Part shown: piece after piece, positions 1 through 45,082 of the stretch
Position numbering within the stretch: the stretch's first letter is position 1
Layout of the letters: the number at the start of each line of letters is the position of its first letter
Assembly (NCBI GenBank): GCA_944388135.1
Contig: CALXHP010000011.1
Coordinates: forward strand, 1-45,082
Direction of reading: 5' to 3'
DNA from: an uncultured Gemmiger sp.
GTDB lineage: Bacteria; Bacillota; Clostridia; Oscillospirales; Ruminococcaceae
Length of the DNA stretch: 45,082 bases
Translations under genes and position numbers: made by a program
The notes under the pieces: model-generated
Database searches by the model: none
The model's input: the letters and a program-made list of their open reading frames with translations, nothing else
What the model was told of the DNA's origin: nothing

Positions 1-19
1 TTCCTTTTGGCATAGCAAA

Positions 20-68
20 GCACCCCACTTGTTATTCAGTATACCATACTGTCTAACAAATGGGGTGC
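20..68. repeat. long imperfect inverted repeat (23-base arms, 3-base loop)
   Basis: The arms at 20-42 and 46-68 pair at 20 of 23 positions around the loop ACC. The outer 15 bases (GCACCCCACTTGTTA against TAACAAATGGGGTGC) and the inner six (CAGTAT/ATACTG) pair, with mismatches at one outer position and two adjacent middle positions. It lies just downstream of the ugd stop codon (105, minus strand) and has no clean T-run on either side, so it is not a textbook terminator. It may be a miniature repeat, a transposon end or a binding site. Confidence 0.7.
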
Positions 69-77
69 AGTTCAAAC

Positions 78-98
78 ATCCCACCGGGATTTTTGTTT
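78..98. terminator. weak terminator-like hairpin after ugd
   Basis: ATCCC-ACC-GGGAT at 78-90 is flanked by T-rich sequence (91-98) on the plus strand and by a shorter T-run when read on the minus strand. The stem is only five base pairs. It sits seven bases beyond the ugd stop, so it could end the ugd transcript. The plus-strand T-run is better, but no plus-strand gene is visible upstream. Confidence 0.3.
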
Positions 99-104
99 TG
101 GATC

Positions 105-1289
105 TCAGTCGCGGCTGTACAGGTCGCAGGTATAGATTTTTTCTTTTACGTCGGCCAGTTCCGGCGCGGCGCGGTTGGCCAGGATTACATCGCATTCCGC
201 CTTGAAGGCTTCCAGGTCCCGTTCCACCCGGTCCCCGCAGAAGGTATCTTCCTTCAGCATGGGCTCATAGATGACCAGCGGGGCGCCCTCCGCCCGCAGA
301 CGGCGCATGACCCCCTGGATGCTGGACTGGCGGAAGTTGTCGCTGCCCGCCTTCATGGTCAGGCGGTAGATGCCCACCGTGCGGGGTTTGCGGCGCAGCA
401 CCTGCTCGGCGATGAAGTCCATCCGGGTAGCGTTGGATTCCACAATGGCCTGGATCAGGTTCTGGGGCACATCGTTGTAGTTGGCCAGCAGCTGCTTGGT
501 GTCCTTGGGCAGGCAGTAACCGCCGTAGCCGAAGCTGGGATTGTTGTAATGGTCGCCGATGCGGGGGTCCAGGCAGACACCGTCGATGATGTCCCGGGTG
601 TTCAGCCCCCGCACCTGGGCGTAGGTGTCCAGTTCGTTGAAATAGGCCACCCGCAGCGCCAGATAGGTATTGGCAAACAGCTTGATGGCCTCGGCCTCGG
701 TGAGGCCGGGGAACAGGGTGGGGATCTCCTGCTTCAGGGCGCCCTGCTGCAGCAGCCGGGCAAAGGTATGGGCGCGTTCCGCCAGGGCCGCATCCCCCTC
801 CGGCACACCCACCACAATGCGGCTGGGGTAGAGATTGTCGTAGAGGGCATGGCCTTCCCGCAAAAATTCCGGGCTGAAAAGAATGTTGGGATTGTGGAAT
901 TTTTCCCGCACCGAACGGGTATACCCCACCGGCACGGTGGATTTGATGACCACCAGGGCCTGGGGGGCGTACCTGCCCGCCAGTTCCAGCACGGCCTCCA
1001 CGCTGGACGTGTCGAAATAGTTGGTGTGGGGGTCATAGTTGGTGGGGGTGGAGATCACCAGGATGTCCGCCCCTGTATAGGCAGCCGCCGCATCGGTGGT
1101 GGGATGCAGGTCCAGTTCCCGCTCGGCCAGGTACTGTTCGATCTCTTTGTCGGAGATGGGGCTCTTGCGCGCCTGCAGCATGGCCACCTTCTCCGGCAGG
1201 ATATCCACAGCCCAGACCTCGTTGTGCTGGGCCAGCAGCACGCTGATGCTCAGGCCCACATAGCCGGTACCGGCAACGGCGATTTTCAT
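105..1289 (-). CDS. ugd: UDP-glucose 6-dehydrogenase
   Basis: Oxidises UDP-glucose to UDP-glucuronate with two NAD+, a cytosolic step that feeds capsule, exopolysaccharide or glycolipid synthesis. The 394-residue protein starts with the Rossmann motif AGTGYVGLS (6-14), has the family's K203 in the helix [13 protein letters not shown], and carries the catalytic cysteine C259 in [10 protein letters not shown]. Its length fits the short HasB-like form rather than the longer 430-450 residue form. The ATG at 1289 is preceded by AAGGAG, and a promoter can be seen at 1322-1350. It is transcribed alone; the next gene on the same strand, the AraC regulator, is 72 bases upstream. No capsule glycosyltransferases are adjacent, although two glycosyltransferases lie at 13.2-16.1 kb. 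Family assignment is firm; the pathway it feeds is not visible. Confidence 0.95.
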
Positions 1290-1321
1290 AGACAGGACTC
1301 CTTACAGAGGTATTTCAGTTC

Positions 1322-1350
1322 AGTATACCATGTTTTGCCCCATCCCGCAA
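1322..1350 (-). promoter_or_regulatory. promoter of ugd
   Basis: On the minus strand TTGCGG (plus 1345-1350) is followed after 17 bases by TATACT (plus 1322-1327), about 33 bases upstream of the ugd ATG. The 13-mer TTCAGTATACCAT that includes the -10 box (1319-1331) occurs again inside the hairpin at 35-47. Confidence 0.6.
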
Positions 1351-1361
1351 CCGGCCGGTCC

Positions 1362-2213
1362 TCACTCGCTCCGGCGGTCATCCTGCTTTTTCTGAACGGT
1401 GCGGCGGTACTCGATGGGGCTCATCCCTTCCAGCCGCCGGAAACTCTGGGAGAAATAGCTGGGGGAGCTGAACCCCACCAGCTCACTGATCTGGGTCAGG
1501 CTGTGGTCGGTGCTGGCCAGCAGCGCCTTGCTCTCGGTGATGCGGCGGCGCAGAAGATAGTTGATGGGGGAAATGTTGTATTCCTTCTGGAAGGCATGGG
1601 CCAGATAGTATTTGTTGATGTGGGTCACGGCAGCCAGCTGGTCCAGGGAGATACTTTCCCGGAAATTTTCGTCCAGATACCGTTTGGCGGCAGCGCATTC
1701 CTTGTTCCTGGAAGGTGCCCTGGTGGTGATGCGCAGGGATACCGACGCCATCCGCACCAGCTTGACCAGCAGCACTTCCAGAATATCCTGGCAGATCATC
1801 TCGCAGCCGTCCTCTTTGTTGTCCATCTCCCGCAAAAGCAGCCGGATCATATAGAGCAGATCCTCCCGCATATCGTGGCATTTGAGCATGGTGTAGCCCA
1901 GATTTTTCTGGTCAAAAAGGAACTCCACCCCTTCAATGCCCAGCACCACATACTCCAGCGGACTGGCCTGATAGCTCAGTTCGGTATGCTGTACCCGGGG
2001 GTTGACGATGATCAGATCGTCCGGCTCCACATTGTGGAGCGCCCCCTCAATGTTGAACTGGCCCCGGCCGTTGATGCAGTAAAACATCTCGCTGCAGGCG
2101 TGGGTGTGGGGCACCGAATGCCAGTCACCCCCGAAACGGCTCTTGCTGATATACAAAAGGCGCACGGCCTCCCGCGGGGGGACTTCCATATTCAGATCAT
2201 AGCGGGTATTCAT
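1362..2213 (-). CDS. AraC-family transcriptional regulator (cupin sensor + double HTH)
   Basis: A 283-residue DNA-binding regulator. The N-terminal half (about 15-110) is a cupin-like sugar-sensing domain with HTHACSEMFYCINGRG and a downstream VNPRVQHTELS strand. The C-terminal part (about 180-275) has the two helix-turn-helix units of the family, with ISLDQLAAVTHINKYYLAHAFQ and the signature ISELVGFSSPSYFSQSFRR. The ATG at 2213 has a strong AAGGAGGG site. The gene is divergent from the glycan transporter/phosphorylase operon that starts at 2631, the usual arrangement for an activator of such an operon, and the shared region has four TTTTGCGC-like boxes. Control of that operon is inferred from position; the ligand is unknown, a galacto-N-biose-type disaccharide being a reasonable guess. 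Confidence 0.93.
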   Translation of the reverse strand: MNTRYDLNMEVPPREAVRLLYISKSRFGGDWHSVPHTHACSEMFYCINGRGQFNIEGALHNVEPDDLIIVNPRVQHTELSYQASPLEYVVLGIEGVEFLFDQKNLGYTMLKCHDMREDLLYMIRLLLREMDNKEDGCEMICQDILEVLLVKLVRMASVSLRITTRAPSRNKECAAAKRYLDENFRESISLDQLAAVTHINKYYLAHAFQKEYNISPINYLLRRRITESKALLASTDHSLTQISELVGFSSPSYFSQSFRRLEGMSPIEYRRTVQKKQDDRRSE

Positions 2214-2630
2214 GGCAGCGCCCTCCTTCAGCGCAAAATGTATAAATTATGCAACAATTTGAATAAAATTTTACAGATATACAAAAAGAGCAGAACAATT
2301 TTTCTTTATTATAGCGGCCCGCTGCCTGTTTGACAAGCACCCGCAGCCCACTTTTTCTCTTTTTCGTCTTTTTTCGAAAAAACGTCAAAAAAATTCGATT
2401 TTTGCGGCGCATGCGCAAAATAGATAAGAAAAGCACGGCAAATTTGGGCAGATTTTTTCAGAATCTTGTTCTGTGGTTAATTTTGCGCAAGATAAAGCAA
2501 TATTTCTAAACAGTTACTCAAGAAAGGCCCTGTCGGACCGGGGCGGAAAACGGTATGATAGAGATGTCAACAGGGGCCCCCGCGAGGTCGGGGCCACCCA
2601 CCCCGTTTCTGAAGAAGGAGGAAACACACT
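2214..2630. other. 417-base divergent control region (AraC regulator / glycan operon)
   Basis: AT-rich compared with its surroundings from 2235 to 2520. It holds four TTTTGCGC-like boxes (listed separately), a weak plus-strand promoter candidate (TGTCGG at 2531-2536, 17 bases, TATGAT at 2554-2559) whose poor -35 box would suit an activator-dependent promoter, and a small stem GGCCCC...GGGGCC around 2573-2594 in the 5' leader. The binding-protein gene has AAGGAGG at 2615-2621, nine bases before its ATG. I see no gene here. Confidence 0.6.
2231..2488. promoter_or_regulatory. four TTTTGCGC-like boxes, candidate AraC operators
   Basis: GCGCAAAA at 2231-2238 (minus-strand TTTTGCGC), TTTTGCGG at 2400-2407, GCGCAAAA at 2413-2420 and TTTTGCGC at 2481-2488. 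The middle two form an inverted repeat (TTTTGCG at 2400-2406, CGCAAAA at 2414-2420). Three are exact 8-mers. The first lies just upstream of the regulator's ribosome site and the last about 66 bases upstream of the candidate -10 box of the operon. That they bind the adjacent AraC protein is inference. Confidence 0.5.
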
Positions 2631-3989
2631 ATGAAGAAAGTCATTTCCCTGGCGTTGGCCGCCAGCATGGCGCTTTCCCTGGCCGCCTGCGGCGGTGCAG
2701 GTTCCAGCTCTGCTGCCACCGACAGTGCCGCAGCCACCGGCGAGGGTGCCGCTGCCGCCGAAGCCACCACCATCAAGGTCGCGGCCATTGAGACCGCCTA
2801 CGGCACCGAGATGTGGCAGAAGGTCGCCGACGCCTTCACCGCCCAGACCGGCATCAACGTGGAGCTGACCACCGACAAGAATCTGGAAGATGTGATCGGA
2901 CCCTCGATGCAGGGCGGCGACTACCCCGACGTGATCCATCTGGCCACCGGCCGTGAGGCAGCCCTCACCGAGCAGTTCATCAAGGGCAACCTGATTGCCG
3001 ACATCACCGACGTGCTGAGCATGAACGTGCCCGGCGAGGATGTGAAGGTCAGCGACAAGATCGCCGGCGGCTTCACCGAGACTTCCCTGACCAACCCCTA
3101 CAATGACGGCAAGACCTACCTGGCCCCCATGTTCTACAGCCCCTGCGGCCTGTTCTACAACGCCGGCCTGCTGAAGGAAAAGGGCTGGGAAGTGCCCACC
3201 ACCTGGGATGAAATGTGGGAACTGGGCGACAAAGCCCTGGAAGAGGGCATCTACCTCTTTACTTACCCCACCACCGGTTACTTTGACGCCTTCTTCTATG
3301 CCCTGATGTACTCTACCGGCGGCCCCGAGTTCTTTGAGAAAGCCACCCACTACGAGGAAGGCATCTGGGACACCCCCGAAGCACAGACCTGCTTTGACAT
3401 CGTGACCAAGCTGGCCCAGTACACCAACCCCATCACCCCGGCCCAGGCCAACGATCAGGACTTCACCCAGAACCAGCAGCTGGTGCTGGACAACAAGGCG
3501 ATCTTTATGCCCAACGGCACCTGGATCGTGGGCGAGATGGCCGAAGCGCCCCGCGCCGACGGTTTTGAGTGGGGCATGACCGCTCTGCCCGCCGTTTCTG
3601 AGGGCGGCGACCGTTACAGCTACACCTGGTTTGAGCAGTGCTGGATCCCCTCCGGCGCCGAACACCAGGATGCCGCCAAGCAGTTCATCGCCTTCCTCTA
3701 CAGCGATACTGCCTGCCAGATCTTTGCCGAGTCCGGCGCCATCCAGCCCGTGCTGGGCATCGCCGACACCCTGGAAGGCGACAACAAGCTCTTCTACTCC
3801 ATTTACGACAACGGCGCGAAAGCCGCTATGGGCAACTTTGCCGCCTTCACCGCCATCCCCGGCGTGGAAGTCCGCACCGCTTTCTTTGATCCCGTCAACT
3901 CCCTGGTCTCCGGTTCCATCACCGAACAGCAGTGGATCGACGGCGTCAAGTCCGCCAGCGATCAGATGCGCGCCAACATCATCGAGTAA
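2631..3989 (+). CDS. sugar ABC transporter substrate-binding lipoprotein (CUT1, SBP_bac_1)
   Basis: An extracellular lipoprotein of 452 residues that captures the oligosaccharide for the two permeases encoded next. The signal peptide ends in the Lipobox LAAC with the lipid-carrying cysteine at residue 20, followed by a Ser/Ala-rich linker (about 21-45) and a family 1 binding fold (LVLDNKAIFMPNGTWIVGEM, near residues 285-305, is typical). It opens the operon with the GH112 phosphorylase and N-acetylhexosamine kinase, so galacto-N-biose and/or lacto-N-biose I is the likely ligand, by analogy with the bifidobacterial GNB/LNB binding protein. Specificity is inferred from context only. A terminator-like hairpin follows the stop codon, so this gene may be expressed more strongly than the permeases. 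Confidence 0.92.
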   Translation: MKKVISLALAASMALSLAACGGAGSSSAATDSAAATGEGAAAAEATTIKVAAIETAYGTEMWQKVADAFTAQTGINVELTTDKNLEDVIGPSMQGGDYPDVIHLATGREAALTEQFIKGNLIADITDVLSMNVPGEDVKVSDKIAGGFTETSLTNPYNDGKTYLAPMFYSPCGLFYNAGLLKEKGWEVPTTWDEMWELGDKALEEGIYLFTYPTTGYFDAFFYALMYSTGGPEFFEKATHYEEGIWDTPEAQTCFDIVTKLAQYTNPITPAQANDQDFTQNQQLVLDNKAIFMPNGTWIVGEMAEAPRADGFEWGMTALPAVSEGGDRYSYTWFEQCWIPSGAEHQDAAKQFIAFLYSDTACQIFAESGAIQPVLGIADTLEGDNKLFYSIYDNGAKAAMGNFAAFTAIPGVEVRTAFFDPVNSLVSGSITEQQWIDGVKSASDQMRANIIE

Positions 3990-4001
3990 TTTCAGCAAAC
4001 A

Positions 4002-4031
4002 GCGGGGGCGCGCCTGTGCCCCCGCCTTTTT
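4002..4031 (+). terminator. intra-operon terminator/attenuator after the binding-protein gene
   Basis: GCGGGGGC (4002-4009) pairs perfectly with GCCCCCGC (4018-4025) and is followed by CTTTTT. It sits between the binding protein and the first permease. Partial termination or 3'-end protection here is a common way to make binding protein in excess; which of the two applies cannot be told from sequence. Confidence 0.7.
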
Positions 4032-4058
4032 CGTATCGCGAAAGGAGCGGTTGTTCCT

Positions 4059-4943
4059 ATGAATAAAAACAAGGGCCGCAGCCGGTTTCTGGTGCTCTGC
4101 CTGGCACCGGCCACCATCCTGTTTTTCGTATTTATGATCATCCCCACCCTCAACGTCTTCCGGATGTCGCTGTTTGAGCGGGGCGCCTACTCCCCCAACG
4201 AGACCTTTGTGGGGCTGAAAAACTTCCAGATGCTCATTACCGACACCCAGTTCATCCGGTCCATGCAGAACATGATCCTGCTGGTGGTCATCGTCACCAT
4301 CATCACCTTCGGGTTTGCCCTGGTCTTCGCGGCCATCCTCACCCGCGAAAAGATCAAAGGCCAGAACTTCTTCCGCATCGTTTTCTACATCCCCAACATC
4401 CTGTCTGTCGTCGTCATCGCCGGTATCTTCTCGGCCATCTACAAGCCGGAAAACGGCATGCTCAACAGCATCATCGGCCTTTTCACCACCATGACCGACC
4501 CCATCCTCTGGAAGGGCGAGACCCTGGTCATCCCCTCCCTGATCATCGCCATGGTCTGGCAGGCCATCGGCTACTACATGGTCATGTATATGGCCTCCAT
4601 GTCCGCCGTGCCGGAAAGCCTGTATGAAAGCGCCAACCTGGACGGTGCCGGCCGGGTGACCCAGTTCTTCCAGATCACCATTCCCCTGATCTGGACCAAC
4701 ATCCGCACCACCCTGACCTTCTTCATCATCTCCACCATCAACATGGCGTTCCTGTTCGTCAAGGCGATGACCAGCGGCGGCCCCAACGGCGCCTCCGACG
4801 TTGCCCTGAACTACATGTACAGCCAGAAAGACGCCGGCCTCTACGGCTACAGCATGGCCATCGGCGTCGTGATCTTCCTGTTCTCCTTCGCGCTGTCGGC
4901 CATCGTCAACAAGGCCACCGACCGCGAGCCGCTGGAATTTTAA
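4059..4943 (+). CDS. sugar ABC transporter permease (MalF/UgpA type)
   Basis: One of two membrane channel subunits of the glycan importer. The 294-residue protein has six predicted membrane segments, starting with LAPATILFFVFMIIPTLNVF, and the BPD_transp_1 EAA loop at about 188-210 (ESANLDGAGRV, then ITIPLIW), the contact site for the cytoplasmic ATPase. The start ATG at 4059 follows AAAGGAG. It pairs with the next gene 12 bases downstream. No ATPase gene is in this operon, so a shared MsmX/UgpC-type ATPase must serve it; the one at 35852-36958 is a candidate. Confidence 0.92.
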   Translation: MNKNKGRSRFLVLCLAPATILFFVFMIIPTLNVFRMSLFERGAYSPNETFVGLKNFQMLITDTQFIRSMQNMILLVVIVTIITFGFALVFAAILTREKIKGQNFFRIVFYIPNILSVVVIAGIFSAIYKPENGMLNSIIGLFTTMTDPILWKGETLVIPSLIIAMVWQAIGYYMVMYMASMSAVPESLYESANLDGAGRVTQFFQITIPLIWTNIRTTLTFFIISTINMAFLFVKAMTSGGPNGASDVALNYMYSQKDAGLYGYSMAIGVVIFLFSFALSAIVNKATDREPLEF

Positions 4944-4955
4944 GGAGGGGCAACC

Positions 4956-5846
4956 ATGCAAGAAAAAACATCCTCCCGTTCGGGCGAACGGCTGTATATG
5001 GCGTTCATCTACCTGGTCCTGGCTTTGCTGGCCATCAGCATCCTGGTGCCGGTGGCCTGGGTATTCATGGCGTCCATCAAACAGAATTCGGAATTGTACG
5101 GCAACCCCTGGGCCCTGCCCGCCGGCTTCTACTGGCAGAACTTTGTGGAAGCCTGGAACGGCGCCAAGATGGGCTCCTACATGCTCAACTCGGTGATCGT
5201 CACCGCCCTGGCCCTGGTGCTTCTGCTCATCATCGCCCTGCCCGCCGCCTACTGCCTGGCCCGCTTCAAATTCGTGGGGCAGAAGCTGCTCCACACCCTC
5301 TTCATGGCGGGGCTGTTCATCAACGTGAACTACATCGTGGTCCCCATCTTCCTGATGCTGCGGGACGGCGACAACTGGCTGAAAAACCTCACCGGCACCA
5401 GCTTTCTGCTGAACAACCTCTTCGTGCTGGCGGTGGTCTATGCGGCCACGGCCCTGCCCTTCACCATCTATCTGCTGTCGGGCTACTTTGCCACCCTGGC
5501 CCATGACTACGAGGAAGCCGCCTACATCGACGGTGCAGGCTACGGCACCACCATGGTGCGGATCATCTTCCCCATGGCGAAGCCCAGCATCATCACCATC
5601 ATCCTCTTCAACTTCCTCTCCTTCTGGAATGAGTACATCATTTCCATGACGCTGATGAGCTCCACCAGCGCGCCCCGCACCCTGCCGGTGGGCCTGCTGA
5701 ACCTGATGCAGGCCCAGCAGAGCGCCGCCCAGTACGGCACCATGTATGCCGGTCTGGTACTGGTCATGCTGCCCACCCTCATCCTCTACATCTGCGTGCA
5801 GAAACAGCTGACCCAGGGCATGACCGTGGGCGGCCTGAAAGGCTAA
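4956..5846 (+). CDS. sugar ABC transporter permease (MalG/UgpE type)
   Basis: Second channel subunit, 296 residues, six predicted membrane segments with the first at about 14-38. The EAA loop is EEAAYIDGAGYG followed by IIFPMAKP at about 187-210. It follows the first permease after 12 bases, with AAGGAGG before the ATG, and precedes a small membrane protein by 9 bases. MalG-type partners in this position contact the ATPase together with the MalF-type subunit. Substrate assignment rests on the phosphorylase and kinase downstream. Confidence 0.92.
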   Translation: MQEKTSSRSGERLYMAFIYLVLALLAISILVPVAWVFMASIKQNSELYGNPWALPAGFYWQNFVEAWNGAKMGSYMLNSVIVTALALVLLLIIALPAAYCLARFKFVGQKLLHTLFMAGLFINVNYIVVPIFLMLRDGDNWLKNLTGTSFLLNNLFVLAVVYAATALPFTIYLLSGYFATLAHDYEEAAYIDGAGYGTTMVRIIFPMAKPSIITIILFNFLSFWNEYIISMTLMSSTSAPRTLPVGLLNLMQAQQSAAQYGTMYAGLVLVMLPTLILYICVQKQLTQGMTVGGLKG

Positions 5847-5855
5847 GGTGATCTT

Positions 5856-6062
5856 ATGGCATTCTGGAAAGAACATCCCGCTCTGCGCATTGTACTGATC
5901 GCAGCGCTGTTTGTGTTGGCCCTGGTCCTGATCATCGCCGGTTGGACCATGACCGGTGAACTGGCCGGTCTGGGCATTATGATTCTGGGCGTTGCCCTGC
6001 TGCTGGCCGCACTGGCCATCTACAATACGCCGTTTGCAGACGGCAAATCGGGAAAGAAATAA
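5856..6062 (+). CDS. small two-helix membrane protein, DUF6903-like
   Basis: A 68-residue protein with two hydrophobic helices (about 10-29 and 33-55) and a short charged C-terminus (DGKSGKK). I recognise it, with moderate confidence, as the DUF6903 type of small membrane protein found beside CUT1 sugar permeases in Clostridia. The ATG at 5856 has AAGGTGAT before it. It lies between the second permease (9 bases) and the phosphorylase (16 bases) and is clearly co-transcribed. Role unknown; a small accessory subunit of the transporter is a guess from position. It would be easily missed because long overlapping frames run through it on both strands. Confidence 0.8.
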   Translation: MAFWKEHPALRIVLIAALFVLALVLIIAGWTMTGELAGLGIMILGVALLLAALAIYNTPFADGKSGKK

Positions 6063-6078
6063 GAAAGGGAGAATCACC

Positions 6079-8250
6079 ATGCAGGATTCCAAGCCCCGCG
6101 GTCGCGTCACCATCCCCACCGACATCGACGTGATCCCCCAGACCAAAGAACTGTTGGCGCGCTGGGGCGCCGACGCCATCCGTGACTGTGACGGCACCGA
6201 CTTTCCCCAGGAGCTGAAAGACACCGGCGCCAAGGTCTACGCCACCTACTACACCACCCGCAAGGACAACGCCTGGGCCAAGGCCAACCCCGACGAAGTG
6301 CAGCAGTGCTACATCATGACGGCCTTCTACACCGCCGCCGAGGGGCCGCTCGCCATCCCCCTGATGAAGGGCATCAGCCCCGAGCTCATGCAGCCCAACA
6401 CCCGGGACGACATCACCCGCTGGTGGGAGGTGGTGGACCGCACCACCGGTGAGCCCATTCCTGCCGCTGCCTGGCGCTATGACGAATCCACCGGCTGTGT
6501 GGTGATCGACAAGCCCGTGGCCTACCACGAGTACACCGTCAGCTTCCTGGCCTACCTGATCTGGGACCCCGTGCATATGTACAACGCCGTGGTCAACGAC
6601 TGGAAGGACTTTGAGCACCAGATCACCTTCGACGTGCGCCAGCCCAAGACCCACAAGTATTCCATGGAGCGGCTGCGCAAATTTATCACCGAGCACCCCT
6701 ATGTGAACGTCATCCGGTACACCACCTTCTTCCACCAGTTCACCCTGATGTTCGACGAGCTGAAGCGGGAAAAGTACGTGGACTGGTACGGCTATTCCGC
6801 CAGCGTCAGCCCCTACATTCTCCAGCAATTTGAGGAAGAGGTCGGTTACAAATTCCGCCCCGAGTTCATCATCGACCAGGGCTACTACAACAACCAGTAC
6901 CGGGTGCCCAGCAAGGAGTACAAGGACTTCCAGGCCTTCCAGCGCCGGGAGGTGGCGAAACTCGTGCGGGAGATGACCGACATCACCCACGAGTACGGCA
7001 AGGAAGCCATGATGTTCCTGGGCGACCACTGGATCGGCACCGAGCCCTTCATGCCGGAATTCCAGCAGGCCGGTGTGGACGCCGTGGTGGGCAGCGTGGG
7101 CAACGGTTCCACCCTGCGGCTCATCTCTGACATCAAGGGCGTCAAGTACACCGAGGGGCGCTTCCTGCCCTACTTCTTCCCCGATACCTTCCACGAAGGC
7201 GGCGATCCCGTCCGGGAAGCCAAGGAGAACTGGGTCACCGCCCGCCGGGCCATCCTGCGCAGCCCCATCGACCGCATCGGCTACGGCGGCTACCTGAAAC
7301 TGGCCTGTCAGTTTCCCGACTTCCTCGACTATGTGGAGAGCGTCTGCAACGAGTTCCGGGAACTCTATGAGAACATCAAGGGCACCACCCCCTACTGCGT
7401 GAAAACGGTGGCGGTGCTGAACTGCTGGGGCAAGATGCGCGCCTGGGGCTGCCACATGGTGCATCACGCCCTCTACCAGAAGCAGAACTACAGCTATGCC
7501 GGCGTCATCGAGGCACTGTCCGGTGCCCCCTTTGATGTAAAATTCATCAGCTTTGACGACATCAAGGCGGATCCTCACGTGCTGGATTCTATCGACGTGG
7601 TCATCAACGTGGGCGACGGCGACACCGCCCACACCGGCGGCAAGGTCTGGGAGGACCCCGAAATTGCCGCAGCCGTCAAGGGCTTTGTCTACCGGGGCGG
7701 CGGCCTCATCGGCGTAGGTGAGCCTGGCGGCCACCAGTACCAGGGCCGCTATCTCCAGCTGGCCGCACCCCTGGGCGTGGAGAAGGAGACCGGCTTCACC
7801 CTGAACTACGACAAGTACAACTGGGAGGAGCACCGGGATCACTTCATCCTGGCGGACTGCCCCGACCACGATGTGGACTTCGGCGAGGGCAAGAAGAGCA
7901 TCTACGCTTTTGAGGGCACCGACATCCTGATCCAGCGGGAGAAGGAAGTCCAGATGGCCGCCCACGACTACGGCCAGGGCCGCGGCGTCTACATCAGCGG
8001 CCTGCCCTACAGCTTTATCAACAACCGGGTACTCTACCGGGCCATCCTCTGGGCGTCCCACGCCGAGGAGGAACTGCACACCTGGTTCTCCACCAACTGC
8101 AACGTGGAAGTCCACGCCTATGTAAAGAACGGCAAGTACTGCGTGGTCAACAACACCTATGAGCCCCAGGACACCACCGTCTACCGGGGCGACGGTTCCA
8201 GCTTCGACCTGCATCTGGATGCCAACGAGATCCGCTGGTATGAGATCTGA
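6079..8250 (+). CDS. lnpA: 1,3-beta-galactosyl-N-acetylhexosamine phosphorylase (GH112)
   Basis: Cytosolic enzyme that splits galacto-N-biose or lacto-N-biose I with phosphate into galactose 1-phosphate and GalNAc or GlcNAc. The 723-residue protein matches the GH112 family along its length (GRVTIPTDIDVIPQTKELLA near the start; MFLGDHWIGTEPFMPEF in the middle). The aspartate of GDHWIG is residue 316, which I align with the catalytic acid Asp313 of the Bifidobacterium longum enzyme. The C-terminal part has the glutamine-amidotransferase-like and beta domains of the family. The ATG at 6079 follows AAAGGGAGA; an upstream in-frame start at 5992 would overlap the preceding gene and has no ribosome site. 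The kinase gene follows after 14 bases. GNB versus LNB preference cannot be decided here. Confidence 0.96.
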   Translation: MQDSKPRGRVTIPTDIDVIPQTKELLARWGADAIRDCDGTDFPQELKDTGAKVYATYYTTRKDNAWAKANPDEVQQCYIMTAFYTAAEGPLAIPLMKGISPELMQPNTRDDITRWWEVVDRTTGEPIPAAAWRYDESTGCVVIDKPVAYHEYTVSFLAYLIWDPVHMYNAVVNDWKDFEHQITFDVRQPKTHKYSMERLRKFITEHPYVNVIRYTTFFHQFTLMFDELKREKYVDWYGYSASVSPYILQQFEEEVGYKFRPEFIIDQGYYNNQYRVPSKEYKDFQAFQRREVAKLVREMTDITHEYGKEAMMFLGDHWIGTEPFMPEFQQAGVDAVVGSVGNGSTLRLISDIKGVKYTEGRFLPYFFPDTFHEGGDPVREAKENWVTARRAILRSPIDRIGYGGYLKLACQFPDFLDYVESVCNEFRELYENIKGTTPYCVKTVAVLNCWGKMRAWGCHMVHHALYQKQNYSYAGVIEALSGAPFDVKFISFDDIKADPHVLDSIDVVINVGDGDTAHTGGKVWEDPEIAAAVKGFVYRGGGLIGVGEPGGHQYQGRYLQLAAPLGVEKETGFTLNYDKYNWEEHRDHFILADCPDHDVDFGEGKKSIYAFEGTDILIQREKEVQMAAHDYGQGRGVYISGLPYSFINNRVLYRAILWASHAEEELHTWFSTNCNVEVHAYVKNGKYCVVNNTYEPQDTTVYRGDGSSFDLHLDANEIRWYEI

Positions 8251-8264
8251 GGGGGAAATATTCT

Positions 8265-9371
8265 ATGGAAAACCGCTTTGAACATCCCGATGTGCTGGCT
8301 GCCTGGGACTGGGGCGGCCAGGTGGCCGGTGCCCTGCCCTACGGCGAGGGGCATATCAACGCCACCCACTGCATCTATGTCCAGCTGCCCGACGGGGACA
8401 GCCGCCGGTACATCCTGCAAAAAATCAACACCGCCACCTTCACCGACCCCGACGGCCTGATGGAGAACATCTGCGGCGTCACCGAATACCTGCGCCAGCA
8501 GGCGGTGGAACGGGGGGCCGACCCCAGCCGGGTGACCCTGCAGGTCATTCCCACCATCGAAGGCAAGCCCTATTTCCGGGATGCCCAGGACGGTTGCTGG
8601 CGGGTCTACACCTTTGTGGAGGACACCGTCTGCCTGCAGCAGGTCAAGACCCCGGAGGATTTCTACCAGAGCGCAGTGGCCTTCGGCAACTTCCAGAAGC
8701 AGCTGGCCGGCTACCCTGCCGCCACCCTGCACGAGACGATCCCCCACTTCCACGACACTCCCCGCCGGTTCGAGAATTTTGAGAAGGCGCTGGCTGCCGA
8801 TGTGCTGGGGCGCGCCAAGGACGTGGCCGCCGAAATTGAATTTGTGCGGGCCCGCAAGGCGGACTGCGCCGTGATGACCGACCTGCTGGCCGAGGGCAAA
8901 CTGCCCCTGCGGGTGACCCACAACGACACCAAGCTGAACAACATCCTTTTTGACAAAAAGACCGGCGAAGGGCTCTGTGTCATCGACCTGGACACCGTCA
9001 TGCCGGGGCTGGCCGCCAACGACTTCGGGGATTCCATCCGGTTCGGCGCCAACCACAGCGCCGAGGACGAACCCGACCTGTCCAAGGTGAACTTTGCCAT
9101 CGACCTCTTCGAGATCTACACCAAAGGCTACCTCCAGGCTGCCGGGGACGCCTTCACCCCCCTGGAGAAAGAGACCCTGCCCTGGGGCGCTAAACTCATG
9201 ACGCTGGAATGCGGCATCCGCTTCCTCACCGACTATCTGGAAGGCGACCACTACTTCCACACCACCCGGCCGGGCCAGAATCTGGACCGGGCCCGCACCC
9301 AGTTCAAGCTGGTGCAGGATATGGAAGGCTGCTGGGACCAGATGGCGGCCATCGTCCGGAAATACAGCTGA
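8265..9371 (+). CDS. nahK: N-acetylhexosamine 1-kinase
   Basis: Phosphorylates GlcNAc or GalNAc at C1 with ATP, salvaging the amino sugar released by the phosphorylase. At 368 residues it has the aminoglycoside-phosphotransferase/choline-kinase fold: HNDTKLNNILF with the catalytic aspartate at residue 221, then VIDLDTVMPG that binds magnesium. The N-terminal part (YGEGHINATHCIYVQL) is the nucleotide-binding loop. The order phosphorylase then kinase is as in the bifidobacterial lnpA-lnpB (nahK) locus, but the uridylyltransferase (lnpC) and epimerase (lnpD) that complete that cluster are absent here, so Gal 1-P and HexNAc 1-P must be handled elsewhere on the genome. A strong terminator follows. 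Confidence 0.94.
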   Translation: MENRFEHPDVLAAWDWGGQVAGALPYGEGHINATHCIYVQLPDGDSRRYILQKINTATFTDPDGLMENICGVTEYLRQQAVERGADPSRVTLQVIPTIEGKPYFRDAQDGCWRVYTFVEDTVCLQQVKTPEDFYQSAVAFGNFQKQLAGYPAATLHETIPHFHDTPRRFENFEKALAADVLGRAKDVAAEIEFVRARKADCAVMTDLLAEGKLPLRVTHNDTKLNNILFDKKTGEGLCVIDLDTVMPGLAANDFGDSIRFGANHSAEDEPDLSKVNFAIDLFEIYTKGYLQAAGDAFTPLEKETLPWGAKLMTLECGIRFLTDYLEGDHYFHTTRPGQNLDRARTQFKLVQDMEGCWDQMAAIVRKYS

Positions 9372-9395
9372 TTTCTTCTCTCCCTCTCCCTACTG

Positions 9396-9444
9396 AAATC
9401 CCGCAGCAGGCCCCCCCTCAGGGGCTCTTGCCGCGGGATTTTTT
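9396..9444. terminator. bidirectional terminator between nahK and tspO
   Basis: AAATCCCGC (9396-9404) pairs with GCGGGATTT (from 9433) around an inner CCCC/GGGG stem, with TTTTTT after it on the plus strand and an A-run before it. It serves the glycan operon and, read in reverse, the convergent tspO gene. Confidence 0.75.
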
Positions 9445-9450
9445 ATGGCA

Positions 9451-9915
9451 TCATCGGTTGAGCATCCAGATCGCCCCGTTGAGATACCCCGCAAAGGTCA
9501 CCCACAAAAGATAGGGGATCTGCAGCCAGGCCGCCGGGCGGCTGGTCACCGCAAAGGCCGCGATCATGGCCAGGATGGCCACCCAGAGCACCACCAGGCA
9601 GAGCAGCGCCGCCAGATAGTACCCGCCGCCGAAGAAGAGCAGACTCCAGCTGAAATTCAGCGCCAGCTGCAAGGCCCAGAGCACCGCCGCCTGGGGTACA
9701 TTCTCTCCGCCCTTGTACACCACCAGCGCCAGACCGATGCCCATAAGGATGTAGAGCACCGACCATACCACCGGGAACACCGCCCCCGGCGGCGTCAGCG
9801 GGGATTTTTCCAGCAGGGGGTAGACGGTCTCCAGCCCCTTGCGGGAGAGGAACCTCGCCAGACCACCCACCGCCAGTGCCAGGATGGGAAACAGCAAAAA
9901 GCCCCATTTTTTCAT
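9451..9915 (-). CDS. tspO: TspO/MBR-family membrane protein
   Basis: A 154-residue integral membrane protein with five predicted helices, homologous to the tryptophan-rich sensory protein / translocator protein family, which binds porphyrins and related ligands. The signature PPGAVFPVVWSVLYILMGI is at about 41-59, followed by the conserved WALQLALNFSWSLLFFG and LQIPYLLWVTFAGYLNGAIW near the C-terminus. The ATG at 9915 follows AAAAGGGGTG. Single gene between two terminators. The family's physiological role in strict anaerobes is not established; porphyrin degradation or stress signalling are suggested elsewhere. Confidence 0.9.
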   Translation of the reverse strand: MKKWGFLLFPILALAVGGLARFLSRKGLETVYPLLEKSPLTPPGAVFPVVWSVLYILMGIGLALVVYKGGENVPQAAVLWALQLALNFSWSLLFFGGGYYLAALLCLVVLWVAILAMIAAFAVTSRPAAWLQIPYLLWVTFAGYLNGAIWMLNR

Positions 9916-9982
9916 CGAAACACACCCCTTTTCCTGCCCTACTGTATGCAGGATGGGCCGTTCGGGGTGTCAGTATGCGCAA

Positions 9983-10015
9983 AAAAGCAGCCGCTTTGAG
10001 AAGCGGCTGCTTTTG
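9983..10015 (-). terminator. terminator of the TlpA/CcdA operon
   Basis: AAAAGCAGCCGCTT (9983-9996), loop TGAG, AAGCGGCTGCTTTT (10001-10014): a perfect 14-base stem with A and T flanks, so it can act in both directions. It lies 13 bases beyond the TlpA stop codon. Confidence 0.85.
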
Positions 10016-10027
10016 TACATTTTTCCG

Positions 10028-10642
10028 TCAGGCGGCGGGCAGGATCATCTCGATGCCTTTCTGCAGGGTCTCCCCGTCGATGGCACCCCGGGCCCCGGCC
10101 ACCAGGTGGCCTTCGGCGTCGATAAAGTAGGTGGTGGGCAGCGAGTAGACGCTGTAGGTCATGGCGGCGTCGCCGTCGGTGTCAAAGAGCACCGGGAAGG
10201 TGTACCCCTCCTGCTCCAGCAGGGCCTGGGCGTCCGCCTGGGTCTCCCGGCCGGTGGTCATATTCACCATCAGGAACTGTACTTCGTCGGTCTCCTCAAA
10301 TTTCTGCTGGAATTCCGGCATCTCGCTCTTGCAGGGACCGCACCAGCTGGCCCAGAAATTCAGCACCAGCGGCTTGCCGATATAATCCGACAGGCTCACC
10401 GCGTTGCCCTCGGCGTCATAGGCCGTGAAGTCCGGCGCCGCCTGCAGCTGGGTCTCTTCCTCGGCCGCCTCGGAGGTGGCGGTTTCTTCGGTGGTGGCAG
10501 CGGCGGACTCGGGAGCCGGAGTGGCTTCCACCGTGAGCTGGTCGGGGGCATACCGGCTGCCCAGGGTCTTGTACAGGATGCCCGCCCCCGCAATGAGCAG
10601 GACCAGAACAACCACCAGGATCAGAGTCAATTTGTTGCGCAT
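10028..10642 (-). CDS. membrane-anchored TlpA-like thiol-disulfide reductase
   Basis: Extracytoplasmic thioredoxin-fold reductase of 204 residues. An N-terminal membrane anchor (about 5-23) is followed by an Ala/Glu/Thr-rich linker (about 40-65) and a TlpA/ResA domain with FWASWCGPC (active-site cysteines 101 and 104) and the cis-proline loop SLPTTYFID. It would reduce disulfides in exported proteins with electrons passed across the membrane by the CcdA protein encoded immediately upstream (10 bases). AAGGAGG precedes the ATG. No cytochrome c maturation gene is in the window, so a general redox or repair role is more likely than haem ligation; its client proteins are unknown. Confidence 0.93.
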   Translation of the reverse strand: MRNKLTLILVVVLVLLIAGAGILYKTLGSRYAPDQLTVEATPAPESAAATTEETATSEAAEEETQLQAAPDFTAYDAEGNAVSLSDYIGKPLVLNFWASWCGPCKSEMPEFQQKFEETDEVQFLMVNMTTGRETQADAQALLEQEGYTFPVLFDTDGDAAMTYSVYSLPTTYFIDAEGHLVAGARGAIDGETLQKGIEMILPAA

Positions 10643-10652
10643 AGGTTCCTCC

Positions 10653-11315
10653 TTAACTGAGCAGATTCAGGAAGCGGCCCATCAGACCGGTGGCCATGAG
10701 CACACCGACCAGGATGAGAAAACCGCCGCTGACCGCGTTGATGATGTTGTAGTGCCGCTTGATCCAGTCAAAAGCCGTTTTCAGCCGGTCAATGAGGACG
10801 GCGCTGAGGACGAAGGGCACCCCCAGTCCCAGGGAATAGACGAAGAGCATGAGCATGCCTTCCAGCACGTGGCCCTGCTGGGAAGCCAGAGCCAGGGCCG
10901 AGCCCAGGAAAGCGCCCACGCAGGGGGTCCACCCCACCGAGAAGATGACGCCGAACACCAGGGCCGAGAAGAAGTTCATATTATCGGCCCGGACGGCGTG
11001 GTTGGTGCCTTTGAAAAGGGTCAGCCTGATGACCCCCAGGAAGTTGAGGCCGAAGAAGATGACGATGAGGCCGGAGACCAGGTTGACGGCGGTCTGGTAG
11101 TGCTGCAGGAAGCTGCCCACCGTACCGGCCAGGGCTCCCAGGAGCACAAACACGATGGTAAACCCGGTGACGAAGCCGAAGGCACCGGTGAGGGTCTTGC
11201 GTGGGGTGTGTTCCCCGCCACCCGCAAAGTAGGAAAGGTAGACGGGCAGCATGGGCAGCAGACAGGGGGATACGAAGGTGATGATGCCTTCCAGAAAGGA
11301 GATCAGATATTGCAT
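10653..11315 (-). CDS. ccdA: CcdA-family transmembrane electron carrier
   Basis: A 220-residue, six-helix membrane protein that passes reducing equivalents from cytoplasmic thioredoxin to extracytoplasmic thiol reductases. Its two redox cysteines are in the Pro-Cys motifs SPCLLPMLPVYLSYF (about 16-30) and WTPCVGAFLG in the middle. It lies between the DUF6132 gene, with which it overlaps by 13 bases, and the TlpA-like gene, so the three genes form one minus-strand operon. Length and motifs are those of the short CcdA family, without DsbD's extra domains. Confidence 0.92.
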   Translation of the reverse strand: MQYLISFLEGIITFVSPCLLPMLPVYLSYFAGGGEHTPRKTLTGAFGFVTGFTIVFVLLGALAGTVGSFLQHYQTAVNLVSGLIVIFFGLNFLGVIRLTLFKGTNHAVRADNMNFFSALVFGVIFSVGWTPCVGAFLGSALALASQQGHVLEGMLMLFVYSLGLGVPFVLSAVLIDRLKTAFDWIKRHYNIINAVSGGFLILVGVLMATGLMGRFLNLLS

Positions 11316-11512
11316 CGGTCACATCCTTTCCCGAACGCGCCGGAGAGCAGCAGTCCGATCAGGCCGGTGTAGACCATGGTGTTCACGGGGCTGGAAGTGA
11401 TGGCACAGCTGCCGGTGGGGCAGCCTACCAAGGCGTAGTAGGCCAGGCCTGCCAGGGCTCCGCCCCCGGTGAAGAGAATGGGCCGCAGCCATTTTTTGAG
11501 CAAATCTTTCAT
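11303..11512 (-). CDS. small cysteine-containing membrane protein (DUF6132-like)
   Basis: A 69-residue protein with two predicted hydrophobic helices (about 11-29 and 42-60) and four cysteines: GCPTGSCAITSSP between the helices and GCDRC at the C-terminus. I recognise it as the DUF6132 type seen next to CcdA or thioredoxin-like genes. The ATG at 11512 follows AAAGGAC; a longer upstream in-frame extension runs through the promoter region and has no ribosome site. It is the first gene of the operon and its end overlaps ccdA by 13 bases. The Cys pairs and the neighbours suggest a part in thiol or metal transfer, but no function is known to me. A TATACT box lies on the minus strand at 11558-11563. 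Confidence 0.78.
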   Translation of the reverse strand: MKDLLKKWLRPILFTGGGALAGLAYYALVGCPTGSCAITSSPVNTMVYTGLIGLLLSGAFGKGCDRCNI

Positions 11513-11654
11513 GCCAAAGTCCTTTCTTGGGAAAGAGGGTCGTTTGGAAGTATCTTCAGTATAGAGCATACCGGGAAGTTTTTCCGTGATGTTATCACAT
11601 GGCTGGATTTTACCACAAAGGAGCGTCCTTCCGCAACCGGAAAAGCCCGGAATT

Positions 11655-11689
11655 TTGCGGGGGCATTTTCCCCGATTGTATGGTATAAT
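11655..11689 (+). promoter_or_regulatory. extended -10 promoter of the DUF1835 gene
   Basis: TGGTATAAT at 11681-11689 is a full extended -10 element, 30 bases before the ATG at 11719. No good -35 box is at normal spacing (TTGCGG at 11655-11660 is 23 bases away), which an extended -10 can tolerate. Confidence 0.55.
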
Positions 11690-11718
11690 GAAGAAAAATT
11701 CCAAGGGAGGGTCCTTTT

Positions 11719-12666
11719 ATGCTGGAAGTTTTGTTCAGCGACAGCGCCGCCGGGAGCATGAAGGCCGGCATGAACCATGGCACAGAGATCGGCGGGGCGA
11801 TGAGCGTTATCGCCACCGATGAAAAGGGTCGTTCCCTGCCCCCGGAGGAACTGGCCCGACTGCAGCGGGAGGCGGAAGAAAAGGAACGCCGGAACTGGGC
11901 CGGGGCCGTGCCCCTGCAGGGCGATACCCGGGATATTCTGCCCTTTCCCCTCTGGCTCAGTGTCGGTCCCATCGACGAGGAGGGCATCGGTCCCGGGCGG
12001 GAAGCCACGCTGGTGCAGCTGCTTTCCATCTATCCCCAGGGGCAGCAGACCGCAGCCGAGATCCTGACCGCCGCCCGCCGACGGCTGGACACCCTGCTGT
12101 CCCGGGCAGCCCGGGAGCCGGTACGCATCTGGGTGGACCGCACTCCCGACGCCGCCTGCGGGCTGCGCTGGATGCTGGAACAGCTGCGCCCCCTGGGGTT
12201 TGAAAACCTCGACCTGCAGGTGGTGGAACTGCCCGCCCAGTGTCCCCGGGAAGACGGCGGTCTGGCGCTGTACAGTCTGGGGGAACTGCACCCCTGCCGG
12301 TGGGGTTCTCTGGCCCGGCAGGCCCGGCCCCTGCCCGCCGATCAGGCTGCGGCCCTGGCCGTGCAATGGCGGGAACTGAAAGCCCGGAACGCCCCTTTGC
12401 GGGCGGTGCTCAACGGGGTGCTGGTCAGCGCCGACGAGACCCTGTACGACCCCTATCTGCGTCAGATCCTGGACGAGCTGCCCGAAACCTTCAGCGAAGC
12501 CATCCTCATCGGGCGGACGCTGGGGCAGTTTCCCCTGGGCTACGGTGACGCCTGGCTGGCCCGGCGGGTGGAACGGTGGATCGCCGACGGCAAACTGGCG
12601 GTGGTGACCCAACCGGAACCGGACAGCCCGGTTTATCATCGGATACTGCGGAAAGTGAGGGCCTGA
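11719..12666 (+). CDS. DUF1835 domain-containing protein
   Basis: A 315-residue cytosolic protein of unknown function. The N-terminus has the DUF1835 pattern: VLFSDSAAGSMKAGM at residues 5-19 and, later, ILPFPLWLSVGPIDEEG (about 74-90). The C-terminal third, with the helix LARRVERWIADGKLAVV and a short C-terminal strand, fits the DUF3658 partner domain. An AGGGAGG site precedes the ATG. The GNAT acetyltransferase gene follows after four bases, so the two are co-transcribed. The fold and function are not known to me; family members are often found near acetyltransferases and regulators. Confidence 0.85.
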   Translation: MLEVLFSDSAAGSMKAGMNHGTEIGGAMSVIATDEKGRSLPPEELARLQREAEEKERRNWAGAVPLQGDTRDILPFPLWLSVGPIDEEGIGPGREATLVQLLSIYPQGQQTAAEILTAARRRLDTLLSRAAREPVRIWVDRTPDAACGLRWMLEQLRPLGFENLDLQVVELPAQCPREDGGLALYSLGELHPCRWGSLARQARPLPADQAAALAVQWRELKARNAPLRAVLNGVLVSADETLYDPYLRQILDELPETFSEAILIGRTLGQFPLGYGDAWLARRVERWIADGKLAVVTQPEPDSPVYHRILRKVRA

Positions 12667-12670
12667 CTGG

Positions 12671-13123
12671 ATGATTTTGCGTTCCTACACTTCCGCCGAC
12701 CTGGACGAACTGCTGACCCTGTTTTATGAAACGGTGCACACCGTCAACGCCAGGGACTACACCCCCACCCAGCTGGACGCATGGGCCCCCCGGGAGGTAG
12801 ACCGGGCGCGGTGGGACAGCACGCTGCAAGCCCACACCAGCCTGGTGGCGGTGGAAGCCGGGCAGATCATCGGCTTTGGGGATATCGACACCACCGGGTA
12901 TCTGGACCGGCTGTACGTCCACAAGGACCACCAGCGCCAGGGGATAGCCACCGCTCTGTGCGATGTGCTGGAGGCCGCCGTGACTGCGCCGGTGCTGACC
13001 ACCCACGCTTCCATCACGGCCCGGCCCTTCTTCATCCGGCGGGGGTACACGGTGGTGCGCGCCCAGCAGGTGGAGCGCTTCGGCGTGGTGATGACCAATT
13101 ACGTGATGAAAAAACAGCGTTGA
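12671..13123 (+). CDS. GNAT-family N-acetyltransferase
   Basis: A 150-residue cytosolic acetyltransferase. The acetyl-CoA binding motif A is LDRLYVHKDHQRQGIATALCD (about 79-98), with the QxxGxA pyrophosphate loop QRQGIA. The N-terminal MILRSYTSADLDELLTLFYE is typical of the YafP/PA4866-like subset with substrates unknown. It starts four bases after the DUF1835 stop codon and is followed by a clear terminator. Confidence 0.9.
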   Translation: MILRSYTSADLDELLTLFYETVHTVNARDYTPTQLDAWAPREVDRARWDSTLQAHTSLVAVEAGQIIGFGDIDTTGYLDRLYVHKDHQRQGIATALCDVLEAAVTAPVLTTHASITARPFFIRRGYTVVRAQQVERFGVVMTNYVMKKQR

Positions 13124-13138
13124 ATCAGCAAAGAAAAG

Positions 13139-13171
13139 TACCTGGAGGAAAATTTCTCCAGGTATTTTTTG
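13139..13171 (+). terminator. terminator after the GNAT gene
   Basis: TACCTGGAG and CTCCAGGTA form a stem at 13139-13164 with an A/T-rich loop, followed by TTTTTTG. It starts 15 bases after the GNAT stop codon. Confidence 0.85.
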
Positions 13172-13249
13172 TTATATTGCAAAAATACAGGGTTGCCGTT
13201 CGTTAGTATAAGCAAAGGATGTTATTCCCTCTGACCAAGGAGGTTCCCT

Positions 13250-14422
13250 ATGAAAATTTTACTGACGACCGATACCTGGACCCCCACCGTCAACGGGGTG
13301 GTCACCTCCACCGTGGCGCTGCGCACCGAACTGCAGGCCCGTGGCCACGAGGTCCGGGTGCTGACCCTGGCGGGCAGCAGCCATACCTATACCCAGGACG
13401 GCGTGACCTATCTGGGTTCGCTGGACGCGGGGCTTGTCTACCCCGGGGCACGGCTGCGGGCTCCCGCCCTGAACGGTGCCCTCCACGCCCTGGCCGCCTG
13501 GAAGCCCGATGTGGTCCACTCCCAGTGCGAATTCAGCACCTTTGCCCCCGCCCGGCAGCTGGCCAAGGCCGCCGGGGCGCCCCTCATCCACACCTACCAC
13601 ACCGTCTACGAAGATTACACCCACTACTTTTCCCCCAGCCGCCGGATGGGCCGCTGCCTGGCGGAACTGTTCACCCGCAGCATCTGTGCCGCCTGTGACG
13701 CCGTCATTGCCCCCACCCCCAAAATCCAGTGGCTGCTCACCGGCTACGGCGTCCACTGCCCGGTGGAGGTGATCCCCACCGGGCTGGACCTGGACCGCTT
13801 TGCCGTGCAGCCCGACCCGGCCCTGCGGGCAGCGCTGGACCTGCCGGAAACGGAACCGGTGCTCCTCTACTTAGGGCGGCTGGCCAAAGAGAAGAATATT
13901 GCCGAACTCATCGCCGCGCTGCCGGAGATTGCCCGGGGGGTTCTGCTCATTGTGGGGGACGGCCCCGAGCGGGCTGCTCTGGAAGCCCGGGCCGAAGCCC
14001 TGGAGGTGGCCCGCCGGGTGCGGTTTGCGGGGATGGTGGCCCCGGCGGAAGTGCCCCGCTACTACGCCCTGGCCGACGCCTTTGTGAGCGCTTCCACCAG
14101 CGAGGCCCAGGGGCTGACCTACATTGAAGCGCTGGCCGCCGGGCTGCCGCTGCTCTGCCGGGACGACCCCTGTGTGCGGTCGCTGATCACCCCCGGGCAG
14201 GACGGCTGGATCTACCACTCCGCCGATGAGCTGGCCGCCCTGGCCAACGCCCTGCCCTGGGGCCCTGCTGCTGCCCCCCTGCGGCAGAAGGCCCGGGAGG
14301 CCGCCGCCCCCTATTCCCGCCGGACCTTCGGCGCTTCGGTGGAAGCCCTCTACCGCCGGGCCATCCTGAACAAAACCGCGGCGCCCCGCGCCGCCCGCAC
14401 AAGGAGTGTCATTTTATGGTAA
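13250..14422 (+). CDS. GT4-family glycosyltransferase, probable monoglycosyl-diacylglycerol synthase
   Basis: A 390-residue retaining glycosyltransferase with the GT-B fold. The N-terminal domain opens with LLTTDTWTPTVNGVVTS, the pattern of Firmicute alpha-monoglucosyldiacylglycerol synthases and related mannosyltransferases; the donor-binding domain has YLGRLAKEKNIAELI and the EX7E motif E285-AQGLTYI-E293. The ATG at 13250 follows AAGGAGG. It overlaps the next gene by seven bases and is in one operon with a VTT-domain membrane protein and a second GT4 enzyme. The set matches synthesis of the mono- and diglycosyl-diacylglycerols that form membrane glycolipids or lipoteichoic acid anchors. The family is certain; acceptor and donor are inferred. 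Confidence 0.9.
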   Translation: MKILLTTDTWTPTVNGVVTSTVALRTELQARGHEVRVLTLAGSSHTYTQDGVTYLGSLDAGLVYPGARLRAPALNGALHALAAWKPDVVHSQCEFSTFAPARQLAKAAGAPLIHTYHTVYEDYTHYFSPSRRMGRCLAELFTRSICAACDAVIAPTPKIQWLLTGYGVHCPVEVIPTGLDLDRFAVQPDPALRAALDLPETEPVLLYLGRLAKEKNIAELIAALPEIARGVLLIVGDGPERAALEARAEALEVARRVRFAGMVAPAEVPRYYALADAFVSASTSEAQGLTYIEALAAGLPLLCRDDPCVRSLITPGQDGWIYHSADELAALANALPWGPAAAPLRQKAREAAAPYSRRTFGASVEALYRRAILNKTAAPRAARTRSVILW

Positions 14423-15000
14423 AAACCATCAACCGGGCCGCCTCGGTGCTGGGGCTGGTCCTCTGCTGCGTCATGGCCTATTCCTTCTGGCGGGCCGGGC
14501 TCTTTGATTCCCGGGAGGCGCTGACCTCCTACATCGGCCAGTTCGGCTGGGCCGGGCCGGTGGTGTTCATGGCTTTCCAGGCCGTGCAGGTGGTCATTCC
14601 CATCCTGCCCGGCGGGCTGGGGTGCCTGGCGGGGGTCATCCTCTTCGGTGCCTGGCAGGGATTCTGGTACAACTACATCGGCATCTGCGTGGGTTCCCTG
14701 GCCGCCTTTGCCATCGCCCGGGCCTGCGGACGCCCCCTGCTGGAATCCCTCTTTCCGCCCAAGATGATCGAAAAATACGACCGCTGGATGGGCACCGGCA
14801 ACCGGTTTGCCCGGTGGTTTGCCTTTCTGATCTTTATCCCGGTGGCCCCCGACGATTACCTCTGTTTTCTGGCCGGGACCACCCGCATCGACTGGCGGCT
14901 TTATACCGCCATCATCTTTCTCTGCAAACCGGCGGCCATCGCCCTCTACAGCCTGGGCCTGACCGTGGTGGCGCAGAACGTATTGGGTCTTTGGAGGTGA
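14416..15000 (+). CDS. TVP38/TMEM64-family (VTT domain) membrane protein
   Basis: A 194-residue protein with about five membrane segments and the VTT/SNARE-associated core: QVVIPILPGGLGCLAGVILFG (about 57-77), then FARWFAFLIFIPVAPDDYLCF. Members of the superfamily act in lipid scrambling or transport of lipid-linked intermediates across membranes. Its start overlaps the stop codon of the first glycosyltransferase (ATGGTAA) and the second glycosyltransferase starts five bases after its stop codon. The tight coupling suggests that it moves or presents the lipid substrate or product of the two enzymes; this is inference from position. Confidence 0.88.
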   Translation: MVKTINRAASVLGLVLCCVMAYSFWRAGLFDSREALTSYIGQFGWAGPVVFMAFQAVQVVIPILPGGLGCLAGVILFGAWQGFWYNYIGICVGSLAAFAIARACGRPLLESLFPPKMIEKYDRWMGTGNRFARWFAFLIFIPVAPDDYLCFLAGTTRIDWRLYTAIIFLCKPAAIALYSLGLTVVAQNVLGLWR

Positions 15001-15005
15001 CCGCT

Positions 15006-16055
15006 ATGTTTCGTGTGCATATCTATACCGGTTCCCTGGCCCTGGTGGGCAAAAGCGGGGTGGGACAGGCTGCCCGCCACCAGCAGAAAGCTCTGGAACG
15101 CACCGGCGTGTCGGTGGTGACCGACTGGCAGCCCCGGGCCGATGTGACCCACATCAACACCGTGCTGCCCTGCTCCTTTTGGGCGGCCCGCCGCGCCAGG
15201 CGGGAGGGCATTCCGGTGATCTGGTACGGCCATTCCACCGAGGCGGATTTCCGCCACTCCTTTGTGGGGTCCGACCTGCTGGCCCCCCTCTTCAAACGGT
15301 GGCTCTGTCTGTGCTACAACCAGGCCGATCTGATCCTGACGCCCACCCCCTATGCGGCGGCCATTCTGGACAGCTATCACCTGCGCCCGCCGGTGCAGCC
15401 CCTTTCCAACGGGGTGGACACCGACTTTTTTGCCCCCGACCCGGCCCGGCGGGCGGCGTTCCGGAAAGCCTACGGCCTGAAAGATGCCGACAAAGCCGTC
15501 ATCAGCGTAGGCCATTTTATGGAGCGCAAAGGCATCCTTGACTTTATCCGGCTGGCCCGCCGGATGCCCCAGGTGCGCTTTTTCTGGTTCGGCTACACCG
15601 ACCCGGCCCTGGTGCCCCGGAAGATCCGCAAAGCCATGGCCAACGCCCCGGACAACCTGCAATTTCCGGGGTTCCTCTCCCAGGACAAACTGCGGGACGC
15701 CTACTGCGGCGCCGACGCCTTCCTCTTTTGCAGCCATGAGGAGACCGAGGGCATCGTGGTGCTGGAGGCCCTGGCCTGCGGTACCCCCACCCTGCTGCGG
15801 GACATTCCCGTCTATGACGGCTGGCTGGCCGACGGCGTGAACGTCTACAAAGGGCGCACCAACGAGGATTTGCAGGCAAAACTTGCCGGACTGCTCTCCG
15901 GCGCCCTGCCCGACGTGACCGCCGCCGGCCGCAAGGTGGCTCAGGAGCGGAGCCTGCCCGCCATCGGCCGGGCTTTGCAGCAGATCTACGCCGCGCTGCC
16001 CGCCCGCCCCCGGTGTCTGCCCGCCCCTCTGGGGTTCCGGCGCAGCGCCGTATAA
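15006..16055 (+). CDS. GT4-family glycosyltransferase, CpoA-like diglycosyl-diacylglycerol synthase
   Basis: A 349-residue glycosyltransferase. MFRVHIYTGSLALVGKSGVG at the N-terminus and VGHFMERKGILDFIRLAR in the donor domain resemble the streptococcal CpoA enzyme that adds a second sugar to monoglucosyl-diacylglycerol. The EX7E motif is present (ETEGIVVLE). The ATG at 15006 follows GGAGGTGA; a longer in-frame start at 14622 lies wholly inside the VTT gene and is rejected. It ends the operon at a strong terminator. Sugar specificity is inferred from similarity that I recall, not computed. Confidence 0.88.
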   Translation: MFRVHIYTGSLALVGKSGVGQAARHQQKALERTGVSVVTDWQPRADVTHINTVLPCSFWAARRARREGIPVIWYGHSTEADFRHSFVGSDLLAPLFKRWLCLCYNQADLILTPTPYAAAILDSYHLRPPVQPLSNGVDTDFFAPDPARRAAFRKAYGLKDADKAVISVGHFMERKGILDFIRLARRMPQVRFFWFGYTDPALVPRKIRKAMANAPDNLQFPGFLSQDKLRDAYCGADAFLFCSHEETEGIVVLEALACGTPTLLRDIPVYDGWLADGVNVYKGRTNEDLQAKLAGLLSGALPDVTAAGRKVAQERSLPAIGRALQQIYAALPARPRCLPAPLGFRRSAV

Positions 16056-16060
16056 ACGCA

Positions 16061-16096
16061 AACAGTCCCCGGACCGTTGGGTCCGGGGACTGTTTT
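16061..16096. terminator. bidirectional terminator, glycolipid operon / atp operon
   Basis: AACAGTCCCCGGACC (16061-16075), loop GTTG, GGTCCGGGGACTGTT (16080-16094), then TT: a perfect 15-base stem shared by two convergent operons that end 5 bases away on either side. Confidence 0.9.
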
Positions 16097-16100
16097 GGTA

Positions 16101-16507
16101 TCAGGATTTGTGGTTGGTAGCGCGCAGACGGGCCATGGCGCGGGCCAGAGCCGCCTTGCTGCTGTAGTATTCCCGCTGGCTGCCGTGCTGGCGCAGACGC
16201 TCCTCGGCGCGTTCCTTGGCGCGCTCGGCGCGGGCAGCGTCGATCTCCTCCGGCTTTTCCGCCGTGGAGACCAGCACCACGGCATACTCCGAGGTGATCT
16301 CGGCAAAGCCCTGGGTCACAACCACGCTGTGCCAGACGCCATCCGCCTTGAAGCGGGCCTCGCCCGGTTCCACGGCGGTGACCACCGGCTCATGACCGGG
16401 CAGCACACCGTACTCGCCGTCCAGGGCGGGCAGCACCAGGCTTTCCACCGGGCCGGTGTAAAACTGCCGTTCCGGCGTGATGATCTCCAGCTGAAAGGTC
16501 TTTTCCA

Positions 16508-16508
<1 letters not shown>
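16101..16508 (-). CDS. atpC: ATP synthase F1 subunit epsilon
   Basis: Central-stalk subunit, 135 residues: an N-terminal beta-sandwich (about 1-85; FQLEIITPERQFYTGPVESL, then GEYGVLPGHEPVVTAVEPG) and a C-terminal helical hairpin (about 88-132, rich in Arg/Ala/Glu) that in the family can extend to inhibit ATP hydrolysis. The start overlaps the atpD stop codon by one base (TGATG). Last gene of the atp operon, with the shared terminator 5 bases beyond its stop codon. Confidence 0.96.
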
Positions 16509-17950
<1,442 letters not shown>

Positions 17951-18874
17951 TTACAGGTCGGCTTCTTCGTCGTCCCAGTCATCGTCCTCCCAGTCGTCGC
18001 TGCCGGGCTGTGCGCCGCCCACGATCTCGGTGATCTCCTGGGTGATGGCGGACTGACGGGCCCGGTTGTAATGCAGCGACAGCTCCTTCAAGAGGGAGCG
18101 GGCGTTGTCGGTGGCGGTGTCCATGGCGTTCATACGGGCGTTCTGCTCAGAGCAGAAGGACTCCACCAGGGTGCCGAAGAGCAGCCCTTTCAGGTAGGAC
18201 GGGACAATATGGTTGAGCACGTGCTCCGGGGACGGCACATAGGTCACCACGTGCCGTTCGCTGCCGTCGGCGCTGCGGCGCGGCTTCCAGGGGAAGGCGT
18301 CCCGGTCCAGGGGCAGCAGTTTGACCATCTTGGGTTCCATCTGCATGGGGGTGACCATCTCGGTGTAGACCACGTACACTTCATCCAAGTGTCCCTTGCG
18401 GAACAGCTCGATGAAGGTATCGCCGATTTCCCGGGCACGGTAGACCGTGGGGTCCTGGGCGGTGTACATGAACTCGCCGTCGATGTTGACGCCCTTGTGC
18501 TGGAAGTAGTTGCGGCCGGACTGGCCGATCAAAAACAGCGTGGGGTTTTCCACCTTGGCCATTTCCTCTTCCACCAGGCGCAGGACATTGTGGTTGTAGG
18601 CACCGGCCAGACCTTTATCGCCGGTGATGACGATGTAGCCCACCTTGTGGGGGCGGCCGGGGCGGGTGTCGAAATAGACATGGTCCACGCCCTGGGTGCG
18701 GTGCAGAATATCCGAAATGGTCCGGGTGATCTTCTCGAAGTAGGGCTGCACGTCGGTCAGCTGACGGCGTGCCTTGCGCAGCTTGGAGGAGGAGATCAGG
18801 TACATGGCGTTGGTGATTTTCAGGGTCTGCTGCACGCTGTCAATATGGGTGCGGATCTCCTTTATGCTTTCCAT
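17951..18874 (-). CDS. atpG: ATP synthase F1 subunit gamma with acidic C-terminal tail
   Basis: Rotor shaft subunit, 307 residues. The N-terminal helix [21 protein letters not shown] and the C-terminal helix with [14 protein letters not shown] are the usual coiled-coil shaft. Most gamma subunits stop a few residues after the EIV motif; here about 18 further residues follow, almost all Asp, Glu and Trp ([16 protein letters not shown]). In known F1 structures the gamma C-terminus lies near the top of the alpha3beta3 ring, close to the delta subunit. The start overlaps the end of the delta-alpha gene by 13 bases, after AGGTGA. The tail is discussed as a finding. Confidence 0.96.
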
Positions 18875-20901
18875 GTGGCGCTCACCTGCTCTTTGTAGCT
18901 CTGCAGCGTGGTGCGGATCTGCTCGGTAGCGGCGCCGGACAAAGCGCCGGTCTCATTGATCTCCTGCATCAGGTCAGCCTGTTCCCGTTCCATCAGGTCG
19001 GCAAAATCCTGGGCAAAACCGGCGGACTTTTCTACCGGCACGTCGGACAGCAGGCCGTTGGTGGCGATGTACAGGATGACCGCCTGACGGGCTACCGTCA
19101 TGGGGGTGCACAGGGGCTGACGAAGCAGGGCCATCATCCGCTTGCCGTGGTCCAGCGCCTGCCGGGTCTCGGCATCCAGGTCGGAGCTGAACTGGGTAAA
19201 GACTTCCAGTTCGCGGTAGCGGGCCAGGTCGATACGCAGGGTACCGGCGGTCTTTTTGATGGCGCGGGTCTGGGCAGCGCCGCCTACACGGGACACCGAC
19301 AGACCCACGTTGACAGCGGGACGCTGACCGGAGAAGAAGAGGCCGCTTTCCAGATAGATCTGGCCGTCGGTGATGGAAATGACGTTGGTGGGGATATAGG
19401 CCGAAACGTCGCCGGCCTGGGTCTCGACGATGGGCAGGGCCGTCATGGAACCGCCGCCGTATTCCTTGGTCAGGCGGCAGGCGCGTTCCAGCAGACGGGA
19501 ATGCAGATAGAAGACGTCGCCGGGGTAAGCTTCACGGCCGGGGGACCGGCGGAGCAGCAAAGACAGGGTACGGTAGGCCACTGCATGCTTGGACAGGTCA
19601 TCGTAGACGATGAGGACGTCCTTGCCCTTGGACATGAAGTATTCGCCCATGGCAGCACCCGCATAGGGGGCGATGTACTGCATGGAAGCACCCTCGGCAG
19701 CGGGGGCGGAGACGATGATGGTGTAGTCCATGGCACCGTGCTTCTTCAGGGTCTCCCGCAGGCGGGCGACGGTGGAAGCCTTCTGGCCGATGGCCACATA
19801 GATGCAGATCATATCCTGGCCCTTCTGGTTCAGGATGGCATCGGTGGCGATGGAGGTCTTGCCGGTCTGACGGTCGCCGATGATCAACTCACGCTGGCCG
19901 CGGCCGATGGGCACCATGGCGTCGATGGCCAGGATGCCGGTCTGCATGGGCTGGGTGACGGGTTCACGGCTGACAACACCGGGGGCCTCATGTTCGATGG
20001 GGCGGGTCTCGGTGGTGTCGATGGGGCCCAGACCGTCGATGGGACGGCCCAGGGCATTGACGGTACGGCCGATGAGAGCTTCGCCTACCGGCACGTCGGC
20101 GGGACGGCCGGTGCGGCGCACCAGGCTGCCCTCGGTCAGGCCCTCGGCGCTGCCCAGCAGCACCACACCGGTGCGCTTGCGGCGCAGGTCCAGAATCAGG
20201 CCGGCGGTGCCGTTTTCAAACTCCACACGCTCGCCGTAGACGGCGTGGCGCAGGCCGCTGACGTTGGCAATGCCGTCGCCGATCTCCAGCACGCGGCCGG
20301 TCTCGGTGGCCATGGTATCCCCGGCGGAACCGGAGAGGGCTTCCTTCATCTGGGCGGCCAGTTTGTCCAGGGTGTCGTCGGCAGGAGCATTCTCCATGCC
20401 CCGGGCCAGACGGTCCAGACGACCCTTGACGCTGCGGTCGTAGGTGACGCCGTCGATGTCCAGCACAAAACCGCCCAGCAGGCTGGGATCGATCTTGATC
20501 TGGAGCACCACATTGTCGGCGCCCCGCAGTTTGCAGGCCGCCTTGCGGACGGCCTCCTGGGTGGCCTGGTCCGGCTGGCGGGCGCAGGTCATCACACATT
20601 CCATACCGCCCTGGGCGTTCAGCGCCAGGCGGGAAAATTCGGGCAGGATCTCAGGCAGCGCGTCCAGGTGACCTTCCGCCAGCAGCAGCTGCAGGAAGGC
20701 TTTCAGGGCGTCCTGTCCGTCCAGCTGCGGCGCACCGGCCAGCAGCTCTTTCTTCTCGGCGTCGGTGGTGGCAGCACTCACCAGCACATTCCAGCGCGGG
20801 GTGTCGGCCATCAGGGCATCGGCGGCAGCGCGCACGGCCCCCGCGTCGCCCTGGGCAGCCCCGAACAGGGCCGCAGCGTAACGCTCGGTCGCTTCGCTCA
20901 T
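18862..20901 (-). CDS. atpHA: fused ATP synthase F1 subunits delta and alpha
   Basis: One uninterrupted frame of 679 residues. Residues 1 to about 168 are a complete OSCP/delta subunit, ending with the family's terminal pattern [13 protein letters not shown]. From about 174 on it is a full alpha subunit: an N-terminal helix ([16 protein letters not shown]), [11 protein letters not shown] at 207-217, P-loop GDRQTGKT at 342-349, [12 protein letters not shown] and the arginine-finger region [11 protein letters not shown]. By alignment with E. coli AtpA the alpha part starts at its normal first residues, so there is almost no linker. The only internal ATGs are M169, M185 and M197; none has a good ribosome site (M197 has GGGGA nearby). 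The gene starts by ATGA overlap with atpF. Delta holds the peripheral stalk to the top of F1; alpha is the non-catalytic nucleotide-binding subunit. A separate atpH or atpA is not in the operon. Confidence 0.93.
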
Positions 20902-21386
20902 GCCTGCTCACCCACCTTTGCCAGAAATTCCTCGGCCAGGGCACGGTCGGAGTCGGTATCCAGCCGCTTGCCAGCCACCTCGGTGGCGGCCATCACGGCC
21001 AGATGGGCCACCTCACCGCGGGCAGAACGCAGCATCTCGCTGCGCTCGGCAGCAATGCGGGCCTCGGCTTCCGCCGCCGTCTGCTTGGCGTCGGCTTCGG
21101 CCTGCGCCAGACGATCGGCGTAGGCCACATCGGCGCGGCGCTTGGCGTCGGCCACCAGTTCGGCGGCTTCCTGCCGGGCACCGGCCAGTTTGCTCTCGTA
21201 TTCCTGCTTGCTCTTCTGGGCCTCGGCGTTGTTCTTCTCGGCCTCTTCCACCTGGCTGCGGATCAGCTGTTCACGCTGCTCCAGCACGGCATTGATGCGC
21301 CCAAACAGGAATTTGCGGAAAAAGAAATACAGAATCAAAAGGTTGACGATGGTAAAAAAGATCGTCCACGGCTGGAAATCCAGCAT
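20898..21386 (-). CDS. atpF: ATP synthase Fo subunit b
   Basis: Peripheral-stalk subunit, 162 residues: one N-terminal membrane helix (about 8-27, [19 protein letters not shown]) followed by a long charged Ala/Glu/Lys/Arg helix (about 30-150) that dimerises and reaches the delta domain at the top of F1. AAAGGAGG lies before the ATG. Its stop codon overlaps the start of the delta-alpha gene (ATGA), so translation of the two stalk partners is coupled. Length and composition are normal. Confidence 0.95.
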
Positions 21387-21402
21387 TTGGGCACACCTCC
21401 TT

Positions 21403-21621
21403 TTAACCCACGAAGATGATGATCAGCGCGGTGATGAAACCGAAGATGGCAGTACCTTCTGCCATGGCGCAGCCCAGCAGCAGGGTGCTGTTGATCTTGC
21501 CGGAAGCTTCAGGCTGACGGGCGATGGCGTCGCTGGCGTGGCCGGTGGCGATGCCGATACCGATACCGGCACCAAAACCGGTGAGAACTGCGAGACCTGC
21601 GGCGATGATTCCGATAGACAT
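21403..21621 (-). CDS. atpE: ATP synthase Fo subunit c
   Basis: Ring-forming proteolipid of 72 residues: two hydrophobic helices joined by the polar loop ARQPEASGK (34-42). The ion-binding carboxylate is E55 in CAMAEGTAIFGF. At the positions that bind sodium in Ilyobacter (Gln32, Ser66, Tyr70) this protein has Ile22, Gly56 and Phe60, so a proton-driven ring is inferred. AGGAGG precedes the ATG. A GC-rich hairpin lies between atpB and this gene. Confidence 0.96.
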   Translation of the reverse strand: MSIGIIAAGLAVLTGFGAGIGIGIATGHASDAIARQPEASGKINSTLLLGCAMAEGTAIFGFITALIIIFVG

Positions 21622-21654
21622 AGTAGTTTCCTCCTGAAAGTTCTTTTCATGGGA

Positions 21655-21673
21655 GCGCGGCAGGGCGCCGCGC
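21655..21673 (-). other. hairpin between atpB and atpE
   Basis: GCGCGGC (21655-21661) pairs with GCCGCGC (21667-21673). There is no T-run, so it is not a terminator. A processing or stability element that raises the yield of the multi-copy c subunit is possible but unproven. Confidence 0.4.
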
Positions 21674-21687
21674 GGGTGGGGCGGGGC

Positions 21688-22383
21688 TTACTCTTCTTCC
21701 TTGATGCCCTCGCCTGCGAACAGAGCGGTCAAAAACACAAAGACAATGGTCTGGATGAGGCCGTCGAACAGATCAAAGTAGATGCAGAAGACGGCAGGTA
21801 CCACAGCGGGCACCAGGTACTTGATGATCTCCATGATGATGAAAGCGCCCAAAACGTTACCGAACAGTCGCATACAAAGCGCCAGCGGACGAATGGCGAT
21901 CTCCATCAGGTTGATGGGGACCAGGACCGGCATGGGTTCGGCGAACCGCTTCATGCCGCCGCGCAGACCGTTGTACCGGAACTGCGCACCGTAGATCAGC
22001 ACCAGGCTCATGAACGCCAGGGCGGCGGTCACGCTGACGTCCTTGGTGGGGGGCGTCAGGCCGAAGATGCTGATGATGTTTGCCACGCCGATGTACAGTG
22101 CCACACTGCCCAGATAGGGGGCAAAGGGGCGCCAATGGGGACCGATGGTGTCCTTGACGAATCCGTTGAGGAACTCCACCGCGGATTCCAGCACGACCTG
22201 CAGCTTGCCGGGATTGCTCACCTTGAGGTTGCGGGTCGCCAGCAGCGTGAAGATGATCCAGAACGCCATAATGATCCAGGTCACCAGCACAGCCGAGCTG
22301 ATGGGGATACCGCCCAGTACCGGGATGGTAAAGGCAGTCTCATTGGCCAGGGCATCGACCAGGGCTTCTTTGAAACCTTCCAA
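21688..22383 (-). CDS. atpB: ATP synthase Fo subunit a
   Basis: Stator channel subunit of the membrane motor, 231 residues, with five to six membrane helices. The essential arginine is R172 in LCMRLFGNVLGAF, and the C-terminal helix pair follows. The frame begins with TTG at 22383 (GAGGTG seven bases before); the next in-frame Met would remove the N-terminal region, so TTG is the probable start. First gene of the atp operon; no atpI gene precedes it, and no convincing promoter can be named in the A/T-rich stretch at 22440-22470. Confidence 0.94.
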   Translation of the reverse strand: MEGFKEALVDALANETAFTIPVLGGIPISSAVLVTWIIMAFWIIFTLLATRNLKVSNPGKLQVVLESAVEFLNGFVKDTIGPHWRPFAPYLGSVALYIGVANIISIFGLTPPTKDVSVTAALAFMSLVLIYGAQFRYNGLRGGMKRFAEPMPVLVPINLMEIAIRPLALCMRLFGNVLGAFIIMEIIKYLVPAVVPAVFCIYFDLFDGLIQTIVFVFLTALFAGEGIKEEE

Positions 22384-22517
22384 ACTTATTCACCTCTTTT
22401 ACCCACCTATCTTACGCCGCCGGGGGCCCCACCGTTAAGACTTACGAAAATAAAAAAAACAAAACCGTGCAAAGGGGTGGATTTGTCTGCCCCATGGCGG
22501 AGAAACTTTGTGCAAGA

Positions 22518-22546
22518 TTGACGATTTTGTGGGAAGGTGGTATCAT
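22518..22546 (+). promoter_or_regulatory. promoter of the two-component operon
   Basis: TTGACG (22518-22523), 17 bases, TATCAT (22541-22546), 44 bases before the kinase ATG. It is divergent from the atp operon. Confidence 0.7.
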
Positions 22547-22589
22547 TACCGCAGAAACTGTCGTACCATACGGGAAAGGAGACCGCTCC

Positions 22590-24212
22590 ATGGAGAAAAA
22601 GTCCGCCGGGCATACCGTCTACCAGCAGATCCGCCGGGTGTCGGTGCTGGGCATTCTGGTGGCCATGGTGCTGGCCACCGGGGCCGGGCTTTCGCTGAAC
22701 CTGATGCAGGAGCGGCGCATCCGGGACGATACCCTGACCACCGCCGTGCAGGCGGTCTCCCATACCCTGACCATCACCGACGGGGAGGACCCCGACCGCA
22801 TTATGGAATATGTGGACCGGACGGTGCACGGCATCTCGGGCATCGACCTCTTTGCCGTCTACGACGAAAACGGCGAGCCGGTGTATTTCTGCGATATCAC
22901 GGCGGGGCAGAGCGATGCCTCCATCCTGGAAGCCCTGGACCCGGCCCTGACGGACCGGCTGGGGGCCAGCGACGCCGCCCTGCTGGACAACGCCCAGGCC
23001 CCCGAGGGAGCCGACCACTGTGCCTACGCCGCGGTCCACCGCACCGACGGCACCGTGAAGGGCTATGTGATGGCGGGGCTGTACATCCGTTCCATCCGCA
23101 ACACCGGCCTGCGCACCCTGGTCATCTACCTGCTCATCGGGGCCGCCGCCCTGGGGGTGGGTTCGCTGCTGAGCATGCGGCTGGCCCAGCGCATCAAGAG
23201 CGACCTGCTGGGCTATGAGCCGGACGCCTTCCGGGACCTCTTCCTGCGGCGGATGGAGCTGCTGGACGCCCTGGATGAGGGCCTGCTGGCCATCGACCGG
23301 GAGGAACACATCATCTACATCAACCGGGCCGCCGCCGAGATGCTCTCCTTTGACAAGAGCACTGTGGTGGGCAAGTCCCTGTCGGAGGTCTATCCCCAGT
23401 CCACCATCCCCCGGGTCATGCACACCGAACAGCCGGAATACAACATCAGCCTGGAATCCCTGCACCATGTGCGCATCCTCTCCGACCGGATGCCGGTGCG
23501 CCGGGACGGCCAGATCGTGGGGGCGGTGGCCATCTTCCGCAACCGCACCGAGGTTGCCAACCTGGCCCGGGAGCTTACCGGCGTGCAGCACATCGTGGAG
23601 GCCATGCGGGCCTACACCCACGAGTTCATGAACAAGCTCCATGTGATCCTGGGGCTTTTGCAGCTGGGGGAGGCCAAACAGGCCGAGGACTATGTATTGC
23701 AGCTGACCCAGACCCGGGCTTTGTCGGTGGGGCGGATCTCCCAGAGCATTGCGGAACCCTCGGTGGCGGCGCTGCTCATCGGCAAGAGCTGCCGGGCCGC
23801 CGAACTGGGGGTCCGGCTGACCCTGGACCCCGAAAGCAAACTGAGCGCCGAGACCCACTACCTGCCCGCTTCCGGCATGATCACCGTGCTGGGCAACCTG
23901 ATCGAGAATGCTTTTGACGCCTTCGGCAACGCCCCCTCCGACACCCTCCACGAGATCGACGTCTCGGTGCGGGAAAGTGAGCGAGGGCTGATCCTCAGCG
24001 TGGACGACAACGCCTGCGGCATGACCGAGGAAGTGCGGGAGCACATCTTTGAGCGGGGAAGCACCTCCAAGGGGGAGGGGCACGGCACCGGACTCTTCCT
24101 GGTGAAGAGCGTGGTGGATGCCTACGGCGGCGAGATCCGGGTAGAGTCCACCCAGGGGGTGGGCAGTTCCTTCATCATCACCTTCCGTCCGCCCCAGACG
24201 GCGGACAGCTGA
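22590..24212 (+). CDS. sensor histidine kinase, CitA/DcuS type
   Basis: Membrane sensor of 540 residues. Layout: membrane helix 1 (about 16-38), an extracytoplasmic PAS-like sensor (about 40-165), membrane helix 2 (about 173-195), a cytoplasmic PAS domain (about 215-320, LDEGLLAIDREEHIIYINRAA), the H-box THEFMNKLHVILGLLQ with phospho-acceptor His344, and an ATPase domain (N-box NLIENAFDAF near 436; G-boxes DNACGM and GHGTGLFLVKSVVDAYGG). This H-box is that of the citrate/C4-dicarboxylate sensor family. The ATG at 22590 follows AAAGGAG; a longer frame from 22467 has no ribosome site. It is co-transcribed with its response regulator. The ligand is probably a small carboxylate, by family. Confidence 0.93.
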   Translation: MEKKSAGHTVYQQIRRVSVLGILVAMVLATGAGLSLNLMQERRIRDDTLTTAVQAVSHTLTITDGEDPDRIMEYVDRTVHGISGIDLFAVYDENGEPVYFCDITAGQSDASILEALDPALTDRLGASDAALLDNAQAPEGADHCAYAAVHRTDGTVKGYVMAGLYIRSIRNTGLRTLVIYLLIGAAALGVGSLLSMRLAQRIKSDLLGYEPDAFRDLFLRRMELLDALDEGLLAIDREEHIIYINRAAAEMLSFDKSTVVGKSLSEVYPQSTIPRVMHTEQPEYNISLESLHHVRILSDRMPVRRDGQIVGAVAIFRNRTEVANLARELTGVQHIVEAMRAYTHEFMNKLHVILGLLQLGEAKQAEDYVLQLTQTRALSVGRISQSIAEPSVAALLIGKSCRAAELGVRLTLDPESKLSAETHYLPASGMITVLGNLIENAFDAFGNAPSDTLHEIDVSVRESERGLILSVDDNACGMTEEVREHIFERGSTSKGEGHGTGLFLVKSVVDAYGGEIRVESTQGVGSSFIITFRPPQTADS

Positions 24213-24226
24213 GAAAGAGGTACACC

Positions 24227-24892
24227 ATGTACACCGTTGTCATTGTGGAAGACGACCCCATGATCACCGAGCTCAACCGCCGCTACGCCGAAAAGGACGG
24301 CCGCTTTACGGTAGCCCAGACCTTCAGCCAGCCCCGCCGGGCGCTGGACTGGCTGCGCCACAACCCCGCCGACCTGGTGATCCTGGACTTTTATATGCCC
24401 CAGATGAACGGGCTGGAATTTCTGCGGGCGGTGCGGGCCGCCGGGGTGGAATCCGACGTGATCATGATCACCGCCGCCAACGACGCCGCCACCGTGGAAG
24501 CCCTGACCCGGCTGGGGGTGGTGGATTATCTGGTCAAGCCCTTCGCCTATGAGCGGTTCTGCCGGGCGCTGGATGCCTTCTGCCGCCGCCGCAGCGCCAT
24601 GCGGGGGAGCCTGGACCAGAACGCCCTGGACAATCTGCTCCACGCAGTGCCCCCCGCCCCCGCGGCCCTGCCCAAGGGAATGCAGCCCCAGACCCAGGAA
24701 CGGGTGCTGGCCTGCATGCGGGAAAATCCCACCCATCCCTTCACCTGCGAGGAGATCGCCGCCGCGTCGGGACTGTCGGTGGTGACGGTGCGCCGGTATA
24801 TGGGACATCTGGCCCAGCAGGGGCAGGTCACCGGCGACATGAACTATGGTACCGGCGGACGTCCCTGCCTGGTCTACCGGCTGGTGATCTGA
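24227..24892 (+). CDS. response regulator, CitB/DcuR type
   Basis: Cytosolic regulator of 221 residues. The receiver domain (1-120) has the acidic pocket VEDDP at 8-12, phospho-acceptor Asp54 in VILDFYMP and the lysine in YLVKPF. A linker leads to a winged-helix DNA-binding domain (about 155-218, FTCEEIAAASGLSVVTVRRY), as in CitB/DcuR. It starts 14 bases after the kinase and ends at a terminator. The anion permease at 25534-26655 is the nearest plausible target; that link is inferred. Confidence 0.93.
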   Translation: MYTVVIVEDDPMITELNRRYAEKDGRFTVAQTFSQPRRALDWLRHNPADLVILDFYMPQMNGLEFLRAVRAAGVESDVIMITAANDAATVEALTRLGVVDYLVKPFAYERFCRALDAFCRRRSAMRGSLDQNALDNLLHAVPPAPAALPKGMQPQTQERVLACMRENPTHPFTCEEIAAASGLSVVTVRRYMGHLAQQGQVTGDMNYGTGGRPCLVYRLVI

Positions 24893-24907
24893 ATTTTCAA
24901 CAAAAAG

Positions 24908-24945
24908 CCGCCGCATCCTCTGCCGGGTGCGGCGGTTGACTTTTG
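24908..24945 (+). terminator. terminator of the two-component operon
   Basis: CCGCCGCATCC (24908-24918) pairs with GGGTGCGGCGG (24925-24935) with one G-T type pair, then TTGACTTTT. The first bases after the stem are also the -35 box of the next promoter. Confidence 0.7.
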
Positions 24946-24964
24946 GCTCAAAAAGTTTTATACT
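24936..24964 (+). promoter_or_regulatory. promoter of the GtrA-like gene
   Basis: TTGACT (24936-24941), 17 bases, TATACT (24959-24964). It begins directly at the foot of the preceding terminator stem. The ATG it serves is at 25054. Confidence 0.75.
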
Positions 24965-25053
24965 GACTCCCGTACGTTGTTTTTTGATCATCGGGACGGG
25001 TATTTCCTTGCAGGGCCTGCCCCGGTGCCCCGTGGGAAAGGATGTAAAACTGT

Positions 25054-25464
25054 ATGAGTTCCGGCAAAGCTGCGGCGGTGCGCTCTTTCGGGAAGTTCTC
25101 CGCTTCTTCCCTCTCTTCCAGCATAGTGGACCTGGCTGCCTTCACGGTGCTCTGCGCTGTGCTGAGCCCCCACCTGAACGAGAGCCTGGCCATCGTGGCG
25201 GCCACCATCCTGGCCCGGGTGCTCTCCTCCCTGTGCAACTACCTGCTGAACTATTTTCTGGTGTTCCACAGCCACACCGCCCACGGGAAATCCGCCACCC
25301 TCTACACCGTCATCACGGTGCTGAAAACCCTGGCCAGCGCCCTGCTGGTGGCTTTCCTGGCCGGGTGGCTCCCCGCCGGGGTGCCGGAACTGGCCGTCAA
25401 GATCCCCGTGGATGTGGCGCTGTTCTTTGTAAACTATCTGGTGCAGAAAGCCTTTGTCTACTGA
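25054..25464 (+). CDS. GtrA-family membrane protein
   Basis: A 136-residue protein with four predicted membrane helices and the GtrA fold pattern: FGKFSASSLSSSIVDLAAFT at about 12-31, RVLSSLCNYLLNYFLVF (about 65-81) and a C-terminal helix with FVNYLVQKAFVY. GtrA proteins are thought to flip polyprenyl-linked sugars for cell-surface glycosylation. The ATG at 25054 follows AAAGGATG. It has its own promoter and a strong terminator, so it is a single-gene unit. No glycosyltransferase or glucosyl-carrier gene is adjacent; the lipid-sugar genes at 13.2-16.1 kb are the nearest. Confidence 0.88.
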   Translation: MSSGKAAAVRSFGKFSASSLSSSIVDLAAFTVLCAVLSPHLNESLAIVAATILARVLSSLCNYLLNYFLVFHSHTAHGKSATLYTVITVLKTLASALLVAFLAGWLPAGVPELAVKIPVDVALFFVNYLVQKAFVY

Positions 25465-25474
25465 TTCAACAAAC

Positions 25475-25515
25475 AACCCGCCCGGTGCAGACAGCACCGG
25501 GCGGGTTTTCTTTTG
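25475..25515. terminator. bidirectional terminator, GtrA gene / anion permease
   Basis: AACCCGCCCGGTGC (25475-25488), loop AGACA, GCACCGGGCGGGTT (25494-25507), then TTCTTTT. A perfect 14-base stem between convergent genes. Confidence 0.9.
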
Positions 25516-25533
25516 TGTATGCAGTTGGATTTT

Positions 25534-26655
25534 TCAGGAAAGAATCCAGTGCAGGATCAGCAGCAGGGCCAGCATCCCCACGTTGCACACCGTAAACCAG
25601 ACAAGGTAGGTGTTGCGGCGTTCGGGGCTGTTCTGGGCCACCAGCTTGTAGGAGATCAGGCTGGCCATCGAGGCGATGAGGGTGCCAAGGCCCCCCAGAT
25701 TGCAGCCGATGAGCAGCCCTTTCCAGTCCTGGGTGAAGCCGGAAAGGAGCAGGGCGGCGGGCACGTTGCTGATGACCTGGCTGGCCAGCACCGACACCGC
25801 CACCACGTGGCCTTCCAGCACCGAGGCGATGAAGTCCTTGAACCAGGCCACGCCTCCCAGGTTGCCGATAAAGATAAAGAAGGCAATAAAGGTACCCAGC
25901 AGGGAGTAGTCTACCTTGGCCAGCACGCCCCGGTCATAAAAAGCCAGGAACACCGCGGCAATGGCGGCGATGGCCAGCGGGGGCAGCACGTCGAAGATGC
26001 CCAGCAGGCAGAGGGCGAACCCGGCGCCGTAGACCGCCAGGGTGCGGGGCGGGGCCAGCTTACTTTCCACCGTGGCGGCCTGGACGGGCACCGAATCACA
26101 CCGGAGGATCAGCAGCGCCAGGCAGACCGCCGACAGCAGCGCGTAGGGCAGCATGAGCCCCACCAGCTCCAGAAAAGACATGCCGGATTTTGTGTAGAGG
26201 TAAAGGTTCTGGGGGTTGCCCATGGGGGTGAGCATACTGCCCAGGTTGGCCGCCACCGTCTGGAGGATGACCAGCGGCACCACCAGCCAGTCCTGCCCAG
26301 CCATGTGGAGCACCACCAGGGCGAAGGGCACAAAGGTGATGAGGGACACGTCGTTGGTGATGATCATGCTGCAGAAGAAGGGCAAAAACACCAGCACAAA
26401 GAGCATCTTGCGGGTGGTGTCGGTGCGGCGGAGCAGGCAGTTGCCCAGCCAGACAAAGAGCCCCGCTTTCTGGAAGCCCTTCATCACCGCCATCAGGCTG
26501 AAGAGCATGGCCAGGGTGTCCCAGTCGATGTACCCCGCGTAGGCCGCACTGGGCGGGTTGAAGGCCACCGACACAAGGGCCAGCACCGCCGCAATGCACA
26601 ATACCGTTTCCTGCTTGAAAAAGGCAACACACCGCTGCCCGAATCCGCTTTTCAT
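25534..26655 (-). CDS. SLC13/ArsB-superfamily anion permease
   Basis: An inner-membrane carrier of 373 residues with about ten helices. It has the inverted-repeat signature of the ion-transporter superfamily: ITNDVSLITFVPFALVVLH with LGSMLTPMGNPQNLYLY in the first half and SNVPAALLLSG with GCNLGGLGTLIASMASLISY in the second. Substrates of relatives are di- and tricarboxylates, sulfate or arsenite, so the exact anion is open. The gene stands alone with a consensus promoter at 26693-26721. It is convergent with the GtrA gene and 640 bases from the CitAB-like pair, which makes a carboxylate substrate attractive. Confidence 0.85.
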   Translation of the reverse strand: MKSGFGQRCVAFFKQETVLCIAAVLALVSVAFNPPSAAYAGYIDWDTLAMLFSLMAVMKGFQKAGLFVWLGNCLLRRTDTTRKMLFVLVFLPFFCSMIITNDVSLITFVPFALVVLHMAGQDWLVVPLVILQTVAANLGSMLTPMGNPQNLYLYTKSGMSFLELVGLMLPYALLSAVCLALLILRCDSVPVQAATVESKLAPPRTLAVYGAGFALCLLGIFDVLPPLAIAAIAAVFLAFYDRGVLAKVDYSLLGTFIAFFIFIGNLGGVAWFKDFIASVLEGHVVAVSVLASQVISNVPAALLLSGFTQDWKGLLIGCNLGGLGTLIASMASLISYKLVAQNSPERRNTYLVWFTVCNVGMLALLLILHWILS

Positions 26656-26692
26656 CTTCCTATGCCTCGTTTATAACCAAATTCCCTACGGT

Positions 26693-26721
26693 ATTATAGA
26701 AAATGGGCGGCGGACTGTCAA
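26693..26721 (-). promoter_or_regulatory. full-consensus promoter of the anion permease
   Basis: On the minus strand TTGACA (plus 26716-26721), 17 bases, TATAAT (plus 26693-26698): both boxes are perfect at ideal spacing. It is the strongest promoter in the window by sequence and lies 38 bases before the ATG. Confidence 0.85.
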
Positions 26722-26735
26722 TTCTCTTTTTACAC

Positions 26736-26770
26736 AAAAAAGCCCGCCGGGCCCGGAGGTCCGACGGGTT
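26736..26770 (-). terminator. terminator of the TetR/flavoprotein operon
   Basis: Read on the minus strand, AACCCGTCGG and CCGGCGGG form an imperfect stem followed by TTTTTT (plus 26736-26741). It ends 14 bases before the -35 box of the permease promoter. Confidence 0.65.
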
Positions 26771-26786
26771 GGGAGGACTTTGTGGA

Positions 26787-27950
26787 TTATTCCGCAGGGG
26801 GCACGTCGATCTCCATGTCCGCCTGGGGGTAGGTCACGCAGGGATGGATAAAGCCGAACTTCCGGTCGGCGGCACGGCGGCCGTCCCGGCCTTCCGCCAC
26901 CAGATAGTCACCGCCCAGCCATTTGCTGTGGCAGTAACCGCAGCCGCCGGCCCGGCACTTGTTGGGGGCCTGGATGCCGCCCCGCTCCATGGACACCAGC
27001 AGGGTCTCATCCTCCCGGGCGGGGACGGTATAGACCTTGTCCCGGATATGGACCGTGAGGGTGAAGGTGCGGGGATTTTCCACATTCCGGGCACCGCAGC
27101 AGGTGGCGTCCTTGCGCACCGCCTTCACGGGCAGGTTCAGGGGCGCCAGTTCTTTCTGGATAAAGGCGTACATGGCCGCCGGGCCGCAGAGGAAGAAGGT
27201 CACATTCTGCAGATCGGCATACTTTGCCATCAGCTCCGCCGAGACAAAGCCGTGCTCGTAGCCTTCCCGGGTCTCGTCGCTGAGGACGTAGACCACCTTC
27301 AGGGCACCTTCGGCCGCCAGGGCATCCAGCTCGGCCTTGTAGGCCAGATGGGCTTCATCCCGGGCGCCGTAGAAGAGAAGCATTTCATAGCTCTCGTCCC
27401 CCTCCTTCCGGCTCTTGGCCATGGAGAGGAAAGGCGTGATGCCGCTACCGCCCGCCACGCAGACAATCTGCTTTTTGTCCCGCAGGGTTTCGTAGTGGAA
27501 TTCCCCGGCAGGCTCGGTCATAAGGAACCGGTCCCCCACCTTGGCCTGACGGTTGAGATAATCCGAGAAGAAACCGGCATCCTCAATGCCCAGGGTGAGC
27601 TTGTTTTCCAGGGCTTCCCGGGGGCTGGAGGAGATGGAGTAGGGACGGCTGACCACGCTGCCCTCCACACTGCCCTGGAGCGACACATACTGCCCCGCCC
27701 GGAAGAAGGGGAAGGCGTCGGCGTCGGTGCGGCGGAAGGTCAGCTCGGTCATCCGGTCGGTGAGGGCGCGCACGGCGGTGACCTCCACCTCCATCCGGCC
27801 GGGATGGAGGGCTTTGGCCATCTCGTTGACCCGGTAGTGCCGGGGCAGCGGGGTGTCGGCGCCGGAGGCCAGGGCCTGGCGGCGGTTGGGCACCAACTTG
27901 GTGAAGCGGAGCATATCCATAAATCCGAAGATCTGTTTTTTGAAGTTCAT
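26787..27950 (-). CDS. FAD/NAD(P)-binding reductase with C-terminal 2Fe-2S ferredoxin domain
   Basis: A 387-residue electron-transfer flavoprotein. An N-terminal leader (about 1-50) is followed by a ferredoxin-reductase FAD domain with RPYSISSS (102-109), an NAD(P) domain with GGSGITPFLSM (167-177) and FFLCGPAAMY, and a plant-type ferredoxin domain whose cluster ligands are Cys332, 337, 340 and 371. It would take electrons from NAD(P)H and pass them through the cluster to a partner, most likely the flavoprotein encoded one base upstream (TGATATG junction). The ATG at 27950 is preferred over a longer frame that runs into the upstream gene. Substrate of the system unknown. Confidence 0.92.
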   Translation of the reverse strand: MNFKKQIFGFMDMLRFTKLVPNRRQALASGADTPLPRHYRVNEMAKALHPGRMEVEVTAVRALTDRMTELTFRRTDADAFPFFRAGQYVSLQGSVEGSVVSRPYSISSSPREALENKLTLGIEDAGFFSDYLNRQAKVGDRFLMTEPAGEFHYETLRDKKQIVCVAGGSGITPFLSMAKSRKEGDESYEMLLFYGARDEAHLAYKAELDALAAEGALKVVYVLSDETREGYEHGFVSAELMAKYADLQNVTFFLCGPAAMYAFIQKELAPLNLPVKAVRKDATCCGARNVENPRTFTLTVHIRDKVYTVPAREDETLLVSMERGGIQAPNKCRAGGCGYCHSKWLGGDYLVAEGRDGRRAADRKFGFIHPCVTYPQADMEIDVPPAE

Positions 27951-27951
27951 A

Positions 27952-29502
27952 TCACTGCGCCTCCTTCTTGAGATCGCCCACCGTCTGGCGGCCCGACAGG
28001 TCCCCCGACACATAGGCGCTGGAATAGCCGCTGGAACGCATGGCGTAACCGCCGGCGAACCGCAGGCCCGGGCAGAGGGCGGCGTCCTCTTTCATCATCA
28101 TCATGCGGGGCATCAGGCTGTCCCAGTCGGCGGTCTCGTAGCCGTAGATGACGCCCTCGGGGTGGCCGCAGTACCGGGCATAGGTGGTGGGAGACGCCAC
28201 GGCGATCTCCTCGATGGCATCCCGGATCTTGCAGCCGGTCTCCCGCTCAAAGACGGTGATCATATCCTCGGCCACACGGTCCTTGGCCTTGAAGTAGTCG
28301 GTCTCGGACACATTGCCCCAGTCGTCCGACATGAACATGGTGGTGAAATACATCATGCAGGTGCCGGCGGGGGAACACTCCGGGTAGGCGTTGTTCAGGC
28401 AGACGGTGGCCTGGACATGGTTGGTGGACACTTTGCGCATCAGGTCATACTGCCTGGCGGTATCGGCGGTATCGTAGATGAAGTAGTTGTGGCTCTTGAT
28501 GCCCAGTTCCTCGGCGGATTTGTTCAGTCCCAGGAAGAGGGTGAAGCCGCGGCCTGCAAAGGTGCGGGCGTTGGTGGCACGGACCTGGGCTTCGGTGACG
28601 GCCTTCTTGTCCAGCATCTTGCCGAACACCAGGTGAGGGGCGCAGTTGGCAATGACGTGGCGGGTCTCGATGACGGTGCCGTCGGTGAGCTGCACCCCGG
28701 TGATGGCCCGGTTTTCGTCGGTGAGGATGGACGCCGCCTCGGAGTGGTACCAGATGTCGCCGCCCAGTTCCCGGATGCGGGTATCCAGGGCCAGGCTGAT
28801 CTCGTGGGAGCGCATTTTGGGCATCCAGGCATCCCGGGTAATATAGCGGATGACCATGGAACCGTAATGCAAAAAGCTCAGCCGGTCGCAGTCCACCCCC
28901 AGGTAGCACCAGTAGGCGTTGAGGATGTCCTGGGCGGCCTTGGGCATCTTGAGGGCGTCCAGCACCTCATTCACCGAGTAGCTGCCTGCCTTGATGAAGT
29001 TGGGGAAATGGGACTTCATATAGTCGGAGTCGGTGTTGCCGTTCACCGAGTTGGAGTAGGTCTGGGCGTCCCGGACCTCATTGCAGAGCTGGAAGAACTC
29101 GGTCATGGATTTGCGGGAGCCGGGCACATACTGCTCCATCTTGTCGATGAAAGCCTCCACGCCGAAGGGCATCTCGCAGTCGTATTTTTTGTCGGTGGTG
29201 ATCAGGTGGTAAGCCTCGGGGATGCGGACCCAGTCGATCTTGTCCTCCACCCCCAGGTCCCGGAAGAGGGTGCGGATGTCCCCCGGCTCGGTGGGGGAAC
29301 CAAAGTCGTTGAGCTCATGCAGGCTGGCTTCAAATTCGAAGCGGCCCCGCTTGAAGCTGGTGGCAAAGCCGCCGGGCAGGTTGTGTTTTTCCAGCAGCAG
29401 GCAGGAATAGCCCCCCTGCAGCACGCGGATGGCAGCGGTCAAGCCGCCGTTGCCGGCGCCGATGACCACCACGTCATAGCGCTTTGCGGATTGTTTTTCC
29501 AT
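27952..29502 (-). CDS. phytoene-desaturase/RetSat-like FAD-dependent oxidoreductase
   Basis: A 516-residue flavoprotein of the CrtI/retinol-saturase type (COG1233-like). The dinucleotide fold VVVIGAGNGGLTAA is at 11-24, followed by EKHNLPGGFATSF, and the C-terminal FAD-contacting segment is PGLRFAGGYAMRSSGYSSAYVSG. Family members isomerise, desaturate or saturate C=C bonds of hydrophobic polyenes. No carotenoid or isoprenoid gene is near. It is preceded by the TetR gene (17 bases) with AAGGAGG before the ATG, and followed by the ferredoxin-type reductase, so a reductive reaction on a dietary or host lipid-like compound is a reasonable guess. I cannot name the substrate. Confidence 0.88.
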   Translation of the reverse strand: MEKQSAKRYDVVVIGAGNGGLTAAIRVLQGGYSCLLLEKHNLPGGFATSFKRGRFEFEASLHELNDFGSPTEPGDIRTLFRDLGVEDKIDWVRIPEAYHLITTDKKYDCEMPFGVEAFIDKMEQYVPGSRKSMTEFFQLCNEVRDAQTYSNSVNGNTDSDYMKSHFPNFIKAGSYSVNEVLDALKMPKAAQDILNAYWCYLGVDCDRLSFLHYGSMVIRYITRDAWMPKMRSHEISLALDTRIRELGGDIWYHSEAASILTDENRAITGVQLTDGTVIETRHVIANCAPHLVFGKMLDKKAVTEAQVRATNARTFAGRGFTLFLGLNKSAEELGIKSHNYFIYDTADTARQYDLMRKVSTNHVQATVCLNNAYPECSPAGTCMMYFTTMFMSDDWGNVSETDYFKAKDRVAEDMITVFERETGCKIRDAIEEIAVASPTTYARYCGHPEGVIYGYETADWDSLMPRMMMMKEDAALCPGLRFAGGYAMRSSGYSSAYVSGDLSGRQTVGDLKKEAQ

Positions 29503-29519
29503 ACAAACCTCCTTACAGG

Positions 29520-30110
29520 TCACAAAATCAGATTGCGGGAACGCTGCAGCCAGTATTGCAGCTGGGCGTCGTCGGTGATGCCCTTGTAGTGGCGCAGAAT
29601 GATGCAATAAAACTCGGTGAGGTCGGATTCGATCTGGTCCTGGGTGAGTTCGCAGTAGTCGGTGGCCAGCATGACCCCCAGGCCGTAGCAGCGGATCTGC
29701 ATCTGGTGGTGCATCCGGCGGGCGGTCTCGGGGGCCATCTCCAGATTCTGGGAAAGCAGCCGGATGGTCTCGTCAAAGTTGATGTCGTCCAGCAGCGTCT
29801 CGCCGGGTTCCCGGCGGCGCAGGTAGACAAACCGGAAGAGTTCCTTCTCCCGCCGGGCAAAATTCAGGAAATGACGGCCGAACTCCTTGTAGTTGGTGCA
29901 CCGGAACTGAATATAGTGTTCCCGCACATAGGGCAGTAAAGCTGCCCGCAGCTGCTCCACATTTTCAAATTCATAGTACAGCGGCTGGGTGGAGCACCCC
30001 AGCTGGGCAGCGATACTGCGCACCGTCAGGGCCTGTTCCCCCTTTTGCCGGATCACATCGGCTGCTGCACGCAGAATATCCTCCTTTTCGATCTGTTTAG
30101 ACCGGGGCAT
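29520..30110 (-). CDS. TetR-family transcriptional regulator
   Basis: A 196-residue repressor-type protein. The N-terminal helix-turn-helix (about 8-52: IEKEDILRAAADVIRQKGEQ, then VRSIAAQLGCSTQPLYYEF) is typical; the C-terminal helical ligand domain (about 70-190) is divergent. The ATG at 30110 follows AGGAGGG; a start seven codons upstream is rejected. It is the first gene of the operon with the two flavoproteins and its leader holds an inverted repeat (30125-30148), so autoregulation of the whole operon is likely. The inducer is presumably the substrate or a relative of it. Confidence 0.92.
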   Translation of the reverse strand: MPRSKQIEKEDILRAAADVIRQKGEQALTVRSIAAQLGCSTQPLYYEFENVEQLRAALLPYVREHYIQFRCTNYKEFGRHFLNFARREKELFRFVYLRRREPGETLLDDINFDETIRLLSQNLEMAPETARRMHHQMQIRCYGLGVMLATDYCELTQDQIESDLTEFYCIILRHYKGITDDAQLQYWLQRSRNLIL

Positions 30111-30124
30111 AGTCCCTCCTTTTT

Positions 30125-30148
30125 GTAACACATGTTATTTTATGTTAC
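30125..30148 (-). promoter_or_regulatory. candidate TetR operator
   Basis: GTAACA (30125-30130) and TGTTAC (30143-30148) form a perfect inverted repeat with a 12-base spacer, and an inner TGTTA at 30133-30137 makes a second, tighter repeat TAACA-CA-TGTTA. It lies between a TACAAT -10 candidate (plus 30153-30158, with TTGTTG 19 bases upstream) and the TetR ATG, where a bound repressor would block transcription. Confidence 0.6.
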
Positions 30149-30221
30149 TTCTATTGTATCACAGCTTGTTAAAAAAGCAACAAATTTTTGCCCGTTTTGC
30201 TGTTTTTTTATGGTTTTGGTG

Positions 30222-30256
30222 CAAAAAAGAAGGGAGTCCTTGTTTCCAAGGGCTCC
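30222..30256 (-). terminator. terminator of the metallo-hydrolase/YjbR operon
   Basis: On the minus strand GGAGCCCTTG, loop GAAA, CAAGGACTCC (plus 30233-30256), then CTTCTTTTTT. Nine of ten pairs match. It is seven bases beyond the YjbR stop codon. Confidence 0.8.
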
Positions 30257-30262
30257 GCGGGG

Positions 30263-30613
30263 TTATTGTTTTTTCCGTCCGGCTGCTTTGGGGGCCGTAA
30301 GGGCGTAGCTTTCGCCGATGAGCTGAAACACCTCTTCTTCGGTCATGGTGCCGTCCAGCACAATGCCGATCCAGTGGCGCTTGTTCATGTGGTAGGCAGG
30401 CACCACCGCCGGGTAGGTGGATTTCCAGAAATCGCCCCAGCCGGGTTCCGCCTTGACGTTGATCCAAAGGCGGCCCTGGTGTTCAAAGATCATGGCAAAG
30501 GATTTGTGGTTGGTCTTGTGCCGCATGACCGTCCAGTTGGGGTCGTGGAAGGGATAATCCTCCCAGGCGTCGGGCAGCTGCAGGCAGAGGGCAATGGCCC
30601 GGGCACGGTCCAT
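30263..30613 (-). CDS. MmcQ/YjbR-family protein
   Basis: A 116-residue protein of the MmcQ/YjbR-like family (CyaY-like fold). Recognisable features are the start LQLPDAWEDYPFHDPNWTVM, the middle KSFAMIFEHQGRLWINVKAEP and the ending HMNKRHWIGIVLDGTMTEEEV. Members are annotated as DNA-binding on structural grounds but have no settled function. It is 15 bases after the metallo-hydrolase, in the same operon, with GGGGAGGG before the ATG. Confidence 0.9.
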   Translation of the reverse strand: MDRARAIALCLQLPDAWEDYPFHDPNWTVMRHKTNHKSFAMIFEHQGRLWINVKAEPGWGDFWKSTYPAVVPAYHMNKRHWIGIVLDGTMTEEEVFQLIGESYALTAPKAAGRKKQ

Positions 30614-30628
30614 GGCGTCTGCCCTCCC

Positions 30629-31441
30629 CTACAGGTCCAGCGGCACCCCGCTGTGGAGCGGATGCAGCTGATCCCCCAGAATTTCCAGCAGCCGTTCCTG
30701 GGCGGGCTTGCCGGTGCAATGGCCGGTGAAGAACCGGGTGCGGCAGCCTTTCAGCGCCCGGCCGGTGGCCTCGATGGTCTGCCATTCTTCCTCCGTATAG
30801 GGGTCGGCCTGCTTCATGTGGAAGCCGCTGACCGCCACATCGGGGTCGGCGCCAAAAAGGGCCCGGTAACGGTCCAGGATATTGAGGATGCCGTTATGGG
30901 CACAGCCGGAAAGCAGAATTTGCCGGCCGTTCTGGGTGATGACCAGGCACTGTTCATGGGAGAAATCATCCTGTACCCGGCTGCCGTCGGGGGCGGTTAC
31001 CCGCAGTTGCCGGTTGCTTTCCGGCCAGAAGCGCCGCCCCGTAATGCCGGTGAAGAGGAAAAGTTCCTCGTCCAGGCGGCAGTCCCCGTCCAGCAGATGG
31101 AGGTTGGGCAGGTCCAGAATGGCCTTGTCGATGCCGATGTACCGGTCCCCATGGTAGAAATCCCGGCCGGCGCCCCGCTGCATATAGATCTGTGCCCCGG
31201 GGGCCAGTTCCGCCAGCCGCAAAAGACCGCCGGCGTGGTCATAGTGACCGTGGCTGAGCACCACCGTGTCCACCCGGGAAAGGTCCAGCCCCAGGGCGGC
31301 GGCGTTGTCTGCAAAGGCACCGGTGGCGCCGGTATCCAGCAGCAGGGTGTGGCGGGCGGTCTCGATGTAGAGGCTCAGACCGTGTTCATGGGCGCAGCCC
31401 GGCGCGCCTGGGGTGTTTTCGATCAGGGTGATGATGCGCAT
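30629..31441 (-). CDS. MBL-fold metallo-hydrolase
   Basis: A 270-residue metallo-beta-lactamase-fold protein. The metal motif is SHGHYDHAGG with His64, His66, Asp68 and His69; further ligands are expected in GCAHNGI and GFHM. The pattern (LLLDTGATGAFADNAAALG, VVLSHGHYDHAGGL, SGCAHNGILNIL) resembles the archaeal/clostridial group annotated as beta-RFAP-synthase-related, but the activity of the bacterial members is not established. The ATG at 31441 follows CAGGAGGA; the upstream frame extension runs through the promoter. Its promoter overlaps the terminator of the preceding gene. Confidence 0.88.
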   Translation of the reverse strand: MRIITLIENTPGAPGCAHEHGLSLYIETARHTLLLDTGATGAFADNAAALGLDLSRVDTVVLSHGHYDHAGGLLRLAELAPGAQIYMQRGAGRDFYHGDRYIGIDKAILDLPNLHLLDGDCRLDEELFLFTGITGRRFWPESNRQLRVTAPDGSRVQDDFSHEQCLVITQNGRQILLSGCAHNGILNILDRYRALFGADPDVAVSGFHMKQADPYTEEEWQTIEATGRALKGCRTRFFTGHCTGKPAQERLLEILGDQLHPLHSGVPLDL

Positions 31442-31473
31442 GGCGGGGTCCTCCTGTTTTGGTCTTTGGCTCC

Positions 31474-31502
31474 AGTATAACACAAAAGGCGGCGCAGCCC
31501 AA
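31474..31502 (-). promoter_or_regulatory. promoter of the metallo-hydrolase operon
   Basis: On the minus strand TTGGGC (plus 31497-31502), 17 bases, TATACT (plus 31474-31479). The -35 box covers the loop of the terminator at 31482-31513. Confidence 0.55.
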
Positions 31503-31513
31503 GCTGCACCGCC
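31482..31513 (-). terminator. terminator of the OB-fold-like lipoprotein gene
   Basis: On the minus strand GGCGGTGCAGC, loop TTGG, GCTGCGCCGCC (plus 31488-31513), then TTTTGTG. Ten of eleven pairs are Watson-Crick and one is G-T. Confidence 0.75.
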
Positions 31514-31537
31514 CCATGATGTTTGCGTTGTATCCGA

Positions 31538-32356
31538 TCAGCCGGCCACCGTCACAGAAGTGATGTGGGGGTTGGCACCCTCGTACCAGTAGAGGAAGCC
31601 CTCCAGGTCGATGGTCTGGCCCACTTCCAGGTTCTTCACGGCGCTGTACACATCGGTGGTGCTGTCGCAGAGATCGCTCTCCACCGTGAAGTTATAGGTC
31701 TGGCCGTTGTAGGAAACGTTGAAGTAAAGGTCATCGCCCTCCGTGCCGGAACCATCCCAGCCGTACAGGTAGGCGTACTCTTCATCGGAGCCTTCCACGG
31801 TGGAGGGTTCCACGGTCATGCCCTTGAAGGTGACCAGCTCGTTCTGATGGTCGATGAGCTCATCGGTGCCCAGCAGATCGGTGGCGTCCAGGGGCTCGGC
31901 CACGAAGGTGTCGGCGCCGTCCACGAACTCGAAGGTGGCGTCGGCGATCTCCACCTCACCGCTCCACTCGCTCTTGAAGCCGGTCACACGGATGCAGGTG
32001 CCCTCGGTCAGTTTGTCGTAGTCCTCCTGAGAGCAGGCCACGCCGTAGACGAAGTAGGCGCCATCCTGATCCTGCAGGTAAAGGGAAGTCGTGGACTCCT
32101 CCTGGTTCCAGATCTGCTTGGCCTGAACATAAGCCTCGATGGTGACCTCGGTCTCGTTTGCGGCGGCCACATACTCCTCATGGCTCAGCACGGTGCCGGA
32201 AGCGGCGGCCTCGGAAGTGGCAGCCTCGGACTCGGCAGCGGGGGTGGCCTCCGGCTCGGTGGACGACGCTTCGCTGGAAGACGAAGTGCTGCCCGCGCAA
32301 GCGGCCAGAGAGAAGGCCATGCCCAGTGCCATCAGCACAGACAAAATCTTTTTCAT
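31538..32356 (-). CDS. secreted lipoprotein with OB-fold-like repeats
   Basis: A 272-residue exported lipoprotein. The signal peptide ends in LAAC (Cys20), followed by a low-complexity Ser/Glu/Ala/Thr linker (about 21-55). Two similar beta-rich segments follow (about 60-135 and 150-265), with VTIEAYVQAKQIW...SLYLQDQDGAYFVY and VTFKGMTVEPSTV...GQTIDLEGFLYWY, which look like OB-fold strands of the type found in extracellular nucleic-acid or carbohydrate-binding proteins. The protein is very acidic. The ATG at 32356 follows AAGGAGGA. It has its own promoter and lies downstream of the second ABC operon. Function unknown; the OB-fold call is from pattern only. Confidence 0.75.
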   Translation of the reverse strand: MKKILSVLMALGMAFSLAACAGSTSSSSEASSTEPEATPAAESEAATSEAAASGTVLSHEEYVAAANETEVTIEAYVQAKQIWNQEESTTSLYLQDQDGAYFVYGVACSQEDYDKLTEGTCIRVTGFKSEWSGEVEIADATFEFVDGADTFVAEPLDATDLLGTDELIDHQNELVTFKGMTVEPSTVEGSDEEYAYLYGWDGSGTEGDDLYFNVSYNGQTYNFTVESDLCDSTTDVYSAVKNLEVGQTIDLEGFLYWYEGANPHITSVTVAG

Positions 32357-32405
32357 GGTTCTTATCCTCCTTAAAGGACCGCAGTCAGGCGCGGTCACAG
32401 TTTTT

Positions 32406-32433
32406 ATTATACCGCACCCGCCGGGAAAATCAA
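32406..32433 (-). promoter_or_regulatory. promoter of the OB-fold-like lipoprotein gene
   Basis: On the minus strand TTGATT (plus 32428-32433), 16 bases, TATAAT (plus 32406-32411). The -35 box overlaps the stop codon of the upstream binding-protein gene, so the two transcripts may also be continuous; no terminator separates them. Confidence 0.6.
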
Positions 32434-34058
32434 CCTTTTTTGCCTGTGTCAAGGCCGTTTTGCGCCTTTGGCGCCCCCCGGCGGCGCACCGCCTGCCACC
32501 CCACATAGGCAAAGATCAGCACCCAGGCCAGGGCAAGCCCCGCCAGCAGCGCCACGGCGGTGCCGGGCAGCGGGCCCAGATCGGCCTTGCCCCCCGAGGG
32601 GGAGGCGGCATCCAAGTGGTAGAGGGACCGGGTGTCGGCATAGAGGGACTGGATGTAGGCGTCATCCACCGTCTGGCTGCGCCGCACCGATTTGGTCACG
32701 TCCTCGATGAGCTGGCCCGCCGCATCCCGCAGGGAGGCCGAACCGTTGAACACCGCTGTGACGAAGGTATCGTCCAGATGGTCCAGCAGCAGCTGCACGG
32801 CATCCATCTTTACCTGGTAGTGGGTGTCGTTGTCCTCCCCTGCCCGGCTGAGGTAGTCCTGATAGTCGGGGTCAGCCTGTGCCTTGGTGGTCACCGGCAC
32901 ATAGCCTTCGGTCTCGGAGTAGGCGATCTGCACCTTGTCGGTGAGCAGATACTGGGCAAACAGCCAGGAGGCCAGCACCTCCTGGGGGTCCTCCTTGTTG
33001 AAGATACAGACCGACGGCCCCTGGGAGATCATCTGGGGATGGTCGGAGTCAAACTGGGGGATCATCCGCACCTCGGTGTCGAAGGGGACCACCTCGTCGG
33101 CGGCAATATCCATCAGGGGCGCGTCGCTGCCCATCCAGGTGGAACCGGCGGTGGAGTCCACCGCAAAGACGCACTGCCCGGCGTTGAGGAAGTTGGCCGG
33201 GTAGCCGGAAATCTTGAAGGTGGAGAAGGCCCCGGTGGCGGTGTGGGCGGCGATGCCTTCCAGCAGTTCCGTGGTGGTATCGTTGAAGAGCTGGATGTCG
33301 CCGGTGGAGGTGGAGTACCCCGCCCCCTTCTGGCGCAGCATCTGGATCATCATATTGTCGGTGGACTTATAGAGGAAGGGGATCAGCACCTTCTGGCCGT
33401 TGAGGCTGTAGACCCCGTCGGCCCCTTTGGTGGCGGCTGCCGCTTCCGATACTTCCCAGACAAAATCCCAGGTGAGCACGTCGGGGATCTCGTAACCCAG
33501 GGCCTCCACAAAGTCCTTGTTGATGTAGCAGGCCTCGGTGGAGCGCATATAGGGGATGGCGTAGTAGGCGCCCCCCAGGCGGCATTCCTCCAGGAACTGG
33601 GGGACGATCTCCTCCCGGGTGGGGCCGTCGTAAAGGAGCTCGTCGCCCCCCAGGCCGTAGTGCTCGTCGGCGAAGAGATCATCCAGGGGCACCACCACGT
33701 TGTCGCCGGTGAGGTAGGTGGCGATGTGGTCGGGGTAGGTGATGCAGACGTTGGGGGTGGTGCCGGTGGAGATGTTGGTGATGACGTCGTTGTAGATATC
33801 GCCGTAGTCGGTGTAGAGGCGCAGCGTCACCGTGATGTTGGGGTAAAGGGCCTGGAAATCCTCGATGGCCTGCTCATAGATGTCGGTCTGGGTCTTGTTG
33901 GTATCGTTCTTGGCCCAGAAGACCACCTCATAGTTTTTGGTGGTGTCAAAGGAATCCGGCACCGCAAAGGCCGCCTGTTCCCGGCGGCCGTGGCAGCCCG
34001 AAAGGACCAGGGAAGCCGCCAGCAGTGCCGCGGCGCAGAGAGATACAACCTTTTTCAT
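32430..34058 (-). CDS. sugar ABC transporter binding lipoprotein with C-terminal membrane anchor
   Basis: An extracellular binding protein of 542 residues of the UgpB/MalE type (YNDVITNISTGTTPNVCITYP; RSTEACYINKDFVEALGYE). The signal peptide ends in LSGC (Cys22). Unusually, the C-terminus has a second membrane element: a hydrophobic helix at about 500-520 (VALLAGLALAWVLIFAYVGW) followed by basic residues (RRRGAPK). The protein is therefore longer than the 420-450 residues usual for the family and may be held at both ends. It is the last gene of its operon and its start overlaps the permease stop codon (ATGA). Substrate unknown; UgpB-like features would suit glycerophosphodiesters or oligosaccharides. 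Confidence 0.9.
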   Translation of the reverse strand: MKKVVSLCAAALLAASLVLSGCHGRREQAAFAVPDSFDTTKNYEVVFWAKNDTNKTQTDIYEQAIEDFQALYPNITVTLRLYTDYGDIYNDVITNISTGTTPNVCITYPDHIATYLTGDNVVVPLDDLFADEHYGLGGDELLYDGPTREEIVPQFLEECRLGGAYYAIPYMRSTEACYINKDFVEALGYEIPDVLTWDFVWEVSEAAAATKGADGVYSLNGQKVLIPFLYKSTDNMMIQMLRQKGAGYSTSTGDIQLFNDTTTELLEGIAAHTATGAFSTFKISGYPANFLNAGQCVFAVDSTAGSTWMGSDAPLMDIAADEVVPFDTEVRMIPQFDSDHPQMISQGPSVCIFNKEDPQEVLASWLFAQYLLTDKVQIAYSETEGYVPVTTKAQADPDYQDYLSRAGEDNDTHYQVKMDAVQLLLDHLDDTFVTAVFNGSASLRDAAGQLIEDVTKSVRRSQTVDDAYIQSLYADTRSLYHLDAASPSGGKADLGPLPGTAVALLAGLALAWVLIFAYVGWQAVRRRGAPKAQNGLDTGKKG

Positions 34059-34924
34059 CCTTTGATACCTCCCCGGGACGCGCCCTCCATGATCTTGTTG
34101 CGGAACGCCAGGAAGAGGGCCACCAGCGGCACCGAGATGACCACCACGGCGGCCATCATGGCGGGGATGTTCTCCCGGCCGAAGCCCTCCTCCCGGATCT
34201 GCTGGATGCCGTTGGATACCAGGAAATAGGCCTGGTCGTCGGTGACCAGCCGGGGCCAGACGTAGGAGTTCCAGCACTCGATGAGTTTCAGGATCGTCAC
34301 CGTGACGATGGTGGGCCGGCAGATGGGGATCATCACCTTCCACAGGTATTTCAGGTCGGAGGTGCCGTCCACCTTGGCGGCCCGGTAGAGTTCATCGGGC
34401 ACCTGCTCGAAGCTCTCTTTCAGCAGATAGATATAGAAAATCGAGGTGATGGAGGGCAGGATCAGACCGGTGAAGGTGTTGCGCAGGTCCAGATTGGTGA
34501 TGGTCACATAGTTGGTGATGACCACCAGTTCGCTGGGGATCATCATCAGGGACAAAAAGGCGCCGAAAAGCAGGTTCTTGCCCCGGAATTCCAGCCGGGC
34601 AAAGGCGTAGGCCGCCAGGGTGCTGACCACCACCATGGCGGCGGTGGTGATGAGGGAGAAAATCAGGGTGTTGAGCAGATAGCCCCCCAGGGGCACGGCG
34701 GTGAAGGCCTGCTGGTAGTTTTCCAGGGTGGGAGCCAGGGTAAAGAACTGGGGGGTATGCTCCGAGTTGTAGGCACCGTAGCTTTTCAGGGAGGTGAGCA
34801 CCATCCAGTAAAAGGGAAAGAGCACCACCACGGCCCAGATGCTGAGCCCCAGGTAGGTCAGCGCCTTCAGGAAGCCGGCCTTGCGGCGGGCGGCGCGGCG
34901 CCGGGCTTCAAAATCTTCCGACAT
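34055..34924 (-). CDS. sugar ABC transporter permease (MalG/UgpE type)
   Basis: A 289-residue channel subunit with six predicted membrane helices; the N-terminal 20 residues are charged (EARRRAARRKA). The EAA loop is ELYRAAKVDGTSDLKYLWK followed by VMIPICRPTI at about 190-215, and the C-terminus has NKIMEGASRGGIKG, typical of MalG-like subunits. It follows the first permease after 12 bases and overlaps the binding-protein gene by four bases. Confidence 0.92.
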   Translation of the reverse strand: MSEDFEARRRAARRKAGFLKALTYLGLSIWAVVVLFPFYWMVLTSLKSYGAYNSEHTPQFFTLAPTLENYQQAFTAVPLGGYLLNTLIFSLITTAAMVVVSTLAAYAFARLEFRGKNLLFGAFLSLMMIPSELVVITNYVTITNLDLRNTFTGLILPSITSIFYIYLLKESFEQVPDELYRAAKVDGTSDLKYLWKVMIPICRPTIVTVTILKLIECWNSYVWPRLVTDDQAYFLVSNGIQQIREEGFGRENIPAMMAAVVVISVPLVALFLAFRNKIMEGASRGGIKG

Positions 34925-34936
34925 AACAAAGCCTCC

Positions 34937-35827
34937 TTAGTCGCGCAGCTGCCGGCGGCTGACCAGCAGGTTGATGCAGGTGATGGTAAGCACGATGACG
35001 AACAGGATGATGGCCGCCGCCGACGCGTAGGACGGATAGCCGCCGCTGTCGCCATAGAGCATATCGTAGACATAGCCCACGATGGTGTTCATGCCTGCGG
35101 CATTCAGGTCGGTACCGAAGAGGGCCACCGCATCGCTGTAGGCCTTGAAGGCCCCGATGAAGCCGGTGATGACCAGGTAGACGATCATGGGGGAGATCAT
35201 GGGCAGGGTGATGCGGAAGAAGATCCGCCGTCGGGAGGTGCCGTCCACCCGGGCGGCCTTGTAGTAGTCCTGGTTCACCGAGGCCAGCGCCCCGGTGAGC
35301 ACGAGGATTTTAAAGGGCATGACCACCCAGATGGTGTAAAAGCAGAGGACGAACATCTTGGCCCAGTGGGGGCCGTTGATGAAGTCGATGGGCCCGGCGC
35401 CGAACCACCGGAGCATCAGGTTGACAAGACCGTCGGTGTATTCGGTTTTCTGGAAAAGCACCATGAACACCAGGCCCACGGCCAGGGTGTTGGTGACGTA
35501 AGGCAGAAAGTAGACGGTCTGGTAGAGTTTGCGCAATGGTTTGATGGAGCTGAGCCCCGCGGAGATGAGCAGCGCCAGCCCGGTGGAGACGGGCACCGTG
35601 ATGATGACCAGCACAAAGGTGTTCCGGACCGCCTGCAGGAAGTAGGGGTCGTGGAGCACATAGCTGTAGTTGTACAGGCCCACCCCCAGGTAGGTCTGGG
35701 AGGCGAAGTTGAACCCCTCCTCCACCGAGTAGATCAGCACATCGATGAGGGGGTAGACGAGAAAGGCCCCCAGCAGCACCAGCGACAGCAGCAGGTAGAG
35801 CCACGCCTTGTTGGGTTTGGAATGCAT
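34937..35827 (-). CDS. sugar ABC transporter permease (MalF/UgpA type)
   Basis: A 296-residue channel subunit, six predicted helices, first at about 8-28 (AWLYLLLSLVLLGAFLVYPL). The EAA loop is DYYKAARVDGTSRRRIFFR followed by ITLPMISPMI at about 198-225. It follows the ATPase gene after 24 bases and precedes the second permease by 12. In most CUT1 operons the binding protein comes first; here it is last. Confidence 0.92.
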   Translation of the reverse strand: MHSKPNKAWLYLLLSLVLLGAFLVYPLIDVLIYSVEEGFNFASQTYLGVGLYNYSYVLHDPYFLQAVRNTFVLVIITVPVSTGLALLISAGLSSIKPLRKLYQTVYFLPYVTNTLAVGLVFMVLFQKTEYTDGLVNLMLRWFGAGPIDFINGPHWAKMFVLCFYTIWVVMPFKILVLTGALASVNQDYYKAARVDGTSRRRIFFRITLPMISPMIVYLVITGFIGAFKAYSDAVALFGTDLNAAGMNTIVGYVYDMLYGDSGGYPSYASAAAIILFVIVLTITCINLLVSRRQLRD

Positions 35828-35851
35828 GGACAGTTTCCTCCCTTCGGGCCG

Positions 35852-36958
35852 TCAGCCCTGCACCGCAAAGGGGATGCGGACTTCAGTTTCATGGTCAAAC
35901 AGGAACACCTTGTCGGGGTGGAGGGCAAAATGCACCGTATCGGCGGCGCCGTCCACATCGTGGCGGGCGTTGACGATGGCCCGCAGGGTGTCGGTGGTGC
36001 AGGCGGGATGGGTGCAGACGATGCTCACATCCCGGCCCAGCACCTCCACCCGGGAAAGGCCACACGCCACCGGGCCGTTGGCGTCGGGGGTAAAGCCCTC
36101 GGGCCGAATGCCCACCCAGACGCTGCCGTCCGGCGCGCCGGGTACCGCCAGCACATCCTGCCCGGCCAGCAGCAGCCGCTCTTTCCGGACGGTGCCCTCA
36201 AAAACATTGATGGGCGGGGTGCCCAGGAACTTGGCCACAAAGAGGTTGGCCGGGTCGTCGTAGACCTGCTGGGGGGCGCCCTGCTGCATCAGGACGCCGT
36301 CCTTCATCACCACGATACGGTCCGAGATGCTCATGGCCTCCTCCTGGTCGTGGGTGACAAAGAGGGTGGTGATGCCGGTCTTTTTCTGGATCTTGCAGAT
36401 CTCCTCCCGGGTCTGGAGCCGCAGCCGGGCGTCCAGGTTGGAAAGGGGCTCGTCCAGCAGCAGCACCTTGGGCATCTTCACCAGCGCCCGGGCAATGGCC
36501 ACCCGCTGCTGCTGCCCGCCGGACAGTTCCTTCGGTTTGCGGTCCAGCAATTCCTCGATCTGCACCAGGGCCGCTGCCTCCAGGGCACGGCGGCGCATCT
36601 CGGCTTTGGTCAGCTTCTGGGCGCCCTTCAGGTTTTCCAGCGGGAAGGTGATGTTCTGCAGCACCGTCAGGTGGGGGTAAAGGGCATAGTTCTGGAACAC
36701 CATCCCCACGCCCCGCAGCTCGGGGGGCAGATGGGTCACATCCTCCCCGCCGAAAAAGATCTTGCCCTCGGTGGGCGTTTCCAGCCCGCAGATCATATTC
36801 AATGTGGTGGATTTGCCGCAGCCCGACGGGCCCAGCAACCCCACCAGCAGACCGTCCGGCACTTCAAAGGTCAGCCTGTCCACGGCGGTAACCTCCCCGC
36901 GGGCCTTCCGCCCCCGGGCCGGGAACCGCTTGGTCAGCTCCTGCAACTGTATATTCAT
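35852..36958 (-). CDS. CUT1 sugar ABC transporter ATPase (MsmX/UgpC/MalK type)
   Basis: Cytosolic ATPase of 368 residues that powers the importer. Walker A GPSGCGKST at 43-51, signature LSGGQQQRVAIARAL, Walker B VLLLDEPLSNLDA, switch histidine in LFVTHDQEEAMSISD, and a C-terminal TOBE/MalK-like regulatory domain (about 240-365). A short Arg/Lys-rich insert (PARGRKARGE) follows strand 1. I start it at the ATG at 36958, which has GGGGAG nine bases upstream; the ATG at 36967 directly abuts that site. First gene of the operon. As the only such ATPase here, and of a family known to serve several importers, it may also power the glycan importer at 2.6-5.8 kb. Confidence 0.92.
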   Translation of the reverse strand: MNIQLQELTKRFPARGRKARGEVTAVDRLTFEVPDGLLVGLLGPSGCGKSTTLNMICGLETPTEGKIFFGGEDVTHLPPELRGVGMVFQNYALYPHLTVLQNITFPLENLKGAQKLTKAEMRRRALEAAALVQIEELLDRKPKELSGGQQQRVAIARALVKMPKVLLLDEPLSNLDARLRLQTREEICKIQKKTGITTLFVTHDQEEAMSISDRIVVMKDGVLMQQGAPQQVYDDPANLFVAKFLGTPPINVFEGTVRKERLLLAGQDVLAVPGAPDGSVWVGIRPEGFTPDANGPVACGLSRVEVLGRDVSIVCTHPACTTDTLRAIVNARHDVDGAADTVHFALHPDKVFLFDHETEVRIPFAVQG

Positions 36959-36995
36959 GCACTCCATCTCCCCTGTGGTTTGGGTTTTGTTTTTT

Positions 36996-37024
36996 ATTAT
37001 ACAAACTTTTCAGCCGGTTCACAA
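36996..37024 (-). promoter_or_regulatory. promoter of the second ABC operon
   Basis: On the minus strand TTGTGA (plus 37019-37024), 17 bases, TATAAT (plus 36996-37001), 38 bases before the ATPase ATG. No adjacent regulator gene is visible. Confidence 0.75.
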
Positions 37025-37057
37025 GGTTTTGTCCTGGGGGTTTTCCCTATAGGGTGC

Positions 37058-37094
37058 AAAAAGACCGCTCTCCCCGGGGGGAGAGCGGTCTTTT
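37058..37094. terminator. terminator of the vWA surface-protein gene
   Basis: AAAGACCGCTCTCCCC and GGGGAGAGCGGTCTTT form a near-perfect stem at 37058-37094, with T-runs on both strands. It starts 24 bases beyond the stop codon at 37118. Confidence 0.9.
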
Positions 37095-37117
37095 ACAGGT
37101 TCATCACAGGCGCTGTA

Positions 37118-40100
37118 TTACCGGCGCTGTCTGCGTGCCAGCAGCAATCCCACAAAGCCCAGGGCGGACAGAACCATGCAGCCTGCCCACAGCTGGGGCC
37201 GGCTGGAATCCCCGGTTTGGGGGATGGTACTGCCGGTCGCCTGGACCGTGGTCCCGGCACCGTTCTCCGGCGCCGCCGAAGGTTGGGGTGTGGCCGTTCC
37301 GCCCGTGGGGGTCGGGGTCGTCTCCTGCCCGCCCGCGGGGGTCGACCCGGGGGTGGGGGCAGGCTTGTTCGGCTGCACCGTCACGGTGTTGGTAGTGATC
37401 GCCGGGCCATTGGCTCCGATCCGGATCTTGCCCTGATTGGTAAGGGTCCCCAGCTGCTGGGCCTGGGAGGTGACCGTGACCTTGAAGCTGACGCTGCCGG
37501 TGGTTCCCGGCTCCACATCCTGCAAGGTCCAGGTCAGGGTCCGGCTCTGTTCATCCCACAAAACCCCCTGGTCGGCACTGCCCGCCAGATACTCCGTTCC
37601 TTCGGGGATCGTATCGGTGATGGTGATGTTCTCCTTCGTAGCGGCGGAATTTCCGTAATGGATGGTGTAGGTCAGTTCCTGGCCCACCTGCACCTCCCGG
37701 CCGTTCAGGTCGTTGCCGTTGGCATCGGTGACGGTTTTCAGGTCTGCGGGGGTGATGGCCATACGGCCGTTGTTGCCCAGGTACGAGGTCATCACCCATT
37801 CCCCGTTCTGTCTGGCCGCGGCGGTGGCAAAGGCATAGGCCGGGGTCACCGGATCGGTCCCGGTCTTGGCCACCGCCAGATCGCTGAGGTTGCCCAGACG
37901 GGGCGAACCTTTGGCGATATACAGGCCTTGCCCGTCGGTCTGCACATCCACGCCCTCGTGCAGCAGCGCGCTGCCCTGGCGGGTGATCACCGCGGTGGCC
38001 ACACCATTTTCCAGCGTAACGTCGGGCTGGCCCGCCACATCCTCTTCCTCCGCGTAAAAGCGGATTTTGAAATAGTAGGTCCCGGCTGCATCCAGGGTGC
38101 CGGTGGCCCGGGTCTGGCAGGCTGCATCGGCGTACAGCGGGGTATCTTCCTGCAGGAAATAGAAGGGATTGTTCCTGGCCGGCTGGAACGTCACCGTGGC
38201 ATCTCCACGCTTGGCCGTGCTGCTGTCGATGCCCAGGTCGGTGCCGCTGTACAGGTTGCTGTACAGGTAGACCCCGTTGTTCCCTGCCCCGTTTGCCGCC
38301 GCATAATCGGGATCACAGGCAAGCAGGACCCCGGCATTGTCCACGGGGCCCACCCCGTAGATCACACGCAGGGGATAGGCTGCATCGTTGTAGATATTTT
38401 CCTGGACCGATCCGTCCTCATTCACGGTAATATGGTTTACCCGCAGCGGAATGGCCGCGGCAGGTACCTTGACCTGGAGGGTCCGGGTGCCGTCGCCGTT
38501 CTCGGTGACGGTGATCAGGATCTGGCTGGCGTCCTGCTGCCCGTAGACCTCGCTGTCGATGGTGCCGCTGAAGGTATAGGTGGTCACATTGCCCTGTGTG
38601 CTGGTCTGGTACTGCAAAAATTCCTCACCGGCAAACAGCAGCGCCTTGATCTCCTTGACCTCCATGTACTTTCCCAGGGGGTCGGTGTAGGTGATGTAGC
38701 CGCCGTGCAGGGGATCATTGTTTTCGATGGCGGTGGGGGATTTGGCCGTCTCGGTGATCTCGTTGATGATCTGCCGGAAGGCATCCGCCAGCTGGTCGGC
38801 ATCGTTGGCCGGGTAATAGGCATTCACATAATCCGGTGTTCCGGGGGCGTTCCACCCGCCGTTGTGTGCTGCGTGAAAACTCTTGCCCCCTTCCGGATAG
38901 CTGTCGCCTTTATCCTCCGGGTACTTCACCTTGGCGTCGCCCCCGGCCGCATAGCCTGCCCAGGCGTCAGCAATGGCCCGCAGGGCATCAAAGTCGCTGT
39001 TTTTGGCCTTTTCCCAGTTATGGGCAGGGTCAAGGACCAGGTTGGCCAGTTCCACCGTCCCGTCGCTCTGCTGGTTCACGCTGAAACCGATGGTGTAGAA
39101 GGAAGCCTCTGCCTGATCAACATTCCTGGCGCCAAGGGCCGTGGCCTGACCGGTGTAATGCCCGGTGGCCTGCTCTTTCAGGTACTGGGCTGTGATCATG
39201 GGCATGAATCCGTTGGCACTCCAGGGGCGTTCATTATCGCCCCAGCCCACCGAGTCGCCGCCGTTCTCCTGCAAGTCATCCCACCAGGAGGTGCCGTCCC
39301 CCGGCAGAGAGATCGTGGTGGGAGCGCCGTCGGACATGAGCACCACGTTGGGGATCCGGGTATAGGTATTGCCCCGGTCCGACTGGAAGGTGGTATCCTG
39401 GGCATCTGCCAGCATCCGCATCCCCAGGTTCAGACCAAACTGGATGTTGGTCTTGGAATCGGTCTGGGCGACCGTCCCCGCTTTGTCACCGAAATTGCAC
39501 TGTACCGTTGCCTCGCCGTCGTCCTGGTTGGCCGTGCCGGTAAAGGAAGCCACGGAAAAATAATCAGGGGTCCCATCCTGATCGGTATCCGCCGGAACGG
39601 TATCCCCCAGCTGGGTCAGGTCCAGCCACTGGTGGCCGATACGGTTGAAATATACCACGCCGATCCGGTTCAGGGGGCTGTCCTGCTGAAGCTGATGGAT
39701 GGACTGGTTCAGCGCCTTGACCAGGGCGGCAATCCGGGAGCCCGATGCATCGTTGGTATTCACCACCGCCTTGGAGTCGGTGCCCCAGGTCATGCTGGCG
39801 GAAAAGTCCAATACATACACCACATCCACCGGCACTTTGGGCAGGTGGGTCACCTCCTCCGAAGTGGCCAGCGTGGAAAAGGCCACCAGGAACTCCTCCC
39901 CCTGGGCCGGGTCGGCGGTGTAGCTGTAGTGTACCTCTGCACCGCCCACCTTGCCGTCAAAGGAGAGCGCGTCGGCACTTACGGTTTTGTCCGACCAGAC
40001 ACGGCCGTTGTACCGTGTGGAGGTGTCGGTCCCCAGTGCGGTGAGATAGCTGGTATGGGTGTCGGCGTCCGCCTGTTTTTCCGGCGTCTGGGCCAGAGCG

Positions 40101-40174
40101 GAAGGCATCAGTCCCGCCGCCAGACATAAGGCCACCCCGGCAGAAAATAATCGTTTTGTCCATTTCGAAAGCAT
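37118..40174 (-). CDS. von Willebrand A-domain cell-wall surface protein with sortase signal
   Basis: An exported surface protein of about 1018 residues. A signal peptide (KWTKRLFSAGVALCLAAGLM, cleavage after ALA near residue 28) is followed by a VWA domain (about 115-420) with the MIDAS motif VLDFSASMTWG (Asp123, Ser125, Ser127). A long beta-rich middle has no family I can name; a DUF11-like domain (about 800-900: LTYTIHYGNSAATKENITIT) and a Pro/Thr/Gly stalk follow. The C-terminus is a sorting signal: IPQTG at 984-988, a hydrophobic helix and RRQRR. VWA proteins of this build are pilus tips or adhesins that bind metal and host ligands. The start is uncertain: ATG 40174 has AAAGGA twelve bases upstream; ATG 40204 and GTG 40231 are in frame. 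No sortase gene is in the window. Confidence 0.9.
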   Translation of the reverse strand: MLSKWTKRLFSAGVALCLAAGLMPSALAQTPEKQADADTHTSYLTALGTDTSTRYNGRVWSDKTVSADALSFDGKVGGAEVHYSYTADPAQGEEFLVAFSTLATSEEVTHLPKVPVDVVYVLDFSASMTWGTDSKAVVNTNDASGSRIAALVKALNQSIHQLQQDSPLNRIGVVYFNRIGHQWLDLTQLGDTVPADTDQDGTPDYFSVASFTGTANQDDGEATVQCNFGDKAGTVAQTDSKTNIQFGLNLGMRMLADAQDTTFQSDRGNTYTRIPNVVLMSDGAPTTISLPGDGTSWWDDLQENGGDSVGWGDNERPWSANGFMPMITAQYLKEQATGHYTGQATALGARNVDQAEASFYTIGFSVNQQSDGTVELANLVLDPAHNWEKAKNSDFDALRAIADAWAGYAAGGDAKVKYPEDKGDSYPEGGKSFHAAHNGGWNAPGTPDYVNAYYPANDADQLADAFRQIINEITETAKSPTAIENNDPLHGGYITYTDPLGKYMEVKEIKALLFAGEEFLQYQTSTQGNVTTYTFSGTIDSEVYGQQDASQILITVTENGDGTRTLQVKVPAAAIPLRVNHITVNEDGSVQENIYNDAAYPLRVIYGVGPVDNAGVLLACDPDYAAANGAGNNGVYLYSNLYSGTDLGIDSSTAKRGDATVTFQPARNNPFYFLQEDTPLYADAACQTRATGTLDAAGTYYFKIRFYAEEEDVAGQPDVTLENGVATAVITRQGSALLHEGVDVQTDGQGLYIAKGSPRLGNLSDLAVAKTGTDPVTPAYAFATAAARQNGEWVMTSYLGNNGRMAITPADLKTVTDANGNDLNGREVQVGQELTYTIHYGNSAATKENITITDTIPEGTEYLAGSADQGVLWDEQSRTLTWTLQDVEPGTTGSVSFKVTVTSQAQQLGTLTNQGKIRIGANGPAITTNTVTVQPNKPAPTPGSTPAGGQETTPTPTGGTATPQPSAAPENGAGTTVQATGSTIPQTGDSSRPQLWAGCMVLSALGFVGLLLARRQRR

Positions 40175-40483
40175 GTGTGTTTTTGGTCCTTTCTTGTTTT
40201 TCATCGCCCATGCCGCAACCCTTCGTTTCACATTCTCTTTTTATCGTTCTATTTTTTGTTGTAATTTATGATTTTATATTTCTTTATAACAATTTTTTGT
40301 TATATTCAAACAAATGTCCCCATGCTTGTGCCCCGTTGGATTGCAACATATTTGTATAGCATATTTCACAAAACAAGTCCATTGACAATTGATGCCGTTT
40401 CGACGGTTTTCCTCCATGCTTGACACCCCGTTGCCGGACGCGTAGGATAGTAGAGAAAAAATCAACAGAGGAGTAGGAAAAGC
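40175..40483. other. AT-rich divergent control region (vWA gene / MATE gene)
   Basis: From about 40235 to 40400 this is the most AT-rich stretch in the window. It holds TATAACAA-TTTT-TTGTTATA (perfect 8-base inverted repeat, 40285-40304); a direct repeat CCATGCTTG followed by CCCCGTTG at 40320-40338 and 40414-40433, the second copy covering the MATE -35 box; and a minus-strand extended -10 element TGCTATACA (plus 40353-40361) that could start the vWA transcript about 170 bases before its ATG. I see no gene. Confidence 0.6.
40420..40448 (+). promoter_or_regulatory. promoter of the MATE exporter gene
   Basis: TTGACA (40420-40425, consensus), 17 bases, TAGGAT (40443-40448), 36 bases before the start codon. 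Confidence 0.75.
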
Positions 40484-41845
40484 GTGTTTGAGAAAAACGT
40501 TTCCCTGACCAGCGGCAGTGTGGCCAGGGGTATGCTTGTGTTTGCCATCCCCATCTTTTTCAGCAACCTGTTCCAGCAGCTCTACAACGCGGTGGACTCG
40601 CTGATCGTGGGCAACTTTCTGGGCGGGGACGCCCTGGCGGCGGTGGGTTCCTCCGGCAGCCTGATCTTCCTTCTCACCGGCTTTGTCAACGGCGTCAGCC
40701 TGGGCGCCGGGGTGCTGGTGGCCCGCCACTACGGGGCCAAAGACGGGCCCGCCCTGCGCCGGGCTGTCCATACCACGGTGGCCCTGGGCCTGGCTGCCGG
40801 TGTGGCGCTAAGCGTCATCGGCGTGCTGCTCACCCCCCAGATCCTGCGCTGGATGGATACCCCCGAGGAAGTCCTGCCCAACTCCATCGTGTATTTCCGG
40901 GTCTACTTCCTGGGGTCCCTGGCGGTGGTCATGTACAACGTGGGCGCCAGTATCCTGCAGTCGGTGGGGGACAGCCGCAGCCCCATGCGGTATCTGATCA
41001 CCGCCTCGGTGCTCAATGTCATCCTGGACCTGTGGTTCATCGCCGGACTGCATATGGGGGTGGGCGGCGCGGCCTTTGCCACCATCCTTTCCCAGACGGT
41101 CAGCGCCGTGCTGGCTTTCCGCCGCCTGACCCTGACCCAAGAAGCCTACGGCGTGCGCTGGCGGGAAGTAAGATTCCACCCCGCCACCCTGCGGGCGGTG
41201 GTGGCCCAGGGCGTCCCCTCCGGCGTGCAGAACTCGGTGATCTCCATCGCCAACGTCATCGTGCAGGCCAACATCAACGCCTTTGGCGCCAACGCCATGG
41301 CGGGCTGCGGCGCCTACAGCAAGGTGGAAGGCTTCGCCTTTTTGCCGGTGACCTGTTTTTCCATGGCGCTGGCCACCTTTGTGAGCCAGAACATCGGTGC
41401 AGGCAAACTGGACCGGGTACGCCACGGCATGCGGTTCGGCATCCTTACCTCTTCCCTGCTGGCGGAATGTGTGGGGCTGGCCATGTTCACCCTGGCCCCC
41501 TGGCTGATCGCCGCCTTCAACCATGAACCGGACGTCATCGCCTTCGGCGTCCAGCAGGCGCGCACCGTCTCGCTGTTCTACTGCCTGCTGGCGTTCAGCC
41601 ACTGCTGCGCCGGCATCCTGCGGGGACTGGGCCGCCCTGTGGTGCCCATGGTGGTCATGCTGGCGGTGTGGTGTGCCCTGCGCATCACCTACATCACCAT
41701 CACCGTCCGCTTTATTCCCCAGATCGCGGTGGTTTTCTGGGCCTATCCCATCACCTGGACCATCAGTTCCCTGCTGTTTGCCTGGTACCTGACCCACTGC
41801 CCCATGCCCGCCCCCGGCGGCGGTGCCCAGCAACATCCGGCCTAA
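40484..41845 (+). CDS. MATE-family multidrug/cation antiporter
   Basis: A 453-residue exporter with twelve predicted helices in two homologous halves. The N-terminal pattern GSVARGMLVFAIPIFFSNLFQ and LYNAVDSLIVGNFLGGDALA is that of the DinF/NorM-like MATE proteins of Firmicutes, which expel drugs or metabolites in exchange for sodium or protons. The start is a GTG at 40484 with AGAGGAG eleven bases upstream; the first in-frame ATG would cut into helix 1. No regulator is adjacent. The gene has its own promoter. No terminator is visible after it before the next promoter. Substrate unknown. Confidence 0.92.
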   Translation: MFEKNVSLTSGSVARGMLVFAIPIFFSNLFQQLYNAVDSLIVGNFLGGDALAAVGSSGSLIFLLTGFVNGVSLGAGVLVARHYGAKDGPALRRAVHTTVALGLAAGVALSVIGVLLTPQILRWMDTPEEVLPNSIVYFRVYFLGSLAVVMYNVGASILQSVGDSRSPMRYLITASVLNVILDLWFIAGLHMGVGGAAFATILSQTVSAVLAFRRLTLTQEAYGVRWREVRFHPATLRAVVAQGVPSGVQNSVISIANVIVQANINAFGANAMAGCGAYSKVEGFAFLPVTCFSMALATFVSQNIGAGKLDRVRHGMRFGILTSSLLAECVGLAMFTLAPWLIAAFNHEPDVIAFGVQQARTVSLFYCLLAFSHCCAGILRGLGRPVVPMVVMLAVWCALRITYITITVRFIPQIAVVFWAYPITWTISSLLFAWYLTHCPMPAPGGGAQQHPA

Positions 41846-41887
41846 TTTTTGCCCGGACAAATGGCAAAGAACTGTACAAAAAACGCA

Positions 41888-41916
41888 TTGATTTTACGGT
41901 GCAGCGGGTGTATTAT
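41888..41916 (+). promoter_or_regulatory. promoter of the dehydratase operon
   Basis: TTGATT (41888-41893), 17 bases, TATTAT (41911-41916). The first gene starts at 42050, so the leader is about 125 bases and contains a terminator-like hairpin. Confidence 0.7.
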
Positions 41917-41958
41917 AGAATGAGCGTATCCCGTATAAAACACCGCAACCACTGAAAA

Positions 41959-42008
41959 GGGCGAGGGTTTTCCGACCGGTTCCCGGTCGGGAGGCCCGCT
42001 GTTTTTTT
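41959..42008 (+). terminator. leader terminator/attenuator of the dehydratase operon
   Basis: CCGACCGG (41972-41979), loop TTC, CCGGTCGG (41983-41990) is a perfect stem; GGGC (41959-41962) and GCCC (41994-41997) can extend it; seven Ts follow at 42002-42008. It lies between the promoter and the first start codon, so it would end transcripts about 85 bases long unless it is bypassed. No known riboswitch class is recognised. Confidence 0.6.
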
Positions 42009-42049
42009 GCACGGGATTCGGCGTGGAGCGTAGAGAGAGGGAAAATCAT

Positions 42050-43339
42050 ATGCAAATAGTAGAAACTTTCGGGCGTACCGTGGAAGCCTGGAGCAACCAG
42101 AATCCGGCCCGGGCGCGCAGACTGCTGCGCACCGGATGGGAAGCCCAGAACCTGAAAAACCGTTTCAGCCCCGACAAGCGGCTGCAACCGGCGGACCGCA
42201 AGCTGGCCCGCATCATGATGGATGCCATGCTGGCCCCCCTGCAGGACCCGGAGCATTCCGCCATGGTCAGCGTCTTTACCCCCTGCGAGATGCTGCAGGA
42301 AGTGGGGCTCAACCCTTATAATGTGGAGGCGTTCTCCTGCTATCTGTCCGGTTCCATGGCGGAACGGGGCTTTTTGCAGCAGGCGGAAAACACCGGCATC
42401 TCCGAGACCCTGTGCAGCTACCACAAGACCTTTCTGGGTGCGGCCCAGAAAGGGGTGCTGCCCAAACCCAAATGCATCGTCTACACCAACCTGACCTGCG
42501 ATGCCAACCTGCTGACCTTCCGCACCCTGAGCCAGCTGTACCATGTGCAGCCCTTTGCCATCGACGTGCCCATGCAGCAGAACGAGGACAACGTGGCCTA
42601 TGTGGCCGCCCAGCTGCGGGCACTGGCCGCCTTCCTGGAGCAGCAGACCGGCCGGAAGATCGACGAAGAATCCCTGAAAGAGCGGCTGCGCCGGAGCAAG
42701 CGCACCCTGGAAAAGTACCGCACCTACCAGCAGAAACGGGCCCATCGCTATGTGCCCACCGACCTGGTGACCCCCCTGTACTGCGGCATGACCAACAACA
42801 TCCTGCTGGGCACCGAACAGGTGGAAGCCTATGTGGACGAGCTGCTGAAGGATGTGGAGAAGGCCCCCGCCGCCAGGGGCAAGCGGATCTACTGGATGCA
42901 CACCATCCCCTTCTGGTCCGACGCCATCAAGGAGGACCTGCTGCTGAAAGAGGACGCCCAGATTGTGGGCTGCGAGCTCAGCGAAGTATCGGAGCCGGAC
43001 TTTGACCCCGAGCACCCCTATGAGGCCATGGCCCACCGGATGGTCTACCATGCCCTCAACGGCAGCGCGGTGCGCCGCATCGAGGCGGGCATCCGCCACG
43101 CCAAACAGGTGGGTGCCGACGGTGTGGTGTGGTTCGACCACTGGGGCTGCAAACACACCCTGGGCGCCGCCCAGCTGGCCAAAAAGAAATTCGAGGAAGC
43201 GGGTCTGCCGCTGCTGATCCTGGACGGCGACGGCTGCGACCGCAGCCACGGCGGGGAGGGACAGACCTCCACCCGCCTGGGCGCCTTCCTGGAGATGCTG
43301 AACGAACCGGGCCGCACCGAGGAAGGAGCCGAGGCATGA
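42050..43339 (+). CDS. 2-hydroxyacyl-CoA dehydratase subunit (HgdA/B family), first subunit
   Basis: A 429-residue subunit of a radical 2-hydroxyacyl-CoA dehydratase, an oxygen-sensitive iron-sulfur enzyme that removes water from 2-hydroxyacyl-CoA after one-electron activation. Family features: CEMLQEVGLNPYNVEAFSCY near residue 85, YTNLTCDANL, and the C-terminal WGCKHTLGAAQLAKK and DGDGCDRSHGGEGQTSTRLG segments. The cysteines in these segments are candidates for cluster ligands. The ATG at 42050 follows AGAGGG; a GTG nine codons upstream is less well placed. The stop codon overlaps the start of the next gene (ATGA). Substrate is unknown: lactate-, hydroxyglutarate- or aryl-lactate-CoA are all possible. 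Confidence 0.9.
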   Translation: MQIVETFGRTVEAWSNQNPARARRLLRTGWEAQNLKNRFSPDKRLQPADRKLARIMMDAMLAPLQDPEHSAMVSVFTPCEMLQEVGLNPYNVEAFSCYLSGSMAERGFLQQAENTGISETLCSYHKTFLGAAQKGVLPKPKCIVYTNLTCDANLLTFRTLSQLYHVQPFAIDVPMQQNEDNVAYVAAQLRALAAFLEQQTGRKIDEESLKERLRRSKRTLEKYRTYQQKRAHRYVPTDLVTPLYCGMTNNILLGTEQVEAYVDELLKDVEKAPAARGKRIYWMHTIPFWSDAIKEDLLLKEDAQIVGCELSEVSEPDFDPEHPYEAMAHRMVYHALNGSAVRRIEAGIRHAKQVGADGVVWFDHWGCKHTLGAAQLAKKKFEEAGLPLLILDGDGCDRSHGGEGQTSTRLGAFLEMLNEPGRTEEGAEA

Positions 43340-44997
43340 ACAAGACCTATTACGTTTGCAAATACACCCCCATTGAACTGCTGACCGCCCTGGGCGCAGA
43401 GTGCGAAAACCTGAACGGCATGCAGGAGGGGTTTGACCGGGCCGACCAGCTGGCCCATTCCAACATCTGCGGTTTCGGCAAGTCCCTGCTGGAGGCGGTC
43501 ATGAGCGGCCAGGTCCACGAGCTGGTGCTGGTGAACTGCTGCGACACCATCCGCAGCGTCTACGACGTGCTGGAGGAGAGCGGCAAGCTGGACTTCCTCT
43601 ACATCGTGGATATGCTCCACAGCGGCGGCGAATGCAGCCGGGAACGCACCGCGGCCCAGCTGAAAGGGCTGGCCAAGGCCTATGCGGCCTACAAGGGCAC
43701 CACCTTTGACGCTAAAGCCTTCCGGGCGGCCTTCCATGCCCCCGAAAAGACCCGCGGCCCCCACATCAGTGTGCTGGGTGCCCGGATAGGCAAGGAGCTC
43801 TTCGAGATGGTGCAGGACGCCATGCCCTACCCCGTGGAGAACGAGACCTGTGTGCACAACCGTTCAGTGGGCGAGGTACTGCCCCCCGAGGACGCCGACT
43901 TTGACGCCCTGATGGAGTGGTACGCCGCCGAGCTGCTGGGTCAGATTCCCTGCATGCGGATGATGGACAACACCGGCCGCAAGCGGCTTTTCAACGACCC
44001 CGACCTGAAGGGGATCATCTACCACACGGTAAAATTCTGCGATTTTTACAGCTTCGAGTACGCCCAGGTGAAACAAAGCGTGGCGGTGCCGCTGCTGAAG
44101 ATCGAATCCGACTATACGCTGCAGAGCAGCGGCCAGCTGCTGACCCGCCTGGAGGCCTTTGCCGAGAGCATGGACCCCAGCCAGGGGGAGAAAAAGGAGA
44201 TCAAGATGGGAAAAGGCTATTTTGCAGGCATTGACAGCGGTTCCACCAGCACCGACGTGGTGATCCTGGACAAAGAGAAACAGATGGTCACCGGCGTGAT
44301 CCTGCCCACCGGGGCCGGTGCCGCCGTGGGCGCCGAGCGCGCCCTGGAGCAGGCCCTGGAAGAAGCCGGTCTGAAGCGGGAGGACATCGACGCCATCGTC
44401 ACCACCGGCTACGGCCGCACCGCCATCCAGGACGGGGACAAGAGCATCACCGAGATCACCTGCCATGCCCGGGGCGCCCATTATCTGGACCCCAGCGTCC
44501 GCACCGTCATTGACATCGGCGGCCAGGACAGCAAGGTCATCCGGCTGGATGAGAACGGCGCCGTGGTGAACTTTGTCATGAATGACAAGTGCGCCGCCGG
44601 TACCGGCCGCTTCCTGGAGATGATGGCCCGCACCATGGAGATGAGCCTGGACGATATGAGCAAGGCCGGTATCCACTACAAGGAGGACATCACCATCTCC
44701 AGCATGTGCACGGTGTTCGCCGAGTCGGAGGTGGTCTCCCTGATCGCCCAGAACAAGCCCACCGACGACATCGTCCACGGCCTGAACAAGGCGGTGGCCT
44801 CCAAGACCGCCGCCCTGGCCAAGCGTGTGGGCGGCGAGGAACGGTACATGATGACCGGCGGTGTTTCCAAGAACGAGGGCCTGGTCAAGACACTGGAAGA
44901 GAAGCTGGGCACCACCCTGGTGGTCAGCGACAAGGCCCAGCTCTGCGGTGCCCTGGGCGCGGCCCTCTTTGCCATGGACATGGTGCAGACCCACTGA
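43336..44997 (+). CDS. fused 2-hydroxyacyl-CoA dehydratase second subunit + ATP-dependent activator
   Basis: A 553-residue fusion. Residues 1 to about 285 are a second dehydratase subunit (NICGFGKSLLEAVMSGQVHE; VDMLHSGGECSRERTAAQLKG). Residues 291-553 are a BadF/BadG/HgdC-type activator: ASKHA motif GIDSGSTSTDVVI (298-310), IDIGGQDSK, and Cys419 (NDKCAAGTGRFLE) and Cys458 (SSMCTVFAESEV), one pair per monomer for the bridging 4Fe-4S cluster. The activator injects an electron, with ATP hydrolysis, into the dehydratase. Between the domains an AAGGAG site six bases before the in-frame ATG at 44206 should also start a free 263-residue activator, the normal HgdC length. The gene is coupled to the preceding subunit by an ATGA overlap. 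Confidence 0.9.
   Translation: MNKTYYVCKYTPIELLTALGAECENLNGMQEGFDRADQLAHSNICGFGKSLLEAVMSGQVHELVLVNCCDTIRSVYDVLEESGKLDFLYIVDMLHSGGECSRERTAAQLKGLAKAYAAYKGTTFDAKAFRAAFHAPEKTRGPHISVLGARIGKELFEMVQDAMPYPVENETCVHNRSVGEVLPPEDADFDALMEWYAAELLGQIPCMRMMDNTGRKRLFNDPDLKGIIYHTVKFCDFYSFEYAQVKQSVAVPLLKIESDYTLQSSGQLLTRLEAFAESMDPSQGEKKEIKMGKGYFAGIDSGSTSTDVVILDKEKQMVTGVILPTGAGAAVGAERALEQALEEAGLKREDIDAIVTTGYGRTAIQDGDKSITEITCHARGAHYLDPSVRTVIDIGGQDSKVIRLDENGAVVNFVMNDKCAAGTGRFLEMMARTMEMSLDDMSKAGIHYKEDITISSMCTVFAESEVVSLIAQNKPTDDIVHGLNKAVASKTAALAKRVGGEERYMMTGGVSKNEGLVKTLEEKLGTTLVVSDKAQLCGALGAALFAMDMVQTH
44194..44208 (+). promoter_or_regulatory. internal ribosome site and start codon for a free activator
   Basis: AAGGAG (44194-44199), spacer of six, ATG (44206-44208), in frame and exactly at the start of the activator domain. 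Within the fusion these bases code for part of the linker KKEIKM. Confidence 0.65.
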
Positions 44998-45015
44998 GTT
45001 CTGCCATAGTCAGGA

Positions 45016-45082
45016 CCCCCGGCTAAGCCGGGGGCTTGTGTAAGCCCTAGAAGGGCATAATACGGACAACGCCCCTCAAGGG
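45016..45082. other. run of three hairpins at the window edge (terminator, possibly an IS200/IS605-type end)
   Basis: CCCCCGGC-TAA-GCCGGGGG (45016-45034) is a perfect stem 19 bases after the dehydratase-activator stop codon and could terminate that operon, though a T-run is lacking. GCCC-TAGAA-GGGC (45044-45056) and CCC-TCAA-GGG (near 45073-45082) follow. Stacked short palindromes of this kind are seen at ends of IS200/IS605-type elements. The window stops here, so any transposase would lie outside. Confidence 0.4.

Follow-up and report, generated by a model that had tools for sequence, protein, structure and literature searches.

A delta-alpha fusion gene in the F-ATPase operon

The window, that is, the whole 45,082-nucleotide stretch of an uncultured Gemmiger genome analysed here, carries on its minus strand an F-ATPase operon that is normal (eight subunits, with all catalytic motifs sought in it found) except that the eight are encoded by only seven genes. 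According to Pfam, the partners of the fused gene are atpB (subunit a, 231 aa; 21688..22383), atpE (subunit c, 72 aa; 21403..21621), atpF (subunit b, 162 aa; 20898..21386), atpG (gamma, 307 aa; 17951..18874), atpD (beta, 465 aa; 16508..17905), in which the catalytic motifs were found, and atpC (epsilon, 135 aa; 16101..16508), which keeps both epsilon domains. The fused gene, atpHA (18862..20901; 679 aa plus stop), starts with ATG, overlapping atpF by 4 nt, runs uninterrupted by stop codons, and overlaps atpG by 13 nt at its end. It is the sole alpha gene of its operon.

All Pfam matches on atpHA exceed their cut-offs (OSCP at residues 6-167, alpha barrel at 200-265, nucleotide domain at 322-537 and C domain at 544-668), and the PF00213 (OSCP) match covers positions 3-170 of the 172 in the profile, i.e. 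a full delta domain. The alpha equivalog TIGR00962 matches residues 180-673 with 750.8 bits (cut-off 484.45). The product is thus both an F-type alpha and a full OSCP delta, and the view of the initial annotation that the two are complete in one stop-free frame is borne out by the open reading frame, by Pfam and by the recurrence within the genus described below. The delta N-terminal domain (residues 1-100; 20602..20901) has six predicted helices (3-16, 20-32, 34-41, 47-55, 64-75 and 79-96), and the C-terminal domain (residues 101-170; 20392..20601) is modelled as strand-helix-strand-strand-strand-helix over residues 99-170; both assignments combine Pfam OSCP with AlphaFold. In known enzymes this C-terminal domain is the part that binds b. 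Between the last delta helix (158-170) and the first alpha helix (178-191) the model leaves a linker of about 7 residues (171-177; 20371..20391), variable in both length and sequence, so the earlier placement of the end of delta near residue 168 and of the start of alpha at about 174 was right within a few residues. The alpha N-terminal helix (residues 178-191; 20329..20370), delimited by the model and by alignment, stands where unfused relatives have a conserved EEIxSILREEIxxYD helix, but with its sequence rewritten. The alpha body (residues 199-679; 18865..20307), assigned by Pfam and motifs, contains the Walker A sequence GDRQTGKT at 342 and SVSRVGG at 535, which we take to be the alpha catalytic motifs. 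AlphaFold was applied to single chains and gave models of middling confidence (mean pLDDT 72.3 for atpHA and 71.2 for a triple fusion introduced below); some of the alpha nucleotide and C-terminal region is poorly predicted, and the models are uninformative on the complex.

Two better known variants do not account for the locus. N-ATPase operons have no delta, which is present here, and atpHA scores 609.8 against TIGR03324 (alternate F1F0 alpha), below the cut-off of 750.5. The b gene (162 aa) stands apart from atpHA, which distinguishes the product from a mycobacterial-type b-delta chain. An HMM search of the source genome found OSCP twice, in the 681-aa open frame at atpHA and as a stand-alone copy on contig C58, where a second operon encodes a separate delta (178 aa) and a separate alpha. 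Free alpha and delta genes therefore exist beside the fusion in this genome, albeit the two alphas are only ~59% identical.

Recurrence in Gemmiger and three fused architectures in Clostridia

The source assembly is fragmented (82 contigs, 83% complete), as might be expected if the fusion were an assembly or sequencing artefact or part of a decaying operon. However, the full-length, stop-free fused frame occurs in 15 of the 35 Gemmiger genomes searched (our own counted), the single-contig genomes G004 and G026 being among the carriers; in a 16th (G001) residues 1-217 lie in an open frame ended by the contig end. The strain genome of Gemmiger gallinarum DSM 109015 (L068) also has it. Since genomes of the same genus, including single-contig ones and that of a named strain, carry the full-length frame, it is not an assembly slip, and the artefact reading, refuted by this recurrence, is left with a negligible probability. 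Decay is equally contradicted by the complete set of eight subunits with the motifs sought and by purifying selection on the whole frame; median dN/dS among the fusions is 0.18 in alpha, 0.36 in the delta N-domain and 0.69 at the junction. The fusion is real. The 18 distinct Gemmiger fusion proteins are 679-681 aa long, and no split copy of the atpHA operon was found among the matches listed for the 35 Gemmiger genomes, many of them incomplete.

The initial annotation had regarded separate atpH and atpA genes in all close relatives as evidence against a fusion. This is not the situation inside Gemmiger, but it does hold for neighbouring genera: Flavonifractor, Agathobaculum, Butyricicoccus and Fournierella, whose alpha is 74-78% identical to that of atpHA, have the same gene order around the join but, unlike atpHA, keep delta and alpha as separate genes; the join there has a stop codon and a purine-rich site of ribosome-binding type. 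Alpha is out of frame with delta in 33 of the 34 unfused relatives compared.

The search of relatives proposed at the outset, for OSCP followed by alpha in one chain, showed that of 394 genomes from a single bacterial order at least 70 encode a natural delta-alpha fusion. Three fused designs are found in Clostridia: full delta-alpha (as in Gemmiger atpHA), delta-C-domain-alpha, and b-delta-C-domain-alpha accompanied by a second, separate b, the latter gene lying upstream of the triple fusion in 9/9 operons examined. We counted 59 full-length (40 distinct), 74 N-domain-less (71 distinct) and 25 triple (17 distinct) fused frames; these are lower bounds, with rows containing internal stops (G052, G278 and G094 among them) excluded and the weakest matches unlisted. 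The full-length and N-domain-less labels reflect how many residues precede the delta C-domain, with 60 as the dividing line, so that L193, labelled full length, in fact belongs with the N-domain-less fusions, its 21-residue N-terminus being repeated, and L120 and L122, labelled N-domain-less, keep 30-45 extra residues. Among the 33 genomes of the class outside the order, frame length was the sole criterion for five. Of the 80 fused genomes checked, 60 have no alpha gene other than the fusion.

In the alpha tree the Gemmiger fusion is placed among unfused relatives (Agathobaculum, Butyricicoccus, Fournierella). The fewest-changes count for the fused/unfused state, in which fusion, re-splitting and transfer are indistinguishable, is 10 on both the 145-row and the 62-row alpha trees. 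An origin common to all fusions was rejected (37 fused rows as one clade on the 62-row tree, log-likelihood lower by 666, p-AU 5e-81), the groups for these topology tests having been named after the tree was seen. A single origin for the Gemmiger and Oscillospiraceae fusions (11 rows) was not rejected (p-AU 0.068), hence we do not claim an independent fusion in Gemmiger. Full-length and N-domain-less fusions adjoin at four points of the tree, with good support at three; we infer that the full-length form came first and that the delta N-domain was lost later, on the sequences at hand apparently repeatedly among the relatives.

A related enzyme has been engineered. Ueno et al. 2025 (PMC12229609) describe a delta-C-domain-alpha FoF1 of Bacillus PS3 (PDB 9jc1) in which stalks and a subunits can each number up to three, with an H+/ATP ratio of 5.8; its particles on cryo-EM grids had 0, 1, 2 and 3 stalks in 15, 51, 26 and 8% of cases. 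They also mention natural delta-deltaN-alpha proteins, in Acidaminococcus fermentans and as the UniProt entries G4Q3K6 and A0A1I2C5T3, and the thought that nature may likewise use multi-stalk delta-alpha fusions. As described there, the 9jc1 protein resembles atpHA in that the delta C-domain is joined to the alpha N-terminus via a short linker, and has three fused copies per F1, as atpHA would have by inference. It differs in lacking the delta N-domain (residues 2-104 deleted), which atpHA retains within a full delta, and the epsilon C-domain, which the Gemmiger operon encodes. The Acidaminococcus-type fusions, compared by their published description, are likewise natural delta-alpha chains in an F-ATPase operon but, unlike atpHA, have no delta N-domain. 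In the b-delta chain of mycobacteria and Gordonia (PMC5709465), delta is also covalently attached to a stator neighbour, with a second, separate b; there it sits on the stalk subunit b, whereas in atpHA it sits on the three-copy alpha. The triple fusions unite both kinds of joining. In Foldseek searches, 9jc1 chains I, J and K were the three best matches by E-value for both the atpHA and the triple-fusion model, with TM-scores of only 0.44-0.62 and rmsd of 18-20 Å because domain placement is loose in single-chain models.

The initial annotation knew of no described delta-alpha fusion; this is borne out for the full-length form in the literature searched, but not for delta-C-domain-alpha, already noted in PMC12229609. 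No published report of a full-length delta-alpha or a triple b-delta-alpha fusion was found in the one open-access library searched, which was less thoroughly covered for the triple form. These two forms may be new; engineered and natural delta-C-domain-alpha were known.

Probably one chain rather than a mixed pool

An internal start at M169, M185 or M197, as considered initially, or proteolysis at the junction would give a mixed pool from which F1 could assemble with one delta-alpha and two plain alphas, and be otherwise canonical. The three methionines do exist in atpHA, M185 being Met in 16 of the 18 distinct Gemmiger fusions, and constraint is lowest at the junction, as expected of a cleavable linker. 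On the other hand, Met is present at positions 169 and 197 in only 9/18 and 11/18, so that none of the three is common to all. By anti-Shine-Dalgarno energy, a plausible Shine-Dalgarno site accompanies a junction start in only 3 of 39 full-length fusions, compared with 72 of 94 separate alpha starts; the positive control (own starts of the full-length fusions) gave 36/39 and the negative control (windows inside alpha) 0.34 of 635, a background above the junction value. The purine-rich site that precedes alpha in unfused relatives is gone, and the docking helix that free alphas would need is rewritten. Internal initiation at the junction was accordingly rejected for the full-length class, the mixed pool as a whole is improbable, and atpHA is in all likelihood used as one chain. 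Among the 71 N-domain-less fusions, 36 show a Shine-Dalgarno-like site ahead of a junction start, more than the background, which favours a mixed pool there, and free alpha is less clearly excluded in this class. For triple fusions the junction test says little, since of their 17 own starts a fraction of only about 0.47 clears the threshold.

Free alpha or delta could also come from a second F-ATPase operon and co-assemble with the fusion. A second alpha is present in 7 of the 8 Gemmiger genomes checked (our own, with its 178-aa delta, counted). However, of the 18 genomes with a full-length fusion that were checked, 9 encode no other alpha at E <= 1e-90, including G366, a single-contig genome, and Gemmiger G020, which is 95% complete, and the low identity between the two alphas of the source genome makes co-assembly harder still to credit; we consider this explanation very improbable.

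Covalent attachment and the number of stalks

In ordinary enzymes the delta N-domain and the alpha N-terminal helix hold the delta C-domain atop F1. An alpha docking motif of the SIL(R/K/Q)(E/Q)EI type is present, by alignment, in 34/34 unfused relatives and 0/18 Gemmiger fusions. The N-domain/C-domain divergence ratio of delta is 1.80 [1.60-2.13] in the 18 fusions against 1.08 [1.01-1.15] in the 34 unfused relatives, and the ratio of delta C-domain to alpha divergence is 1.72 against 3.62, so that constraint on the C-domain is tighter in fusions than in free delta. Judged by its dN/dS, the delta N-domain of the fusion is still under purifying selection.

The stoichiometry puzzle raised by the initial annotation, a three-copy alpha carrying delta, is supported by a true fusion that is the sole alpha of its operon. 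Given alpha3beta3 and a one-chain product, each F1 would hold three delta-alpha chains, made as single chains. From the rewritten helix, the faster-changing N-domain and the apparent repeated N-domain loss in relatives we infer that the covalent link may replace docking, taking over the role of the delta N-domain and the alpha N-terminal helix. Each chain would then present, at its own alpha, a delta C-domain able to bind b and, by analogy with the engineered enzyme, one, two or three b2 stalks could attach, each with its own subunit a. The delta N-domains still kept would be a partly redundant remainder, of which at most one could fill the central dimple. This combination of three chains, covalent attachment in place of docking and one to three stalks is the reading we modestly favour; that a sizeable share of the molecules has more than one stalk, again by analogy, is close to an even bet, if slightly short of it. 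Observations that count against the favoured reading are the retained N-domain, its purifying selection, the second operon in the source genome and the few extra stalks on the engineered grids.

A less likely arrangement keeps three fused chains but a single stalk: one N-domain would sit on the axis, its C-domain would bind b2, and two deltas would be idle. The retention of the N-domain under selection (median dN/dS 0.36) fits this arrangement, as do the single b and a genes of ordinary length in the operon and the statement of Ueno et al. (PMC12229609) that the delta N-domain breaks the symmetry and limits the stalks to one. Yet two useless 170-residue domains per enzyme should be trimmed or decay, the C-domain is the more constrained in fusions, the domain missing from the fused relatives seen is the N-domain and never the C-domain, and triple fusions tie one b to every alpha.

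Extending the favoured multi-stalk reading beyond Gemmiger, we tentatively suggest, as a reading somewhat less likely than not, that Clostridia may have repeatedly evolved natural multi-stalk ATP synthases. Fusion of delta to alpha would open the path, Gemmiger representing this first stage with the N-domain still attached; loss of the N-domain would free all three stalk sites; and welding on of a b strand, with a separate partner b, would hard-wire three stalks, each able to hold a. In the triple fusion, three stalks would be almost unavoidable. If this suggestion is true, the number of ions used per ATP would be multiplied, and these fermenters could still synthesise ATP when the proton-motive force is very low. 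F-type enzymes have been treated as bound to a one-stalk, one-a plan, with c-ring size setting the ion-to-ATP ratio. The engineered enzyme of PMC12229609 showed that a delta-alpha fusion can depart from this; the present survey adds natural fusions in three architectures, often as the sole alpha gene. The multi-stalk question is directly testable, because the fusion is widespread, often the sole alpha, present in a DSM-numbered strain and also found in a triple form.

A fused delta-alpha gene in Gemmiger

The F-ATPase operon of the Gemmiger genome (16101-22383, minus strand) is complete, with the order a-c-b-[delta-alpha]-gamma-beta-epsilon. As the initial annotation had claimed, its delta and alpha subunits share one stop-free frame (18862-20901), in which a complete OSCP domain (residues 6-167) is followed by the three domains of a whole alpha subunit (200-668). 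All catalytic motifs searched for were found, Walker A and SVSRVGG in the fused alpha and the beta motifs in beta. In the AlphaFold model the delta part consists of six helices (3-96) and a mixed C-domain (99-170), with block confidences of 75-89 across residues 1-160, and a linker of ∼7 residues leads into the N-terminal helix of alpha (178-191), with the barrel starting at residue 199. The nearest named loci belong to an uncultured Gemmiger and to Candidatus Gemmiger excrementigallinarum (96% each).

A stop-free full-length fusion (whole delta followed by alpha) was present in 15 of the 35 Gemmiger genomes, the window's own included, and in a 16th genome residues 1-217 of the fusion run into a contig end. 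The carriers include two single-contig genomes and one named strain. The other 19 genomes seem to lack an operon of the fused type, since the alphas among their listed matches reach no more than 63% identity. No split version of the operon was found among the matches listed for the 35 genomes, many of which are incomplete. The refuting case named with the original claim, that close relatives all have separate genes, was not seen within the genus but does hold for neighbouring genera. Every region is under purifying selection across 18 distinct Gemmiger fusions, with median dN/dS values of 0.36 for the delta N-domain, 0.26 for the delta C-domain, 0.69 for the junction and 0.18 for alpha (149 of 153 pairs, with alpha dS between 0.15 and 1.3).

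Origin of the fusion and related architectures

The nearest unfused relatives come from Flavonifractor, Pseudoflavonifractor, Agathobaculum, Butyricicoccus, Fournierella and others (alphas 74-78% identical in the named genera). Their delta end overlaps the alpha start or precedes it by a few bases, the join carries a purine-rich site (e.g. AGAGAGGTGA, AAAGGGGTGA, AGAGAGGCGA), and the alpha frame differs from the delta frame in 33 of 34 cases. At the Gemmiger join the purine-rich site is lost and the reading frame is continuous. In an alpha tree of 62 rows Gemmiger forms a clade (100/100) nested within a larger one of 13 rows (98/97) that also includes seven unfused sequences. The 24-row subfamily holding Gemmiger also has fused Oscillospiraceae loci, either full length (L076, L112, L144) or lacking the delta N-domain (L084, L107), and one fusion event shared by these loci and Gemmiger was not rejected (p-AU 0.068). 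A single event for all fusions was rejected (p-AU 5e-81). Separate delta and alpha genes were also observed in three loci deposited as Gemmiger sp. An87, An50 and An194 (L109, L110 and L116); because of this separation and of alphas ∼75% identical to the window's, these strains may fall outside its genus.

A 15-row profile (A1) covering the junction between delta C-domain and alpha was searched over 394 genomes of the window's order and 391 of its class, a fusion being counted if a listed match covered both domains in one stop-free frame, with frames checked by sequence. A fusion occurs in at least 70 of the 394 order genomes, as full-length delta-alpha in 7, as delta-C-domain-alpha in 46 and as triple b-delta-C-domain-alpha in 17; one of the 17 (G416) carries a delta-C-domain-alpha fusion as well. 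Outside the order, at least 33 class-sample genomes have a fusion (8 full length, 20 N-domain-less, 5 assigned from frame length only). The triple fusions form a single clade (100). A b-type transmembrane helix and coil are followed by positions ∼96-172 only of the OSCP profile and then by alpha; Pfam ATP-synt_B scored above cut-off in four of the five scanned, and a separate b-type gene lies directly upstream in all nine operons examined (eight by BLAST, L206 by Pfam). These nine loci (L201-L209) encode proteins of 735-767 aa, e.g. at L204:4770-6980 (minus strand) and L201:5479-7710 (plus strand). We know of no description of such a triple fusion.

Full-length and N-domain-less fusions adjoin at four places in the trees: L144 with L084/L107, with weak support (89 and 95/63); L117/L119 with L120/L122 (99 and 100/99); L149-L151 with L230, plus L234 in one of two trees (96 and 100/95); and L173/L180 with L174, L191 and kin (95 and 98/86). 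Within the supported Ruminococcus-like clade of L117, L119, L120 and L122 the delta C-domain is preceded by 99, 98, 45 and 30 residues, which suggests that the N-domain may have been lost step by step once fusion had occurred.

Docking, free alpha and the number of stalks

The alpha N-terminal region docks on delta in known enzymes (PMC12229609). It is almost invariant in the unfused relatives (EEIxSILREEIxxYD, a simple pattern of which hits 34 of 34), whereas the Gemmiger fusions keep a stretch of the same position and length but show the docking pattern in 0 of 18. The ratio of delta C-domain to alpha distances is 1.72 in the 18 fusions versus 3.62 in the 34 unfused relatives, indicating a far tighter constraint upon fusion; the shift is smaller for the N-domain (3.09 versus 3.91). 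The N/C distance ratio within delta is accordingly 1.80 (1.60-2.13) versus 1.08 (1.01-1.15), with the same pattern in pairs matched for alpha distance (1.79 versus 1.07). The altered helix and the N/C shift are as would be expected if a covalent link had replaced docking, with each C-domain copy mattering.

The proposal that free alpha is made from an internal start at M169, M185 or M197 fared poorly. Met occupies these positions in 9, 16 and 11 of the 18 Gemmiger fusions, respectively. Of 39 full-length fusions, a set with many close relatives and one shortened copy of the window protein itself, 3 have an in-frame junction start whose anti-Shine-Dalgarno energy is at most -6. The starts of separate alphas reach this threshold in 72 of 94 cases and the full-length fusions' own starts in 36 of 39, against a background of 0.34 of 635 windows within alpha. 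Given the variable Mets and the rare junction signal, nothing in the sequences points to internal initiation in the full-length class. The threshold was reached at the junction in 36 of 71 N-domain-less fusions, some of which may therefore yield free alpha, and in 2 of 17 triple fusions, the own starts of the latter passing in just 0.47 of 17.

Three delta-alpha chains per F1 are most likely present in the window's enzyme, and they may build one stalk, leaving two deltas idle, or two to three. The N-domain retained in the window protein is a point in favour of one stalk; the stronger constraint on the C-domain, and what looks like a later disappearance of the N-domain in relatives, favour more than one. 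We put the chance that a sizeable share of Gemmiger molecules would have more than one stalk at slightly below even, and consider multiple stalks more probable in the triple fusions than in Gemmiger. Among the best 60 of 232 matching PDB sequences one chain, 9jc1_I, is labelled a delta-alpha fusion, and the three fused 9jc1 chains are the top Foldseek matches by E-value for both the window model and a triple-fusion model; the models superpose on them only loosely (TM 0.44-0.62). This is the engineered Bacillus PS3 enzyme of Ueno et al. 2025 (PMC12229609), in which the delta N-domain was removed and the C-domain fused to alpha; it is reported to carry as many as three stalks and three a subunits, to have an H+/ATP ratio of 5.8 and to synthesise ATP once roughly half of the usual threshold force is applied. 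The same report describes natural N-domain-less fusions in Acidaminococcus fermentans and two UniProt entries, so that the N-domain-less class seen here is of a kind already in print. Besides these and the b-delta fusion of Gordonia and mycobacteria (PMC5709465), searches of one open-access library, with few subscription papers covered, yielded no other described fusion, and neither the full-length delta-alpha nor the triple form.

Other alpha genes and neighbouring subunits

A second alpha was sought (E ≤ 1e-90) in 80 fused genomes. From the order sample these include every full-length genome (7), every N-domain-less one (46) and 16 of 17 triple ones; the remainder are 7 other Gemmiger and 4 of the 8 full-length genomes from the class sample. 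The fusion is the sole alpha gene in 60 of them (9/18 full-length, 38/46 N-domain-less, 13/16 triple); the other 20 have two alphas, both fused in G416. The window's own genome and six of the seven other Gemmiger checked have a second, separate alpha, and Gemmiger G020 has none.

In the window genome this second F-ATPase, whose delta and alpha are separate, lies on contig C58 (L001). Its c subunit reads GPAIGEGN...TESTGIY, presumably a sodium-site pattern, and that of the fused operon (21403-21621, minus strand) GAGIGIGI...AEGTAIFG; as the two differ in ion-site motif, a sodium and a proton enzyme may coexist. Unusual c genes were also observed beside other fusions: a tandemly doubled c of 145 aa with two similar hairpins (L117:3956-4393, plus strand), tandem c genes of 73 aa each beside the full-length fusion at L216 (genome G237), and, in the N-domain-less operons L210, L211, L213 and L220, c ORFs of 120-125 aa with ∼50 additional N-terminal residues, accompanied by long a ORFs (269-315 aa). 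The N-domain-less fusion L193 (genome G530) carries at its N-terminus a 21-residue unit (MNEMSDNEFRSRVASATNGVA-like) repeated about three times.
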